Origin: Desulfomicrobium baculatum DSM 4028
Lineage (GTDB): Bacteria; Desulfobacterota; Desulfovibrionia; Desulfovibrionales; Desulfomicrobiaceae
Reading direction: 5' to 3'
Length of the DNA: 64,000 bases
NCBI RefSeq assembly: GCF_000023225.1
Contig: NC_013173.1
Span: forward strand, 3,598,501 to 3,662,500
A program made the position numbers and the translations under genes. Positions 1-64,000 of this stretch are shown here, piece after piece. The notes under the pieces were generated by a model. It made no database searches. It was not told where the DNA came from and worked only from the letters and a program-made list of their open reading frames with translations. The stretch's first letter is position 1. Each line of letters starts with the position of its first letter.

Positions 1-53
1 AGGATGCTGTCCAGACCGCCGGAAAAAAGTGAGAGCGCGTCAAAAGTGTTCAT
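1..53 (-). CDS. PP-loop ATP-pyrophosphatase (N-terminus only)
   Basis: Only the first 17 codons lie in the window; the rest runs off the left edge. The minus-strand reading begins MNTFDALSLF and continues with SGGLDSI, the pyrophosphate-binding loop of PP-loop ATPases (family of ThiI, MnmA, QueC and TilS). Such enzymes adenylate a substrate, usually a tRNA base or a pathway intermediate, before thiolation or amidation. The motif directly after the start is typical of the family. The member cannot be named from so little sequence; a tRNA thiolation enzyme is the likeliest guess. It is divergent from recA. Confidence 0.6.
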   Translation of the reverse strand, partial: MNTFDALSLFSGGLDSI

Positions 54-246
54 GACCCGTGCTGCTAGCCAAAGCCCGAAGGCGGCGCAAGGATGAAAAA
101 TACATACAAGCCCCCCATTTTCACGCACTGCGCGGGAATTGTAAGAAATTCCGGATCGCCTGAAGAATTGTCTTCCAAAACCATATTTGCTACGAATCAC
201 TGCTTGTCCGTTTTTCGGAAAACCCCCAACTCTCATGGAGCTGCTC
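54..246. promoter_or_regulatory. divergent PP-loop ATPase/recA intergenic region
   Basis: This stretch must hold the recA promoter. It contains the perfect inverted repeat GGAATT-N6-AATTCC (135-152) and a small hairpin, TCCG-TTTTT-CGGA, at about 209-221. I see neither the E. coli-type LexA box (CTGT-N8-ACAG) nor the Gram-positive type (GAAC-N4-GTTC). LexA boxes differ between bacterial lineages, so the 135-152 palindrome is a possible SOS operator, unproven. Confidence 0.3.
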
Positions 247-1308
<1,062 letters not shown>

Positions 1309-1333
1309 GAGATTTGTTTTTTTAGGAAACAGC

Positions 1334-1413
1334 AAAGGCATGGATTTACCCTAACGGGTACGCGCCCGCCTACCCTGACGGGCACACGTTCGCGGGAATC
1401 CATGCCTTTTTTT
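1334..1413 (+). terminator. recA terminator with large structured loop
   Basis: AAAGGCATGGATT (1334-1346) pairs perfectly with AATCCATGCCTTT (1397-1409), and the right arm runs into a T tract ending at 1413. The roughly 50-base loop carries two similar units, ACCCTAACGGGTA and ACCCTGACGGGCA, which can each fold. The arms and T tract support an intrinsic terminator. The ornate loop suggests a mobile palindromic (REP-like) unit that has been used as a terminator. Confidence 0.65.
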
Positions 1414-1451
1414 ATACTATACAGGCCCCGCCGCAGAAGGGCCGCAACGAG

Positions 1452-4100
1452 GTGAATAAAGTGATCAGTGCCGGTGAAATTCGCAAACGGTTTTTGGAAT
1501 ATTTTCAGCAGCACGGACACAGCGTGCAGCCCAGTTCTTCCCTGGTGCCTCAGGACGACCCGACCCTTTTGTTCACCAACGCGGGAATGGTCCAGTTCAA
1601 GAAAATTTTTCTGGGCCAGGAGAAGCGTGATTACACCAGGGCCGCCACGTCCCAGAAATGTCTGCGCGTCGGCGGCAAGCACAACGATCTTGAAAATGTG
1701 GGGCGCACGGCGCGTCATCACACTTTTTTCGAGATGCTCGGCAATTTTTCTTTTGGCGATTATTTCAAGGAAGACGCTATCCGCCTGGCCTGGAATTTTG
1801 TGACCGTGGAGCTTGGTCTCGACAAGGAGAAGCTCTTCGTGTCCATCTTCCGCGACGACGACGAGGCAGGGGAACTGTGGCAGAAAGTGGCCAGCGTGCC
1901 GGGCGAGCGCATCTTCCGCCTCGGAGAGAAGGACAATTTCTGGGCCATGGGCGACACCGGCCCTTGCGGCCCCTGCTCCGAAATCTATGTAGACCAGGGT
2001 GCGGACATGGCCTGCGGCCCGGATTGCGGCATCGGCAAATGCGACTGCGACCGCTATCTGGAAATCTGGAATCTGGTCTTCATGCAGTTCAACCGCTCCG
2101 AGGACGGAACCCTGACCCCGCTGCCCAAGCCCAGCATCGACACGGGCATGGGCCTGGAGCGCATCACGGCCGTATGCCAGGGCAAGCGTTCCAATTTCGA
2201 CACCGACCTCTTCCAGGGCCTCATTCAGGCCATGGCCAAGAAGGCCGGCGTGGCCTACCATCAGGGCGAGGATTCGGACACGGCGCTACGTGTCATCGCC
2301 GACCACAGCCGCTCCATCGCTTTTCTGCTGGCTGACGGCATGCTCCCGTCCAACGAAGGTCGCGGCTACGTGCTGCGTCGTCTGATCCGCCGCGCCTATC
2401 GTTTCGGCAAGCTGCTCGGCTTTGACGAACCCTTCCTGTGCGAGACCACGGACCAGGTCGTGAGCGAGATGGGCGACACGTTTCCGGAGTTGGTCGCCAG
2501 CCGGGAGTTCATGGTCCGCGTCGTGCGCCAGGAGGAAGAGCGTTTCGGGGAGACCCTGGACAAGGGCCTGCGCATCCTCGAGGACGAGATGGCGTCGCTG
2601 GCCGCCGCAGGTAGCAAAACCATCACCGGCGAGACGGCTTTTAAACTTTACGACACCTATGGCTTCCCTCTCGATATCGTCAACGATATCGCTGAGAAGC
2701 AGGGTTTTTTGGTAGACGAGGCGGGTTTTCGCGAGCACATGTCCGTGCAGAAAAAGAAATCCAAGCAGGCCTGGGCCGGTTCCGGCGACAAGGGCCTGGC
2801 CGGTCAGTTCGCGGCGCTCATGGGCGCTGGACTGGAGTCGGAATTCATCGGCTATGATTGCCTGGCCGCGACCAGCCGTATTGTCGCCCTGCTTGATGCC
2901 GAAGGCCAGCCTGTCGAGCGTCTGCGCTCGGGCGTTGGCTTCATGGTCACTCTGAAGACGCCGTTTTACGGCGAATCCGGTGGTCAGATGGGCGACACGG
3001 GCCGGGTGCAGGCCCCAACGGGTAGCGCTCGCGTGCTTGATACTTTGAAGCCCGCGCCTGCGCTGATCGTGCACAAGATCGAGATCGGCGGTGGTGAAAT
3101 TCTGGCCGATCAGGAAGTGGAACTTTTTGTCGAGGAGGGGGAGCGCATCGCCACGGCGCGCAATCACTCCACTACCCACCTCTTGCACGCGGCCCTGCGC
3201 CGGGTGTTGGGCGAGCATGTCAAGCAGGCCGGATCTCTGGTCGGCCCCTCGCGTCTGCGTTTCGACTTCACGCACATCTCCGGCCTTTCGCCGGAAGAGC
3301 TGCGACAGGTCGAGGACGAGGTCAACCGGGCCATTCTGGCCGACGCGCCCATCGTGACCCAGGTCATGTCCTATGACGCAGCCGTGCAGCAGAAGCAGGC
3401 CATGGCCCTTTTCGGCGAGAAGTACGAAGCCGATGTGCGCGTGGTTGAGATGGCCGGCGAATCCGTGGAGCTCTGCGGCGGCACCCACTTGGCCTCCACG
3501 GGCCAGGCCGGGTCGTTCGCCCTGCTGTCCGAGGCGGGCATCGCCGCCGGGGTGCGGCGTATCGAAGCCCTGACCGGCTGGGACGCCCTGCGCCATTGGC
3601 AGGCTCAGCGCGAGGAAGTGCGCACGGTAGCCGCCACGCTCAAGGCCGCGCCGCATGAGCTGGGCAAGAAAATCATCGCGCTGCAGGATCAGGGCAAGGC
3701 GCTGGCCAAGGAGCTGCAGACCCTGCAGGCCAGAGTCATGTCCGAGAGCGGCAGGGATCTGGCGTCGGAGGCCAAGGACATCTCCGGCATGAAGGTCCTG
3801 GCCAGGAAGGTTGACGCTCCAGACATGAATGCGCTCAGGAATCTCATGGACGATCTGCGTTCCAAGCTCTCAAGCGGTATCATCGCCCTGGCCGCCGAGA
3901 TCGACGGCAAGGCCATGCTGGTGCTCGCGGTCAGCAAGGATCTGCACGGGCGCTACACTGCCCCGGCGCTCATCAAGGAAGTCTCGGACGAGATCAAGGG
4001 CGGTGGCGGCGGACGGCCCGAGCTGGCCCAGGCCGGTGGTTCCGAGCCCGAGGGCATAAGCCGGGCGCTGGCGAAGCTGGAAGCCTTTTTATCCAAGTAG
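1452..4100 (+). CDS. alaS: alanyl-tRNA synthetase
   Basis: Charges tRNA-Ala with alanine and edits misacylated Ser/Gly. The product is 882 residues, standard for a full AlaS with aminoacylation, tRNA-recognition, editing and DHHA1 (C-Ala) domains. Visible motifs are the class II N-terminal region ([20 protein letters not shown]), the editing-domain zinc site HSTTH (about residue 575) with CGGTH downstream, and the glycine-rich [15 protein letters not shown] near the C-terminus. The start is GTG at 1452; a second GTG at 1461, 8 bases after GAGG, is an equally good start and removes three residues. The recA-alaS order is common in Desulfovibrionales. Confidence 0.97.
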
Positions 4101-4106
4101 GAACAC

Positions 4107-4137
4107 GAGCCGCCGGACATGGCGGCTCTTTTTTTTT
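4107..4137 (+). terminator. alaS intrinsic terminator
   Basis: GAGCCGCC (4107-4114) and GGCGGCTC (4121-4128) form an 8-bp GC-rich stem with a 6-base loop, followed by a run of nine T. Confidence 0.9.
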
Positions 4138-4227
4138 AGACAGGGGGCGAGGCGGTTTGCAAGAGCGGGCGAGCCGAAGAGGCCCGAATTACGGGCTGCT
4201 CCGGCTATGCGGATGCGGCCAGAGGGC

Positions 4228-4593
4228 CTACACCGTCACGCTGATCATGGGGTTAACGGTGCGGGTCTGAAAGGCTTGCTGACTATAAGCGCCGGCGCGG
4301 AGGCGCTGCAGGTTCATGTTTTGGGAATAGTCTCCGGCGGGCCTGTACGGGGAGACGTGCTGAGTAAGATACTGAAGTTCCAGCTCCTGGGCGAAATCCT
4401 TGAGGATTTTTGGTGCGGGTTCGTCCAGGGAGATGTTTTGCGTACTCACGCTGACGCCGAGCTTGCCGAGCTGCATGGCGACGGTGCGGGTGGACACCTT
4501 GGCTAAGAGCATTTCCTTCGCGGCCCCGCCATTCCAATTCGCATCGGAGCCAAGGCTCTGACTGGAATATGAATTGAGGGGGGAGACGGTCAT
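4228..4593 (-). CDS. conserved-looking small hypothetical protein
   Basis: A 121-residue protein I do not recognise. It is polar and Gln/Ser rich, starts MTVSPLNSYSSQSLGSDANW and has no signal peptide, membrane segment or cysteine. The middle (AKEMLLAKVSTRTVAMQLGK, then APKILKDFAQELELQYLTQH) looks helical. Support for it being real: a strong Shine-Dalgarno AGGAAGG at 4602-4608 placed 8 bases before the ATG, and a well-formed promoter at 4626-4654. A longer plus-strand frame over the same bases lacks such signals. It is convergent with alaS and divergent from ricT. Its function is unknown. Confidence 0.7.
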   Translation of the reverse strand: MTVSPLNSYSSQSLGSDANWNGGAAKEMLLAKVSTRTVAMQLGKLGVSVSTQNISLDEPAPKILKDFAQELELQYLTQHVSPYRPAGDYSQNMNLQRLRAGAYSQQAFQTRTVNPMISVTV

Positions 4594-4979
4594 GGGGAAA
4601 TCCTTCCTAAGTGGTGTTTTGCATATATTTACTAATAACCAAGTCTTTTGACAAGCATAAGAAAAATGCGGCCTTCCCGGTCACTTACGCTCTAAATTTT
4701 CCGGTTTCGGGACATGAAGGAGCCAGGCCACCGGGAACACAGATTCTTGCCGGCATCACCCGGCTGTTTCCGGACAAGGACGGCCAGAGTCTGGCGCAGA
4801 GGGCAAATCGTCCTGGGAAATTGCGGGACGGCCGGGGCTTCTCCAGCTTGTCACTTTCGTATTCTCCCGATACACAACCGGTTCCGGGCATTGGCTCGGA
4901 GCCGGTTGTTTGCGCTTTTGCGCACCGTGAATCCGTTACCGTTTTCCCGCATTGTCGATGGGAAATTTTAGGATAAGTT
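4594..4979. other. intergenic region before ricT, with leader hairpin
   Basis: A 386-base non-coding stretch between divergent genes. Besides the minus-strand promoter at 4626-4654, it holds a 16-pair hairpin at 4874-4909 (left arm begins ACAACCGGTTCC, tetraloop ATTG). Its two imperfect pairs are G-U wobbles in plus-strand RNA but C-A mismatches on the other strand. The hairpin ends 70 bases before the ricT ATG and is followed by an interrupted T-rich stretch, so it could be a leader structure or a weak attenuator. Short reading frames here lack ribosome sites and I do not call them. Confidence 0.5.
4626..4654 (-). promoter_or_regulatory. sigma-70-type promoter of the small hypothetical gene
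   Basis: Read on the minus strand: TTGTCA (-35), 17 bases, TAAATA (-10). The -10 box lies about 33 bases before the ATG at 4593. Confidence 0.5.
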
Positions 4980-6251
4980 ATGGCTCAATACGTTGGTGTT
5001 TCATTCAGACGCCAGGGACAAATATATTATTTTTTAGCTACGCCGTTTGTGCTCTCCATGCACGACATGGTCCTGGTCAAGACCGAGGAAGGGATCGGGT
5101 TCGGGGAGATCGTGGCCTTGCGCGACGACCTGCCCGAGGGCTTGGACCAGGAGTCGGTCAAGCCGATCTACCGCCCGGCCACGGCCGAGGATGTGGAAAT
5201 TGGACGCGAGAATGATGAATTGGCCAGGGACGCCCGCAAGTACTGCCAGAAATCCATGGCGCGGATGAATCTGGACATGAAGCTGGTGGACGTTGAGATC
5301 TACTTCGACAAAAGCAAGATGATCTTCTACTTCACGGCTCCGGGACGAGTCGATTTTCGGGAGCTGGTCAAGGATCTGGTGCGTAATTACCGCACCCGTA
5401 TCGAGCTGCGCCAGATCGGCGTGCGCCATGAAACACAGATGATCGGGGCGCTCGGCAACTGCGGCCAGATGTGCTGCTGCCGCCGCTATCTGCGGCGCTT
5501 CGAGCCGGTGACCATCAAGATGGCCAAGGATCAGAACCTGTTCCTGAACCCGGCCAAGATTTCCGGGGTCTGCGGCCGTCTGCTGTGCTGCCTGGCCTAC
5601 GAGAAAGAAAATTACGCGGATTTTCAGCGTCGCGCCCCCAAGCTGGGCCGTCGCTACATGACCACGCAGGGCCCCATGAAAACCTTGCGGGCCAATATGT
5701 TTCGGGATTCTGTAAGCGTCCTGAACGAAGTCGGGGATGAACTGGATTTTTCCCTGTCAGACTGGGCGGCCATGGTCCTGCCGGATCAGCCGCGCATGGC
5801 CGCGCGTGACGATGCCCCCGAAGACGTGCCGGCCGAACTGGCCGCGCTCATGGACCCGGAGGTCAGGAACAAGAGTTCCCAATCGGACCGCAGGACCAAA
5901 CCCCCACGCAGGGAACAGCGTTCCCGTCCAGGGGGCGAACGACCCCCTGGCCCCAGACCGGATCGTGCTGACCGTTCAGAGCGGCCTGAGCGCTCCGACC
6001 GCCCCGATCGTCCTGAGCGCTCCGATCGTTCCGACCGTCCTGAACGTGGTCCGTCCCGTCACAAAAACGATGACGCATCCGCTGCTCCCGCTGCACCCGC
6101 CGCGTCCGCCGCAGTTGGCGATCGCCCCGAGAGCAGGCCGGAGAGTTCCGGTCCGCCGCGTGAGCGCAAGGAATATCGGCCCAGGGACAAGCGGCGCAAG
6201 CCAGGTTCCGGGCGCAAGGACCATTCATCCAAGCCCTCTGGGCAGCAATAA
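4980..6251 (+). CDS. ricT: PSP1-domain protein RicT (YaaT-like) with long charged tail
   Basis: Matches the PSP1/YaaT family. In Bacillus, RicT belongs to the Fe-S-containing RicAFT complex that acts with RNase Y in mRNA processing. Residues 1-270 form the domain, with Cys-rich sequences GNCGQMCCCRRYL and SGVCGRLLCCLAYE (about residues 160-205) that fit Fe-S ligation. Usual length is about 270-300, but this protein has 423 residues: the extra C-terminal part is an Arg/Asp/Pro/Glu-rich, probably disordered tail with DRPERS-type repeats, then an Ala-rich stretch and a basic end. AGGAT precedes the ATG. metG follows after 24 bases. Confidence 0.85.
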   Translation: MAQYVGVSFRRQGQIYYFLATPFVLSMHDMVLVKTEEGIGFGEIVALRDDLPEGLDQESVKPIYRPATAEDVEIGRENDELARDARKYCQKSMARMNLDMKLVDVEIYFDKSKMIFYFTAPGRVDFRELVKDLVRNYRTRIELRQIGVRHETQMIGALGNCGQMCCCRRYLRRFEPVTIKMAKDQNLFLNPAKISGVCGRLLCCLAYEKENYADFQRRAPKLGRRYMTTQGPMKTLRANMFRDSVSVLNEVGDELDFSLSDWAAMVLPDQPRMAARDDAPEDVPAELAALMDPEVRNKSSQSDRRTKPPRREQRSRPGGERPPGPRPDRADRSERPERSDRPDRPERSDRSDRPERGPSRHKNDDASAAPAAPAASAAVGDRPESRPESSGPPRERKEYRPRDKRRKPGSGRKDHSSKPSGQQ

Positions 6252-6275
6252 ATTCCGGCAGACAAGGAGAACCGC

Positions 6276-8222
6276 TTGAAACCGTTTTTCATATCCACAC
6301 CCATCTATTATGTGAATGCACGGCCCCATCTGGGGCACGGATATACGACCATTGTCGCCGACAGCGTGAGCCGTTTCCACCGCCTCAAGGGGGACGCGAC
6401 GTTTTTTCTGACCGGCACGGACGAGCATGGCGACAAGATCGTGCAGGCCGCCGAGGCGGCCGGTCAGGATCCCAAGACCTATTCCGACACCATCAGCCAG
6501 CTTTTCAAGGACCTCTGGCCCGTGCTGGAGGTGAGCAACGACCAGTTCATCCGGACCACTGACCTGCGGCACAAGGCCTGCGTGCGCCACGTATTGCAGA
6601 CCGTGTTCGACAAGGGCGACATCTATTTCGACGAGTACGGCGGGCATTACTGTTTCGGATGCGAGCGTTTCTATACGGACAAGGAACTGGTGGACGGCAA
6701 GTGCCCCGATCATCAGACCGTGCCCACCTTCATCAAGGAGAAGAACTACTTCTTCCGCATGAGCAAATATCTGGAGCCGCTGCGCGAGTACATCGAGGCC
6801 AACCCGGATTTCATTCAGCCCGAGCGCTACCGCAACGAAGTCCTGTCCATGCTCAAGGAAGACCTGGGCGATCTGTGCATCTCCCGGCCCAAGACGCGTC
6901 TGACCTGGGGTATCGAGCTGCCCTTCGACTCCGATTTCGTGACCTACGTGTGGTTCGACGCCCTCATCAATTACATCTCTGCGCTGGGCTACCCGGATGG
7001 CGAGGATTTCCGCAAATATTGGTCCGGGGCGCATCATCTGGTGGCCAAGGACATCTTGAAGCCTCACGCCATCTTCTGGCCGACCATGCTCATGTCGGCG
7101 GAGATCCCCCTCTACAAGGGTCTGCGCGTGCATGGGTACTGGACCGTGAACGAGACCAAGATGTCAAAGAGCATCGGCAACGTGGTCGCCCCCCTGGACA
7201 TGGCCCAGAAATACGGCCTCAGCGCTTTTCGCTATTTCCTGCTCTCCGAGATGAGTTTCGGGCAGGACTCCTCGTTCAGCGAGGACGCGCTGGTGGGACG
7301 CTTCAACGCCGATCTGGCCAACGATCTGGGCAACCTCTTTTCGCGCAGCCTGTCCATGACCCATAAGTATTTTGGCGGGGTGGTCCCTGAATGCGGGGAG
7401 CTTCTCGATCTTGACCGGGAAGTGCTTGAACTCGGGCATAACGCCATGTCCAATTACCAGAGCCAGTTCGAACATTTTCAGTTTTCGAGGGCGCTCAAAT
7501 CCCTGTGGGAACTGGTCCGCCATCTGAACAAATACATCGATTCCTCGGCCCCCTGGACCTTGTACAAGAATAAGGACATGAATCGGCTGGGAACGGTCCT
7601 TTACGTCATCCTCGAAGGCATGCGCAAGGTGGCCGTGCATCTGTGGCCCGTCATGCCGAGTACGAGCGAGACCATGCTGACCCAGTTGGGGGTGAAATTC
7701 AGCATAGAAGGCACGGACCTGGAGTCCGAGACCTCCTCCTGGTTCGGGCTGGCTCCCGGCACGCCTGTTGCGGAGCGCTCCAACCTCTTCCCCCGCCAGG
7801 ATCTGGAACAGCGGGAGGAGAAGGCCGCAGAGCCCAAGAAGGCCAAGCCAGCCAAGGAGTCAAAGCCCGAGGCCAAGATCGAGATGGCCTGCCCGGATTG
7901 CATCGAGTTCGAGGATTTCGCCAAGGTCGACTTGCGCGTCGGCACTGTGCTTGAAGCCACTCCGCATCCCGAAGCGGACCGCTTGCTGGTGCTGAAGATC
8001 GACACCGCCGACGAAACGCCCCGGCAGGTCGTGGCCGGAATCGCCGAGTTTTTCAAGCCCGAGGAGCTGGTGGGCCGCCAGGTGGTCGTGGTCGCCAACC
8101 TGAAGCCGCGCAAGCTGCGTGGTCTGGTTTCCCAGGGCATGGTGCTGGCGGTGAAGAAGGAAGGGGGACTGGCGTTGCTTGGACCGAGTTCGGAAGTGAG
8201 CAACGGGGGCAAGGTGTCCTGA
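6276..8222 (+). CDS. metG: methionyl-tRNA synthetase
   Basis: Charges tRNA-Met with methionine. The 648-residue protein begins KPFFISTPIYYVNARPHLGHGY, containing the class I HIGH-like signature (PHLGHG). It has a zinc-knuckle insertion (CFGCERF and a later Cys/His pair, about residues 128-150) and KMSKS near residue 295. A C-terminal tRNA-binding domain of the EMAP/Arc1p type (FAKVDLRVGTVLEA, about 545-648) follows a Lys/Glu/Pro-rich linker. The start is TTG at 6276, supported by AAGGAG at 6264-6269 and by the family N-terminus; no usable ATG is nearby. It probably shares a transcript with ricT. Confidence 0.97.
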   Translation: MKPFFISTPIYYVNARPHLGHGYTTIVADSVSRFHRLKGDATFFLTGTDEHGDKIVQAAEAAGQDPKTYSDTISQLFKDLWPVLEVSNDQFIRTTDLRHKACVRHVLQTVFDKGDIYFDEYGGHYCFGCERFYTDKELVDGKCPDHQTVPTFIKEKNYFFRMSKYLEPLREYIEANPDFIQPERYRNEVLSMLKEDLGDLCISRPKTRLTWGIELPFDSDFVTYVWFDALINYISALGYPDGEDFRKYWSGAHHLVAKDILKPHAIFWPTMLMSAEIPLYKGLRVHGYWTVNETKMSKSIGNVVAPLDMAQKYGLSAFRYFLLSEMSFGQDSSFSEDALVGRFNADLANDLGNLFSRSLSMTHKYFGGVVPECGELLDLDREVLELGHNAMSNYQSQFEHFQFSRALKSLWELVRHLNKYIDSSAPWTLYKNKDMNRLGTVLYVILEGMRKVAVHLWPVMPSTSETMLTQLGVKFSIEGTDLESETSSWFGLAPGTPVAERSNLFPRQDLEQREEKAAEPKKAKPAKESKPEAKIEMACPDCIEFEDFAKVDLRVGTVLEATPHPEADRLLVLKIDTADETPRQVVAGIAEFFKPEELVGRQVVVVANLKPRKLRGLVSQGMVLAVKKEGGLALLGPSSEVSNGGKVS

Positions 8223-8252
8223 TTCAGGGGCCCGGCTTTCACTGATATCGAC

Positions 8253-8290
8253 GAGCCCGCGCCTCCATTTGGCGAGGGCTCTTTTTTTTG
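8253..8290 (+). terminator. metG terminator
   Basis: GAGCCC (8253-8258) pairs with GGGCTC (8276-8281), with further GCGCC/GGCGA pairing inside, followed by a run of T. Confidence 0.8.
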
Positions 8291-8298
8291 CTCGCGGC

Positions 8299-9981
8299 TT
8301 AGAACAGCCCGCTGATCACGCCCTTTTCGTCGATGTCGATCTTTTCCGCCGAGGGAACTTCCGGCAGGCCGGGCATGCGCATCATGTTGCCGGTGATGGG
8401 CACCAGGAATCCCGCTCCAGAGGCGATTTCGACCTCGCGCACGGTGGCTACGAAGTCGCGCGGGCGGCCGCGCAACCCCGGCTGATCCGAGAGGGAGCTT
8501 TGCGTCTTGGCGATGCACACGGGTAATCCCTCAAGGCCCAGCTGCTTGATCTTTTCCAGATCTTTCAGCGCTCCGGGAGCATATTCCACCGAGGCGGCTC
8601 CATAGACGCGGGTGGCGATGATCTCGATTTTTTCGCGCACGCTCTGGTTCCAGTCGTACAGAGGTTTGTAATGCGCGGTGCACTGGTCGGCCGTGGCCGC
8701 GACCAGTTCGGCCAGCTCCTCGGCCCCTTCTCCTCCTTTTTCCCACGCTTCCATGACCGCCGCCTGCACTCCCATGAACTGACAGTGGTCGAGGATGACC
8801 TGATGCTCTTCGTCCGTGTCCGTGGCGAAACGGTTGATGGCCACGATGGGGGTTAGATGGAAGAGTCGCACGTTCTCGATCTGTTTGGTGAGATTCTCCA
8901 GCCCTCGGCTGAGGGCCTTGGTATTGGGCACTGCCAGATGCGCAAGTTCGACGCCGCCATGGTATTTGAGCGCCCGCACCGTGGCCACCAGGACCACCGC
9001 GCAGGGATCGAATCCGGCGGATTGGCATTTGATGTCCAGAAATTTCTCCCCGCCGAGGTCAAAGCCGAAACCCGCTTCTGTGACCACATAATCGGCCAGG
9101 CAAAGCCCCGTGCGGGTGGCGATGACCGTGTTGGTGCCTTGGGCGATGTTGGCGAAGGGGCCGCCGTGCATGATCGCCGGGTTGCCTTCCAGGGACTGGA
9201 TCAGGTTGGGTTTGACGGCTTCCTTGAGCAGCGCGGCCATGGCCCCCTGGGCGTTCAGGTCCCGGGCGTGGATGGGTTCGCGGCTAAAGGTGAATCCAAG
9301 AAAGATATCCCCCAGACGGCGCTTCAAGTCCGGCAGGTCGTCAGCCAGACAGAGAATGGCCATGATCTCGGACGCCGCCGTGATGTCGAAGCCCGTCTCC
9401 CGGGGCACGCCGTGCGCCAGACCGCCAAGGCCGCAGACCAGGCGCCTGAGCGAACGGTCGTTCATGTCCATGACGCGCTTCCAGGCCACGGTCCTGCCGT
9501 CGAGGTTGAGTGAGCGGCTCTTGCTCTGCAGGTTGTTGTCGATGAGGGCGGCCAGCAGATTGTTTGCTTTTTCGATGGCCGCGAAGTCGCCGGTGAAGTG
9601 GAGGTTGATGTCCTCCATGGGCAGGAGTTGCGAATAGCCGCCGCCGGTGGCGCCGCCCTTGATGCCGAAGACCGGGCCGAGCGACGGCTCGCGCAGCACG
9701 ACCATGGACTTTTTGCCGATGCGGTTCAGTCCGTCATTGAGGCCAATGGACACGGTGGTCTTGCCTTCGCCTGCCGGGGTCGGAGTGATGGCCGAAACCA
9801 GGATGAGCTTGCCGTATTTGCACTGATCTTTTTCGGCCAGGGAAAGCGGGAGCTTGGCCTTGTACTTGCCATAGGGTTCAAGCTGGTCGTCCCCGAGGCC
9901 GAGCATTGCCGCGATGTCGCGGATGTGATGCATCGTGGCTTTCTGGGCGATGGCGATGTCGGACTGCACGGCCTTGGGCAT
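8299..9981 (-). CDS. fhs: formate-tetrahydrofolate ligase
   Basis: Makes 10-formyl-THF from formate, THF and ATP, feeding purine synthesis and, in some anaerobes, C1 assimilation. The protein has 560 residues, the normal size for monofunctional Fhs. The N-terminal P-loop region reads LVSAITPTPAGEGKTT (about residues 58-73) and is followed by REPSLGPVFGIKGGATGGGY. The start at 9981 (MPKAVQSDIAIAQKAT) has AGGAG upstream; an upstream extension to 10080 lies inside murB and reads as low-complexity Arg. It follows murB by 14 bases on the same strand, so the two are probably co-transcribed. FolD, the next enzyme in C1-folate conversion, is encoded at 54405. Confidence 0.96.
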   Translation of the reverse strand: MPKAVQSDIAIAQKATMHHIRDIAAMLGLGDDQLEPYGKYKAKLPLSLAEKDQCKYGKLILVSAITPTPAGEGKTTVSIGLNDGLNRIGKKSMVVLREPSLGPVFGIKGGATGGGYSQLLPMEDINLHFTGDFAAIEKANNLLAALIDNNLQSKSRSLNLDGRTVAWKRVMDMNDRSLRRLVCGLGGLAHGVPRETGFDITAASEIMAILCLADDLPDLKRRLGDIFLGFTFSREPIHARDLNAQGAMAALLKEAVKPNLIQSLEGNPAIMHGGPFANIAQGTNTVIATRTGLCLADYVVTEAGFGFDLGGEKFLDIKCQSAGFDPCAVVLVATVRALKYHGGVELAHLAVPNTKALSRGLENLTKQIENVRLFHLTPIVAINRFATDTDEEHQVILDHCQFMGVQAAVMEAWEKGGEGAEELAELVAATADQCTAHYKPLYDWNQSVREKIEIIATRVYGAASVEYAPGALKDLEKIKQLGLEGLPVCIAKTQSSLSDQPGLRGRPRDFVATVREVEIASGAGFLVPITGNMMRMPGLPEVPSAEKIDIDEKGVISGLF

Positions 9982-9995
9982 GGGACTCTCCTGGC

Positions 9996-10868
9996 TTATT
10001 TGTGATCGGGGCAGAAGGGACAGAGGCACTGTTCGAGTTCGAGTTCGTAACCGAAGCGCTCGCGCACGGTTTTGCGGCAAATCTCCACCAGTTCGAGCAC
10101 GTCCCGGCAGGTGGCGTTGTCGACGTTGACAATGAATCCGGCGTGTTTTTCCGACACCTGCGCGCCGCCCACGCGCAGGCCCTTGAGACCGGCCTGGTCG
10201 ATGAGTTGGGATGCGTAGGCGCCTTCAGGGCGCTTGAAGACGCTGCCGGCGGACGGGAATTCAAGCGGTTGCTTTTCCTTGCGCCTGGCCAGTATTTCCT
10301 TGCGCTTGGCGAGGAGGGGCTTAGGATCGGATTGCGGCAGGCTCCATGTCCCGGCCAGCACGACCGCTTCGCGCAGGGCCGAGGCCTGACGGTAGCCGAA
10401 CCCGCATTCCTGTTTGGGAATGTCGATCACGCGCCCATCCCGGGTCAGGACGGTGACGCTGACAAGGTGGTCCGAGATTTCATGGCCGTAGGCCCCTGCG
10501 TTCATGAACAGCGCCCCGCCGAGGGTTCCGGGAATGCCCGAGAGGCATTCGATTCCCCCCAGCCCTTCGCGCAGGCATTCCAGGACCCAGGCGTCCATGA
10601 TCTTTCCGGCCTGTGCGTGCACGGTGCCGCCATTGCGGACGCAGGCCGTCATCTCGCTGGTGGAGATGATGGGCATAAGGATCTCGCTGTCCGGGAAAAG
10701 AGTGTTGGCGCCGCCGCCGTGAATCCAGAAGGGAACGTTGTCGGCGCGATGCCGGCAAACGATTTCAACCAGCTCGTGCGGGGTCCCGGGGAAAAAAATG
10801 TCTTTTGCCACGCCTCCGATGCGGAAGGTGCTGTAGTTTTTGAGAGGGATGTTTTGCAGGTGTTTCAT
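9996..10868 (-). CDS. murB: UDP-N-acetylenolpyruvoylglucosamine reductase
   Basis: Reduces UDP-GlcNAc-enolpyruvate to UDP-MurNAc with NADPH and FAD, in cytoplasmic peptidoglycan precursor synthesis. The 290-residue length and lack of the E. coli-type insertion suggest the shorter type II MurB. FAD-binding segments HGGGANTLFPDSE and GIPGTLGGALFMNAGAYG are clear. SAGSVFKRP carries the expected catalytic Ser, and the C-terminal domain contains GLRVGGAQVSEKHAGFIVN. A small Cys pair ends the protein (CLCPFCPDHK). It is first in a murB-fhs unit and divergent from the Rrf2 regulator. Confidence 0.96.
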   Translation of the reverse strand: MKHLQNIPLKNYSTFRIGGVAKDIFFPGTPHELVEIVCRHRADNVPFWIHGGGANTLFPDSEILMPIISTSEMTACVRNGGTVHAQAGKIMDAWVLECLREGLGGIECLSGIPGTLGGALFMNAGAYGHEISDHLVSVTVLTRDGRVIDIPKQECGFGYRQASALREAVVLAGTWSLPQSDPKPLLAKRKEILARRKEKQPLEFPSAGSVFKRPEGAYASQLIDQAGLKGLRVGGAQVSEKHAGFIVNVDNATCRDVLELVEICRKTVRERFGYELELEQCLCPFCPDHK

Positions 10869-11064
10869 GTTTTATGCCTAGGTACTCCCGCTGCCTGACG
10901 GGCGCAATATTGCGGTGCGGCCTTTGACCATGTAGAGGACATGAAACCGTGCCGCTCGAATCGGAATATGCGGTGTTTTTTGTGAGCAGGAATTGATGGA
11001 GTTGTTTGACGCATGAGTGAGTTACAGTCGATTTAAAATAAAATTTCAATCATTCGAGATTATT
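10869..11064. promoter_or_regulatory. murB/Rrf2 divergent promoter region
   Basis: A 196-base region between divergent starts. It contains the perfect 12-base palindrome CGCAATATTGCG (10903-10914), 35 bases upstream of murB. This could be the operator of the neighbouring Rrf2 regulator, but no experiment supports that. The stretch just before it (CCTGACGGGC) resembles part of the loop of the recA terminator element. Confidence 0.3.
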
Positions 11065-11526
11065 ATGAAGCTTTCCGCGAAATCCAGATATGCGTCCCGG
11101 ATCCTGCTTGACCTGGCCCTGCACAACGAGGGAGTGCCCCATCGCGTGAACGACATTTCCGAGCGCACGGGAATCACCGTGCCGTTCATCGAACAAATCA
11201 TCAAGCCCCTGAAGCATGCCGGGATGGTCACGAGCAAGCGCGGCGCAGCAGGAGGACATCAGCTGGGCCGTTCACCGGAGAACATCACCCTGGGCGACAT
11301 CGTGCGCATCATGGAAGGCTCGGTGGAGCTTTCGGCCTGTTTGAGCGCGCCGGAGCTGTGCGAAAGGACGGCTGTCTGCCCAACCCGTGCGGCCTGGCAG
11401 CGGGCCACGGACGCCATGCTGCGCGAACTGGACACCATCACTCTGGCCGGGCTGGCCGGTGGCGCGCCCAATTGCTGCCAATTGGCCGACGACTATTTCG
11501 AGCGCGACAGCTCGTTGCCTGTTTGA
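11065..11526 (+). CDS. Rrf2-family transcriptional regulator
   Basis: A 153-residue winged-helix regulator of the Rrf2 (IscR/NsrR/CymR) family. It opens MKLSAKSRYASRILLDLAL, the typical family N-terminus, and has the recognition region VNDISERTGITVPFIEQIIKPLKHAGMVTSKRGAAGGH. Three cysteines in CLSAPELCERTAVC (C-x6-C-x5-C, about residues 92-105) match the Fe-S-ligating arrangement of IscR/NsrR-like members; another Cys pair lies near the C-terminus. The start at 11065 fits the family; 16 extra upstream residues are rejected. Its ribosome site is weak. Likely roles are Fe-S, redox or cysteine-related sensing, not resolved here. Confidence 0.88.
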   Translation: MKLSAKSRYASRILLDLALHNEGVPHRVNDISERTGITVPFIEQIIKPLKHAGMVTSKRGAAGGHQLGRSPENITLGDIVRIMEGSVELSACLSAPELCERTAVCPTRAAWQRATDAMLRELDTITLAGLAGGAPNCCQLADDYFERDSSLPV

Positions 11527-11599
11527 CAAAGATTTTCTCCCCTGTCAGGAATCGCGGTTCCGCATGTTTGGGACGGAATTTTTCATATCTGGAGTCACC

Positions 11600-12775
11600 A
11601 TGACCATCCCTTCTGGTTTCCAATTTTCCACCGCGCAGTGCGGTTTCAAACGGCCGGGGCGTTCGGATCTTGGGCTGGTGGTCAGCACGGTCCCGGCTGT
11701 AGCCGCCGGAGTCTTCACCACCAATCGCTTTCAGGCCGCGCCGGTTCTTGTGGCCAGGGACATCCTTGAAAAAGGTTCCTCGGGCATCCGCGCCATTGTC
11801 GTCAATTCCGGCCAGGCCAACGCCTGCACCGGTCAGGAAGGCATTGCCAACTGCCGGGCCACCCTTGAGCTGCTGTCCGCCCTCGGCCTCGAAGCGTCCG
11901 CGATTCTGCCCGCTTCCACAGGCGTTATCGGCGATCAGCTCAAGATGGAGCTGTGGGAAAAGGCGGTCCCCGCCCTGCGCGAGAATCTTGGGCGGATGGG
12001 GCTGGTGGATATGGCCCGCGCGATCATGACCACGGACACGTTCCCCAAGCTCGCCGCGCGGGAGGTCACGCTATCCTCCGGCACGGTCCGTTTGGCCGGG
12101 TTTTGCAAGGGCGCGGGCATGATCTGCCCGAACATGGCCACGATGCTCGGTTTTATCCTCTGCGATGCCGGCGTGGAGCACGAGTGGTGGCAGCAGGCCC
12201 TGGTCCGCTGCGTGGACAAGAGCTTCAACGCCATCACCGTTGACGGCGACACCAGCACCAATGATTGCGTTCTGGCGTTGGCCAACGGCACCGCAGTCAG
12301 GGCGCTGGGCGCGGATCTGGACCTTCTGGAGGAGGCGCTGCTCGAAATTTGCCAGGATCTGGCCTACATGATCGTGCAGGACGCCGAGGGCGGGACCAAG
12401 GTCATGCGCATCAATGTTCGCGGTGCGGCCAGCATGAGCGATGCGCAGCTTGCCGCGCGGGCAGTGGGCAATTCTCCGCTGGTCAAGACCGCCCTGTACG
12501 GCCGCGACCCCAACTGGGGCCGGATCGTGGCCGCCCTGGGACGGAGCGGAGCAGCTTTTGAACCCGACGATGTGGTCGTGCGCATCGCGGGCATGACCAT
12601 TTTCCGTCAGGGCACCCCGGTCAAGGCGGATTGGGACAGCCTTTTGGCCTCGGCCCTGCGCCGGGACGTCGTGGATATCGACCTGGAGCTTTGCGCCGGA
12701 GAAGCCGAGCTTACGCTCATGGCCTCCGATTTTACCGAGGAGTACATCAAGATCAATGCTGAATATCGAACCTGA
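11600..12775 (+). CDS. argJ: bifunctional ornithine acetyltransferase/N-acetylglutamate synthase
   Basis: Transfers acetyl from N-acetylornithine to glutamate, closing the acetyl cycle of arginine synthesis; some members also use acetyl-CoA. The protein has 391 residues. It carries the autocleavage region KGAGMICPNMATMLGF, where the chain is cut before the Thr of MAT to give two subunits with that Thr as nucleophile. GDTSTNDC and PNWGRI are also family signatures. The start at 11600 has GGAG 5 bases upstream. The HD-protein start overlaps the end of argJ by 20 bases, suggesting translational coupling. Confidence 0.95.
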   Translation: MTIPSGFQFSTAQCGFKRPGRSDLGLVVSTVPAVAAGVFTTNRFQAAPVLVARDILEKGSSGIRAIVVNSGQANACTGQEGIANCRATLELLSALGLEASAILPASTGVIGDQLKMELWEKAVPALRENLGRMGLVDMARAIMTTDTFPKLAAREVTLSSGTVRLAGFCKGAGMICPNMATMLGFILCDAGVEHEWWQQALVRCVDKSFNAITVDGDTSTNDCVLALANGTAVRALGADLDLLEEALLEICQDLAYMIVQDAEGGTKVMRINVRGAASMSDAQLAARAVGNSPLVKTALYGRDPNWGRIVAALGRSGAAFEPDDVVVRIAGMTIFRQGTPVKADWDSLLASALRRDVVDIDLELCAGEAELTLMASDFTEEYIKINAEYRT

Positions 12776-13385
12776 AGCCAAGCCCGTGGTGGAGCAAACC
12801 TGGAAACGTCTGGCCGATTTTGTTTTTGAACTTGGAATGTTGCGTAAGACCCCACGCACCGGATACCAATTTTTGGGTTCGGGAGCAGAAAACGTGGCCG
12901 AGCACTCTTTCCGCACGGCCATGATCGGCTATATGCTGGCGCGGAAAAGCGGCGCGGATGTGGCCAGGACGGTTTTCCTGTGCCTTTTCCATGACGTGCA
13001 CGAGGCCCGCATCGGCGATTTCAACTACGTCAACCGCATCTACAATACGAGCAACCCGGTCCTGGCCATCACGCACGCCCTGGAGGGCACGGGCCTGCGG
13101 CAGGATGCGCTTGAACTCTGGCACGAGCTGGAGGCCGGCGTGACTCTTGAATCCAGGCTCGCCCAGGATGCGGATCAACTCGATTTCATCGCCAACCTGA
13201 AGGAAGAGCTGGATCTGGGCAACCCCTATGCCTCCAAATGGCTTGACCATGCGGTTTTGCGACTCAAAACGGACCCGGCCCTGGAACTTGCCCGCGCCAT
13301 ACAGACCACGGATCAGTCGGATTGGTGGTTTGTGCGGCCGGACGAGTCCTGGTGGCGCAAGGGGAACGGCAAGCCCCGCCCCTAG
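12756..13385 (+). CDS. HD-domain phosphohydrolase (YfbR-like)
   Basis: A 209-residue HD-superfamily metal-dependent phosphohydrolase, probably acting on 5'-nucleotides like YfbR. The metal ligands are visible as ENVAEHSFRTA (first His), FLCLFHDVHEARIGD (the HD pair, about residues 78-79) and AQDADQLDFI (final Asp, about residue 138). It overlaps argJ by 20 bases. The substrate cannot be deduced. Confidence 0.85.
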   Translation: MLNIEPEAKPVVEQTWKRLADFVFELGMLRKTPRTGYQFLGSGAENVAEHSFRTAMIGYMLARKSGADVARTVFLCLFHDVHEARIGDFNYVNRIYNTSNPVLAITHALEGTGLRQDALELWHELEAGVTLESRLAQDADQLDFIANLKEELDLGNPYASKWLDHAVLRLKTDPALELARAIQTTDQSDWWFVRPDESWWRKGNGKPRP

Positions 13386-13391
13386 CGGATC

Positions 13392-13973
13392 ATGTCAGCG
13401 CAAGAAGCAAGCAGATCCCGTCTTGGGAGAGCAGTGTTCAGTTTTTTTCTGGCGCTGTGCCTGCATGTGATTCCAGTCTGGTTTATCATCTTCGGGCCTC
13501 TCTACGGACTTCCAAGCGTCCTTGAGCTCAACCTCGAAACCATCAATATGTACCGCGAACGAATTTTTCGGGAGCAGCACGCCCAGAGCGTTGCCCGGCT
13601 GGACTCGGCGCCTTTGCATATCTCCGTGGATGTGCAGGCGCGTCCCGACACGCGCCAGCGCGTCTCAAAGCCGCGCCGCGAAGCGGATTTGACGCGCGCG
13701 CGGGCCGTACAGGGCGCCATCCGGTCTTTGTGGGAAGGCATGTCTCCCGACAGCACCGGCTATGCGCTGGTCAGCCTGAGCATTCTGGAAGACGGCAGAA
13801 TCGGCGAGTTTGTGGTCAACCGCGTTTCCGGCGACCACGATTTCCAGGCTTTTCTGCTCTCTTTTCTGTCCACGCTCAAGTCCACGTACGGCAATGCTGC
13901 CGGGCCCGGAGAGGCCCTGTGGATCGAGTGCGAATTCGTCATCCAACCATTGGCGCGCAAGGGGGCCTCATGA
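13392..13973 (+). CDS. membrane-anchored protein with TonB C-terminal-like domain
   Basis: A 193-residue protein with one N-terminal membrane segment (about residues 13-36, FSFFLALCLHVIPVWFIIF). A short charged spacer follows, then a C-terminal domain (about 115-190) with the TonB-C pattern GYALVSLSILEDGRIGEFVV and a following helix. The topology suggests a periplasmic domain held in the inner membrane, as for TonB/TolA-like energy transducers, but the proline-rich spacer of true TonB is missing. The next gene's ATG overlaps its stop (ATGA). Confidence 0.55.
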   Translation: MSAQEASRSRLGRAVFSFFLALCLHVIPVWFIIFGPLYGLPSVLELNLETINMYRERIFREQHAQSVARLDSAPLHISVDVQARPDTRQRVSKPRREADLTRARAVQGAIRSLWEGMSPDSTGYALVSLSILEDGRIGEFVVNRVSGDHDFQAFLLSFLSTLKSTYGNAAGPGEALWIECEFVIQPLARKGAS

Positions 13974-14455
13974 TTGTCGCGGTCATGTCCGATACGCATA
14001 TGGATCAACCGGATACCCTTCTGGCGGCTATTTTTGAGCGTTATTGCCGTGACGCCGACGTGCTTCTGCACTGCGGAGACTGCGTGAGCGAGGAAACCTG
14101 GTCCTTTCTCAATTCCCATCCACGGTTTTACTCCGTGCAAGGCAACTGCGACCCGCTTTCCCTGAGCGGCAGTCTGCCCGTCCTGCGTGAACTGGAGCTG
14201 GAAGGGTTTCGTTTGGGCATGGGTCACGGATGGGGTCCGCGTTCCCGGGTAGGTGACGAGATTGCCAGCCGATTCCAGGGAGCGGACATTGTCTGCTACG
14301 GCCACACGCATGTTCGTGACTGGCGGCTGTCATCCGGAGGGGTTCGGCTTTTTAACCCTGGCTCCCTGTTTTGGCCGAGGTCAGGAGAAGGCGGCATGGC
14401 CCGGCTTCACTTGCATCGCGGGCAGGACCCGGAAGTGGAGTGGATAACCATCTAA
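13970..14455 (+). CDS. YfcE/MJ0936-type metallophosphoesterase
   Basis: A 161-residue calcineurin-fold phosphodiesterase. All metal-binding blocks are present: SDTHMD at the start, HCGDC, GNCD, HGWG and GHTHVRDW. Small bacterial members cleave phosphodiester bonds in vitro; the natural substrate is usually unknown. The start overlaps the stop of the TonB-C-like gene by 4 bases (ATGA), so the two are translated together. A bidirectional hairpin follows. Confidence 0.9.
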   Translation: MIVAVMSDTHMDQPDTLLAAIFERYCRDADVLLHCGDCVSEETWSFLNSHPRFYSVQGNCDPLSLSGSLPVLRELELEGFRLGMGHGWGPRSRVGDEIASRFQGADIVCYGHTHVRDWRLSSGGVRLFNPGSLFWPRSGEGGMARLHLHRGQDPEVEWITI

Positions 14456-14478
14456 GCCCCATCCCTTTGACTCCCCAT

Positions 14479-14512
14479 GAAAAAAGCCCGCCTCAATCGA
14501 GACGGGCTTTGC
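14479..14512. terminator. bidirectional terminator between the YfcE-type gene and ppiD
   Basis: AAAGCCCG-C-CTC and GAG-A-CGGGCTTT form a long stem with a 4-base loop. The minus strand ends in six T and the plus strand has only three, so it serves ppiD best. Confidence 0.85.
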
Positions 14513-14536
14513 CATTTGTATGGAGCGTCGAAAGCG

Positions 14537-16435
14537 TTAGTTTTCGAGCAGTGCAGGGTTGGTGATGCGTACATCGGCTTTGGCGCGTAGATCCGCGACA
14601 AAGGCCTGCATGGTCTGCTCTTCGGCCCTTTCGTTAAGGGAAGTCAGCCATAACTCTTTTTCCGCGGCCCAGTCTTCGTCGGCCGGCGGGGTAACCTGTA
14701 TGGCCTTGGCCAGAACGTAGCCTTCGGGAAAGGCGTAGGCTTCGGGCAGCCATGCACCGGACTTGGTCTCAAAGGCCTTGGTGGCCAGCAACTGGTTCAT
14801 GCCCAGGCCGTTTATGGTGCCTTGCCGTCCGAAGGGTTCGGTCTCTTTTACGGTGGCGCCTGTCAGGGTTTCTCCCTTGAGCAACAGCTCCAGATCCTTG
14901 TCTGCGGCGGCCTTGGCCACCTTCAAGGCTTCGTCGCGGGTGATGGCCGCGACGATTTCCGCCTTGACCGCTTCCAGCGGCTTCACGCTTTCGGCAACCT
15001 GTTCACGCTTGGTGGCGAGCAGGTATCCGTCGGCAATGGGCAGCGGAGATTGCGTCGTGATGTCCTGGGGCAGGTCGAAGAGAACCTGGGCATTTTCCGG
15101 AGAAAGTCCGGGCAGATCCCTCGGGCCTTGATTCTTGGTGAAGTAGTCCGATTCCCGGATCTCAAGCTTCAGGCCAATGGCTTTGACCACGGCATCGAGA
15201 GGCTCGCCGACGAGTACCATTTCCAGTGCCTGATCAAGACGATCCTGCAGGATCTCCGCCGCGCGATCCTCGGCGATGATATTCGCGATGTCGCTCGCGA
15301 CAGACTCGTAATTCTCATAGCCTGCGCTCTTGGTGTCTTCCACGGTGATCAGGTGGAAGCCGAACTGGGTGCGGACCGGTTCGCTGACAGCGCCCTTTTC
15401 CAGGGCAAAGGCCGCGTCTTCGAAGGGTTTCACCATCCGGCCCCGGCCAAACCAGCCCAGCTCTCCGCCGGTCTGTGTGCCGGAGGGGTCCTCGGTGTAT
15501 TGCGCGGCCACTTCCGCAAAGGATTTGCCGGCAGCCAGGTCTTTCTGGGCGGCTTTTATGGTCTGCATGGCCTTTTCCACGCTTTCTTCATCGGCGTTTT
15601 CGTCAACGCGCACAAGAAGGTGGCTGGCCTTGACCTGTTCTTCGATCTTGAACTGTTCCTTTTGCTCGGCGTAGTACTTTTCGGTTTCCTCGGGGGAAAC
15701 GGCGGCAGGGTCGGCCAGAGTCGCGGGAGTGAGCAGCAGATAGTCGATCTTGGCCCTGGCAGGCACGGCATAGTTGGCCTTGCGCGCCTCGTAATACTCA
15801 TTGATCCGCGCGTCCGTGGCGTTGACCTGATTCTGATAGTTTTCCCACGGGTACATCAGATACGAAATGGTCGCAGTGCTGCGGCCGTATGTGTAGAAGT
15901 CGCGGGCCTGATCCTCTCCGAGGCGGCCGGGAAGACCGACGTAGGTCCGCAGCTTGTCCATGACCATGCCGCGCATGTACTCGGATTCGAATTTGCCGGG
16001 CGTGAGGTTGTTGGCACGCAGCACGTTCTGGTACGAGGCCGGGTCAAAGACGTTGCTTTCGTTCTGGAAGGCGGGGATGAGATGAATCTCCTTGGCCAGC
16101 TCTTCCTTGGAAACGGTCAGGCCGAGTTTGGCGGCCTGCTGCATCATCAACTCTTCGATGACCATCTGTTCGAGGATCTGTCTCTTGAATCCCATCTGGG
16201 CCAGAATCTCAGCGGTCAGGTTGGGGTTCTGGCTACGTGCGAGTTCGAGGCTGCGCTGCAGGCGTTCCTGGAACGGGCGAAAGAGAATGGGGGAGTCGTT
16301 GACTGTGGCGACGACGGTGGTCTGATCGTTTTGCACGCGATTCATGCCAAAGGCCAAAACAAAAACGGCAATGATGATGCCGAAGAGGATTTTTATTCCC
16401 CAACTTTGGGCGCCCTGGCGCAGGATATCAAGCAT
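14537..16435 (-). CDS. ppiD: peptidyl-prolyl isomerase PpiD-like periplasmic chaperone
   Basis: A 632-residue SurA/PpiD family protein anchored in the inner membrane, assisting folding of exported proteins near the Sec translocon. One membrane helix lies near the N-terminus (about residues 13-31, WGIKILFGIIIAVFVLAFGM). A SurA-like chaperone region follows, then a parvulin domain (about 262-362) with VKASHLLVR, GGELGWFGRGRMVKPFE and TQFGFHLI, and a second degenerate module. The length matches E. coli PpiD (623). It is transcribed after aconitase with a 57-base gap. Confidence 0.92.
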   Translation of the reverse strand: MLDILRQGAQSWGIKILFGIIIAVFVLAFGMNRVQNDQTTVVATVNDSPILFRPFQERLQRSLELARSQNPNLTAEILAQMGFKRQILEQMVIEELMMQQAAKLGLTVSKEELAKEIHLIPAFQNESNVFDPASYQNVLRANNLTPGKFESEYMRGMVMDKLRTYVGLPGRLGEDQARDFYTYGRSTATISYLMYPWENYQNQVNATDARINEYYEARKANYAVPARAKIDYLLLTPATLADPAAVSPEETEKYYAEQKEQFKIEEQVKASHLLVRVDENADEESVEKAMQTIKAAQKDLAAGKSFAEVAAQYTEDPSGTQTGGELGWFGRGRMVKPFEDAAFALEKGAVSEPVRTQFGFHLITVEDTKSAGYENYESVASDIANIIAEDRAAEILQDRLDQALEMVLVGEPLDAVVKAIGLKLEIRESDYFTKNQGPRDLPGLSPENAQVLFDLPQDITTQSPLPIADGYLLATKREQVAESVKPLEAVKAEIVAAITRDEALKVAKAAADKDLELLLKGETLTGATVKETEPFGRQGTINGLGMNQLLATKAFETKSGAWLPEAYAFPEGYVLAKAIQVTPPADEDWAAEKELWLTSLNERAEEQTMQAFVADLRAKADVRITNPALLEN

Positions 16436-16492
16436 GGAATCTCCGACAAAGAGTCTGAAGTTAAAAATAATGGGAGCTGCCCCGAGGGGCTT

Positions 16493-18415
16493 TTATTTTT
16501 GCCTGTCGTTGACGTAATTGAGCAAGCCGCCAGCCTTGATAATGGCTATTTCATTACCCGTCAAATCATGGGTCAGCGTGAGCTGTCTGCCCTCGGATGT
16601 GGTGGCGCAAAGCGCCGCTCCGGGTTCAAGAGCGCCAAGTTCGAGGCGCAGGACATCGCCCTGGGCCAGCGTGTCATAGTCCGCCTCGTTGGCAAGCATC
16701 AGCGGAAGGATGCCGAAATTGATCAGGTTCGCCTTGTGAATGCGGGCAAAGGACTTGGTCAGAACCACGCGCACGCCCAGATGACGTGGGGCCAGGGCAG
16801 CATGTTCACGGCTGGAGCCTTGTCCGTAATTCTCGCCGCCAAGGATGAGCCCCTGTCCCGCTTTTTCGGCCCGGGTCACGAAATCTTTGTCCACGCGCTC
16901 GAACACATGCCTGCTGATGGCCGGGATGTTGGAGCGCAGGGCGGTGATGGCCGCGCCGGCGGGCATGATGTGGTCGGTGGTGATGTTGTCTCCGACCTTG
17001 ATCAGCACCGGCAGTTCCAGGACTTCCGGCAGCCTGTCAAAGGGCGACAGGGCAACGATGTTGGGTCCGCGCAGGATTTCGACGTCGCTTCCATCCTCGG
17101 GCGGGAAGGCGAAGAGATGGCGGATGGACGGCGCCGTGGCCGGTAGCGACGGCTTGGAAACGCTTTTGGTCCAGGTCGACGGGTTGGTGAACTTGCCGTT
17201 CAGGGCGCTGAATGCCGCGGTGATGGGGCTGACAAGATAGATCTGTCCGTCCTGGGTGCCGCTGCGGCCCTCGAAGTTGCGGTTGAAGGTCCGGGCGCTG
17301 ACGCCGCCGCTGGACGGAGAGCCGCCCATGCCGATGCACGGACCGCAGGAGCACTCCATGAGCCGTCCGCCCGCGTCGAGGATGAGGTCGAGCAGCCCTT
17401 CGCTCATGAGCATTTTGAGCACCTGCTTGGATCCCGGTGACAGGAGCAGGTCCGTGTTCGGGGCGATATGCTCGCCGCTCAGAATCTGGGCCACGCTCTG
17501 CAGGTCGGAGTACGAGGAGTTGGTGCAGGAGCCAATGGCCACCTGGTCGACGTTCATTCCGTCGAGTTCCGCCACGGGGACGACCCTGTCGGGCATGTGC
17601 GGCCGGGCCGCCAGGGGAACAAGCGCGCTCAGGTCGATGACGATTTCCCGGTCATATGCCGCGCCTTCGTCGGCGGCCAAGGGGGTGAAATCGCTTTCCC
17701 GGCCCATGAGCGCAAGAAAGGCCCGGGTCTGGTCGTCGCTGGGGAAGATGGACGCCGTGGCGCCCAGCTCCGCGCCCATGTTGGTGATGGTGGCGCGCTC
17801 CGGCACGCTCAAGGTGGCCACGCCGGGGCCGCAGTATTCCATGACCGCTCCCACGCCGCCCTTGACGGTCAGGATGCCCAAAAGGTGCAGGATGACGTCC
17901 TTGGCCGAGGCATAACCGGTCAGCTGCCCTTCGAGGCGGATCTTGAAGACCCTGGGCATGGTGATGGTGTAGGGCTCTCCGGCCATGGCCAGCGCCACGG
18001 AGAGGCCGCCCGCGCCCATGGACAGGCTGCCGATGCCGCCGGCAGTGGGCGTGTGCGAATCCGAGCCGATCAGGGTCTTGCCCGGAACCGCGAAATTTTC
18101 CAGATGCAGCTGGTGGCAGATGCCCGTGCCGGGAGGGGAGAAAACAATGCCGTATTTGGCGGCCACGCTGCGCAGATAGCGGTGGTCGTCAGGATTGCGG
18201 AAGCCCATCTGCAGGGTGTTGTGATCGACATAGCTGACGGACAGCTCTGTCTTGACCCGTGGCAGGCCGATGGCTTCCCACTGCAGGTAGGCCATAGTGC
18301 CGGTGGCGTCCTGGGTCAGGGTCTGGTCTATCTTGATGGCCACTTCGTTTCCGGGCTGCATATCGCCTTCAACGAGGTGCGCCGCGATGATCTTCTGGGT
18401 GAGGTTCTGGTTCAT
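16493..18415 (-). CDS. acnA: aconitate hydratase
   Basis: Interconverts citrate and isocitrate through cis-aconitate with a [4Fe-4S] cluster. At 640 residues it is the short, mitochondrial/anaerobe-type aconitase rather than the roughly 890-residue AcnA. Cluster ligands are seen in GSCTNSSY and in CSCGPCIGMGG (about residues 352-362). IGSDSHTPTAGGIG and GENYGQGSSREHAALAPRHLG (swivel domain) are family hallmarks. In a sulfate reducer it probably serves glutamate synthesis or an incomplete TCA cycle. AGGAG lies before the ATG. Confidence 0.94.
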   Translation of the reverse strand: MNQNLTQKIIAAHLVEGDMQPGNEVAIKIDQTLTQDATGTMAYLQWEAIGLPRVKTELSVSYVDHNTLQMGFRNPDDHRYLRSVAAKYGIVFSPPGTGICHQLHLENFAVPGKTLIGSDSHTPTAGGIGSLSMGAGGLSVALAMAGEPYTITMPRVFKIRLEGQLTGYASAKDVILHLLGILTVKGGVGAVMEYCGPGVATLSVPERATITNMGAELGATASIFPSDDQTRAFLALMGRESDFTPLAADEGAAYDREIVIDLSALVPLAARPHMPDRVVPVAELDGMNVDQVAIGSCTNSSYSDLQSVAQILSGEHIAPNTDLLLSPGSKQVLKMLMSEGLLDLILDAGGRLMECSCGPCIGMGGSPSSGGVSARTFNRNFEGRSGTQDGQIYLVSPITAAFSALNGKFTNPSTWTKSVSKPSLPATAPSIRHLFAFPPEDGSDVEILRGPNIVALSPFDRLPEVLELPVLIKVGDNITTDHIMPAGAAITALRSNIPAISRHVFERVDKDFVTRAEKAGQGLILGGENYGQGSSREHAALAPRHLGVRVVLTKSFARIHKANLINFGILPLMLANEADYDTLAQGDVLRLELGALEPGAALCATTSEGRQLTLTHDLTGNEIAIIKAGGLLNYVNDRQK

Positions 18416-18451
18416 GCGCGCTCCTTCAATTTTGCCGTTGCATATCTTTGA

Positions 18452-18485
18452 AAAAAGGCCCCCAGCCGAAGCTGGGAGCCTCTAT
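18452..18485 (-). terminator. terminator after the coiled-coil gene
   Basis: On the minus strand, GGCTCCCAGC-TTCG-GCTGGGGGCC forms a 10-bp stem with a UUCG loop, then six T. It separates the CM-EPSPS-like/coiled-coil pair from aconitase. Confidence 0.9.
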
Positions 18486-18494
18486 TTGTCGGGC

Positions 18495-18743
18495 TTACCA
18501 CGTGGATGCAAGCCGCCTGAGCTTGACCCGCAGAATCTGAATTTCAGTGTCCAGGCGCAGTTTGTCCTGCTGCAGCCGGAAAATGTCCTCGTGAAAGGTT
18601 ATGCCGCGCGCAGGGTCTTCTTGAAGCAGCAATTCTTTGACCTTGGCCTGAGCTTCGTCCTGTTCAGCTTTGAACCTGGCGATTTCCTTTTCGATGGTCT
18701 TAATCTGTTGTGATTCGGATTCGTTTACGTTTTGGCTTGTCAT
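18495..18743 (-). CDS. small coiled-coil hypothetical protein
   Basis: An 82-residue protein, almost all predicted helix with heptad-like patterning (IKTIEKEIARFKAEQDEAQ, then DKLRLDTEIQILRVKLRRL). It has no cysteine, signal or membrane segment. Its start lies inside the 3' end of the CM-EPSPS-like gene (44-base overlap), so the two are translated together, and a strong terminator follows. Coupling suggests it partners with the fusion protein; this is inference. The ribosome site is weak. Confidence 0.65.
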   Translation of the reverse strand: MTSQNVNESESQQIKTIEKEIARFKAEQDEAQAKVKELLLQEDPARGITFHEDIFRLQQDKLRLDTEIQILRVKLRRLASTW

Positions 18744-20340
18744 CGTGATTTTCGTCTACCTGCTCTTCTATTCGTGCTGAATTAATGAAGTTTTGAGGAC
18801 TTGGAAGATTCATGAAAATCTTCCAGAACCAGGGCCAGGCCGAGGAAATGTTGTCCGCATTGGTCATGCAGACTCCTGGATGCGTGAAGGATATGAGCGA
18901 TCCGGCCAGGGTCCAGTACGGGCCCGGACTTTGCCAGGGCGATTCGCTGACTTTCTTGGCGTTGGACAGGCCGAGCTGCAACAGCCCGGGTTCAATGGCA
19001 TATCCCGCGCCCAGATTTTCGAGCAGGTCCTGGGCGAATTCGACATCCTCGCTCGTGGTGTCCAGGGTGATGGCGCATTGACCGCGCAGGCCCATGGACA
19101 TGGCCAGCACCAACGGCAGGTATTCCTGGCAGGAGGTGATGTCTATGGATAGTTTCTGGGGTCTGTTGCCCATGACGGACGTTATCTCGCCGCCGTGGAA
19201 GCTGACCCGCAATCCGAACTCATGCAGGATATCCATAATGTCATGGAGGTGCGGCGCGTGCTGGGGCCATTTGCCATGCAGGACCACCTTGCCGTCGGTA
19301 AAGAACGGAAGAACCAGCAGGTGCAGGCTCATGAGCGGATCCACGGGAATATCCACCGCCGAAAGGTCAAGGCTGATGGGCGCAGGCGGGACGATGATGC
19401 TCAGACCCTCAAATTGCAGTTCCGGGATATGCTCCTGCAGGAATCCGATTCCTTTGCGCAGCAGTTTGCTGTTTGAAAACGATTCATGGAGCTGGATCGA
19501 AAGACCCGCCTTGTACGTGGTGGCCGCGACCACAAGCGCAAGCACGAATTTTTTGGACACGCCCTTGGGGATGGAGATGGTCTCTGGGAGTTGCCCGCTG
19601 CTCTCGACTCTGACGGGCAACCCATAGCTGTGCGGTTCCACGACCGTCAGACGGGCGCCGAGTTGAGGCAGAATGTCCTGTACGGGCCGGACGTCATGGA
19701 TTTTGAGTTTCGTGGAGCCGGTGAATTTGGCCCGAGTGACCTGTCCGAGGGCAAGGCACAGCAAAAGATAGAAATGGAATTTGCTCTGCCCGGCATAAAT
19801 GATCTTGTTGTCCATCGACCAGGACTCGACGGGATGGGCTTCGCATTGCCGGTTCTGGAAAGCGAGGTTGAATCCGCAGAGGTTCAGGGCGTTGATCAAT
19901 TCCAGGGAGAGATCGTTTCCCTGGAATGGCGCGATGGTCAGCGGCGAGGAGTTGGTGGCGCCAAGGAAGAACATCATGCTGCGCAGGATCTGATCCCGGG
20001 GAGCCTCGAGGTCTATTTCCACCGGCTTGCGCCTGGGGAAGAGGCACAATGGCTTTTCATTAGAAGAGTTCCGTTCGACCCTGGCATAGGACAGGTTGTT
20101 CGAGAGGTGAAAGATTTTTTTGAGGATCTGGGGTTCCAGATTGTCCGCCTTGGACGCGTCCCGCCAGACCTGCCACAGAACTTTTTCCTGATTGGGGTCG
20201 GTGATGCCCAGGTTTTTCGAACGTCGTGTCGACGCCGCCCTGGACAAAAGGTTGGTCCGGGTCATGAGAAGGGAAACGAGCTTTTCGTCGAGCTGCGCCA
20301 GTTCCTGCGTCAAAGAGAGAGTATTATGTTTTTCGGCCAT
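18700..20340 (-). CDS. chorismate mutase-EPSP synthase-like fusion, degenerate active sites
   Basis: A 546-residue protein. Residues 1-90 align by eye with AroQ chorismate mutase (LTQELAQLDEKLVSLLMTRT, then GITDPNQEK). In E. coli numbering, Arg28, Asp48 and Glu52 are kept, but Arg11 and Arg51 are lost and Lys39 is Arg. Residues about 105-500 follow the EPSP synthase fold: APRDQILRSMMF for the substrate loop, TGSTKLKIHDVRPVQDIL for the GDxSLxxRP block, GVSKKFVLALVVAA for the SSQF block and SCQEYLPLVLAM for the PD block. Lys22 and Arg344 equivalents appear lost. It is probably not a normal AroA. It is divergent from sat and overlaps the coiled-coil gene. Confidence 0.6.
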   Translation of the reverse strand: MAEKHNTLSLTQELAQLDEKLVSLLMTRTNLLSRAASTRRSKNLGITDPNQEKVLWQVWRDASKADNLEPQILKKIFHLSNNLSYARVERNSSNEKPLCLFPRRKPVEIDLEAPRDQILRSMMFFLGATNSSPLTIAPFQGNDLSLELINALNLCGFNLAFQNRQCEAHPVESWSMDNKIIYAGQSKFHFYLLLCLALGQVTRAKFTGSTKLKIHDVRPVQDILPQLGARLTVVEPHSYGLPVRVESSGQLPETISIPKGVSKKFVLALVVAATTYKAGLSIQLHESFSNSKLLRKGIGFLQEHIPELQFEGLSIIVPPAPISLDLSAVDIPVDPLMSLHLLVLPFFTDGKVVLHGKWPQHAPHLHDIMDILHEFGLRVSFHGGEITSVMGNRPQKLSIDITSCQEYLPLVLAMSMGLRGQCAITLDTTSEDVEFAQDLLENLGAGYAIEPGLLQLGLSNAKKVSESPWQSPGPYWTLAGSLISFTHPGVCMTNADNISSAWPWFWKIFMNLPSPQNFINSARIEEQVDENHDDKPKRKRIRITTD

Positions 20341-20689
20341 GCGAATTCTTCAGGATAGGGTGTTTGTTGTCCATGGGTGCATGGACGCATGATGAAAGTT
20401 TATTTCAAAGGCATTCATTAACAATAAGACTTTATGGATTGCAAGCGGTTATTGTTCAATATAAATATAATATATTAATATAAAAGAAAAAATTGGAAGA
20501 AGTCCTGGAAAAAAGCTGATTCATACCTTCAGTTACGCGAATCCCGGCATGTCAGGATTGGCGCATGCTTGAGCGGTTGATAAAAAAATCACAAAACGGT
20601 TGACAAGAAGCGAGTTGCGAAGCAAATAGAGGTCTCCGTTTTTTTATTTGTGAAAATAAAAACAAACTATATTTAGGAGGATCCACGTT
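20341..20689. other. divergent regulatory region of sat and the CM-EPSPS-like gene
   Basis: A 349-base AT-rich gap. TTGCAA (20439-20444) is palindromic and could serve as -35 in both directions: with TAAATA after 17 bases on plus (20462-20467), and with TTAATG after 17 bases on minus. It sits between the arms of an inverted repeat, AACAATAA (20420-20427) and TTATTGTT (20449-20456). A second possible plus-strand -35, TTGACA (20600-20605), has only a weak -10. No convincing gene lies inside. Confidence 0.45.
20648..20665 (+). promoter_or_regulatory. Rex-like half-site in the sat leader
   Basis: TTGTGAAAATAAAAACAA has a perfect left half (TTGTGAA) of the Rex box TTGTGAA-N4-TTCACAA and a degenerate right half. 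It lies 10 bases before the Shine-Dalgarno (GGAGG, 20676-20680). Rex (NADH/NAD+ sensor) is reported to repress sat in Desulfovibrio; use of this site is inferred. Confidence 0.4.
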
Positions 20690-21958
20690 ATGGCTCTCGT
20701 ACCCCCGCATGGTGGAAAAGGTTTGGTTTGCTGTCTGCTTCAGGGTGCCGAATTGGCTGCCGAGCAGAAAAAGGCCGCAGGACTGAAGAAGATCGATATC
20801 AGCCCCCGCGCCAAGGGCGACCTGATCATGATGGGCATCGGCGGCTTCAGCCCGCTGAGCGGCTTCATGACCAAGGCCGACTGGAAGTCCGTGTGTGAGA
20901 ATTTCACCCTGGCCGACGGGACCTTCTGGCCCGTGCCCGTGACCCTGGATATGGATGAAGAAGTTAAGGTTGGCGAAGAGATCGCTCTGTTCGACCCCAA
21001 GAAGGGCGTTTTCATGGCCACCATGAAGGTCACCGAAGTTTACGAAATGACCGACGCCGACAAGAAGTGGGAATGCGAGAAGGTCTACAAGGGCCAGGGC
21101 GAAGAGTCCGCTGACGACAAGTTCTGGGAAATCGCCCCCAAGGATCACCCCGGCGTGCAGATGGTTATGGCTCAGAAGAAATACAATGTTGCCGGCCCGG
21201 TCAAGGTCCTCTCCGAAGGCGACTACCGCGACAGATTCCCCGGTTGCTACATGTCCCCGGCCGAAGCCCGCGCCACCTTCGAAGAAAAGGGCTGGAGCAA
21301 GGTTGCCGCTCTGCAGCTGCGTAACCCCATGCACCGCTCCCACGAATATCTGGCCAAGATCGCTGTTGAAGTTTGCGACGGCGTTTTCATTCACTCCCTG
21401 GTCGGCAACCTGAAGCCCGGCGACATCCCGGCCGAAGTCCGCATCAAGTGCATCGATACCCTTATCGACAAGTACTTTGTGAAGGCCAACGTCGTTCAGG
21501 GCGGCTACCCCCTGGATATGCGTTATGCCGGTCCCCGCGAAGGCCTGCTGCACGCCACCTTCCGCCAGAACTACGGCGTTTCCGACATGCTGATCGGCCG
21601 CGACCATGCCGGTGTCGGTGACTTCTACGGCCTGTTCGAGGCTCAGGAAATCTTTGATCGCGTTCCCAAGAACCTGGGCGCCGGCAAGGATCTGGTCACC
21701 CAGCCCATGAAGATCGACTGGACCTTCTACTGCTACAAGTGCGACGGCATGGCCTCTCTGCGCACCTGCCCGCACAGCAAGGACGACCGCGTTGTTCTGT
21801 CCGGCACCAAGCTGCGCAAGGCTCTGTCCGAAGGCGCCGAGGTTGTCGATCACTTTGGTCGCGACGAAGTCCTGGTCATCCTGCGCGAATACTACTCCAC
21901 GCTGACTGAAAAGGTCGAAGTGAAGATGCAGGGTGCCGCTTCCGGCGCAGCCATGTAG
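20690..21958 (+). CDS. sat: sulfate adenylyltransferase (ATP sulfurylase)
   Basis: Activates sulfate with ATP to adenylylsulfate and pyrophosphate, the first cytoplasmic step of sulfate respiration. The 422-residue protein is the homo-oligomeric Sat type, without an APS kinase domain. [13 protein letters not shown] (about residues 205-217) carries the QxRNPxHxxH motif that binds ATP/sulfate, and IGRDHAGVG is the second nucleotide-binding block. Cysteines in [13 protein letters not shown] (about 346-358) fit the zinc site of bacterial and archaeal Sat. GGAGG lies 9 bases before the ATG. Codon use is strongly biased, as in aprBA and qmo, consistent with high expression. Confidence 0.97.
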
Positions 21959-21967
21959 TTTGATTTC

Positions 21968-22006
21968 AATCGGCAGGGCGGGCATTTGTGTCCGCCCTGC
22001 TGATTT
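21968..22006 (+). terminator. hairpin after sat
   Basis: AATCGGCAGGGCGG can pair with CCGCCCTGCTGATT, a strong stem with a 10-base loop. Only short T runs follow, so termination may be partial and allow some read-through into aprBA. Confidence 0.55.
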
Positions 22007-22055
22007 GGCTTTGTGGATTGAAGTCCAACAAGGCCTATGATTGTCAATATGCGGC

Positions 22056-22092
22056 TTGACACAGCAAAAGTGCTTTGATAAAAGATTCACAA
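22056..22092 (+). promoter_or_regulatory. aprBA promoter with overlapping Rex-like operator
   Basis: TTGACA (22056-22061) and a -10-like TAAAAG 17 bases later form a candidate sigma-70 promoter. TTGATAAAAGATTCACAA (22075-22092) overlaps the -10: its right half is a perfect Rex half-site (TTCACAA) and its left half matches 5 of 7. Binding here would block RNA polymerase, as expected for NADH-responsive repression. Confidence 0.5.
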
Positions 22093-22168
22093 GCGAAGAG
22101 CTTGGGTAAATTTTTGTTTGTTTCGGGCCTATGGCTAAGTTGTTTTAAACTCTTTATTCGGAGGAATT

Positions 22169-22657
22169 ATGCCAACCTTTGTTGATCCAGCAAAGTGTGA
22201 TGGATGCAAGGGCGGTGAAAAGACTGCCTGTATGTACATCTGTCCTAACGACCTGATGATCCTGGACCCTGTAGAGATGAAGGCTTACAATCAGGAGCCG
22301 GCCGCTTGCTGGGAATGTTACTCCTGTATCAAGATTTGTCCCCAGGGCGCGATCACCGCTCGTCCGTATGCTGACTTCGCCCCCATGGGCGGCACCTGCA
22401 TCCCGCTGCGCGGCGCAGAAGACATCATGTGGACCGTTCAGTTCCGCAATGGCGAAGTAAAGCGCTTTAAGTTCCCCATCCGCACCACTGTGGAAGGTTC
22501 CATCAAGCCCTTCGAAGGTAAGCCCGAAGGCGCGAACCTGGAAGATGAGCTTCTGTTCACCGAGACCGCTTTGGCAACTCCCAAAGAAGCTCTTGGCCAG
22601 AAGATTGAAGTCGGTGAAGCAGACCTGAAGGTCACCTTCAAGTCGGCCGTCGCCTAA
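22169..22657 (+). CDS. aprB: adenylylsulfate reductase beta subunit
   Basis: The iron-sulfur subunit that carries electrons to the FAD of AprA. It has 162 residues. The N-terminal ferredoxin-like part binds two [4Fe-4S] clusters: CDGCKGGEKTACMYICP (about residues 10-26) and CWECYSCIKICPQGAI (about 49-64). A beta-rich region and a C-terminal tail that wraps around AprA follow. GGAGG stands directly before the ATG. aprA follows after 38 bases. Confidence 0.97.
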   Translation: MPTFVDPAKCDGCKGGEKTACMYICPNDLMILDPVEMKAYNQEPAACWECYSCIKICPQGAITARPYADFAPMGGTCIPLRGAEDIMWTVQFRNGEVKRFKFPIRTTVEGSIKPFEGKPEGANLEDELLFTETALATPKEALGQKIEVGEADLKVTFKSAVA

Positions 22658-22695
22658 TTCGGCGCTTTAAACGAAAGAAATTTCAGGAGGAACAT

Positions 22696-24687
22696 ATGCC
22701 TCAGATTCCTGTTAAAGACGTGATCAAGGGTCTGGCCTGCGCAGAGCCCGAACTCGTTGAGATTGATACCGACATTCTTATGGTCGGTGGTGGTATGGGT
22801 AACTGCGGTACTGCTTTTGAAGCAGTGCGCTGGGCCGACAAAGTTGGCGGCGACATCAAGATCCTCTTGGTTGACAAGGCTGCTGTCGATCGCGGCGGCG
22901 CGGTTGCTCAGGGTCTTTCCGCCATCAACACCTATATCGGCGAGAACGATGTTGACGACTATGTCCGCATGGTCCGCACCGACCTCATGGGTATTGTTCG
23001 CGAAGACTTGATCTACGACCTTGGCCGCCACGTGGATGACTCCGTTCATCTGTTCGAAGAATGGGGCCTGCCTTGCTGGGTCAAGAAAGACGGCAAGAAC
23101 CTGGACGGCGCTCAGGCCAAGAAAGAGGGCATGTCCCTGCGTTCCGGCGCAGCCCCTGTCCGCTCCGGCCGCTGGCAGATCATGATCAACGGTGAGTCCT
23201 ACAAGGTCATCGTTGCTGAAGCCGCCAAGAACGCCCTGGGTTCCGATCGTTACTTGGAGCGTATTTTCATCGTCAAGTTGCTGCTTGACGCCAAAACGCC
23301 CAACCGTATCGCCGGTGCCGTTGGTTTCTCTGTTCGTGAAAACAAAGTTTACGTCATCAAGGCCAACGCTATGTCCGTTGCTTGCGGTGGCGCTGTCAAC
23401 GTTTACCGTCCGCGCTCCACAGGTGAAGGCCTTGGTCGCGCTTGGTATCCCGTATGGAACGCCGGCTCCACCTACACCATGTGTGCTCAGGTTGGCGCTG
23501 AAATGACCATGATGGAAAACCGCTTCGTACCCGCCCGTTTCAAAGACGGTTACGGTCCGGTTGGCGCATGGTTCCTGCTCTTCAAGGCCAAAGCCACCAA
23601 CGCCAAGGGTGAAGACTATTGTGTCACCAACCGCGCCATGCTGAAGCCTTACGAAGATCGCGGTTACGCCAAGGGTCACGTCATCCCGACCTGTCTGCGC
23701 AACCACATGATGCTTCGCGAAATGCGCGAAGGTCGCGGTCCCATCTACATGGACACCGCCACCGCCCTGCAGACCACCTTCAAGGACCTGTCCAAGGCCG
23801 AGCAGAAGCATCTTGAGTCCGAAGCTTGGGAAGACTTCCTGGATATGTGTGTTGGTCAGGCCAACCTGTGGGCCGCCATGAACATCAAGCCTGAAGAACG
23901 CGGTTCCGAAATCATGCCCACTGAGCCTTACCTCCTCGGTTCGCATTCCGGCTGCTGCGGTATCTGGGTTTCCGGTCCGAACGAGCCTTGGGTTCCTGAA
24001 GAATACAAGGTCAAGGCTGACAACGGCAAGGTGTACAACCGCATGACCACCGTAAACGGTCTGTGGACATGTGCTGACGGCGTTGGCGCTTCTGGTCACA
24101 AGTTCTCCTCCGGTTCCCATGCTGAAGGCCGCATTGTCGGTAAGCAGATGGTCCGTTGGGTTGTCGATCACAAGGATTTCAAGCCCACGCTGCCTGTTTC
24201 CGCTGCTGATCTGAAGAAAGAAATCTACGAGCCTTGGTACACCTACGAGCAGTTCAAGGGTGCATCCACTGATCCGGTAGTCAACCCGAACTACATCTCC
24301 CCCAACAACTTCATGATGCGCCTCATCAAGTGCACCGATGAATACGGCGGAGGTTGCGCTACCCTGTATACCACTTCCGACAGACTGCTCGACACCGGCT
24401 TTGCCCTGCTCGACATGCTGGAAGAAGACTCCAAGAAGCTGGCGGCTCGTGACCTGCACGAACTGCTCCGTTGCTGGGAACAGTATCACAGACTGTGGAC
24501 CGTTCGTCTGCACATGCAGCACATTCGTTTCCGTCAGGAAAGCCGTTACCCCGGTTTCTACTATCGTGCCGACTTCATGGGTCTGGACGATGCCAAATGG
24601 AAGTGCTTTGTTAACTCCAAGTTCGACCCGGCTACTGGTGTAACCGAGATATTCAAGAAGCATTACTACCAGATCATCCCTGTCTAG
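22696..24687 (+). CDS. aprA: adenylylsulfate reductase alpha subunit
   Basis: The FAD subunit that reduces APS to sulfite and AMP in the cytoplasm. At 663 residues it has the normal length. The dinucleotide-binding start (ILMVGGGMGNCGTAFEAVRW, about residues 26-45) places it in the fumarate-reductase-like flavoprotein family. The HSGCCGIWVSGPNEPW stretch and the C-terminal helical region are typical of AprA. AGGAGG lies upstream of the ATG. A strong terminator and then a long hairpin separate it from qmoA. Confidence 0.98.
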   Translation: MPQIPVKDVIKGLACAEPELVEIDTDILMVGGGMGNCGTAFEAVRWADKVGGDIKILLVDKAAVDRGGAVAQGLSAINTYIGENDVDDYVRMVRTDLMGIVREDLIYDLGRHVDDSVHLFEEWGLPCWVKKDGKNLDGAQAKKEGMSLRSGAAPVRSGRWQIMINGESYKVIVAEAAKNALGSDRYLERIFIVKLLLDAKTPNRIAGAVGFSVRENKVYVIKANAMSVACGGAVNVYRPRSTGEGLGRAWYPVWNAGSTYTMCAQVGAEMTMMENRFVPARFKDGYGPVGAWFLLFKAKATNAKGEDYCVTNRAMLKPYEDRGYAKGHVIPTCLRNHMMLREMREGRGPIYMDTATALQTTFKDLSKAEQKHLESEAWEDFLDMCVGQANLWAAMNIKPEERGSEIMPTEPYLLGSHSGCCGIWVSGPNEPWVPEEYKVKADNGKVYNRMTTVNGLWTCADGVGASGHKFSSGSHAEGRIVGKQMVRWVVDHKDFKPTLPVSAADLKKEIYEPWYTYEQFKGASTDPVVNPNYISPNNFMMRLIKCTDEYGGGCATLYTTSDRLLDTGFALLDMLEEDSKKLAARDLHELLRCWEQYHRLWTVRLHMQHIRFRQESRYPGFYYRADFMGLDDAKWKCFVNSKFDPATGVTEIFKKHYYQIIPV

Positions 24688-24697
24688 TTTATGGGCC

Positions 24698-24730
24698 AAA
24701 AGGCTGCGGGTCCTTCCCGCAGCCTTTTTT
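24698..24730 (+). terminator. aprBA terminator
   Basis: AAAAGGCTGCGGG-TCCTT-CCCGCAGCCTTTTTT: an 11-13 bp stem with a 5-base loop and a T run. Confidence 0.93.
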
Positions 24731-24741
24731 CTCTATCAGGA

Positions 24742-24807
24742 AATAGAATGGTCTATGCATGATCTGTAACCTCTGGTAGTTATAGATTATGCTTGGGCCA
24801 TTCTATT
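24742..24807 (+). promoter_or_regulatory. long hairpin in the aprA-qmoA intergenic region
   Basis: Bases 24742-24770 pair with 24779-24807 around the 8-base loop CTCTGGTA. Of 29 positions, 24 are Watson-Crick, four are G-U wobbles in plus-strand RNA (24752/24797, 24754/24795, 24761/24788, 24766/24783) and one is U-U (24756/24793). Read on the minus strand the wobbles become C-A mismatches, so the fold fits only RNA made in the qmo direction. No T run follows directly, so it is not a normal terminator. It ends 42 bases before the qmoA ATG. It may be an RNase III processing site, an mRNA-stabilising stem, a regulator-binding leader or a small RNA. Confidence 0.6.
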
Positions 24808-24849
24808 CATTTTTACGGCCTTCAACTTAAGTGCTCTGGGAGGAATCGA

Positions 24850-26091
24850 ATGGCTAGCAACAGCATACTTGTCATAGGTGGTGGCTTCGCCGGAATCACC
24901 GCCGCCCTCGAGGCCGCTGAGATCGGTCATGAGGTCTTCATCATTGAGAAGACCCCTTTTCTGGGTGGACGCGTTATGCAGCTGAACAAATATTTCCCGA
25001 AGCTGTGTCCACCTTCATGCGGTTTGGAAATTCAGTATCAGCGGATTAAGAACAACCCCAATGTGAAGTTTTTTACTTTGGCCGAAGTGACCAAGGTAGA
25101 CGGCAGCGTTGGAAATTATGAGGTTACGGTACAGATCAAACCGCGCTACGCTGGTCCCAGCAGCCCCGATCTTTCCGATTTGTGTGACGATCTTTCCACG
25201 GAAGTGGTCAACGACTACGAGTTCGGTTTGGCCACGCGCAAGCCCGTCTACATGGATGCGCCGTTTGCTTTTCCGCAGCGCTATGTTGTGGACAAGGCCA
25301 GCCTGAGCGACTCGGACAAGAGCAAAGTCCAGAAATGTGACTATCTCGATCTGACCGAGGAAGAAAAGACCATCACTTTGAGCGTTGGATCCATCATCAT
25401 CGCCACCGGATGGAAGCCTTACGACGTGACGAATCTGTCCAACCTGGGTGCGGGCGCGGTCAAGAACTGTATTTCCAACATGCAGATGGAACGCCTCGCA
25501 TCGCCCTACGGCCCGACAAACGGCGCGATTCTTCGGCCTTCCGACAACCGCGCGCCGAAAAAGATCGCTTTCGTTCAGTGCGCCGGGTCCCGTGACGAAA
25601 ATCATCTCCATTATTGTTCGTACATTTGCTGCATGGCTTCCTTGAAGCAGGCGCAATATGTCCGCGAGCAGTATCCTGACGCGGAAGTGACCATCTATTA
25701 CATTGATTTGCGGACTCCTGGCCGCTACGACAATTTCGCCAAGAAGATTCTGGCGGATGAGAAGATCTTTGCCGTCAAAGGCAAGGTCGCGGCGGTTGAA
25801 CAGGACAGCGCAGGCGATGACGTGTGGGTCACCGTGGAAGATGCGGTGTCGTGCTCCAAGTCTGTCGAACGTTTCGATCTCGTGGTTCTGGCCACAGGAA
25901 TGCAGCCCAGCCTGGCCGGCGCTTCTCTGCCCATCGATGTCCCGGTTGATGCCGAAGGCTTCATTGTTGGTGGGGAGGAAAAAGGTATTTTTGCCGCGGG
26001 CTGTGCCAAACAACCTCTGGACGTTATGAAGTCGGCCCAGTCTGCCACCGGGGCAGCGATGAAAGCGATCCAGACGGTGAGGGGGAGGTAG
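24850..26091 (+). CDS. qmoA: quinone-interacting oxidoreductase subunit QmoA
   Basis: The 413-residue HdrA-like flavoprotein of the Qmo complex, which links membrane quinol oxidation to APS reductase. SILVIGGGFAGITAALEAAE at the N-terminus is the FAD-binding fold, and the Cys-containing stretches FPKLCPPSCGLEIQYQRI and CSYICCMASLKQAQY fit QmoA. The start at 24850 is favoured by GGGAGG about 7 bases upstream; a longer in-frame start at 24793 would lie inside the leader hairpin. qmoB begins 3 bases after its stop, so they are tightly coupled. Confidence 0.95.
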   Translation: MASNSILVIGGGFAGITAALEAAEIGHEVFIIEKTPFLGGRVMQLNKYFPKLCPPSCGLEIQYQRIKNNPNVKFFTLAEVTKVDGSVGNYEVTVQIKPRYAGPSSPDLSDLCDDLSTEVVNDYEFGLATRKPVYMDAPFAFPQRYVVDKASLSDSDKSKVQKCDYLDLTEEEKTITLSVGSIIIATGWKPYDVTNLSNLGAGAVKNCISNMQMERLASPYGPTNGAILRPSDNRAPKKIAFVQCAGSRDENHLHYCSYICCMASLKQAQYVREQYPDAEVTIYYIDLRTPGRYDNFAKKILADEKIFAVKGKVAAVEQDSAGDDVWVTVEDAVSCSKSVERFDLVVLATGMQPSLAGASLPIDVPVDAEGFIVGGEEKGIFAAGCAKQPLDVMKSAQSATGAAMKAIQTVRGR

Positions 26092-26094
26092 GTC

Positions 26095-28386
26095 ATGGCC
26101 GACAAGATTGGTGTATATTTTGATGAATCAAGCCTTGGCGGGGTTCTCGACATCCAGAGACTGTGCGACGGCGTGCAGAAAAAATGGAGCGATTGTTGCC
26201 CCGTAGTCAAGGTGCATCCGAGGCTGGCAACCGCCGAAGGACGAGCTTTGATCCAGGCGGACATCGATGCCGGCTTGATCAACGCTGTCTGCGTCTGTGG
26301 TTCTTCGCCTCGCGTGGATTGGGATTTCTACAAGTTCGGGCAGAATATCCTGGTTGACCGGGTCAACCTGCGCGAACTTTGCGTGCTCTGCTACGAGGAC
26401 CCGAGCAAAGAAAAGGTTGCTCCGGGCACTACTCCCGAACTGCTTTTCAAGATGGCCAACGACTATGTGAACATGGGCGTGGTCAAATTGCAGAAAGCCA
26501 CGGTTCCGGAAGATGGCGGGATCGAAGTCGTCAACCGGGTGCTGGTCATCGGCGGCGGTTGGGCCGGAATGAGCGCGGCTCTTGATGTCGCCGCCGTCGG
26601 ATACGATGTGACGCTGGTTGAAAAGAAGGATATGCTCGGTGGCGCTGCCGCCGGCATGTACAAGACCATCCCCTTTGCCTTCCCCTACGACGCGGCTCAT
26701 GCCACGGGCGTGGAAAAGAAGATTGCCCAGGTGCAGGCTTCCGACAAGATCGAAGTGCTCCTTGACTCCGAAATCGCCGGTATTGCCGGTGCTCCAGGCA
26801 ATTACGAAGTGACCGTCAAGGTCGGCAAGGAAGAGCGTGTCGTGGCTATCGGGTCCGTGGTCATCGCCACCGGCTGGGTGCCGCAGGATACCGCTTTCCT
26901 GAAGCCGCTCGGCTACGGGGCGCTTAAGAACGTAGTTACCTCCCGTGAGTTCGAGGCCATGGCCAAGGCGGGCTCCATTGTGCGCAAAAGTGATGGCGCC
27001 AAGCCTGCAAAGGTCATGTTCCTGCTCGGATTCGGCGACAAGCTCGCCCCCTTCGAGGTCAAGGAAGAAGCAGCTCGCGCCGCCGCCCTGGCTGCCGCCG
27101 AGGTCAAAGAGGCCGACGACACGCCCAAGACCAACTTCGTCAAGCAGGACACCTACAAGCACTTGTCCTACAGTTCCGAACTGACGTCGCTGACTGCCCT
27201 CAAGCAGGCCAACTACGTTCGCGAATTCATTCCCGGCGGCGTGGCCATGGTGGTCTACGAGCACATGATGGTCCCCGGCATGAATGAGCTTTATTACAAG
27301 GCCGCGCAGAACGACCCGACCGTTATGATGACCAAGGGCGTGATCAGTGAAGTCCGCGACGGCGGCGATGGCGACATCGTGGTGGTTCTTGAGGATACAC
27401 TGCTTGGTGCCAAGGTCGAGATCGAAGTGGACATGCTCGTGCTGCCCACGGCCATGGTGCCCACCACCGCTCTTGATCCGGTCCTCAAGCTCAAATACCG
27501 GCAGGGCCCGGCCATGCCCGATCTTGAGCTGTTCAGCGGATATGCCGACTCCAACTACATCTGCTTCCCGTACGAAACTCGCCGCACCGGCATTTACGCC
27601 GCCGGGACCGTGCGTCAGCCCATGACCATGGCCACGGCCGAAGTAGATGCCGCGGGCGCGGCCCTGAAGGCGATTCAGTGTCTTGAGTCCGCGAATCGGG
27701 GCATGGCGGTTCACCCGCGTTCGGGCGACTTGTCCTTCCCCAAGTTCAATCTGGTGCGTTGCACCCAGTGCAAGCGCTGTACGGAAGAGTGTCCTTTTGG
27801 AGCTCTGGACGAGGACGAAAAGGGCAATCCGATGCCCAACACCTCGCGTTGCCGCCGTTGCGGAACGTGCATGGGCGCCTGCCCGGAACGCGTCATCTAC
27901 TTCGACAACTACAACGTCGACCAGATCGGCTCGATGATCAAGCAGGTCGAGGTTCCCGACGATATGGAAGTGGGCGGTCCGCGCATGCTCATTCTTGCTT
28001 GCGAGAACGATGCCTATCCGGCTCTGGACATGGCTGCCCTGCGCGGCAAGAAGTGGAGTCCTTACGTACGCATCGTTCCGGTGCGCTGCCTTGGTTCGGT
28101 CAACACCATCTGGATCGCTGACGCCATGTCCAAGGGCACTGACGGTTGCCTGCTCCTGGGCTGCAAATACGGTGAAGACTACCAGTGCCACTTCGTCAAG
28201 GGATCGGACCTGTGCAGCCGGCGCATGGCCAATATCGGTGAGACCCTGGGCAAGCTTGGCATTGAAACCGAACGGGTACAGCAGATGCAGGTCGCCATTG
28301 ACGAATACGACAAGGTTCCCGGCATGATTGACGAGTTTGTTGACGCGATCACCAAGCTTGGTCCCAACCCGTTCAAGGGATACTAG
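26095..28386 (+). CDS. qmoB: quinone-interacting oxidoreductase subunit QmoB
   Basis: The 763-residue HdrA/MvhD-like subunit. The N-terminal 140 residues are Cys-containing (AVCVCGSS, ELCVLCYED). An FAD-binding fold begins at about residue 149 (VLVIGGGWAGMSAALDVAAV). Two [4Fe-4S] ferredoxin motifs follow near residues 556-600 (CTQCKRCTEECP and CRRCGTCMGACP). The last 140 residues form an MvhD-like domain with ILACENDAYPALDMAAL, VPVRCLGSV and LLLGCKYGEDYQCHFVKG. In methanogens such domains take part in flavin-based electron bifurcation, and confurcation has been proposed for Qmo. Confidence 0.95.
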   Translation: MADKIGVYFDESSLGGVLDIQRLCDGVQKKWSDCCPVVKVHPRLATAEGRALIQADIDAGLINAVCVCGSSPRVDWDFYKFGQNILVDRVNLRELCVLCYEDPSKEKVAPGTTPELLFKMANDYVNMGVVKLQKATVPEDGGIEVVNRVLVIGGGWAGMSAALDVAAVGYDVTLVEKKDMLGGAAAGMYKTIPFAFPYDAAHATGVEKKIAQVQASDKIEVLLDSEIAGIAGAPGNYEVTVKVGKEERVVAIGSVVIATGWVPQDTAFLKPLGYGALKNVVTSREFEAMAKAGSIVRKSDGAKPAKVMFLLGFGDKLAPFEVKEEAARAAALAAAEVKEADDTPKTNFVKQDTYKHLSYSSELTSLTALKQANYVREFIPGGVAMVVYEHMMVPGMNELYYKAAQNDPTVMMTKGVISEVRDGGDGDIVVVLEDTLLGAKVEIEVDMLVLPTAMVPTTALDPVLKLKYRQGPAMPDLELFSGYADSNYICFPYETRRTGIYAAGTVRQPMTMATAEVDAAGAALKAIQCLESANRGMAVHPRSGDLSFPKFNLVRCTQCKRCTEECPFGALDEDEKGNPMPNTSRCRRCGTCMGACPERVIYFDNYNVDQIGSMIKQVEVPDDMEVGGPRMLILACENDAYPALDMAALRGKKWSPYVRIVPVRCLGSVNTIWIADAMSKGTDGCLLLGCKYGEDYQCHFVKGSDLCSRRMANIGETLGKLGIETERVQQMQVAIDEYDKVPGMIDEFVDAITKLGPNPFKGY

Positions 28387-28397
28387 GAGGAGCATGT

Positions 28398-29624
28398 ATG
28401 TCCAAAACAATTAAGATTGAGCCTAATCTGCAGTTCGTCAAAGAATTGCAGGAGGTGGGTGGTGCGGATCTCAAGAAGTGCTACCAGTGCGCTACCTGCT
28501 CTGTCGCATGCCCCATGTCCCCTGCGGACAATCCCTACCCGCGCAAGGAAATGGTCTGGGCCCAGTGGGGTCTCAAAGACAAGCTGGTCAACGACATCGA
28601 CATCTGGTTGTGTCACAATTGCGGAACCTGTTCCGAACTGTGTCCTCGCGGAGCAAAACCCGGCGACCTGCTGGCCGCCCTGCGCAACATGACCTACCGC
28701 AAGTTGGTGAAGCCTGCCATTATCGGCGAGTGGATGAGTTCGCCCAAGCATCTGCCCATCCTGGCAGGTATTCCGATGGCCATTTTTGCCTTCATCTGGA
28801 TGATCCGGGCCGCTCTTGTCGGCTCCTTCTTCCCCCTCACGGAAGACGGCAAAATCGTTTACGGCAACCTTTTTCCCGGTGATTTCACCATTGACCCCCT
28901 GTTCGGGCTGGTCGCCATCTTTGTGGCCATCTGCTTCGGGCTTGGGATCAAGAACATGATCGACGGGTTCAAGGCCAACGTGACCGAAACGTTTGTCATC
29001 GGATACAAGAAGCCGACCTTGAAAGATGCGATCATCGCCACGATCAAATACGATGTCCTCCAGCATTCCCGTTTCAAGAATTGCGTGGACAGCCCCGCGG
29101 ATGAAGAACGGGTCAAGGGCCATCAGATTCTGTTCTACGGCTTTGTGGCCTGCGCCATCGTCACGTCCATCGTGGCCGTGGCTCTCTGGGGCGGCAAGGT
29201 CATTCCCTGGCTGGCGCCTGTCGGGCATACACCCATGCCGTTGTGGCATCCGGTCAAGATCCTGGCCAACGTGGGCGCGGTGCTGCTGGTGACCGGCCTC
29301 ACTCTGCTGACCCGTCGTCGGTTGAACTCGGACACCAAAAAGTCCGTTTCCAACTACTATGACTGGTATCTGCTGGGCGTGATCTGGGTTGTGACCCTGA
29401 CCGGCATCGGCGCTCAGGTCTTCCGCCTGGCCGGCGTCGCGCCTCTGGCCTTCTTCACGTACTATCTGCATCTGGTCAGCATCTTCATGCTGATTGCGTA
29501 CCTGCCTTGGTCCAAACTTGGGCATTTGGTGTATCGCACCACAGCGCTCATTTATGCACGGTATATTGGTCGTTTGCCCATTGACGAAAAACTCATCGAA
29601 GATGACAAAATCTTTGTTATTTAA
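28398..29624 (+). CDS. qmoC: quinone-interacting oxidoreductase membrane subunit QmoC
   Basis: A fusion of an HdrC-like soluble part and an HdrE-like membrane cytochrome b. The 408 residues start with two [4Fe-4S] motifs, CYQCATCSVACP (28-39) and CHNCGTCSELCP (about 72-83). About six membrane helices follow from roughly residue 118 to 375, with histidines suited to haem b. It oxidises menaquinol and passes electrons to QmoAB. AGGAGG lies upstream and qmoD follows after 15 bases. Confidence 0.95.
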   Translation: MSKTIKIEPNLQFVKELQEVGGADLKKCYQCATCSVACPMSPADNPYPRKEMVWAQWGLKDKLVNDIDIWLCHNCGTCSELCPRGAKPGDLLAALRNMTYRKLVKPAIIGEWMSSPKHLPILAGIPMAIFAFIWMIRAALVGSFFPLTEDGKIVYGNLFPGDFTIDPLFGLVAIFVAICFGLGIKNMIDGFKANVTETFVIGYKKPTLKDAIIATIKYDVLQHSRFKNCVDSPADEERVKGHQILFYGFVACAIVTSIVAVALWGGKVIPWLAPVGHTPMPLWHPVKILANVGAVLLVTGLTLLTRRRLNSDTKKSVSNYYDWYLLGVIWVVTLTGIGAQVFRLAGVAPLAFFTYYLHLVSIFMLIAYLPWSKLGHLVYRTTALIYARYIGRLPIDEKLIEDDKIFVI

Positions 29625-29639
29625 TTAAAGGAGGACACC

Positions 29640-30314
29640 ATGTCTGAAGCTCGCAAGATTTTTCCCATGGATACGTTTGTGGCCTACCTGAAGGGTGATG
29701 GCAACGCTTCTGTTGCCGAAATGCTGGGTTACCTGACCCAGAAAGACCTGGATGGCGATTCCACTCCTTTTGCCGCGGCTCTGGCCAAGGCCTGGATTTA
29801 TGAACAGCATCCCGAACTGACCAAGATGTCCAAGGGACAGCTGGTCGAGCTGGGACAGTCCGTCTCCGTCGCGCCCATGCCTGTGAAGGCCAAGGCCGAA
29901 GTGGACGAAGTGTTCGCCAAACTGGCCGACTACAAGGGCCAGATCAACGCCAAGAGCGCCAAGGTCGATGAGCTGACCAAGGCTCTGGCTGCCAAGGATG
30001 CCGAGATTGCGGCTCTGAGCGCCAAGGTCAAGGAATTCGAAGGACAGAAAAAGGGCGAAGCCGAAGCTCTGTTCGTGACCACTGAAGCCCGCATTGTCGA
30101 ATTCACCGGCAAGCTCGAAGCTCTGCTGAAGGAAGTCGAAGAAGTGAAGAAGACCGGTGTGGTCGTCGCCGGCGTTGCCGGTGTAGCCGCTGCCGCTGGT
30201 GCGGCAGCTCCTGCCGCTGCTGAAGCTGCCGGCGCTCCGGCTGAAACTGCCGCTGGCACCGATTTCGGTTTCGCCGGTGGATCGCAGGACCCCTTCGCCG
30301 ATTCCAACTGGTAG
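29640..30314 (+). CDS. qmoD: Qmo-associated protein QmoD
   Basis: A 224-residue accessory protein found next to qmoABC in Desulfovibrio-type sulfate reducers; its biochemical role is unclear. Residues 1-80 are globular. Residues about 83-175 form a long Lys/Glu/Ala coiled coil (LADYKGQINAKSAKVDELTK onward). A Val/Ala/Gly-rich segment (about 178-200) and an acidic tail (FGFAGGSQDPFADSNW) end it. The Ala/Gly segment might touch the membrane but is less hydrophobic than a true helix. AAGGAGG precedes the ATG. The call rests mainly on position. Confidence 0.85.
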   Translation: MSEARKIFPMDTFVAYLKGDGNASVAEMLGYLTQKDLDGDSTPFAAALAKAWIYEQHPELTKMSKGQLVELGQSVSVAPMPVKAKAEVDEVFAKLADYKGQINAKSAKVDELTKALAAKDAEIAALSAKVKEFEGQKKGEAEALFVTTEARIVEFTGKLEALLKEVEEVKKTGVVVAGVAGVAAAAGAAAPAAAEAAGAPAETAAGTDFGFAGGSQDPFADSNW

Positions 30315-30336
30315 ACCCGGTTTGCATCATGTTCTC

Positions 30337-30368
30337 AAAGGCTCCTCCTTGCGGGGGAGCCTTTTTTT
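30337..30368 (+). terminator. qmo operon terminator
   Basis: AAAGGCTCC and GGGAGCCTTT form the stem; seven T follow. Confidence 0.92.
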
Positions 30369-30447
30369 GTGCACGTGTCCGGTGTGACTGCGCCGGAATC
30401 CTCTGGCAGAGGGCATTACGCGACGGACTGCGCAGCAAGGAGGCGAG

Positions 30448-30909
30448 ATGAAATACTGGCTGATGAAGACCGAGCCGGGCTGTTTCTCCATCGATGATTT
30501 GGCGGCGGCGCCTAATCAGACAAGTTCATGGGACGGGGTACGCAATTTTCAGGCCCGCAATTTCATGCGTGACGACATGAGCGTGGGCGATCTGATCCTT
30601 TTTTATCACAGCGTGAAGAATCCTGGAGTGGTGGGCATCGCCAGAGTAGCGCGCGAGAGCTACCCGGACCATACCGCCTGGAATCCAGCGGACCGGCATT
30701 TTGATCCCCGCTCTACCCCGGAAAAACCGTTGTGGTTCATGGTCGACGTGCAGTTCGTGGAAAAATTTCCGCATCCGGTCCCGCTTGCTTCGCTGCGCGG
30801 GGTGAAGGGTCTGGAAATGATGGAACTTTTGAAGAAGGGGTCGCGGCTGTCGGTCACGCCTGTGACGGACGAGGAGTTCAAAATCGTAACCCGTCTTGCG
30901 AGGCAGTGA
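30448..30909 (+). CDS. EVE domain-containing protein
   Basis: A 153-residue EVE (PUA-like) protein of the thymocyte nuclear protein 1 type. MKYWLMKTEPGCFSIDDLAA, DGVRNFQARNFMRDDMSVGD and FYHSVKNPGVVGIARV are hallmarks. EVE domains bind modified bases in DNA or RNA, but the ligand of this subfamily is not settled. GGAGG stands before the ATG. It is a single gene with its own promoter region after the qmo terminator and is convergent with livF. Confidence 0.93.
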   Translation: MKYWLMKTEPGCFSIDDLAAAPNQTSSWDGVRNFQARNFMRDDMSVGDLILFYHSVKNPGVVGIARVARESYPDHTAWNPADRHFDPRSTPEKPLWFMVDVQFVEKFPHPVPLASLRGVKGLEMMELLKKGSRLSVTPVTDEEFKIVTRLARQ

Positions 30910-30937
30910 TTTTTGCGAATACGCGAAAGCTGCCAGC

Positions 30938-30971
30938 AAAAAAGCCACGCCGTGAGTCACGCCGTGACTTT
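30938..30971 (-). terminator. liv operon terminator
   Basis: On the minus strand, AAAGTCACG pairs with CGTGGCTTT (one G-U), with an inner CGTG-ACT-CACG hairpin, then six T. It may also stop transcripts from the EVE gene. Confidence 0.7.
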
Positions 30972-30996
30972 GCCTTTTAAAAGCGGTGGGGGAGGC

Positions 30997-31710
30997 CTAA
31001 TGTCCTCCGCCCAGATAAGCCTGCTGCACCTGTTCGTTAATGAGCAGGTTGGCCGCCGAGTCCGCGAGCACGATGTTGCCGACCTCCATGACATAGCCGC
31101 GGTGGGCCAGTTTGAGGGCGGCCTTGGCATTTTGTTCGACCAGAATTACGGTAACCCCGGATTTGTTGATCTCTTTGACCGTGGCGAAGATGGATTTGAC
31201 CAGGATCGGGGCCAGGCCAAGACTTGGCTCGTCAAGAAGCAGGATCTTGGGGTTGGCCATCAGCGCCCGGCCGATGGCTAGCATCTGCTGCTCCCCTCCG
31301 CTCAACGTTCCCGCCATCTGCTTGCGCCGCTCCTGCAGCCGGGGAAAAAGCTCATAGATCCACTTTAGGCTTTTCTGGATGCGTTCTGTGTTGGTGGATG
31401 TGAACGCCCCAAGAATAAGGTTTTCCTGCACGGTAAGGGTGGTGAAGACGCGACGACCTTCGGGGCTCTGCGTGATCTTGTGCTTGACGATTTCATGCGC
31501 AGGCAGCTTGTGCAGAGCCGTGTCGCGAAAGAAAATCGAACCCCCGGTGATGTTTACCAGGCCGCTGATCGCATTCAGCGTCGTCGATTTCCCCGCGCCG
31601 TTGGCGCCGAGGATGGTAACGATTTCGCCTTCGTTCACTTCAAGGTTGACCCCGTGCAGGGCTTCGACATTGCCGTAGTTCACGCGCAGATTCTCAATTT
31701 TAAGCAGCAT
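30997..31710 (-). CDS. livF: branched-chain amino acid ABC transporter ATPase LivF
   Basis: One of two cytoplasmic ATPases that power the Liv importer. The 237-residue protein has Walker A GANGAGKST (about residues 36-44), the ABC signature LSGGEQQMLAIGRAL and Walker B ILLLDEPSLGL, and matches the LivF subgroup. The start at 31710 (MLLKIENLRVNYGN) is chosen over a 30-residue upstream extension that overlaps livG. It follows livG by 10 bases. Confidence 0.95.
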   Translation of the reverse strand: MLLKIENLRVNYGNVEALHGVNLEVNEGEIVTILGANGAGKSTTLNAISGLVNITGGSIFFRDTALHKLPAHEIVKHKITQSPEGRRVFTTLTVQENLILGAFTSTNTERIQKSLKWIYELFPRLQERRKQMAGTLSGGEQQMLAIGRALMANPKILLLDEPSLGLAPILVKSIFATVKEINKSGVTVILVEQNAKAALKLAHRGYVMEVGNIVLADSAANLLINEQVQQAYLGGGH

Positions 31711-31720
31711 GTGGAGTCCC

Positions 31721-32484
<764 letters not shown>

Positions 32485-32488
<4 letters not shown>

Positions 32489-33441
32489 TTGCGACCTCCC
32501 GCGGGAAGAAGGCTGGCAACGTCATAATTCTTGGGGCCGGGCGGAAGCAGGCCCTGATTCCTGAAGATCATCATCAGCACCATGGCCGCGCCAAAGACCA
32601 GCATGCGGTATTCGGCCAGGCCCCGGAAGACTTCGGGGAGGCCGACCAGAAGAAACGCGCCCAGGATGACTCCCGGAATGCTTCCCGCTCCGCCAAGGAT
32701 GACGATGGTGAAGAGGACCACGGATTCCGCGAAGGAAAATGATTCCGGTGCGATGATGGTCATTTTGGATGCGTAGATGGTGCCGCACATGCCGGCCCAG
32801 ACCGCGCCGATGATAAAGGCCACCAGCTTGTGGTGGGAGACGTTTATCCCGCTTCCGCCAGCAGCGACTTCATCCTCCTTGATGTACATGAGCGCGCGCC
32901 CGAAACGGGAATGCTCAAGTCGCAAGAGGAGAAAAATAGTCACGGCCGCGAAGCCCCAGATCAGGTAGAAGAACTGATCGGGTTTGGAAATCTTGTACCC
33001 GAAGACCGAAGGCCTGCTGATGCCGAAGATGCCATTGGCCCCGCCGGTGATGTCGAAGACGTTGTTGATGAGCGCGATGCGCACGATTTCGACAATGCCG
33101 ATGGTCACGATCAGCAAATAGTCCCCGCGCAGGTGGATGATGGGCCTGGCCACGATCATGGCGAAGAATCCGGCCATGATGCCTGCCAGGGGCATGATCC
33201 AGAGCACGGGAATACCGAACGTGGTGTTCAGGATGGCCGTGGTGTAGGCACCAATGGCGTAGAATGCGGCGTGTCCCATGTGGAAAAGACCGGCATGACC
33301 GAGGATGACATTGAGGCTGAGCGCCAGGATGGTGTAGAGTCCGACGTTGTTGAAGACGTCGGTCCAGTAGGCGTTCAGAAACATGGGGCATGAGGCCATG
33401 AGCAGGGCAAAGGCGAGGTAGAGGATATTGCTAGATTTCAT
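32485..33441 (-). CDS. livM: branched-chain amino acid ABC transporter permease LivM
   Basis: A 318-residue inner membrane permease with about eight or nine hydrophobic helices. The conserved LivM loop reads SRFGRALMYIKEDEVAAGGSGIN, followed by VAFIIGAVWAGMCGTIYA. It overlaps livH by 4 bases at its start and livG by 4 bases at its end. Confidence 0.95.
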
Positions 33442-34343
33442 ACTTTTTCAGCCACCCTTTCTCCTAGAAGGCCCGTGGGCCGGACAATGAGGATCAGGAT
33501 CAAGACGCAAAAGGCGATGGCGTCCTTCCAGGCGATGGAGATGTACGCAGCGCCGAGGGCCTCGATGACGCCCAGCAGCAGACCGCCGACCATGGCCCCG
33601 GGGATGTTGCCGATGCCTCCCAGGATGGCCGCCGTGAAGGCTTTGAGACCGAATATCCAGCCCATGCTGAAATTGATCTGCCCGTAATAGAGGCCGACCA
33701 TGAGCCCGGCCGCGCCGCCCAGGGCCGGGCCGATGCAGAAGACCAGCATGATGACCCGGTCAACGTTTATGCCCATGAGCTTGGCCGCGCCCTGGTCGAT
33801 GGCGGCGGCCCGGATGGCCGTGCCGATCTTGGTCTTCTGGATGAAGAAATACAGGGCCGCCATGAGCACCAGCGAGGTCGAAAACATGATGATGCGCATG
33901 ATCGGGATGTCCAGCCCCAGGATGTTTACGGCCGCCTTGGGCAGGATGTCGTGGGGATAGACCAGAAATTTGGGGCTGTAGATGGCCATGATCGCATTCT
34001 GAAAGAAGATGGACGCACCCAGGGCCGAGACCACGGCCGAAAGCCGGGGCGACTGGCGCAGCGGCCGGTAGGCCACGCGTTCCAGTATTGCGCCGATGAT
34101 GGCGACCAGTATCATGACCATGACGGCCAGCAGAATCACGGCGGGCAGCGGTCCGATTTTGTCAAAAAGGCCCATGGAGACGAGCAGGGTCAGGCCAAGG
34201 TAGGCGCCGATGGTGAAAAGATCGCCGTGCGCGAAGTTGATCAGCTTCAGGACCCCGTAGACCATGGTGTACCCTAGGGCGATCAGGGCATAGATGCCAC
34301 CGACAGCCAGTCCATTGGTCAATTGTTGAAAAAATTCTTCCAT
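33438..34343 (-). CDS. livH: branched-chain amino acid ABC transporter permease LivH
   Basis: A 301-residue permease that pairs with LivM. LAVGGIYALIALGYTMVYGV near the N-terminus and FGLKAFTAAILGGIGNIPGA in the C-terminal half (the ATPase contact region) are diagnostic. It is separated from livK by a terminator-like hairpin, so permease and ATPase levels are probably lower than binding-protein levels. Confidence 0.95.
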   Translation of the reverse strand: MEEFFQQLTNGLAVGGIYALIALGYTMVYGVLKLINFAHGDLFTIGAYLGLTLLVSMGLFDKIGPLPAVILLAVMVMILVAIIGAILERVAYRPLRQSPRLSAVVSALGASIFFQNAIMAIYSPKFLVYPHDILPKAAVNILGLDIPIMRIIMFSTSLVLMAALYFFIQKTKIGTAIRAAAIDQGAAKLMGINVDRVIMLVFCIGPALGGAAGLMVGLYYGQINFSMGWIFGLKAFTAAILGGIGNIPGAMVGGLLLGVIEALGAAYISIAWKDAIAFCVLILILIVRPTGLLGERVAEKV

Positions 34344-34367
34344 AGTGTGTGTCGGGGCAAGATGTTG

Positions 34368-34400
34368 AAAAAAAGGGCTCCTCCCTGAAGAGAAGCCCTT
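34368..34400 (-). terminator. attenuating terminator between livK and livH
   Basis: On the minus strand, AAGGGCTTCTC pairs with GAGGAGCCCTT (one wobble), followed by a T run. Placed after the binding-protein gene and before the permease, it should cause partial termination. Confidence 0.8.
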
Positions 34401-34405
34401 GCTTT

Positions 34406-35536
34406 TTATGGCTGCAGAACAAAGGCGCCGGCGGCGTCGACCTTGTACACGCGGTACAGGTCGCCTACGCGGTCACCCTTTTCATTGAAGGAGATCTTGC
34501 CGGTCAGGCCGGAGAAGTCTTTCATTTCCTTCTGCATATAGGCGGCCAGCTTTTCGCTGGAGGTGTCCTTGGTCTGCGCGATGGCTTCGGCGATGACGCG
34601 GTAGGCGTCGCCGGCCAGCACGGCCCAAACGGAACCGGGCGCGTTGCCGTAGGCGGCCTTGTAGGCATCGATGAACGCCTTGGCTTCAGGGGTGTCGAGG
34701 TCGGCGGGAACGGGCGGGCTCAGGAACATGTAGCCCTCGGAGGCCTGGTTGCCGGCAATCTTGACCAGATCGGGATTGTTGGTGGCGTCGCCGCCGAGCA
34801 TGGGCACGTTCCAGCCCATTTCCATCTTCTGGCGCAGCAGCATGCCGGCTTCAGGATAGTAGCCGGTGAAGAAGATGACGTCGGGAGCTGCGGATTTGAG
34901 CTTGGTCAGGATGGCGTTGTAGTCGCGTTCGCCGGGAGTCAGTGCGTCGTAGAAGGCGATGGTCTTGCCTTGAGCCTCGAGCAGGGACTTGGCTTCATCG
35001 GCCAGGCCCTTGGCGTAGGAGGTATTGTCGTGGAGGATGGCGATCTTGGCAAAACCCAGGTCGCCCAGGGTTTTGGCGGCGACCATGCCCTGCTCGTCAT
35101 CACGGGGGCAGGTGCGGAAGAAAAGGGGCAGGCCCTTTTCGGACAGCCGAATGGCCGTGGAGCCTGTGGCGACCTGCAGGATGCCGGACTCGGCGTAAAT
35201 GTTCTGGGAGGCTTCGGTGACGGATGATCCGTAGGTGCCGATAACGGCGGAAATTTCCTTGGTGGTCAGACGGGTTGCGGCCAGGGCTGCCTGACGCGGA
35301 TCGCCGCCGTCGTCTTCAACCACGATTTCGACCTGGTTGCCATTGATCCCGCCGGCCTTGTTGGTTTCGGCGGCCAGCAGTTCGACAATCTGTTTCATGT
35401 CCTGACCTTCGCTGGCCCAGGAGCCCGTCAGGGGGCACATGAGGCCGATGCGGATGGTTTCGGCCCAGGCCGATCCCAGGGTCAACGCCACGAGGGCCAG
35501 GGTCAGGAAACCAAGTGTACACAGTTTTCTCTTCAT
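34406..35536 (-). CDS. livK: branched-chain amino acid-binding periplasmic protein LivK
   Basis: The periplasmic receptor of the importer, 376 residues. The N-terminal signal peptide (KRKLCTLGFLTLALVALTLG, cleaved after SAWA) leads into the mature start ETIRIGLMCPLTGSWASEG, a classic type I periplasmic-binding fold. The start at 35536 has AAGGAGG about 6 bases upstream; a longer frame to 35803 is rejected. Its exact ligand could be Leu/Ile/Val or another compound such as an amide or aromatic acid. Confidence 0.93.
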   Translation of the reverse strand: MKRKLCTLGFLTLALVALTLGSAWAETIRIGLMCPLTGSWASEGQDMKQIVELLAAETNKAGGINGNQVEIVVEDDGGDPRQAALAATRLTTKEISAVIGTYGSSVTEASQNIYAESGILQVATGSTAIRLSEKGLPLFFRTCPRDDEQGMVAAKTLGDLGFAKIAILHDNTSYAKGLADEAKSLLEAQGKTIAFYDALTPGERDYNAILTKLKSAAPDVIFFTGYYPEAGMLLRQKMEMGWNVPMLGGDATNNPDLVKIAGNQASEGYMFLSPPVPADLDTPEAKAFIDAYKAAYGNAPGSVWAVLAGDAYRVIAEAIAQTKDTSSEKLAAYMQKEMKDFSGLTGKISFNEKGDRVGDLYRVYKVDAAGAFVLQP

Positions 35537-36015
35537 GAAGTCCTCCTTCAGGTTGCAGAGCCCTTGGGTTCGCAGGCTGCGAACCGGTTGTAGGTAAGAT
35601 ATGAAACCGGAGATTCCGGATAACCCCTTCAAAGGGACGCTAAGAAAACTAGGGATGGAACAGATAACGCAGGAATTAATTTGTAAAAATTGTAAAATTC
35701 GACTACATGAGAAGTGTTGGAAAATCAATTTTTTTCCAAAAAGAGACAAGTGCTCGCATGGGAAAGAGTCTTTCCGGTGATTGTTCGATTTGTGTGCATG
35801 CATTTCGAATTTTATTTAAAACAGGGCCGTTGGGCAAGTTTTTTTGCGTATGTTCGACTGCTTCGCCTTGATTCGACCGCCTGGGCACATGCTGGCGCCG
35901 CACCGATTTAAAAGAGTATCGATCAGGTGAGTTTGGCGCAGGAGGCTGCGCAGAATGAAAGCGGCCCGCAGAGAACGGGTCTCTGCGGGCCGCAAAACGA
36001 AGCGAAGGGGCGGTT
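35537..36015. other. intergenic region upstream of livK
   Basis: About 400 bases between livK and the putA terminator, with no believable gene. It contains an 8-bp inverted repeat, TTGGAAAA (35717-35724) and TTTTCCAA (35732-35739), about 180 bases upstream of livK, and a small GCGCAG/CTGCGC hairpin near 35936-35952. I could not place the livK promoter firmly and saw no sigma-54 (-24/-12) element. Confidence 0.35.
35961..35996 (-). terminator. putA terminator
   Basis: GCGGCCCGCAGAGA pairs perfectly with TCTCTGCGGGCCGC (14 bp, 5-base loop). Only a short T run follows on the minus strand, but the stem is very strong. Confidence 0.8.
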
Positions 36016-39000
36016 TTAGATGATCCAGTCGTCGTCTTCTTCGATAGGCGCGAAGCCTCGGCGCATGGTGTTCTCGCAGACCAGCCTGGGGTCCATGAAC
36101 TGCAGCAGGTAGTCCGGACCGCCTGCCTTGGAGCCCACTCCGGACATGTTGAATCCGCCGAAGGGATGGCGCTCGACCAGCGCGCCGGTGGAACCGCGGT
36201 TCAGGTACAGGTTGCCGACGTTGAACTGCTCCCGGGCTTTTTCGAGGTGTTTGGGGCTGCGCGAGAACACGGCCCCGGTCAGGGAGTAGCGCGTGGAGTT
36301 GGCCCACTCCATGGCCTGATCGAAGTTTTTGACCTTCATGACCGAAAGGACCGGACCGAAGACTTCCTCCTGGGCGATGCGGTGCTCCGGGGTGATGCCT
36401 TCGACGATGGTCAGGGGCGCGTAATAACCGCCGGCCGGGACAGGGCTTGAGTACAGGACCGTGCCCTCGCTCTTGGCGATGTCGATGTACTTGAGCACGT
36501 TCTGCTGGGCCTTGTCGTCCACCACCGGTCCCATGAAGTAGGTCGGATCCTCGGCGGGCCCGATGGCCAGCGACCTGGCGCCTTCCACCAGACGTTCGAT
36601 GAATTTGGCGTAGATGGGCTCGACCACGATGACCCGGGAGCAGGCCGAGCATTTCTGTCCCTGGAAGGCAAAGGCCGAGTGCAGGACTTCCTTGATGGCC
36701 TCGTCGAGATCCGCGTCGTCATCGATGATGATGGCGTTCTTGCCGCCAAGCTCCGCGATGACCTTTTTGATCTGCTTCTGGCCGGGATGAACCACGGAGG
36801 CTTTGCCTATGATGCGGTGGCCGACCTCCATGGATCCGGTAAAGGCGATGAGGGCCACGTCGGGGTGTTCGACCAGGTAGTCGCCCATGACCGAGCCCCG
36901 GCCCGGTACATAATTGAACACGCCTGCAGGCAGCCCGGCCTTGCGGAAGATTTCTGACAGGGTGAAGCCGATCACGGAGGACGGTCCGGCGGGTTTGTAA
37001 AGCACGGGGTTGCCGGCGACGATGGCTGCCGAGCTCATGCCGCAGCTGATGGCCAGGGGGAAGTTCCAGGGGGCGATGACGGCGGCGATGCCTTTGGGCT
37101 GGTATATGAGCTGGCTCATTTCGCCCGGGGCGCGGCCCATGCGCTGGGGCTTGCCGAAGCGGATCATCTCGCGAGCATAGTATTCCATGAAATCAATGGC
37201 TTCGGCCACATCCGCCTGGGCCTGGTCGAACTGCTTGCCCACTTCGAGCGTCTGCCAGGCGGAGAGGGTGAAGATTTCCTTGCGCGCGATCTCGGCGGCT
37301 TTCAGCAGATATCCGGCCCGTTCCTCCGGGGATAGCGCTTTCCAGGCCGGGGCCGCTTTCTTGGCTGCCTCGATGGCCAGATCGATTTCCTTGGTGGAAG
37401 CCTGGCAGATGGTGCCGATGATTTCGCTCGGATTGGCCGGGTTGACCGACTGCAGCGTGTCGGCCGTGCGTACTTCCTGACCGCCGATGACGAGCGGGTA
37501 TTCCTTGCCAAGCTGCGCGCGCACTGCGGCGACGGCATCCATGAAAGCCTGGCGCACGGATTCCTGGGTGAAATCGGCAAAGGGTTCGTTCTCGAAGCGG
37601 GCCAGGCCCGCGACCTCGGCCTCGGCCTTGGGCTTACGCTGGGCTTTTTCCCGCTCGACGGTCACTGCCGGGTTTTCCATCAGCCGTTCCACCTCGGCCT
37701 CTTCGGCAAAGGATTGGCGCAAAAAGGACTCGTTGGCCGTGTTTTCAAGCAGGCGCCGGACCAGATAGGCCATGCCGGGCAGCAGATCGCCGTACGGGGC
37801 GTAGAGGCGCACGCGTTTGGCCACTTTGAGCAGGCCTTTGCGCACGGGTTCGGCCATGCCGTAGAGGACCTGGAACTCGTAGCGCTCATCGGGCACGTTC
37901 AAGGCCTTGGCCGTCTCCATGACCGCGGCGATGGTGCGGATGTTGTGCGAGGCGCAACCGAAGTGGCAGATGTCGTGGTTCTCCAGGATCATCTTTGCCT
38001 GGCGCTCATAGGCCGCGTCGCTCTCGGCTTTGATGGTCCAGACCGGAATGTCCCAGCCGTTCTGCTTGGCAATGACGGTCTCGGAATCCCAGTACGCGCC
38101 CTTGACCAGCCGGACGGAGATGGGAAGTTTTTCAGCTCTGGCCCAGGCCAAGAGGTCGGCCAGGTCCTGGTCCGTATCCTTCAGATAGGCCTGCAACACG
38201 ATGCCCAGATGCGGGTAATCGCGGAATTCCTCGCTTGAGCGCAGGCGGCGGTATACTTCCAGGGTGATGTCTTTGAATTTGTACTGCTCCATGTCGATGC
38301 GCATGAAGCCGTTCATTTCCTTGACCTTGCGCAGGATGGCGGCCAGGCGTTTCTCGATGCCCTGGACCGAGCCCTCGAAGTCCTTGGGCGATGCCTGGGA
38401 AAAAAGAGCCGTGGGTTTGACGGAAATGTTGACCTTGGGCGCATGGCCCCAGTCCAGGTCCTTGCCGCCGAGGCCGGCCCAGGAGGCGTGTTCCTTTTTC
38501 AGCGCGTCAAGCAGCTCCATGTATTCCTTGAGGTAGGCCTCGGACTCGATCTCGCTGACCGATGCCTCGCCAAGGATGTCCACGGTGAAGGCGAACCCGT
38601 CCTTGCGGATTTTTTTGAGGTTCTTCATGGCGTCAGGGGTGTTTTCGCCGATGATGAACTGCTTGGCCATGCCCTCGATGTTGGAGCGGATGGCCTTGGC
38701 CACGAGTCCGGCGGCCAGCTTGCCGCCAAGGCCGGTGCCCATGACGCCGGCACCCATCTTGAGAACCTTGGGCACATCCTGGTCGTCACCGGCGAAGTAT
38801 TCGTCAATGTGCCGGGTCAGGGAGTCGGAAGTGTTCAGGTAGGGCAGGACATCCACAAATCGGAACAGTTGAATCTTGAAATTCTCGTTCTTCATGGACC
38901 AGTCCATGACCTTGCCTGTCCACCAGCCCTTGTTGAAAATGGAGGGGGCTTCGCCGGAGATGCTGGCAAAAAATTCTTTGCCGCGATCGCTGATCTTTTT

Positions 39001-39021
39001 GTCCAACACCAAACTGTCCAT
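36016..39021 (-). CDS. putA: bifunctional proline dehydrogenase/glutamate semialdehyde dehydrogenase
   Basis: Oxidises proline to glutamate in two channelled steps. The 1001 residues lack the N-terminal ribbon-helix-helix repressor domain of E. coli PutA. A helical arm (1-125) is followed by the FAD-dependent PRODH barrel (about 130-430; VKGAYWDSETVIAKQNGW and a YAPYGDLLPGMAYLVRRLLE helix). The NAD-dependent aldehyde dehydrogenase (about 500-980) has FTGSMEVG and the catalytic Cys in FAFQGQKCSACSR. Electrons from FADH2 probably enter the quinone pool. It lies 27 bases downstream of the lrp-like gene, so control is through that regulator rather than by PutA itself. Confidence 0.95.
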   Translation of the reverse strand: MDSLVLDKKISDRGKEFFASISGEAPSIFNKGWWTGKVMDWSMKNENFKIQLFRFVDVLPYLNTSDSLTRHIDEYFAGDDQDVPKVLKMGAGVMGTGLGGKLAAGLVAKAIRSNIEGMAKQFIIGENTPDAMKNLKKIRKDGFAFTVDILGEASVSEIESEAYLKEYMELLDALKKEHASWAGLGGKDLDWGHAPKVNISVKPTALFSQASPKDFEGSVQGIEKRLAAILRKVKEMNGFMRIDMEQYKFKDITLEVYRRLRSSEEFRDYPHLGIVLQAYLKDTDQDLADLLAWARAEKLPISVRLVKGAYWDSETVIAKQNGWDIPVWTIKAESDAAYERQAKMILENHDICHFGCASHNIRTIAAVMETAKALNVPDERYEFQVLYGMAEPVRKGLLKVAKRVRLYAPYGDLLPGMAYLVRRLLENTANESFLRQSFAEEAEVERLMENPAVTVEREKAQRKPKAEAEVAGLARFENEPFADFTQESVRQAFMDAVAAVRAQLGKEYPLVIGGQEVRTADTLQSVNPANPSEIIGTICQASTKEIDLAIEAAKKAAPAWKALSPEERAGYLLKAAEIARKEIFTLSAWQTLEVGKQFDQAQADVAEAIDFMEYYAREMIRFGKPQRMGRAPGEMSQLIYQPKGIAAVIAPWNFPLAISCGMSSAAIVAGNPVLYKPAGPSSVIGFTLSEIFRKAGLPAGVFNYVPGRGSVMGDYLVEHPDVALIAFTGSMEVGHRIIGKASVVHPGQKQIKKVIAELGGKNAIIIDDDADLDEAIKEVLHSAFAFQGQKCSACSRVIVVEPIYAKFIERLVEGARSLAIGPAEDPTYFMGPVVDDKAQQNVLKYIDIAKSEGTVLYSSPVPAGGYYAPLTIVEGITPEHRIAQEEVFGPVLSVMKVKNFDQAMEWANSTRYSLTGAVFSRSPKHLEKAREQFNVGNLYLNRGSTGALVERHPFGGFNMSGVGSKAGGPDYLLQFMDPRLVCENTMRRGFAPIEEDDDWII

Positions 39022-39048
39022 TTTTGACTCCTGGATTTTAGAACCTGT

Positions 39049-39534
39049 TTATTTTGCTGATTTTCTTGGGTTTTTGCACGCGATGAACTGCAGGGACAGG
39101 GCCTGGGTTTCTTTTAGGGTGTCGAGCACCAGAGTGGTCCGGCTGTCTCGGACTCCGGGTATTTCACCGAATTGCTTCATGAGCAGGGCCAGGGTTTCCG
39201 TGCTGCTGACCCGGGCCTTGACCAGATAGTTGTATTCGCCGGCGGTCCAGTGCACTTCCTGCACCTCGTCGATTTCGGCCAACTTCCTGCCTATCTCGGA
39301 ACTTCCGACCGAGTCGGCGGTCTTGATCTGGATGAAGGTGGACAGGGAAATCCCCAAGGCCTTGGGGTTCAGTCGGACCTCGTATTTATCGATGACGCCC
39401 TTCTGTTCGAGCTTTTTCACCCGCTCCAGCACGCCGGATGGAGCCATGCCGATCTGGCGGGCCAGTTCTGCGTTGGTGATCTTTCCATTTTCTTGAAGGA
39501 TGTTCAGGATCTCGATATCTGTGCTGTCTAACAT
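39049..39534 (-). CDS. Lrp/AsnC-family regulator, probably controlling putA
   Basis: A 161-residue feast/famine regulator. The N-terminal helix-turn-helix starts LDSTDIEILNILQENGKITN and has the recognition part LARQIGMAPSGVLERVKKLEQKG. The C-terminal RAM domain (about 70-150) contains VQEVHWTAGEYNYLVKARV, the loop region where amino acid effectors bind. Being first in a unit with putA suggests a proline-responsive activator like PutR or BldR-type regulators. Nested inverted repeats lie upstream. Confidence 0.92.
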   Translation of the reverse strand: MLDSTDIEILNILQENGKITNAELARQIGMAPSGVLERVKKLEQKGVIDKYEVRLNPKALGISLSTFIQIKTADSVGSSEIGRKLAEIDEVQEVHWTAGEYNYLVKARVSSTETLALLMKQFGEIPGVRDSRTTLVLDTLKETQALSLQFIACKNPRKSAK

Positions 39535-39563
39535 TGCTGATTGCCTCTTGGTTTGGGAATATA

Positions 39564-39610
39564 ATTCTTGATAAGATCTTCGTCAATGAAGATTGCCATA
39601 ATTGAAGAAT
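39564..39610 (-). promoter_or_regulatory. candidate Lrp operator upstream of the lrp-putA unit
   Basis: Two concentric inverted repeats centred near 39585-39587, 30-75 bases upstream of the regulator ATG. Arms are ATTCTT/AAGAAT and ATCTTC/GAAGAT. The multimeric spacing suits an Lrp octamer or dimers. Confidence 0.45.
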
Positions 39611-39885
39611 CGGGTGCCTCTCATTGCTCCAGACGTCTCTGGCCTGAAAGGAGTGATGATGGGCGCGTGATCATTCTTGAATAATATTCGCAAATAACAT
39701 CAAAGAAAAGAATAAAAATTGAAAAACACTAAAATTCAGATCGAGATCGCAAATTTTTGGCGGAAAAATGCGTATCACGTATTTGCGATGCGCGGCAGGG
39801 GTCGAGCGGCGGGAGTCAGACGGGCCGTGGATTTTCTGTAATTTGGGGGTGATGGATGGTCCCGAATGTTGGGTATAACCAGTGT

Positions 39886-39914
39886 TTGACCTTAGAGTGT
39901 ACTGTGTTTAATGT
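39886..39914 (+). promoter_or_regulatory. candidate carB promoter
   Basis: TTGACC (39886-39891), 17 bases, TAATGT (39909-39914), giving a leader of about 85 bases. TATAAC at 39983-39988 is a weaker alternative that would give an almost leaderless mRNA. Confidence 0.3.
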
Positions 39915-40002
39915 ACCCGGGCCTCATTAGTGTGGGCAAGACGGCTGCCAAGCCGCCTGCACTCCTGACGCGCTTCCCAACATATAACCCACCCATTTAT
40001 CC

Positions 40003-43000
40003 ATGCCCAAGAGAACAGATCTCAAAAAAATAATGCTTATCGGCTCTGGTCCCATCGTCATCGGACAGGCTTGCGAGTTCGATTATTCCGGGACCCAGGC
40101 CTTGAAAGCCCTCAAGGAAGAGGGCTACGAGGTCATTCTGGTCAACTCCAACCCGGCGACGATCATGACCGATCCGAACCTGGCCGACCGGACCTATATC
40201 GAGCCCATCGAGCCCGAGACCGTGGCCCGCATCATTGAAAAGGAACGCCCCTGCGCCCTTCTTCCGACCCTTGGCGGCCAGACCGGCCTGAACACGGCCG
40301 TGGCCGTGGCCGAGAACGGGGTCCTGGAGAAGTACGGCGTGGAGCTGATCGGCGCATCCCTGCCGAGCATCAAAAAGGCCGAGAGCCGCCAGCTTTTCCG
40401 CAAGGCCATGGAAAACATCGGCCTCAAGGTTCCTAAAAGCGGCATCGCCCGCACCCAGGACGACGTCCGCGAGTGGGGCGAGAAACTCAAATTTCCCATC
40501 ATTGTCCGCCCGGCGTACACCCTTGGCGGCACCGGCGGCGGCGTCGCCTACAACAAGGAAGACCTGGAGCGCATCGCCCAGCAGGGCTTGGCCGCCAGTC
40601 TGACCTCCGAGGTCATGCTGGAGGAGTCGCTTTTGGGCTGGAAGGAGTATGAGCTCGAAGTCGTGCGCGACAAGAAGGACAACTGCGTCATCATCTGCTC
40701 CATCGAAAATCTGGACCCCATGGGCGTGCACACCGGCGACTCCGTGACCGTGGCTCCGGCCCAGACCCTGACCGACGACGAGTACCAGAAGATGCGCGAT
40801 GCCTCCCTGGCCATCATGCGCGAGATCGGCGTGGAGACCGGCGGCTCCAACGTGCAGTTCGCCCACAATCCGGCCAACGGCGACATGATGATCATCGAGA
40901 TGAACCCGCGCGTGTCGCGCTCCTCGGCCCTGGCCTCCAAGGCCACGGGTTTCCCTATTGCCAAGATCGCGGCCAAGCTGGCCGTGGGTTACACCCTGGA
41001 CGAACTGCAGAACGACATCACCCGCGAGACCATGGCCGCCTTCGAGCCGACCATCGACTACGTGGTCATCAAGATTCCGCGTTTCACCTTCGAGAAATTT
41101 CCCGGTGCCGAAGACTTTCTGACCACGGCCATGAAGAGCGTGGGCGAGACCATGGCCATCGGGCGGACCTTCAAGGAAGCATTGCAGAAGGGCCTGCGCT
41201 CGCTGGAGACCGGCTATCCCGGTTTGGGCAAAACCTTCGACGGGCAACTGCCCGACATCGAGGACACTCTGGCCGGGCTGCGCAAGCCCAATTCCCGTCG
41301 CCTCTATCAGCTGCGCGACGCATTGTTGTCCGGAATCTCCGAGGAAGAGATATTCGAGGCTTCGGCCATCGATCCCTGGTTCATCCGCCAGTTCAAGGAT
41401 ATCGTCGATTTTGAGGCCGTGCTCAAGAACGTCGGCCTGCAGGGCAACCTGTCCGTGGACAACCCGGATTTCGTGACCGTCCTGCGCGAGGCCAAGGCCA
41501 TGGGCTTTTCGGACCGGCAGCTGGCCACGATCTGGAAGCGCGGCGAGCGCGACATCCGTTCCATGCGCAAGGAGGCGGGCATCATCCCGTCCTACAAGCT
41601 GGTCGACACCTGCGCGGCCGAGTTCGAGGCCTACACCCCCTATTATTACTCGACCTACGAGACGGAAAACGAGGCCCGGGTCTCGGACAAGCGCAAGGTG
41701 GTCATCCTTGGCGGCGGTCCCAACCGCATCGGACAGGGCATCGAGTTCGACTATTGCTGCGTGCATGCCTCCTACGCCCTGCGCGAAATGGGCATCGAAT
41801 CCATCATGGTCAACTCCAACCCCGAGACCGTCTCCACCGACTACGACACCTCGGACCGCCTCTATTTCGAGCCCCTGACCCGCGAGGACGTGCTGGCCAT
41901 CATCGAGCAGGAAAAGCCCGAGGGCGTCATCGTCCAGTTCGGCGGGCAGACTCCGCTCAATCTGGCCGTGCCCCTTCTGCGCGAAGGCGTGCCGATCCTC
42001 GGCACCTCGCCGGACTCCATCGATCGCGCCGAAGACCGCGAGCGTTTCCAGGCCCTCCTGAAAAAGCTCGACCTGCTGCAGCCCAACAATGGCACGTCCA
42101 TGAGCATCGAAGAGGCCGTGATCGTGGCCGCGCGCATCGGGTACCCGGTGGTGGTGCGGCCCTCCTACGTGCTGGGCGGCCGGGCCATGGACATCGTCTA
42201 TGATGAAAAGGACCTGCGCACCTATTTTGAGAAGCACGTCACCGTGGTCCCGGACCACCCCATCCTCATCGACAAGTTCCTGGAGAACGCCATCGAGATC
42301 GACGTTGACGCAGTGAGCGACGGCGAAGACACCTATGTGGCCGGGATCATGGAGCACATCGAGGAGGCGGGCATCCACTCCGGAGACTCCGCCTGCGTGT
42401 TGCCCCCGCACACCCTGGGCAAGATGTGGGTCCAGGAGATCGAGCGCCAGACCAAGGCCCTGGCCAGTGAGCTCGGCGTGGTCGGCCTCATGAACATCCA
42501 GTTCGCCCTCAAAGATGAGCAGATTTACATTCTTGAAGTGAACCCCCGCGCCTCGCGCACCTCGCCCTTTGTCTCCAAGGCCACGGGCGTGCCCCTGGCC
42601 AAGCTGGCCACGCGGGTCATGATGGGCGAGAAACTCGCGGATTTGAAACCCTGGGATATGCGCAAGGGCGGGTATTATGCGGTCAAGGAGGCGGTGCTGC
42701 CCTTCAACCGCTTCCCCGGCGTGGACGCGCTGCTCGGGCCGGAAATGCGCTCCACCGGCGAAGTCATGGGTATCGACCCGTCTTTCGGCCTGGCCTTCAT
42801 GAAGGCCCAGCTTGCCGCCGGACAGTTTCTGCCCGCTTCCGGGTGCGTGTTCATCTCCGTCAACGACCACGACAAGAGCGGGATCATCGTTCCGGCCAAG
42901 ACCTTTCAGAAGCTTGGCTTCACCATCATGTCCACCCGAGGCACGGCCGCATTTCTGGCCGGCCACGGAGTCGACTGCCAGGTGGTCAACAAGGTCTACG

Positions 43001-43251
43001 AAGGACGCCCCAACGTTATCGATCATATCAAGAACGGGGACATTCAGCTGGTCATCAATACGTCTTCAGGCAAGCGCACCAAGGAGGACTCCTCGGAGCT
43101 CAGACGGACCACGGTCATGTACGGCCTGCCCTACACGACCAATCTGGCCGCGGCCAAGGCTCTGGCCATGGCCATCAAGGAGCGCAGCACCTCCGGGCTC
43201 GATGTGAAATGCCTGCAGGAATATTACAAGGAATCTGGCCGGGATTTCTAA
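40003..43251 (+). CDS. carB: carbamoyl-phosphate synthase large subunit
   Basis: Makes carbamoyl phosphate from bicarbonate, ammonia (delivered by CarA) and two ATP, for pyrimidines and arginine. The 1082 residues hold two homologous ATP-grasp halves: the first begins [20 protein letters not shown], the second [20 protein letters not shown] (about residue 566). A C-terminal MGS-like allosteric domain follows (about 940-1075). No Shine-Dalgarno precedes the ATG (CACCCATTTATCC), which is unusual here. carA is not in the window. purF follows after about 100 bases. Confidence 0.97.
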
Positions 43252-43354
43252 CCTCCGGACACCGGAGATCAGGGATTTTGGTGCAAAGCTCAGGGCCATT
43301 CGCGGCCCTGGGCTTTTGCGCATTCAAGAACACCTACACGGAACGTGAACCAAT

Positions 43355-44746
43355 ATGAAAAAGGAAGCTTGCGGATTATTTGGAATTTATGGGCACCCGG
43401 AAGCGGCGCGCATGACCTATTTCGGTCTTTACGCCCTCCAGCATCGCGGGCAGGAGAGCGCCGGCATCATCACCTGGGACGGCCAGACCATTCGCGAACA
43501 GCGCGGCATGGGGCTGGTGGCCGACGTGTTCGAGGAGCGCCATTTGGGGCATCAGCTCAAGGGCAGCGTGGCCATGGGTCACATCCGCTACTCCACCACC
43601 GGAGCCTCGCTGATCCGCAACGCCCAGCCCTTCAAGGTCACCTACAAGGGCATGAACCTGGCCCTGGCCCACAACGGCAACCTGGTCAACACCATCAGCC
43701 TGCGCGAAGAGCTGGAAAATCAGGGCACCATCTTCCAGACCACCATGGACAGCGAAGTCATCATGCATCTGGTGGCCAAGTACATGAACGGCGGCACCCC
43801 CGAGGAGGCCATCGCCAAAGCCTGCAGCCGCATTCAGGGCTCCTACAGCCTGCTCTTCATGGTCAATCAGAAGCTCATCGCCGTGCGCGACCCGTGGGGT
43901 TTTCGGCCCCTGTCCCTCGGCCGGGTCGGGGACGCCTACGTGCTGGCCTCCGAGACCTGTGCCTTCGATCTGCTGGAGGCCGAATACCTGCGCTGCCTGG
44001 ACCCGGGCGAGATGCTGGTCATCGAAGACGGGCGGATGATGTCGCACCGCTTCATGGAGCCCGCCGAAAAACAGAGCTCCTGCATTTTTGAGCTCATCTA
44101 TTTCGCCCGTCCCGATTCCCTGGTCTTTGACCAGGAAGTCTACAACGCGCGCAAGAGCATGGGCAAGATCCTGGCCCAGGAATGCCCGTGCGACGCCGAT
44201 TTCGTCATGCCCTTTCCCGATTCGGGCGTGTACGCGGCCGTGGGCTACGCCCAGGAGTCGGGCCTGCCGTTCGAGGCCTGCATGATCCGCAACCACTACG
44301 TGGGCCGGACCTTCATCCAGCCGACCCAGGGCATGCGGGACTTTTCCGTGCGCGTGAAGCTCAACCCGGTCAAGTCCATGATCAAGGGCAAGCGCGTGGT
44401 CATCGTCGAGGACTCCATCGTGCGCGGTACGACCATCCGCACCCGCGTCAAGCAGCTGCGCGAACTGGGTGCCAAGGAGATTCACATGCGCGTGAGCTGT
44501 CCGCCCATCCGCTACCCCTGTTACTACGGCATCGACTTTTCCTCCAAGGGCGAGCTCATCGCGGCCAACCATTCCGTGGCCGACATCGGGCGCTACCTGG
44601 GCCTGGACAGTCTGCACTACATCACCATCGGCGGTCTTCTGAAGGCCGTGCGCGGGCCCGAGAACTTCTGCCTGGCCTGCTTCAACGGGGCCTACCCCGT
44701 GCTGCCCGACGAAGGGGTGGGCAAGCTGTCCCTGGAGTGCTGCTAG
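43355..44746 (+). CDS. purF: amidophosphoribosyltransferase
   Basis: Commits PRPP and glutamine to purine synthesis. The 463 residues start MKKEACGLFGIYGH: Cys6 should be the amidotransferase nucleophile after removal of a short propeptide. HRGQESAGI and the glutaminase domain are followed by the PRPP-binding loop VVIVEDSIVRGTTIRTRV (about residues 350-367). Cys residues near the C-terminus (ENFCLACFNG and LECC) suit the [4Fe-4S]-containing B. subtilis-type enzyme. kdsD starts immediately after the stop. Confidence 0.96.
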   Translation: MKKEACGLFGIYGHPEAARMTYFGLYALQHRGQESAGIITWDGQTIREQRGMGLVADVFEERHLGHQLKGSVAMGHIRYSTTGASLIRNAQPFKVTYKGMNLALAHNGNLVNTISLREELENQGTIFQTTMDSEVIMHLVAKYMNGGTPEEAIAKACSRIQGSYSLLFMVNQKLIAVRDPWGFRPLSLGRVGDAYVLASETCAFDLLEAEYLRCLDPGEMLVIEDGRMMSHRFMEPAEKQSSCIFELIYFARPDSLVFDQEVYNARKSMGKILAQECPCDADFVMPFPDSGVYAAVGYAQESGLPFEACMIRNHYVGRTFIQPTQGMRDFSVRVKLNPVKSMIKGKRVVIVEDSIVRGTTIRTRVKQLRELGAKEIHMRVSCPPIRYPCYYGIDFSSKGELIAANHSVADIGRYLGLDSLHYITIGGLLKAVRGPENFCLACFNGAYPVLPDEGVGKLSLECC

Positions 44747-45742
44747 ATGACGGTGGCCGATTCGCAGACAGACTGGCTGGCCAAGGCCCGCGAGGTGCTC
44801 GACATCGAGGCCCAGGGCCTCGCCGCCGTTCGTGACCGCTTGGGCGACTCTTTTGTGCGCGCCCTTGAGGTCATGGCCGGATGCTCGGGCCGGGTGGTGA
44901 TCACGGGTCTGGGCAAGTCCGGCCTGGTCGGGCGCAAGATCGCGGCGACGCTCAGCAGCACGGGCACTCCGTCCTTTTTCCTGCATCCGGTGGAAGGAGC
45001 CCACGGCGACCTGGGCATGATCCGCCACGAAGACGTCATCGTGGCCATCTCCAATTCCGGCGAGACCGACGAACTCAACAACATCCTGCCCAGCCTGAAG
45101 AGCCTGGCCGGGCATGTCATCTCCTTGACAGGCGGAATCCATTCGACCATGGCCCGGCTTTCCGACGTGGTCATCGACACGTCCGTGCCTTGCGAGGCCT
45201 GCCCGCACGGGCTCGCCCCCACGGCCAGCACTACGGCCACCCTGGCCGTGGGAGACGCCCTGGCGGTCTGCCTCATTGATTGGAAATCCTTTGCCCTGGA
45301 TGATTTTCGCCGGTTCCACCCCGGAGGCGCCCTGGGTCAGCGTCTGACCAAGAGGGTCGAAGAGCTGATGCGCTTCTCCCCTCTGCCCGTGGTGCCCAGC
45401 GGGGCATCTCTGGGACAGGCCCTGGATGTGCTCAACGCCGGGGGCCTGGGCTGCGTGTGCGTGGTGGACGGCGGAGGGCATCTGCTGGGCCTTTTGACCG
45501 ACGGCGATGTGCGCCGCCTCGTCTGCGCGGGTCGGCTGGCCCTGGACGCCGTGGTGGACTCCGTCATGACCGCCTCCCCTCTGCACGCCACTCCCGGGCA
45601 AAAAGCCGCCGAAGTCCTTGACATCATGGAGTCCAGGGCCATCACGGTGCTGCCCGTGGTCGCTCCGGACCAGACCTTGGCAGGCATGGTGCATATGCAC
45701 GACGTGCTGGGTCAGGGCCGGGTCAAGTTTTCACGTTCCTGA
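44747..45742 (+). CDS. kdsD: arabinose-5-phosphate isomerase (KdsD/KpsF type)
   Basis: Interconverts ribulose-5-phosphate and arabinose-5-phosphate, the first step to Kdo for lipopolysaccharide. The 331 residues comprise a SIS domain (about 40-175; VITGLGKSGLVGRKIAATLS and HGDLGMI) and two CBS domains (about 210-260 and 270-325). FHPGGALGQRL links them, as in KdsD. The ATG follows the purF stop without a gap. Confidence 0.94.
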   Translation: MTVADSQTDWLAKAREVLDIEAQGLAAVRDRLGDSFVRALEVMAGCSGRVVITGLGKSGLVGRKIAATLSSTGTPSFFLHPVEGAHGDLGMIRHEDVIVAISNSGETDELNNILPSLKSLAGHVISLTGGIHSTMARLSDVVIDTSVPCEACPHGLAPTASTTATLAVGDALAVCLIDWKSFALDDFRRFHPGGALGQRLTKRVEELMRFSPLPVVPSGASLGQALDVLNAGGLGCVCVVDGGGHLLGLLTDGDVRRLVCAGRLALDAVVDSVMTASPLHATPGQKAAEVLDIMESRAITVLPVVAPDQTLAGMVHMHDVLGQGRVKFSRS

Positions 45743-45786
45743 AAAAGCGGACGCTTCTTTTCAAACACATTTTTTCCCAAATAAAT

Positions 45787-46332
45787 ATGAACGATACATC
45801 CATTATTCACCCAGATGTCTGCAGTCGCTGCGCTGTCAGAGGCCGGACGTGCTGCTCGGTCGTAAGCGGAGACGAGGAATTTTGTTTTCCCATCTCCATC
45901 CCTGAAATGAACGCCATTCGCAGCGCCGGTCAGGGTGGGGACGATTCCTTTGTACTGGTCGCCAACACCCCCGGTTTTGTTGAACAGCTTGGTTTTCTGA
46001 TGCCGGAGCGCGACATAGAGGCCGCATTTCCCAGGCAGGGCTCTCATTGGCGACTGGCTACAACCGCCCAGGGCGAATGCACTTTTCTGGGGCGCGAGGG
46101 ATGTCTTCTGGATCGGAGCGTGCGACCGATCTACTGCCGGCTTTTTCCGCTTTGGCAATTTCAGGGGCAGCTGACCTGGTTCACCGCCGCCGAATGCCTG
46201 GCCAATGAAGAATGCGGCTCTCTTGCAGCCATGATCGAGGCCATGAACACAAGCCGGACGGAGGTCAGGGGTCTTTTTAGCGAAATGTGCTCGAAGCTGG
46301 GACTTGAACCGGACGCAAAGGTGAAATCATGA
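45787..46332 (+). CDS. YkgJ-family cysteine cluster protein
   Basis: A 181-residue protein with a putative zinc- or iron-chelating domain of the YkgJ/UPF0153 type. The Cys pattern CSRCAVRGRTCC (12-23) plus FCFPIS, GECTFLGREGCLLDRSVRPIYCRLFP and CLANEECG is diagnostic. RPIYCRLFPLW matches the family's RPxxCRxFP core. The metal and role are not established. It overlaps PBP1A by 4 bases, suggesting coupled expression. Confidence 0.85.
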   Translation: MNDTSIIHPDVCSRCAVRGRTCCSVVSGDEEFCFPISIPEMNAIRSAGQGGDDSFVLVANTPGFVEQLGFLMPERDIEAAFPRQGSHWRLATTAQGECTFLGREGCLLDRSVRPIYCRLFPLWQFQGQLTWFTAAECLANEECGSLAAMIEAMNTSRTEVRGLFSEMCSKLGLEPDAKVKS

Positions 46333-48665
46333 AAGTTCTGAAAATATTTCTGGCGTTCATTGTGCTGGGCGTATTCCTGGCTGCGGGCGCAGGAGTAGGT
46401 CTCTACTATTGGGCGCAGGAAGATCTGCCCGGATTCACGAAGCTCAGCGATTATTCTCCGGCCCTGGCCACGACGGTCCGGGCCCGCGATGGCAGAATCC
46501 TCGGTTATTTTTATCGAGAAAAACGATTTCTTATCCCTCTGTCGATGATGAGCCCGATTACGGTCAAGGCCTTCCTGGCCGCCGAGGATTCCGGGTTCTA
46601 TCAGCACGAGGGCGTGGACCTGCCCGGTATTTTTCGGGCGGCCGTCAAGAATTTCATAGCCGGAGGCATTGTCCAGGGCGGCAGCACCATTACCCAGCAG
46701 GTCATCAAGTCCATGCTGCTGACTCCCGAGCGCAGCTACGAGCGCAAGCTCAAGGAAGTCATCCTGGCCTATCGCCTGGAAAAATACTTGAGCAAGGATG
46801 AGATCCTGACAATCTATCTCAATCAGATCTACCTTGGCGCCAAGGCCTACGGGGTGGAAGCCGCCGCGAGGGAATATTTCGGCGTGAACGCTTCCCAGCT
46901 GAGCCTTGCCCAGGCTGCGTTGCTGGCCGGCCTGCCCAAGGCTCCGTCGCGGTATTCCCCCTATGGGAACCCGGAGCGGGCCAGGGAGCGGCAGCTCTAT
47001 GTTCTGGCCCGGTTGAGAGATCTGGGCTGGATCGCCGGCACCGAGTACGAAGCCGCCGTGAATGAACCCCTGGTTTACGGGGCGCAGGAAGATCCGTCCT
47101 GGAAAGTGGGCCCTTACTATCTTGAAGAGGTGCGGCGGCAACTGGTCGACCGGTATGGCGAAGACATGGTCTATGGCGGAGGCCTGCAAGTGCGAACCGC
47201 CATGGACATGGACCATCAGATCATTGCCGACCAGGCCCTACGTACGGGTTTGGTTGAGACCGCCAAACGTCACGGCTGGCAAGGGCCGGTCAAGCATCTC
47301 GACGTGGGCGGGTATGAAGAGTTCCTGGATGCTCAGCAGCTCGGCGAGTCCAGTCCCGGAGATTGGATGCAGGTTCTGGTCACGGGCGTGGAAAAAGCCG
47401 GGGCTACAGTGCGCTTCGGCGACAAATCGGGCATTGTTCCCGTCGCTTCCATGAGCTGGGCCCGGGTGCCCAACCCCAAGCTGGCGCCGGAAGAGGCGGG
47501 CAAGGTGAGCGACGCCCGCAAGGTGGTCAAGCCCGGCGACGTGATCTGGGTCTCGGTGGAAGAGATGCTGGAAGACAAGCCCTGGAAGCTTCAGCTCGAG
47601 CAGGAACCCAAGGTCGAAGGCGCGCTTGTGTCCATGGATCCGCAGAGCGGGGAGGTGCTGGCGCTGTGCGGGGGCTACGATTTTTTCCGCAGCCAGTTCA
47701 ACCGGGCGACCCAGGCACTGCGCCAGCCCGGATCGGCCTTCAAGCCCATCGTCTATTCCGCGGCGCTGGACAACGGGTTCACCGCCGCAAGCATCGTGCT
47801 GGATGCCCCTATCGTCTATCAGGACGGCAGCGGGGAGATGTGGAAGCCTGAAAACTTTGAAGGGATTTTCTACGGTCCGACGCTCCTGCGCACGGCCCTG
47901 GTCAAATCCCGTAACCTCGTCACCATTCGCGTGGCCCAGCAGGTGGGCATCGATACCATCGTCGAGCGAGGCAAGGCTCTGGGGCTGACCGGAGTCATGG
48001 AACCGAATCTTTCCCTGGCCCTGGGGTCCGGGCAGTTTACGCCGCTCAATTTGTGTCAGGCCTATACGGCGTTTCCCCGTGGCGGCACCAGCATCAAGCC
48101 CCGGCTGATCGAAAGCGTGGTCTCGCCCTGGGGCGAACAGCTGTTTTCGGCCACGCAGGAAGTGAGCGAGGCCATGCCCCCGGAAACCGCCTATATCATT
48201 TCGCACCTCTTGCAGCAGGTCGTGCAGCACGGGACAGGTGCCCGCGCCAAAGTTCTGGGACGGCCGGTGGCGGGCAAGACCGGCACCACCAACGACGAAC
48301 AGGATGCCTGGTTCATGGGCTTCTCGCCCTATCTGCTGACCGGGGTCTGGGTGGGCTACGACCAGGTCAGACCCATGGGCAAATACGAGACCGGCGCCCG
48401 GTCCGCCCTGCCTATCTGGATCGACTACCGGAGCAAGGTCGAACCAAACTACCCCGTGCAGGACTTTCAGGCACCTCCCGGCATCGTCATGGCCCGGGTG
48501 GATGCACGCACCGGCCGTTTGGCAGGTCCGGGAGCGGTCGAAGCCTACATGCTGCCCTTCCAGAACGGCACGGAGCCGTTGCCGTCCGCGGGCCTCGATG
48601 AACTGGACGCCGATCCGGGCTCCTCCAATGCCGGCGGGGAAAGTCTGCTCAAGCAGATCTTCTAG
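46329..48665 (+). CDS. mrcA: penicillin-binding protein 1A
   Basis: A bifunctional class A PBP that polymerises and cross-links peptidoglycan. The 778 residues have one N-terminal membrane helix (about 4-26). The GT51 glycosyltransferase (about 60-230) has AAEDSGFYQHEGVD and QGGSTITQQVIKSMLL. An OB-like insert (about 300-430) precedes the transpeptidase with active-site SAFK (in RQPGSAFKPIVYSA), SRN and KTGTTN. The order and spacing are normal for PBP1A. Confidence 0.95.
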   Translation: MKVLKIFLAFIVLGVFLAAGAGVGLYYWAQEDLPGFTKLSDYSPALATTVRARDGRILGYFYREKRFLIPLSMMSPITVKAFLAAEDSGFYQHEGVDLPGIFRAAVKNFIAGGIVQGGSTITQQVIKSMLLTPERSYERKLKEVILAYRLEKYLSKDEILTIYLNQIYLGAKAYGVEAAAREYFGVNASQLSLAQAALLAGLPKAPSRYSPYGNPERARERQLYVLARLRDLGWIAGTEYEAAVNEPLVYGAQEDPSWKVGPYYLEEVRRQLVDRYGEDMVYGGGLQVRTAMDMDHQIIADQALRTGLVETAKRHGWQGPVKHLDVGGYEEFLDAQQLGESSPGDWMQVLVTGVEKAGATVRFGDKSGIVPVASMSWARVPNPKLAPEEAGKVSDARKVVKPGDVIWVSVEEMLEDKPWKLQLEQEPKVEGALVSMDPQSGEVLALCGGYDFFRSQFNRATQALRQPGSAFKPIVYSAALDNGFTAASIVLDAPIVYQDGSGEMWKPENFEGIFYGPTLLRTALVKSRNLVTIRVAQQVGIDTIVERGKALGLTGVMEPNLSLALGSGQFTPLNLCQAYTAFPRGGTSIKPRLIESVVSPWGEQLFSATQEVSEAMPPETAYIISHLLQQVVQHGTGARAKVLGRPVAGKTGTTNDEQDAWFMGFSPYLLTGVWVGYDQVRPMGKYETGARSALPIWIDYRSKVEPNYPVQDFQAPPGIVMARVDARTGRLAGPGAVEAYMLPFQNGTEPLPSAGLDELDADPGSSNAGGESLLKQIF

Positions 48666-48669
48666 ATTG

Positions 48670-49695
48670 ATGAACATCCTACACGAAACAAAGGACATCT
48701 TGCGGCGCTCGGGGCGCATCAGCCTCGAACTCTACAAGATCATGATCCCCATCATCATTGTGGTCAAAGTTCTGCAAGAGCTGGGACTTATCGTCTGGCT
48801 TGCCCGGCCGCTGGCTCCGGTCATGCACTTGGTGGGGCTGCCCGGGGAGATGGGCCTTGTCTGGGCCACGGCCCTGGTCAACAACATCTATGGGAGCATG
48901 ATCGTTTTCGTGTCTCTGGCCGGACAGCATGATCTGAGCGTGGCGCAGGTAACGGTGCTTGGCGTCATGATCCTGGTCGCCCACGGCCTGCCCGTGGAGC
49001 TGCAGATCGTGCGCAAGTCGGGCCCGAGGATCGGCTTTCAGGCCCTGCTGCGCATCGGCGGCGCGCTGACGCTGGGCTGGCTCCTGTCGCGGATATATGC
49101 CTGGGGCGGATGGTTGCAGGATGCGAGCGTCATTATCTGGCAGCCCCGGCCCGAGAGCGAGAGTCTGCTGGCCTGGGGACTGGGGCAGGTGCAGAACCTG
49201 GCCATGATATTAGTCATCATCACCCTCTTGAGCGCGGTCATGCGCGTGTTCACGGCCATCGGCCTGACCGGATTGTGCGTGCGGCTGCTGGCCCCGGTCC
49301 TGCGCGTGCTCGGCATCGGTTCCGAGGCCGGGACCCTGACCATCGTCGGTATGATCATGGGACTGGCCTACGGCGGGGGCATGATCATGCATGAGGCCCA
49401 CTCGGGCAAGGTCGGGTCCAAGGACATCTTTTCGTCCTTAAGCCTCATGGGGCTGTCCCATTCGGTTTTCGAGGACACCTTGCTCATGGTCGTCATCGGG
49501 GGGCATGTCTCCGGGCTGCTCTGGGCGCGGATCATCTTCACCCTTGTTGTCATTGCCCTTCTGGTGCGTGTGGTCGCCTGGCTGGGGGACGACTTCTTCT
49601 ACCGTCGTTTTTTCAAGCCCGTCGAGGTCTATTCCAAACCCGAGCCCTGCTGTCCGGGCGCGGCCTCGCCGGAAGTCATGCCGGAGAGGAAATAA
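48670..49695 (+). CDS. nucleoside-recognition (Gate) domain membrane protein
   Basis: A 341-residue integral membrane protein with about eight hydrophobic helices in two related halves, each with a Gate/nucleoside-recognition pattern (VWATALVNNIYGSMIVFVSL; GLAYGGGMIMHEAH). It resembles spore-maturation-like membrane proteins found in many non-spore-formers. The substrate is unknown; nucleosides or ions are candidates. The start at 48670 lies 4 bases after the PBP1A stop. The C-terminus is Pro/Cys rich. Confidence 0.8.
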   Translation: MNILHETKDILRRSGRISLELYKIMIPIIIVVKVLQELGLIVWLARPLAPVMHLVGLPGEMGLVWATALVNNIYGSMIVFVSLAGQHDLSVAQVTVLGVMILVAHGLPVELQIVRKSGPRIGFQALLRIGGALTLGWLLSRIYAWGGWLQDASVIIWQPRPESESLLAWGLGQVQNLAMILVIITLLSAVMRVFTAIGLTGLCVRLLAPVLRVLGIGSEAGTLTIVGMIMGLAYGGGMIMHEAHSGKVGSKDIFSSLSLMGLSHSVFEDTLLMVVIGGHVSGLLWARIIFTLVVIALLVRVVAWLGDDFFYRRFFKPVEVYSKPEPCCPGAASPEVMPERK

Positions 49696-49738
49696 GCCCG
49701 TGGAAATTCTTTTCAAAGCACATCAAGGTGGATCGACC

Positions 49739-50800
49739 ATGCCCCACGCCAGGCGGCTTCAATCCCTGAAAGATCTCATGCAGGCTCGGGATATCGACGC
49801 CCTGCTCGTGACCCATCCGGCCAACCGTTTTTATCTGTCCGGATTCGAGCTGCATGACGGGCAGTGCAACGAGAGCTCGGGCTGCCTGCTGATCCGCTCG
49901 AACGGGCCGGACTGGCTGCTGACCGATGCCCGCTTCACGGAGGAGGCGCGGCGGCACTGGCCAGGCGAACATGTGCATGTATACGGGGCGCCGCGCGTTG
50001 AGAAGATCGCCGCATTCGTGAGGAGCCTTGGCGTCACCGAATTGTGGGTGGAAATCCATGCCATGTGCGCCCAGATGTATCTTGAACTGGGCGGGATGCT
50101 GAACCTCTGTCAGGCCCCGCGTTTGGTGGAAGAGCTGCGCACGGTCAAGGATGAGGCGGAGCTTGCGCGACTCAAAGCTTCCTGTGAACTGAACCATCGC
50201 GTCTATGATGCCTTGCGGCCGCAGCTTGTGCCCGGAGTTACGGAGCGGGAAGTGGCCTGGATGCTGGAGCAGGAGTTTCGGAGCAGGGGAGCCGAGAGCC
50301 TCAGCTTCGCGCCCATCGTCGGATTCGGTCCCAATGGGGCCTTGCCGCACGCCACGCCCGGAGATGCCCGCCTTGCGGCGCAGACTCCGGTTTTGATCGA
50401 TATGGGCGGACGGCTGGACGGGTATTGCTCGGATCAGACCAGGACATGGTGGATCGGGGACAGACCCACGGACGAGTTCAGACGCACTTTGGAGCTCGTG
50501 CAGGAGGCCCAGTCCCGGGCTATCGTCAGGGTCGCTCCGGGGGTGAGCACCGATGAACTGCACGCCACGGCCAAGGAATTTTTCGCGCGGCACGGCGTGG
50601 CCGAGCATTTTACGCACTCCCTGGGTCACGGCATCGGCCTTGAGACCCACGAGGCCCCGGGAGTCGGTCCCGTCCGTCCGACCGTGCTTGCGCCCGGCAT
50701 GGTCATCACCGTGGAGCCGGGGCTGTATTACCCCGAGTGGGGCGGAGTGCGCTGGGAACACATGATCGTGGTGACCGAGGACGGTTATGAAGTGCTCTGA
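49739..50800 (+). CDS. M24-family Xaa-Pro peptidase
   Basis: A 353-residue aminopeptidase P/prolidase-like enzyme. The N-terminal creatinase-like domain (1-125) is followed by the pita-bread M24 domain. Metal ligands are visible: DMGGRLDGYCSDQTRTW (two Asp), HSLGHGIGLETHEAP (His), and EPGLYY and RWEHMI (two Glu). It removes N-terminal residues before proline or splits Xaa-Pro dipeptides. The start at 49739 has AAGGTGG about 7 bases upstream. Its end overlaps the next gene by 14 bases. Confidence 0.93.
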   Translation: MPHARRLQSLKDLMQARDIDALLVTHPANRFYLSGFELHDGQCNESSGCLLIRSNGPDWLLTDARFTEEARRHWPGEHVHVYGAPRVEKIAAFVRSLGVTELWVEIHAMCAQMYLELGGMLNLCQAPRLVEELRTVKDEAELARLKASCELNHRVYDALRPQLVPGVTEREVAWMLEQEFRSRGAESLSFAPIVGFGPNGALPHATPGDARLAAQTPVLIDMGGRLDGYCSDQTRTWWIGDRPTDEFRRTLELVQEAQSRAIVRVAPGVSTDELHATAKEFFARHGVAEHFTHSLGHGIGLETHEAPGVGPVRPTVLAPGMVITVEPGLYYPEWGGVRWEHMIVVTEDGYEVL

Positions 50801-51095
50801 GTCACCGGCACACGCACCCCGCAAGTCACGGCCGCGAAAGACCAGGCGGGAATGGCCCCTTGCGCCGCCAAGGCGGTCCAGCGAAGTCCTCTATGCCGAG
50901 GTGCCCCGCAACCAGATCGCCCTTTATCGCTTCCTGCTCGAAGGCTACGACAACCTGGCGGTCATGAGCGTGGTCGACCGCTATCGGGCCGTGATCAAGC
51001 TGCGTTTCACGCCCGACGCGGAACGCACCCTGCGCGGGGTTCTCCAGGCGCAGGGCGCAAAACTCATCGAGCCGCCGGGACGCTTAGTCGGCTAG
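50787..51095 (+). CDS. DUF4911 domain-containing protein
   Basis: A 102-residue protein. The first 30 residues are basic and Pro/Arg rich; the remainder matches DUF4911: LYAEVPRNQIALYRFLLEGY, then DNLAVMSVVDRYRAVIKLRF. This small alpha/beta domain of about 70 residues is common in deltaproteobacteria, function unknown. It overlaps the M24 gene by 14 bases upstream and tatD tail-to-tail by 12 bases. Confidence 0.75.
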   Translation: MKCSESPAHAPRKSRPRKTRREWPLAPPRRSSEVLYAEVPRNQIALYRFLLEGYDNLAVMSVVDRYRAVIKLRFTPDAERTLRGVLQAQGAKLIEPPGRLVG

Positions 51096-51902
51096 GCCGA
51101 AAAATTTCCGCGCGTTGTCCCCGCAGCGGGACCACAATTCATGCAGATTCTCGCCGCGCAGCAGGGCGATTTCGCGCGCCGTGAAACCGAGCAAGGCCGG
51201 TTCGTTGGTCTTGCCCCGATAGGGCTCCGCAGAGAGGTAGGGGCAGTCCGTTTCCAGCAGCAGCCGGTCCGCCGGAATGGTTTTGACCGCCTGGCGCAAC
51301 GCTTCCGACTTGGCGTAGGTCACCGTGCCGGGCACGGAGATGTGCCAGCCGCGCTCCGTGATGAGCCTGGCCCAGTCCGGCCCCAGGCCGAAGCAGTGCC
51401 ACAGCAGGGGACGACCGCCGAAGCCGGCCTGATCGAGTATGGCCAGGCAGTCGTCCTCGGCGTCGCGGCAGTGGATGACGACACGCTGGTCCAACTCCCG
51501 GGCCAGGTCGAGCTGCCTGCGGAACCAGCGCTGCTGGTCCTCTTTGGGCGAGAAATCGTAATAATAATCCAGTCCGATTTCCCCCACGGCCCGCAGCCGC
51601 GAATCCTCCAGAAAGGCCGCCCGCATGTCCTTTACGTCGGCTTCCGTCATCTTCGCGGCATCGTGCGGGTGGACGCCAAGCAGGAAAAAGACGTCTTTGT
51701 GCCGTTCAAAGAGGGCGCGCCCCGCGCGGTAAGCTTGTGGACCCAGAAAAACATTGCCCACGGTGCGCACCCCGCAGGCCAAAGCCCGCGCGAGGACCGC
51801 ATCCACGTCATAGTCCCGGCCGTCAAGATGGGCATGGCTATCCGCGCCGACCGGGGATAACCCCAGCGTTTCGGGAAGCTGACGCTCCTTTTTTTTGCTC
51901 AT
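51084..51902 (-). CDS. tatD: TatD-family metal-dependent deoxyribonuclease
   Basis: A 272-residue TIM-barrel hydrolase. Metal-binding blocks are DSHAHLDGRDYD (HxH), AVGEIGLDYYYD (Glu), VVIHCRDAEDD (His), LLWHCFG (His) and LLLETDCPYLSAEPYRG (Asp). TatD enzymes act as 3'-5' exonucleases in repair and DNA turnover. It lies 1 base after the Trm112-like gene on the same strand. Confidence 0.93.
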   Translation of the reverse strand: MSKKKERQLPETLGLSPVGADSHAHLDGRDYDVDAVLARALACGVRTVGNVFLGPQAYRAGRALFERHKDVFFLLGVHPHDAAKMTEADVKDMRAAFLEDSRLRAVGEIGLDYYYDFSPKEDQQRWFRRQLDLARELDQRVVIHCRDAEDDCLAILDQAGFGGRPLLWHCFGLGPDWARLITERGWHISVPGTVTYAKSEALRQAVKTIPADRLLLETDCPYLSAEPYRGKTNEPALLGFTAREIALLRGENLHELWSRCGDNARKFFGLAD

Positions 51903-51903
51903 C

Positions 51904-52101
51904 CTATTTCTCTCTCGCGCCCTGGTCCCATTGTCCCGCGGGAACGGCTTCGTCGATGAGCATGACCGGGATTTCCTCGCGTATGGGATAGACCAGACCG
52001 CACGCTCCGCATTTGAGTCCCTCTTCCTGAGGAAGAAGTTCCAGATCGCCCTTGCATTTTGGGCAGGCCAGAATTTGTAAGAGTTCCTTGTTTAGGGCCA
52101 T
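51904..52101 (-). CDS. Trm112-family zinc-ribbon protein
   Basis: A 65-residue protein with two CxxC pairs, CPKCKGDLELL and CGACGLVYPIREEIPVML, typical of Trm112/YcaR. In eukaryotes and archaea Trm112 activates methyltransferases; bacterial members are poorly characterised. GGAGG lies 4-5 bases upstream of the ATG. It is probably co-transcribed with tatD. Confidence 0.9.
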   Translation of the reverse strand: MALNKELLQILACPKCKGDLELLPQEEGLKCGACGLVYPIREEIPVMLIDEAVPAGQWDQGAREK

Positions 52102-52224
52102 GATTCCTCCACGTGATAATGGTAAGATGTTGAAGGGGGGCTTATCCTGAACAAAAACGCGTTACAAGCAGACAGATGCCACGCGGTCCTTGAGTTTTCA
52201 AACCAATGCGATACAACCGCACCC

Positions 52225-54347
<2,123 letters not shown>

Positions 54348-54357
54348 CAACCGTTTT

Positions 54358-54385
54358 GGGCGCGCTTCGGCGCGCCCTTTTTTTT
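54358..54385 (+). terminator. eno terminator
   Basis: GGGCGCGC-TTCG-GCGCGCCC, a perfect 8-bp stem with a UUCG loop, followed by eight T. Confidence 0.95.
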
Positions 54386-54404
54386 ATCTTGAGCCGAGGA
54401 CAAC

Positions 54405-55250
54405 ATGCATATCATCGACGGAAAAAAGACGGCCGCCGCTATCCGTCAGGAACTTAAAGATCAGGTCGCGGCGCTGACCGCCAGACACGGCCGCGCGCCC
54501 GGTCTGGCGGTGATCCTGGTCGGCGGCGATCCCGCTTCGCAGGTCTATGTCCGCAACAAGGAGCGGGCTTGCGAGGACGTGGGCATCATCTCCAAGGGCT
54601 TTCGCTTGCCCGAGGACATCCCCCAGGCCCAGCTGGAAGATACGATCATGTACCTGAACGAGGATCCCTCCATCGACGGCCTGCTGCTGCAGCTGCCCCT
54701 GCCCAAGGGTCTGGACAGCCAGCGCTGTCTTGACCTGATCAGCCCCTCCAAGGATGTGGACGGTTTTCACCCCGTGAACATGGGGCGTCTGGCCCTGGGC
54801 CTGCCCTGCCTGCGTTCCTGCACTCCGGCCGGGATCATGACGCTCATGGAACGCCACGGCATCGACGTGGCCGGAAAGAAGGCCGTGGTCATCGGGCGCA
54901 GCAACATCGTCGGCAAGCCGCTGGCGCTGATGCTTTTGCAGAAAAATGCGACTGTCACGGTCTGCCACTCCCGGACCCGCGACATCGCCGAGGAAGTGCG
55001 CAGCGCGGACATCGTGCTGGCCGCCGTGGGCATTCCCAGATTTGTGACCCGCGACATGGTCAAGCCTGGGGCCGTGGTCATCGACGTGGGCATCAACCGC
55101 ACCGATCTGGGCCTGGTCGGGGACTGTGATTTCGAAGGCCTGCGGGATGTGGCGTCGGCCATGACCCCGGTCCCCGGCGGCGTGGGGCCCATGACCATTG
55201 CCCAACTTCTGGTCAACACGCTTGAGGCCTACGTGGAGCACGTGGGCTAG
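54405..55250 (+). CDS. folD: methylene-THF dehydrogenase/methenyl-THF cyclohydrolase
   Basis: Converts 5,10-methylene-THF to 10-formyl-THF in two steps with NADP. The 281 residues have the substrate region [20 protein letters not shown] (with catalytic Tyr and Lys), [11 protein letters not shown], the cofactor site [17 protein letters not shown] and [15 protein letters not shown] near the end. It lies after the eno terminator, so it needs read-through or its own promoter. Fhs (8299) makes the same product from formate. Confidence 0.97.
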
Positions 55251-55266
55251 TGGCTTCATAAACAGC

Positions 55267-55289
55267 AAAGGGGCCACAAGGCCCCTTTC
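55267..55289. terminator. hairpin between folD and amrB
   Basis: AAAGGGGCC-ACAA-GGCCCCTTT, a 9-bp palindrome usable in both directions between convergent genes; the T runs are only three long. Confidence 0.6.
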
Positions 55290-55313
55290 CCGCATTCTTT
55301 TCCGCCGCCAATC

Positions 55314-56126
55314 TTATTCGATGATGACCCCGGCATAACCCACCACTCTCGACATATCTCCGTTCACATCCCCGGAGGTTGCGTAGGCCACCAGTTCGGC
55401 CTTTTTCGCGCCCTGGATGTTGGCCAGGTGCATGCCGAGGGTCATGGGCAGTACGCCGCACATGGAGATGTTCTCCTCCCGCACCTTGCCGTAAAAGCCC
55501 ATGGGGTCCAAGGCCAGGATGCGGTCCAGCGCATGCTGATCGATGACGCGGGTTTTTTCGTCGGACGCGAAATGGTTCATGTCCGAGCTGACCACAACGG
55601 ACACCTCTCGGCCGAGGGCGCTGAGCGCCTCGGCGATCTTGGCCGCAGCTCCACCGAGCTTGTGCGGCCGGGGGTCGCCCACGGCGATGGGGATGATGCG
55701 CATTTGGGGGTTCTTGGCCCACAGAAAAGGCAGGACCACTTCCAGGGAATGTTCCTGCAGATGGGCGACGCGGTCGGCGGTCAAGGCCGGTTCGGCGGCC
55801 AGGAGGGCGGCGGCAAGTTCGGCGTCCACGTCCATGGCCGCGCCGGGCAGCAGCCATTTGCCGTCTGGCCACACGGCCAGGGGCGCGCCCATGCCGGTGT
55901 GATTGGGGCCAAGCAGCAGCACCGTATCCGTCAGCTTGGCCCGGGCCAGGGTCTGGCCTGCCACGCCTCCGGAAAAAACATGGCCGGCGTGGGGAACCAT
56001 TGCCAGCTTGGTGATTGTATCATTTTCTTTTTCCCCGCGCATGCAGGCCTGCACGGTTGCCAACCACTGGTCCTGACGTGCGGCATAAAACTGGCCTGCG
56101 ACAACGGGCTCGCGATCAAAACTCAT
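55314..56126 (-). CDS. amrB: AmmeMemoRadiSam system protein B (MEMO1 family)
   Basis: A 270-residue MEMO-type protein, related in fold to class III extradiol dioxygenases. Conserved blocks are MVPHAGHVFSGGVAGQTLA, LLGPNHTG, LQEHSLEVVLPFLW and VSSDMNHF, with the His residues of the metal site. In many bacteria it occurs beside AMMECR1 and radical-SAM partners (AmrA, AmrS), whose joint function is unknown; neither is in this window. It follows the TPR gene by 9 bases. Confidence 0.9.
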   Translation of the reverse strand: MSFDREPVVAGQFYAARQDQWLATVQACMRGEKENDTITKLAMVPHAGHVFSGGVAGQTLARAKLTDTVLLLGPNHTGMGAPLAVWPDGKWLLPGAAMDVDAELAAALLAAEPALTADRVAHLQEHSLEVVLPFLWAKNPQMRIIPIAVGDPRPHKLGGAAAKIAEALSALGREVSVVVSSDMNHFASDEKTRVIDQHALDRILALDPMGFYGKVREENISMCGVLPMTLGMHLANIQGAKKAELVAYATSGDVNGDMSRVVGYAGVIIE

Positions 56127-56135
56127 GTCTGCCTC

Positions 56136-59100
56136 CTAGCGAAATTTTTTCACTTCCCTTTCGAGTCGTGTCCCTTCGAGTTCTGCGGCAGCCATACGAC
56201 CATGCAGGGAGTTTGGGAAGACGTCCTTGAGGCGGTTCAAGTTTTCACGCCATTGTTCTGTTTCCGAGTTCTTCTTGAAAAGCATGGCCTTGCGGTAGGT
56301 GTGCGCCGGCCAGTCGGGATCACTCTCGGCAACATAGCCATCGTATTCCAGGGTCCAGGCCAGAGCGTCCTGGGCGCGACCGCCTTTTTCGGCGGCCTGG
56401 ATAAGAAGCTCCAGCGTTTCTTTAAGCTTGGGTACGTCGCTTTTTTCCTTTTGCAGCAGCGTGAGAGCCTCCTGCCCAAGCAGGGTGGCCTGTTCCAGTT
56501 TTCCTGCGCCCAGCGCTTCCCGGCCCAGGAAATAATGGGCGTAGCCCCGCTGCGTATCGGTCAGTCCCATGTCCGTGGCCAGTTTGGCCCACAGCGGTCT
56601 GGCCCTCACGGACTGCTCCAGTTTTTCATGGGCCAGGGCTGTCGCGTAATCGACCTGGCGCTGTCGCTCCGGCGCCAGATTCCAGGATGCCACCTGCTTG
56701 GACAGGTCCAGAATGTCCTGCCATTGCTGAAGCTCCACCTGCATGGCCAGGGTCAATTCCAGGCCCGGTTCGGAAAATTCTCCCCGGGGGCCGGAACCAA
56801 AAACAAAAGGCCTGGCCATATCCAGAGCTTCCTGCGGGCGTCCGGTCTGCATGTAGGACGTGGCTACGATCAGCCTGATCTGCGGGTCCATGTCACGATC
56901 CTGGTACAGGTTTTCGTGTGCGTTCCAGTGCAGCACCGCTCCATTGAAATCTTCAAGCTCCAGATCATTCGTGATCCAGTCCCGCAGGGCCGTGTCCGCC
57001 ACTTCCCGCGCCTTGGGCAGCAGTTCGTGCTCTGGATAGTCGTTCTGGAAACGGCGGATTTCTTCCAGGCTTGCGGCGTATTTCTTGTTCCAGAGGTGCC
57101 ACATGGCCAGCTTCAGCCTTGCCACGGGGGCCAGAGAGCTGTCCGCGTGTTCCAGGATGCTGTTGTAAATCTGCTCGGGGTTCGATTCGGGGCGGCTGAA
57201 TACGGGGTTCATGTCCGCGATGCTCGGCTGGTCGAGGACGCCTTCCTCGGCCAGGCGCATCTTGGCGATGAGGCCTCCCTCTTTGGCAGGATAGGCCTCG
57301 GAAGTGCGGTGGTAAATTTCGCGGGCCGCATCGGGATTATTCTCTTTGAGGAGGATGTCGCCGATGCGGGCCATGGCCACGTCCACATCCTGGGCGTCCG
57401 GGACTATGTTGGCATAGGCCCAGAAATAGTCCTTGGCCCGGGCCAGGTTGCCGCTGAGCATGGCGGCATATCCGGCGGACATCAGGAAGGACGGGTCGCT
57501 CAGGTAATAGCTTGGCCAGCGTCTTTCGATGCTGCTCACGACTCCAAGGGCTTTGTCGAAATAGCCCAGCCCGGTGAACGCCCGGAGCAGGCCGACGGTG
57601 CTCGGCTGCACGGCCAGGCTCATGGGGAAGTTCTGGATCGCGTATTGGAAGTGTTCGGCGGCCCGGCCATAGTCTTTGAGTCGCAGGTAGTGTTCGCCCC
57701 AGTAGTAGTCGATCATGGCCACCCGGCGGTCGTCCGGGTATTTTCTGCGCAAGAGGTCGAAATAGCCCTTCGCCTCGGGCACGTTGCCCACGAAGAGGTG
57801 CAGGTATCCCATGCGGGAGAGGGCCTCGGGCACATTGCGTGAATCCAGGTTCGAGTTTTTGGCTGCTTCGTAGGCCTCCAGGATCGACGCGAAATTGCCT
57901 TCAAGGTCTAAAAGACCTTCTTTCATGGTGATGTCGGCCAGGGTATACAGCAATTCTTCATACAGCGGTTCGGGAAGCTTGGGATGCTCGATCATCTGGG
58001 TCACGGCCGCGCGGGCGGTCTTCAGATCTTCGACGATCAAAGCGCTTTGGGCGGTCTTGTACAATTCTTCCAGTTCGGCCGTGCTGTTGTCTTGAGCGCC
58101 GGCTTCAGATGCGTTCATGGTCTGGTTTGCCGGGGTATCCCCGGGCATCTGCGGCTCGGACGGTATGGATCCAGAAAGGGTGGGCTCTGGTGGCGCGAAG
58201 GGTTGGGCGGTGCTGACAGTCTCGTTGCCGTCCGTCTCCGTGGCCGGGGCGGCGACCGCAGACGGCGGCGTTGCCTCGGTCTGGTTCGTGTCCGGCAGCT
58301 CGCCAGTCTGATTGGCCGGGGTCGTGACGGGTTCATTGATTTCTGTCTGCGCCGGGAGCCGGGTATCATTCTGTTCTGCTTTCGTGACTACGGGGGCCAA
58401 GGCTGCGGGCAGGATTTGTTCTGGAGCGGCGGCGTCTGCTCGCGTCCCAGCGAGGGGCGTCTCCCGGCTTTGTGCGGGAGGCGTCGCGTCGCGGTCGATG
58501 GGGAGGCGCAGCGCGGATTGCGTGGAGTCCTCATTCTGATCAGGACGTATTATCTTGCTGCGCACGGCAGAAAGACCCGAAAGTGACGAGTCTTGCACCG
58601 GGAGATCGGGTTGATCGCTGCCGGTGGCATTGCTTGGCGCCGATGCCGCAGACGGATCCGGCATGGCCGGAAAGGTCGCATTCTGAGCGAACTCGCTCTG
58701 GGCGGCCTGCTCAGGAGGCGGCGAAGCTTCGGGCGTGGCGTTGACATCGGCGGCGGTTTCATTGCCGCGCGACGTGGGCGTGGCTATGGTCGGGACCGGG
58801 TTTTCAGGTTCATACGGAGCGGGTGGGTACAGCTCGACACTCAGCGCGTTGCTTTTGGAATCGGTGGAAGAGGATAGAATAAAGTCGGCTGAGCGCGTTT
58901 GAATGAAAATGCCGTCCGGAGTGATCAGGATCTCTTTGAACAGCTCGGACGAAGAAAGGTCCGGAATTGTTGGCTTGCGTTCATTTTGCCAGAAACTCCA
59001 GGGAACGGGAATCTGGATCTGCGTCAGGCCGCGCTGTCTGGGTTCTGCTACGGGCAGGGCTGATTTGAACTTGAAGACAATCGCCTCACCCTGGGCCAGC

Positions 59101-59231
59101 TTGTTCCACGTCAGAATCGCGCCATGGGCTGCGTGCAGTGGTATCAGGCCCAAAATGGCCGGAACAAGAAGCCAGATCAGGCTGGCAAGGGGGCGTGTGC
59201 GCACGGGCTGCTGTAAGCAAGAATTGGGCAC
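56136..59231 (-). CDS. large envelope-associated TPR protein
   Basis: A 1031-residue protein I cannot name. A basic N-terminus and hydrophobic segment (about residues 14-37, LIWLLVPAILGLIPLHAAHG) act as a signal peptide or anchor. Residues about 38-150 form a beta-rich domain with an AMIN-like flavour (LTWNKLAQGEAIVFKFKSAL). Residues about 150-395 are Pro/Ala/Thr/Asn-rich and probably disordered. Residues about 400-1020 are tetratricopeptide-like repeats. The start is GTG, 4 bases after the activator gene, without a clear ribosome site, so translation is probably coupled. The protein is likely periplasmic; a role in envelope or appendage assembly is inferred. Confidence 0.75.
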   Translation of the reverse strand: MPNSCLQQPVRTRPLASLIWLLVPAILGLIPLHAAHGAILTWNKLAQGEAIVFKFKSALPVAEPRQRGLTQIQIPVPWSFWQNERKPTIPDLSSSELFKEILITPDGIFIQTRSADFILSSSTDSKSNALSVELYPPAPYEPENPVPTIATPTSRGNETAADVNATPEASPPPEQAAQSEFAQNATFPAMPDPSAASAPSNATGSDQPDLPVQDSSLSGLSAVRSKIIRPDQNEDSTQSALRLPIDRDATPPAQSRETPLAGTRADAAAPEQILPAALAPVVTKAEQNDTRLPAQTEINEPVTTPANQTGELPDTNQTEATPPSAVAAPATETDGNETVSTAQPFAPPEPTLSGSIPSEPQMPGDTPANQTMNASEAGAQDNSTAELEELYKTAQSALIVEDLKTARAAVTQMIEHPKLPEPLYEELLYTLADITMKEGLLDLEGNFASILEAYEAAKNSNLDSRNVPEALSRMGYLHLFVGNVPEAKGYFDLLRRKYPDDRRVAMIDYYWGEHYLRLKDYGRAAEHFQYAIQNFPMSLAVQPSTVGLLRAFTGLGYFDKALGVVSSIERRWPSYYLSDPSFLMSAGYAAMLSGNLARAKDYFWAYANIVPDAQDVDVAMARIGDILLKENNPDAAREIYHRTSEAYPAKEGGLIAKMRLAEEGVLDQPSIADMNPVFSRPESNPEQIYNSILEHADSSLAPVARLKLAMWHLWNKKYAASLEEIRRFQNDYPEHELLPKAREVADTALRDWITNDLELEDFNGAVLHWNAHENLYQDRDMDPQIRLIVATSYMQTGRPQEALDMARPFVFGSGPRGEFSEPGLELTLAMQVELQQWQDILDLSKQVASWNLAPERQRQVDYATALAHEKLEQSVRARPLWAKLATDMGLTDTQRGYAHYFLGREALGAGKLEQATLLGQEALTLLQKEKSDVPKLKETLELLIQAAEKGGRAQDALAWTLEYDGYVAESDPDWPAHTYRKAMLFKKNSETEQWRENLNRLKDVFPNSLHGRMAAAELEGTRLEREVKKFR

Positions 59232-59235
59232 ATTT

Positions 59236-60243
<1,008 letters not shown>

Positions 60244-60328
60244 GGACTCTCCTGGAACGGGGACGGGTTTCAACGCTGTTCCGATACTGCCTAACTGTCA
60301 AGATTATGACGGAAAAGCAACTCTAAAA

Positions 60329-61051
60329 ATGCATCATCTCTTGAAATTTCCACCCCGAAGCCGTAACGCCACCTTTATTGCCCGCGAAAAACGTTTTCTG
60401 GTCCATGTGCTTCTGGATGGCCAACGGGTCACGGTCCACACCAACAACTCCGGTTCCATGCTGGGCCTGCTGCGCCCCGGCATGGAGGTCTTCATCTCTC
60501 CGGCCGGTTCCCCGAAGCGAAAGCTGCCCTATACCCTGGAGCTGGTCCGCCCTTGTGGCGATTGGATCGGGGTCAATACGTCAACTCCCAACCGTCTGCT
60601 CAAAAAAGCCTGGGAGGCGTCGGCCATCCCGGAACTTAACGGGTATTCGGAGTTCCTGCCCGAGGCGGTGCACGGGGATTCGCGGCTTGACGCCCGACTG
60701 TCCGGGCCCGCCGGAGAGTTCTGGATCGAGGCCAAGAACGTGACCATGGTCGAGGACGGCGTGGCCTGTTTTCCGGACGCGGTCACGACGCGCGGGCAAA
60801 AACATCTGCTCGAACTCATGAATCTCGCGCAGCGTGGCGTGCGCGTCGGGGTCTTTTTGGCGGTGCAACGCCCTGATGGCGGGTGCTTCGGCCCGGCGGA
60901 CTTCATAGATCCGCGCTTTGCCGAGCTGTTCTGGATGGCCGCGGACAGGGGCGTTGAGTTCCTGCCTCATGTCGTGCACGTCAGTCCCGAGGGTATTGCC
61001 CTTGGCCCCCGGCTGCCGCTTGTTTTTCGAAATTCAACCCAATCTGGATAA
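60329..61051 (+). CDS. sfsA: SfsA-family protein
   Basis: A 240-residue SfsA homologue, first linked to maltose metabolism in E. coli and described as a nucleic-acid-binding or nuclease-like protein. N-terminal OB-like part: FIAREKRFLVHVLLDGQ and HTNNSGSMLGLLRPG. The C-terminal PD-(D/E)XK-like core has EFWIEAKNVTMVEDGVACFPDAVTTRGQKHL. The start at 60329 gives the family N-terminus; no strong ribosome site is visible. hslO follows after 6 bases. Confidence 0.92.
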   Translation: MHHLLKFPPRSRNATFIAREKRFLVHVLLDGQRVTVHTNNSGSMLGLLRPGMEVFISPAGSPKRKLPYTLELVRPCGDWIGVNTSTPNRLLKKAWEASAIPELNGYSEFLPEAVHGDSRLDARLSGPAGEFWIEAKNVTMVEDGVACFPDAVTTRGQKHLLELMNLAQRGVRVGVFLAVQRPDGGCFGPADFIDPRFAELFWMAADRGVEFLPHVVHVSPEGIALGPRLPLVFRNSTQSG

Positions 61052-61057
61052 TCACGT

Positions 61058-61933
61058 ATGAACGATCAGCTTGTCCGCATCATCTCCGATGAAGCCAACG
61101 TGCGCGCCATGGCCTGCCTGACCACCTCCACGGTGCGCGAGGCCTGTGCCCGGCACGCCACCCTGCCCACCGCTTCCGTGGCCCTGGGCCGGGCCATGAC
61201 GGGTGCTGTGCTTCTGGGCGCGCTGCTCAAGGGGCGGCAGCGCGTGTCCCTCAAATTCGAGGGGAACGGTCCGCTCGGCAAGATCGTGGTCGAGGCCGAC
61301 CCCATGTGCCTCGTGCATGGCTACGTGGGCAATCCGGAGGTGGACCTGCCGCTTAAAGATGGCCGCTTCGACATCCCCGGCGCTCTGGGGCGGGCCGGCC
61401 TTTTGACCGTGACCAAGGACTTGCAGCTCAAGGCCCCCTACCAGGGCGTGGTCAATCTCGTGTCCAGCGAGATCGCCGAGGATATCGCCTATTACCTGAC
61501 GGATTCCGAACAGACACCCTCGGCCATGGGCCTGACCACCATTCCGGATGAGCGGGGCGGCATCGCCGTGGCCGGAGGATTTCTGATCCAGTCCCTGCCC
61601 CCGGCCAACGAGGAGGCCCTCGATAATCTGATGCGGCGGATACAGTCTTTGCCGCCCCTGGCCAAGATGTTCCTGGACGGGGCCACTCCCAAAGAGATCC
61701 TGGACCGGATTTTCGGGGACATCCCCTTTGAGATTCTCGGACACCAGGACGTGGCCTTCCACTGCGGCTGCTCCCGCGATCGCATCGAGCAGGCGCTCAT
61801 CACCCTCGGCGTGGAAGAAATCAAAAGCCTCGCCGAGCAGAACGAGGACACCGTCATCACCTGCGAATTCTGCCGGGAACCGTACGCCTTCAGTCCGGAC
61901 GACCTGCGGCGACTGGCCGAGGAGCGGCATTAA
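61058..61933 (+). CDS. hslO: redox-regulated chaperone Hsp33
   Basis: A 291-residue holdase activated by oxidative stress. The N-terminal chaperone domain is followed by the C-terminal zinc switch: FHCGCSRDRIEQAL (CxC, about residues 233-235) and ITCEFCREPYAF (CxxC, about 268-271), all four cysteines present. Under oxidants these form disulphides and release zinc. It is coupled to sfsA (6-base gap). A cluster of palindromes follows. Confidence 0.95.
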   Translation: MNDQLVRIISDEANVRAMACLTTSTVREACARHATLPTASVALGRAMTGAVLLGALLKGRQRVSLKFEGNGPLGKIVVEADPMCLVHGYVGNPEVDLPLKDGRFDIPGALGRAGLLTVTKDLQLKAPYQGVVNLVSSEIAEDIAYYLTDSEQTPSAMGLTTIPDERGGIAVAGGFLIQSLPPANEEALDNLMRRIQSLPPLAKMFLDGATPKEILDRIFGDIPFEILGHQDVAFHCGCSRDRIEQALITLGVEEIKSLAEQNEDTVITCEFCREPYAFSPDDLRRLAEERH

Positions 61934-61940
61934 GGGGGAG

Positions 61941-62060
61941 GAAATGCCTCCGGCGGGCAGGGGGCTCGCCCCCTGCACCCCGTTTAGGGGTGCAGGCCTG
62001 TCGAAGGAGATCGCACGGCAAGAACAAACTTGAATCTCCCCCTCCTTGGCAGGAGGGGAG
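61941..62060. repeat. tandem palindromes, likely dispersed intergenic element
   Basis: Three hairpins sit in a row: CAGGGGG-CTCG-CCCCCTG (61958-61975), CCTGCACCCC-GTTTA-GGGGTGCAGG (61972-61996) and CTCCCCCTCCT-TGGC-AGGAGGGGAG (about 62035-62060). The first two share bases 61972-61975, so only one can form fully at a time. GC-rich units of this style (GGGGGCTC then CCCCCTGCACCCC) are, from memory, frequent between genes in Desulfovibrio-type genomes. They may also help terminate hslO transcripts. Confidence 0.5.
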
Positions 62061-62091
62061 TTGGAACGGGCGATGCCGGTCGATGGGCGTG

Positions 62092-62125
62092 AAAAAAGGC
62101 CGCCTCCCTTGCGGAAAGCGGCCTT
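62092..62125 (-). terminator. terminator after the rod-like gene
   Basis: On the minus strand, AAGGCCGC pairs with GCGGCCTT, and six T follow. Confidence 0.85.
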
Positions 62126-62150
62126 GTAGCCTTTCATCTTCAAAAAAAAA

Positions 62151-62522
62151 TCAGACCATCATGTTGATGATTACCCCGGTCATGTCCAGGCTGGTGTGCA
62201 GGGCGGCGGCGTTGGCGGCGAAGGCGTGCTCGCTTTCGATCATCTGCACCATTTCCGTAGCCAGGTCGGTGTTCGAGCCTTCGACCAGCATTTCTTCGTA
62301 GCGCAGTCCCTCGTCGGTTTCGACGTACTCACCGCTTGGCACCAGTGGCCCGGAGGCGGTGTTTTCGTAGACATCCTGCACCTGCACGCCCTGACCATTC
62401 AGGCCGGTCTCAAATTCCACCCGGCTGGAATGAAAGCCGTTCGTGTTCATATTGGCCACGTTGTTGGCCGCGACCTGTTGGGAAAAACTGATACCCTGCA
62501 TGGCCTGAACATTTTCCATCAT
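62151..62522 (-). CDS. short flagellar basal-body rod-like protein
   Basis: A 123-residue relative of flagellar rod proteins. The N-terminal motif ISFSQQVAANNVANMNTNGFH matches the FlgB/C/F/G rod signature (ANNxANxNTxGF). The C-terminal helix SNTDLATEMVQMIESEHAFAANAAAL matches their C-terminal domain. FlgC is about 135-150 and FlgG about 260 residues, so this is a minimal form with little central domain. It has no flagellar neighbours. The start at 62522 has GGAGG 6 bases upstream. It could be a true rod part moved from its operon or an adapted paralogue. Confidence 0.75.
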   Translation of the reverse strand: MMENVQAMQGISFSQQVAANNVANMNTNGFHSSRVEFETGLNGQGVQVQDVYENTASGPLVPSGEYVETDEGLRYEEMLVEGSNTDLATEMVQMIESEHAFAANAAALHTSLDMTGVIINMMV

Positions 62523-62544
62523 GGAGCACCTCCGCTCAATCTTT

Positions 62545-63369
62545 TTATCTACCGCAGGCAGGACTTCCGTCAAGGGCTGTGTGGGCGGTGTCCGCGCCTT
62601 CGTCCATCTGATCGATGCAGGCATAGGCGCTGTGGTTGTGAATGGATTCAAACGATTCCACCTCGACCCTAAAACCATTCACCTTGGGATGCGCGGCCAG
62701 GCGCGACGCCGCGCCCCGTACCACATCCTCCACAAAGGTCGGGGCGGCAAAGGCCGCTTCGGTCACATACTTCTCATCCTCTCTTTTCAAGAGCGCATAA
62801 ACCGGGGAAGAACCGGATTCCTGCGCGATGGCGATGAGGTCTTCCAGCCAAAGCATGCCCAGGCACTGCGCCTCGATGCGGACCATGGCCCGCTGGCTGT
62901 GGGCGCCTTCCCGGGAAATCGCCTTGGAGCAGGGACACACGGTCATAACCGGCACTTCCACGCCCAGTATCAGGCTGACCTCGCCATTGCGCAGCACCCC
63001 GCGCAGAAAACAGGAATAGTCCATGAGCGCCGCGCTGCCAGTGACCGGGGCGCGTTGTTCCAGAAAATAGGTGAAAAAAAAGCACAGGTGGGAGCTTTCG
63101 GCCTGCAGACGGTCGCGCAGATCCAGCAGCAGGTTTTTGCAGCTGTCCGCGTCCAGGGTCGTGTCCATGTCGCGCAGGGCTTCAAGGAATCTGCTCATGT
63201 GCGTGCCCTTGAACCGGGCCGGCAGATCCACGCTCAAATCCACCCGCGCCACGGTATGCAGCCGTCCCTTGGCCCGGTCGCGCACCGTCAGGGGAATGGA
63301 CAGGTTCTTGACCCCTACGCGGTCGATGCGAAGGGCCACATCCGCCGGGCCGCTCTGAACGTCGCGCAT
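62545..63369 (-). CDS. folE2: GTP cyclohydrolase FolE2
   Basis: Makes 7,8-dihydroneopterin triphosphate from GTP for folate (and deazapurine) synthesis. The 274-residue type IB enzyme shows the signature [17 protein letters not shown] (about residues 149-165) with the catalytic Cys, plus [11 protein letters not shown] near the C-terminus. FolE2 works with metals other than zinc and often replaces zinc-dependent FolE when zinc is short. Its ATG overlaps the nikR stop by 1 base (TGATG), implying coupled translation and NikR-linked control. Confidence 0.94.
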
Positions 63370-63788
63370 CAGGTCAGATCCTGCCCGGTGGTGGCTAGGT
63401 TCAGCTTGCCGTGCTTCACGCCCTTGGTGGAGATGAGCCGTTCGGCGGTGGCCTTTATGTCCTGTCCCGGACCGCGCAGAATGAGCACCTCCATGCAGTT
63501 GTGGTGGTCAAGATGGATGTGCAGGGACGTGACAATGACATCAAGGGATGAGTGCTGGATTTCGGTCATCTTTTGCGCCAGGTCCGAGTGATGGTGGTCA
63601 TAGACCAGGGTCAGGGTGCCGACCATCTCCTTGTTCAGGTCTTCCCATTCCTTCTGCACCAGAGTGCCTCGGATAAGGTCGCGGATGGCTTCAGAGCGAG
63701 TCTGATAGCAGCGTTCCTCACACAGTGCGTCGAATTTTTCCAGCAGATCGGAGTCCAGGGACACCCCAAAACGAATAGTCTGACCCAT
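63369..63788 (-). CDS. nikR: nickel-responsive regulator NikR
   Basis: A 139-residue metalloregulator that represses nickel uptake when nickel is bound. The N-terminal ribbon-helix-helix is [18 protein letters not shown]. The ACT-like C-terminal domain holds the nickel site: the His of [18 protein letters not shown] (His residues and the Cys) and EVLILRG. It is followed by folE2 with a 1-base overlap. No nickel transporter is present in the window. AAGGAG lies upstream of the ATG. Confidence 0.95.
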
Positions 63789-63802
63789 TTTTTCTCCTTA
63801 CA

Positions 63803-64000
63803 TCATTGCGGGCGGAAGAGTTCCCACACGTTGACCGTCATGCGGGCCTGCTCAAAGGGGACCACTTCCTGACCCTGATTCCTGACCCGCCAGCCGCGGC
63901 GGGAAAACCTGGACCATACCGTGCTCGACACGGTCCGCTCGGGATCGCCGAACCAGACCCTGCCGCCCGGAGCCAGGCTGCGCAGCAAAAGATTTTCCAG
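63803..64000 (-). CDS. methyltransferase-like protein (C-terminal part only)
   Basis: The last 65 codons of a gene that enters from the right edge. LENLLLRSLAPGGRVWFGDP followed by a short strand region (ARMTVNVWELFRPQ) resembles the C-terminal half of a class I SAM-dependent methyltransferase, where APGGR follows strand 4-5. The motif alone is weak evidence. It ends 14 bases before nikR, so it may belong to the same transcript. Confidence 0.5.
   Translation of the reverse strand: MENLLLRSLAPGGRVWFGDPERTVSSTVWSRFSRRGWRVRNQGQEVVPFEQARMTVNVWELFRPQ

Follow-up and report, generated by a model that had tools for sequence, protein, structure and literature searches.

A long conserved RNA hairpin between aprA and qmoA in the Desulfovibrionales

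The aprA–qmoA spacer and its hairpin

The window, that is, the whole 64 kb stretch of Desulfomicrobium baculatum DNA that was analysed, contains sat, aprB, aprA, qmoA, qmoB and qmoC as open reading frames (ORFs) with one shared direction; the names follow established knowledge of these families. The features of the aprA–qmoA region are as follows.

22696–24687, + strand: aprA (adenylylsulfate reductase alpha subunit), an ORF whose homologues precede qmoA in almost every locus inspected
24698–24728, + strand: intrinsic terminator of aprBA, a 13-pair stem and a T run (terminator scan)
24742–24770, + strand: 5′ arm of the hairpin, with the conserved block UGGUCU at 24749–24754 (fold, alignment)
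24771–24778, + strand: apical loop of 8 nt (fold, alignment)
24779–24807, + strand: 3′ arm of the hairpin, carrying at 24795–24800 the conserved block GGGCCA, order-wide RGGCCR (fold, alignment)
24808–24837, + strand: linker from the hairpin to the ribosome-binding site, with TTTTT at 24810–24814 and a common GGCC at 24817–24820 (sequence)
24838–24844, + strand: Shine-Dalgarno sequence GGGAGGA of qmoA (sequence)
24850–26091, + strand: qmoA (QmoABC quinone-interacting oxidoreductase), the downstream gene (ORF, homologue searches)

The hairpin (24742–24807) has 28 of its 29 arm positions paired around the 8-nt loop. The positions that depart from Watson-Crick pairing are U-G at 24752 and 24754, U-U at 24756, and G-U at 24761 and 24766; the 28 pairs, four G-U wobbles, one U-U and 8-base loop described in the first-pass annotation match position by position. 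The base of the stem is A-U with the tail AUUUU, and the apical tip differs in length and sequence among genera. No other inverted repeat of the window combines length and complementarity as well. The 171-nt segment 24690–24860 folds with −76.1 kcal/mol on the plus strand (z −8.3, no shuffle equals it) and with −57.7 kcal/mol on the minus strand. A DNA search and the covariance model R1 both find a single copy in the genome. An upstream coding extension of qmoA (an open frame from TTG at 24793) was considered and rejected, being lost beyond the genus and its nearest relatives, for example through a stop in L035.

The intrinsic-terminator scan flags the aprBA site, as the first-pass annotation had it, and does not flag the hairpin. 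The same annotation had called the hairpin no simple terminator on the ground that it lacks a T tract. That ground is only partly correct, and the argument loses force: TTTTT begins 2 nt past the stem (24810–24814), and runs of four or five T follow the hairpin in most species. A scan for sigma-70-like promoters found none in 24400–24900, and sigma-70-like sites show no excess in the aprA–qmoA leaders (5 against 9.3 expected). A separate promoter between aprA and qmoA was set aside for want of a consensus site; this lack of promoter-like sites is only suggestive of aprA and qmoA sharing one primary transcript.

Conservation, covariation and strand

The order aprA, terminator, hairpin, qmoA is found in the spacer of all 16 genomes of the genus, and the structure recurs, despite large sequence change, in further genera of the family, such as those of L032, L035 and L036. 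Across the order, R1 gives matches at E ≤ 1, some of them weak, in 159 of 297 genomes and 40 of 55 genera, and aprA and qmoA flank the hairpin in all 32 loci checked (L127–L158). Among 395 genomes drawn across the phylum, the strong matches are confined to members of the order and the rest are weak; the weak ones elsewhere in the phylum (for example L159 and L161) look like chance hairpins and were discarded. One match, in G161 (genus g29, E 5e-5), comes from a genome with no QmoA match at E ≤ 1e-60.

With strict filters, R1 misses or underscores divergent hairpins in genera g17 and g21 and in family f4 (L247–L257), and Solidesulfovibrio records score low. By inspection, the f4 loci have a long stem at the same position with the same 3′ arm. 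Because strict use of R1 passes over such divergent forms, we count the hairpin in all six family labels, f4 by inspection only. The hairpin is missing or unrecognisable in g12 (Desulfovibrio sensu stricto), where R1 gives weak matches only, and, by the anchored search and R1, in g11, g16 and g18 of family f3 and a few others. The g12 leaders (L113, L116, L118, L120 and L243) carry a different, shorter G+C-rich stem, GCGGC...GCCGC, adjoining the qmoA ribosome-binding site.

For the alignment, the qmoA upstream regions of 80 further loci of the order were added. Of 110 upstream sequences, 91 yielded the hairpin in an anchored search; 72 copies are distinct, two of which (L118 and L120) are spurious. 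The alignment A1 contains 43 diverse copies. RNAalifold gives a consensus helix of 23 pairs for A1, 18 of them with changes on both sides. In our own 24-pair helix, 93.5% of cells are paired, and 19 of the 24 pairs vary on both sides yet still pair, a level reached by 0 of 500 shuffles. Cells with both-side changes number 146 against 42 in shuffles, and pairing falls to 50% when the partner is slid by one column; the shuffles ignore relatedness, while the slid-partner controls take it into account. The conservation of UGGUCU/RGGCCR is partly built in, since the anchor pattern fixes most positions of the blocks and an energy threshold was applied. At columns 9-91, 12-88 and 14-86, the anchor pattern permits C-A as it does U-G, and the count of C-A there is zero; the wobble at pair 12-88 is retained in 34 of the 43 copies.

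The wobbles also report on the strand. Read in the qmo sense, the cells of A1 contain 183 G-U and 10 A-C. As a qmo-sense A-C would be a G-U in the antisense RNA, this asymmetry indicates that pairing is maintained on the qmo-sense RNA. For the window locus, R1 gives 69.7 bits with the plus strand and 37.5 bits with the minus strand. The first-pass annotation had read the wobbles of the single sequence as a hint of selection on the qmo-sense RNA and had proposed a search for compensatory changes and for the hairpin in relatives. Both were found, and the covariation together with the G-U/A-C asymmetry strongly supports selection of the hairpin as RNA within qmo-sense transcripts.

A median of 62 nt separates the aprA stop and the 5′ block of the hairpin; between its 3′ block and the start of qmoA the median is 42 nt (quartiles 40.5–49.5), and the usual spacing to qmoA is 37–50 nt. 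Two long spacers show the hairpin about 250 nt away from aprA, yet at 48 nt (L060) and 73 nt (L084) from qmoA. Longer linkers to qmoA (up to 182 nt) occur in g8, g43 and some of f3, where the stem lies near aprA. Of 70 unique leaders, 57 have a site resembling an intrinsic terminator ahead of the hairpin; the T run of these 57 sites is 6 in 14, 7 in one and 8 in three (at least 6 in 18 of 57). Within 14 nt past the 3′ block, the longest T run is 4 in 43 and 5 in 16 of the 70 leaders. It never exceeds 5, short of the U run of at least 6 that, with a G+C-rich stem, marks a terminator. The GGCC of the linker is common, though not universal, and in many species it is able to base-pair with the 3′ arm; as an alternative fold, this pairing found weak support and was not adopted. 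We speculate that the GGCC could form a small 5′-terminal stem if the long stem were cut.

Stems in other orders and comparable RNA elements

The qmoA leaders of other orders were examined with a strict test (at least 20 ungapped pairs with at most two mismatches, and with terminators filtered out to the extent that the rule permits). Twelve of 60 leaders gave hits, of which three are terminators (L298, L329 and L331) and about nine are not. The latter come from few lineages and are unrelated in sequence (L283, L288, L291, L292 and L317; L290 and L294; L282; L285). Random-window controls gave 5 of 800 and 1 of 800 hits (6/1600), and leaders of other genes, after mis-sorted qmoA leaders had been taken out, about 1 of 86. 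Within the order itself, the test is passed by 31 of 80 leaders, many stems there being bulged. A looser count of strong hairpins did not separate qmo leaders from controls, because G+C-rich sequence yields many imperfect stems; the strict test alone did so. The strict hits suggest that a long stem before qmoA arose or was rebuilt more than once, in a sample that is small and clustered by lineage. Unrelated stems in the same place favour a structural role.

The stems in the qmoA leaders of other orders are near-perfect, 20–30 bp long and usually located behind the aprBA terminator. L186 (Desulfohalobiaceae) has a perfect-looking inverted repeat of 28 pairs upstream of a short ORF at 5286, downstream of qmo. 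L271 (G027:C2:121515-122807) contains a QmoA/HdrA-like frame of about 1022 residues with one in-frame TGA, possibly encoding selenocysteine.

No Rfam family reaches its gathering threshold in the window. The sub-threshold matches are microRNA models with at most 30 bits against cut-offs of at least 60, and a known RNA family, riboswitches included, was thus rejected for lack of a match at curated scores. We found no paper describing the hairpin in a search that covered subscription papers sparsely, so it may be noted elsewhere. The alignment and the searches identify the hairpin as a functional RNA element, seemingly undescribed, in a core pathway of energy metabolism.

In kind, the hairpin resembles the intergenic stem-loops of selective RNA processing and stabilisation (SRPS), as in the cip-cel operon of Clostridium cellulolyticum (PMC4423207). 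Common to both are a strong intergenic stem-loop in a gene cluster whose members are required in unequal quantities, and orthologous stems kept among related species. SRPS stems are mostly no classical terminators; the qmo hairpin is passed over by the terminator scan but has 4–5 T behind it. A stable stem-loop in the spacer of a cluster, by which SRPS is recognised, is present here. The qmo hairpin, a candidate member, differs in that it covaries order-wide, follows a separate terminator and lies nearer the downstream start codon than the 3′-end stems of SRPS do. RNase III processing stems occur in bacterial mRNA leaders and spacers and need about 20 bp. The qmo hairpin shares with them a leader or spacer position and more than 20 bp of near-perfect double strand (28 of 29 positions), with an RNase III gene present, but has strong basal sequence conservation, which is no trait of RNase III substrates, and its cleavage is a prediction. 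With an intrinsic terminator it shares the succession of A tract, stem and short U tract. It departs from one in a stem about twice as long, an A-U base, a U run of only 4–5, a spacing to the next start codon that hardly varies, and the presence of an ordinary terminator ahead of it.

Possible role in qmo expression

We favour, at a probability of roughly 0.45, a cis-acting processing or stability element of the qmo leader, which would shape the 5′ end of a qmo mRNA derived from aprBA read-through. The data show the structure, its conservation and selection as qmo-sense RNA, its location between aprA and qmoA and its single copy; what we infer is read-through transcription, processing or protection, and an effect on the Apr:Qmo ratio. 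Transcription of aprBA would partly pass the aprBA terminator, and a long double-stranded stem would form directly before the qmoA ribosome-binding site. The stem would determine where the qmo message has its 5′ boundary, either by guiding ribonucleases or by holding them off: it could be cleaved by RNase III, or it could shield the 5′ side from RNase E and exonucleases. The outcome would be AprBA and QmoABC in different amounts from one locus. We count for this reading the covarying pairs (19/24) with the failure of the slid controls and the strand bias; the position between aprA and qmoA, close to qmoA even in the long spacers; the terminator ahead in most leaders with no promoter-like enrichment; a stem longer than the RNase III minimum and the presence of the RNase III and RNase E/G genes; and the unrelated stems in about 9 of 60 leaders of other orders against 6 of 1600 windows. 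Counted against it are UGGUCU/RGGCCR blocks more conserved than a purely structural stem requires (partly through the selection of copies), the 4–5 T after the stem in most species, and the stem being near aprA in g8, g43 and some of f3 and missing in g12. Among the candidates in the first-pass annotation, a small RNA of its own ranks lowest, as the hairpin keeps its place before qmoA.

One alternative is a second, partial terminator in tandem after that of aprBA, whose stem and short U tail would drop some polymerases and so lower qmo with respect to apr. An A-tract on the 5′ side, the run of four or five T that 59 of 70 leaders have past the 3′ block, and the TTTTT of the window would suit such a role, which we think possible, if on the unlikely side. 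The stem, however, has 24–28 pairs and an A-U base instead of being short and G+C-rich, the scan flags the aprBA terminator only, and the U run is shorter than those of the upstream terminators; termination would need neither the conserved basal sequence nor the near-constant distance to the start codon. Another alternative is a regulator-bound leader, in which a protein or other partner would recognise the conserved double strand at the stem base and govern how the qmo mRNA is translated or how stable it is. The conserved block with its retained wobble at pair 12-88, the closeness to the ribosome-binding site and the linker GGCC, pairable with the 3′ arm in many leaders, are in line with this, yet the hairpin has no conserved loop or junction of the kind typical of most known binding leaders, there is no candidate partner, and stems of unrelated sequence serve at this site in other lineages. 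We consider such a leader rather unlikely.

Viewed from aprA, the hairpin may instead be a 3′ stabiliser of the aprBA mRNA, with read-through transcripts trimmed to the stem and the abundant apr message protected, as happens in known SRPS operons. In PMC4423207, the stabilising stems mostly lie at the 3′ end of the abundant upstream gene, and in most species about 60 nt separate the aprA stop and the qmo hairpin. That end, though, is already guarded by the hairpin of the aprBA terminator, and the long spacers (L060 and L084) place the qmo hairpin close to qmoA and away from aprA, which leaves this role improbable. The near-perfect inverted repeat and its conserved basal sequence would also be expected of a palindrome or protein-binding site in the DNA, but the 183 to 10 wobble asymmetry rules out a DNA operator and, with the compensatory changes, effectively refutes any DNA-level site; a repeat or mobile element (REP or MITE) is rejected by the one genomic copy. 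Either is scarcely credible.

A bolder proposal, which we hold to be doubtful, is that the hairpin defines a new cis-regulatory RNA family of the Desulfovibrionales. A dedicated protein or RNA partner would recognise UGGUCU/RGGCCR and tune QmoABC to AprBA, and hence the flow of electrons into sulfate respiration; other sulfate-reducing orders would have evolved unrelated stems in the same place for the same purpose.

In dissimilatory sulfate reduction, Apr and Qmo provide the electron link, and our literature search found no description of RNA-level control of their relative amounts. The alignment and the covariance model suffice to propose a new RNA family, and the unrelated stems that recur in other orders make a structural role directly testable. 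The stem, kept in about 40 genera, offers a well-defined RNA target, readily changed by mutation, in a pathway central to energy metabolism.
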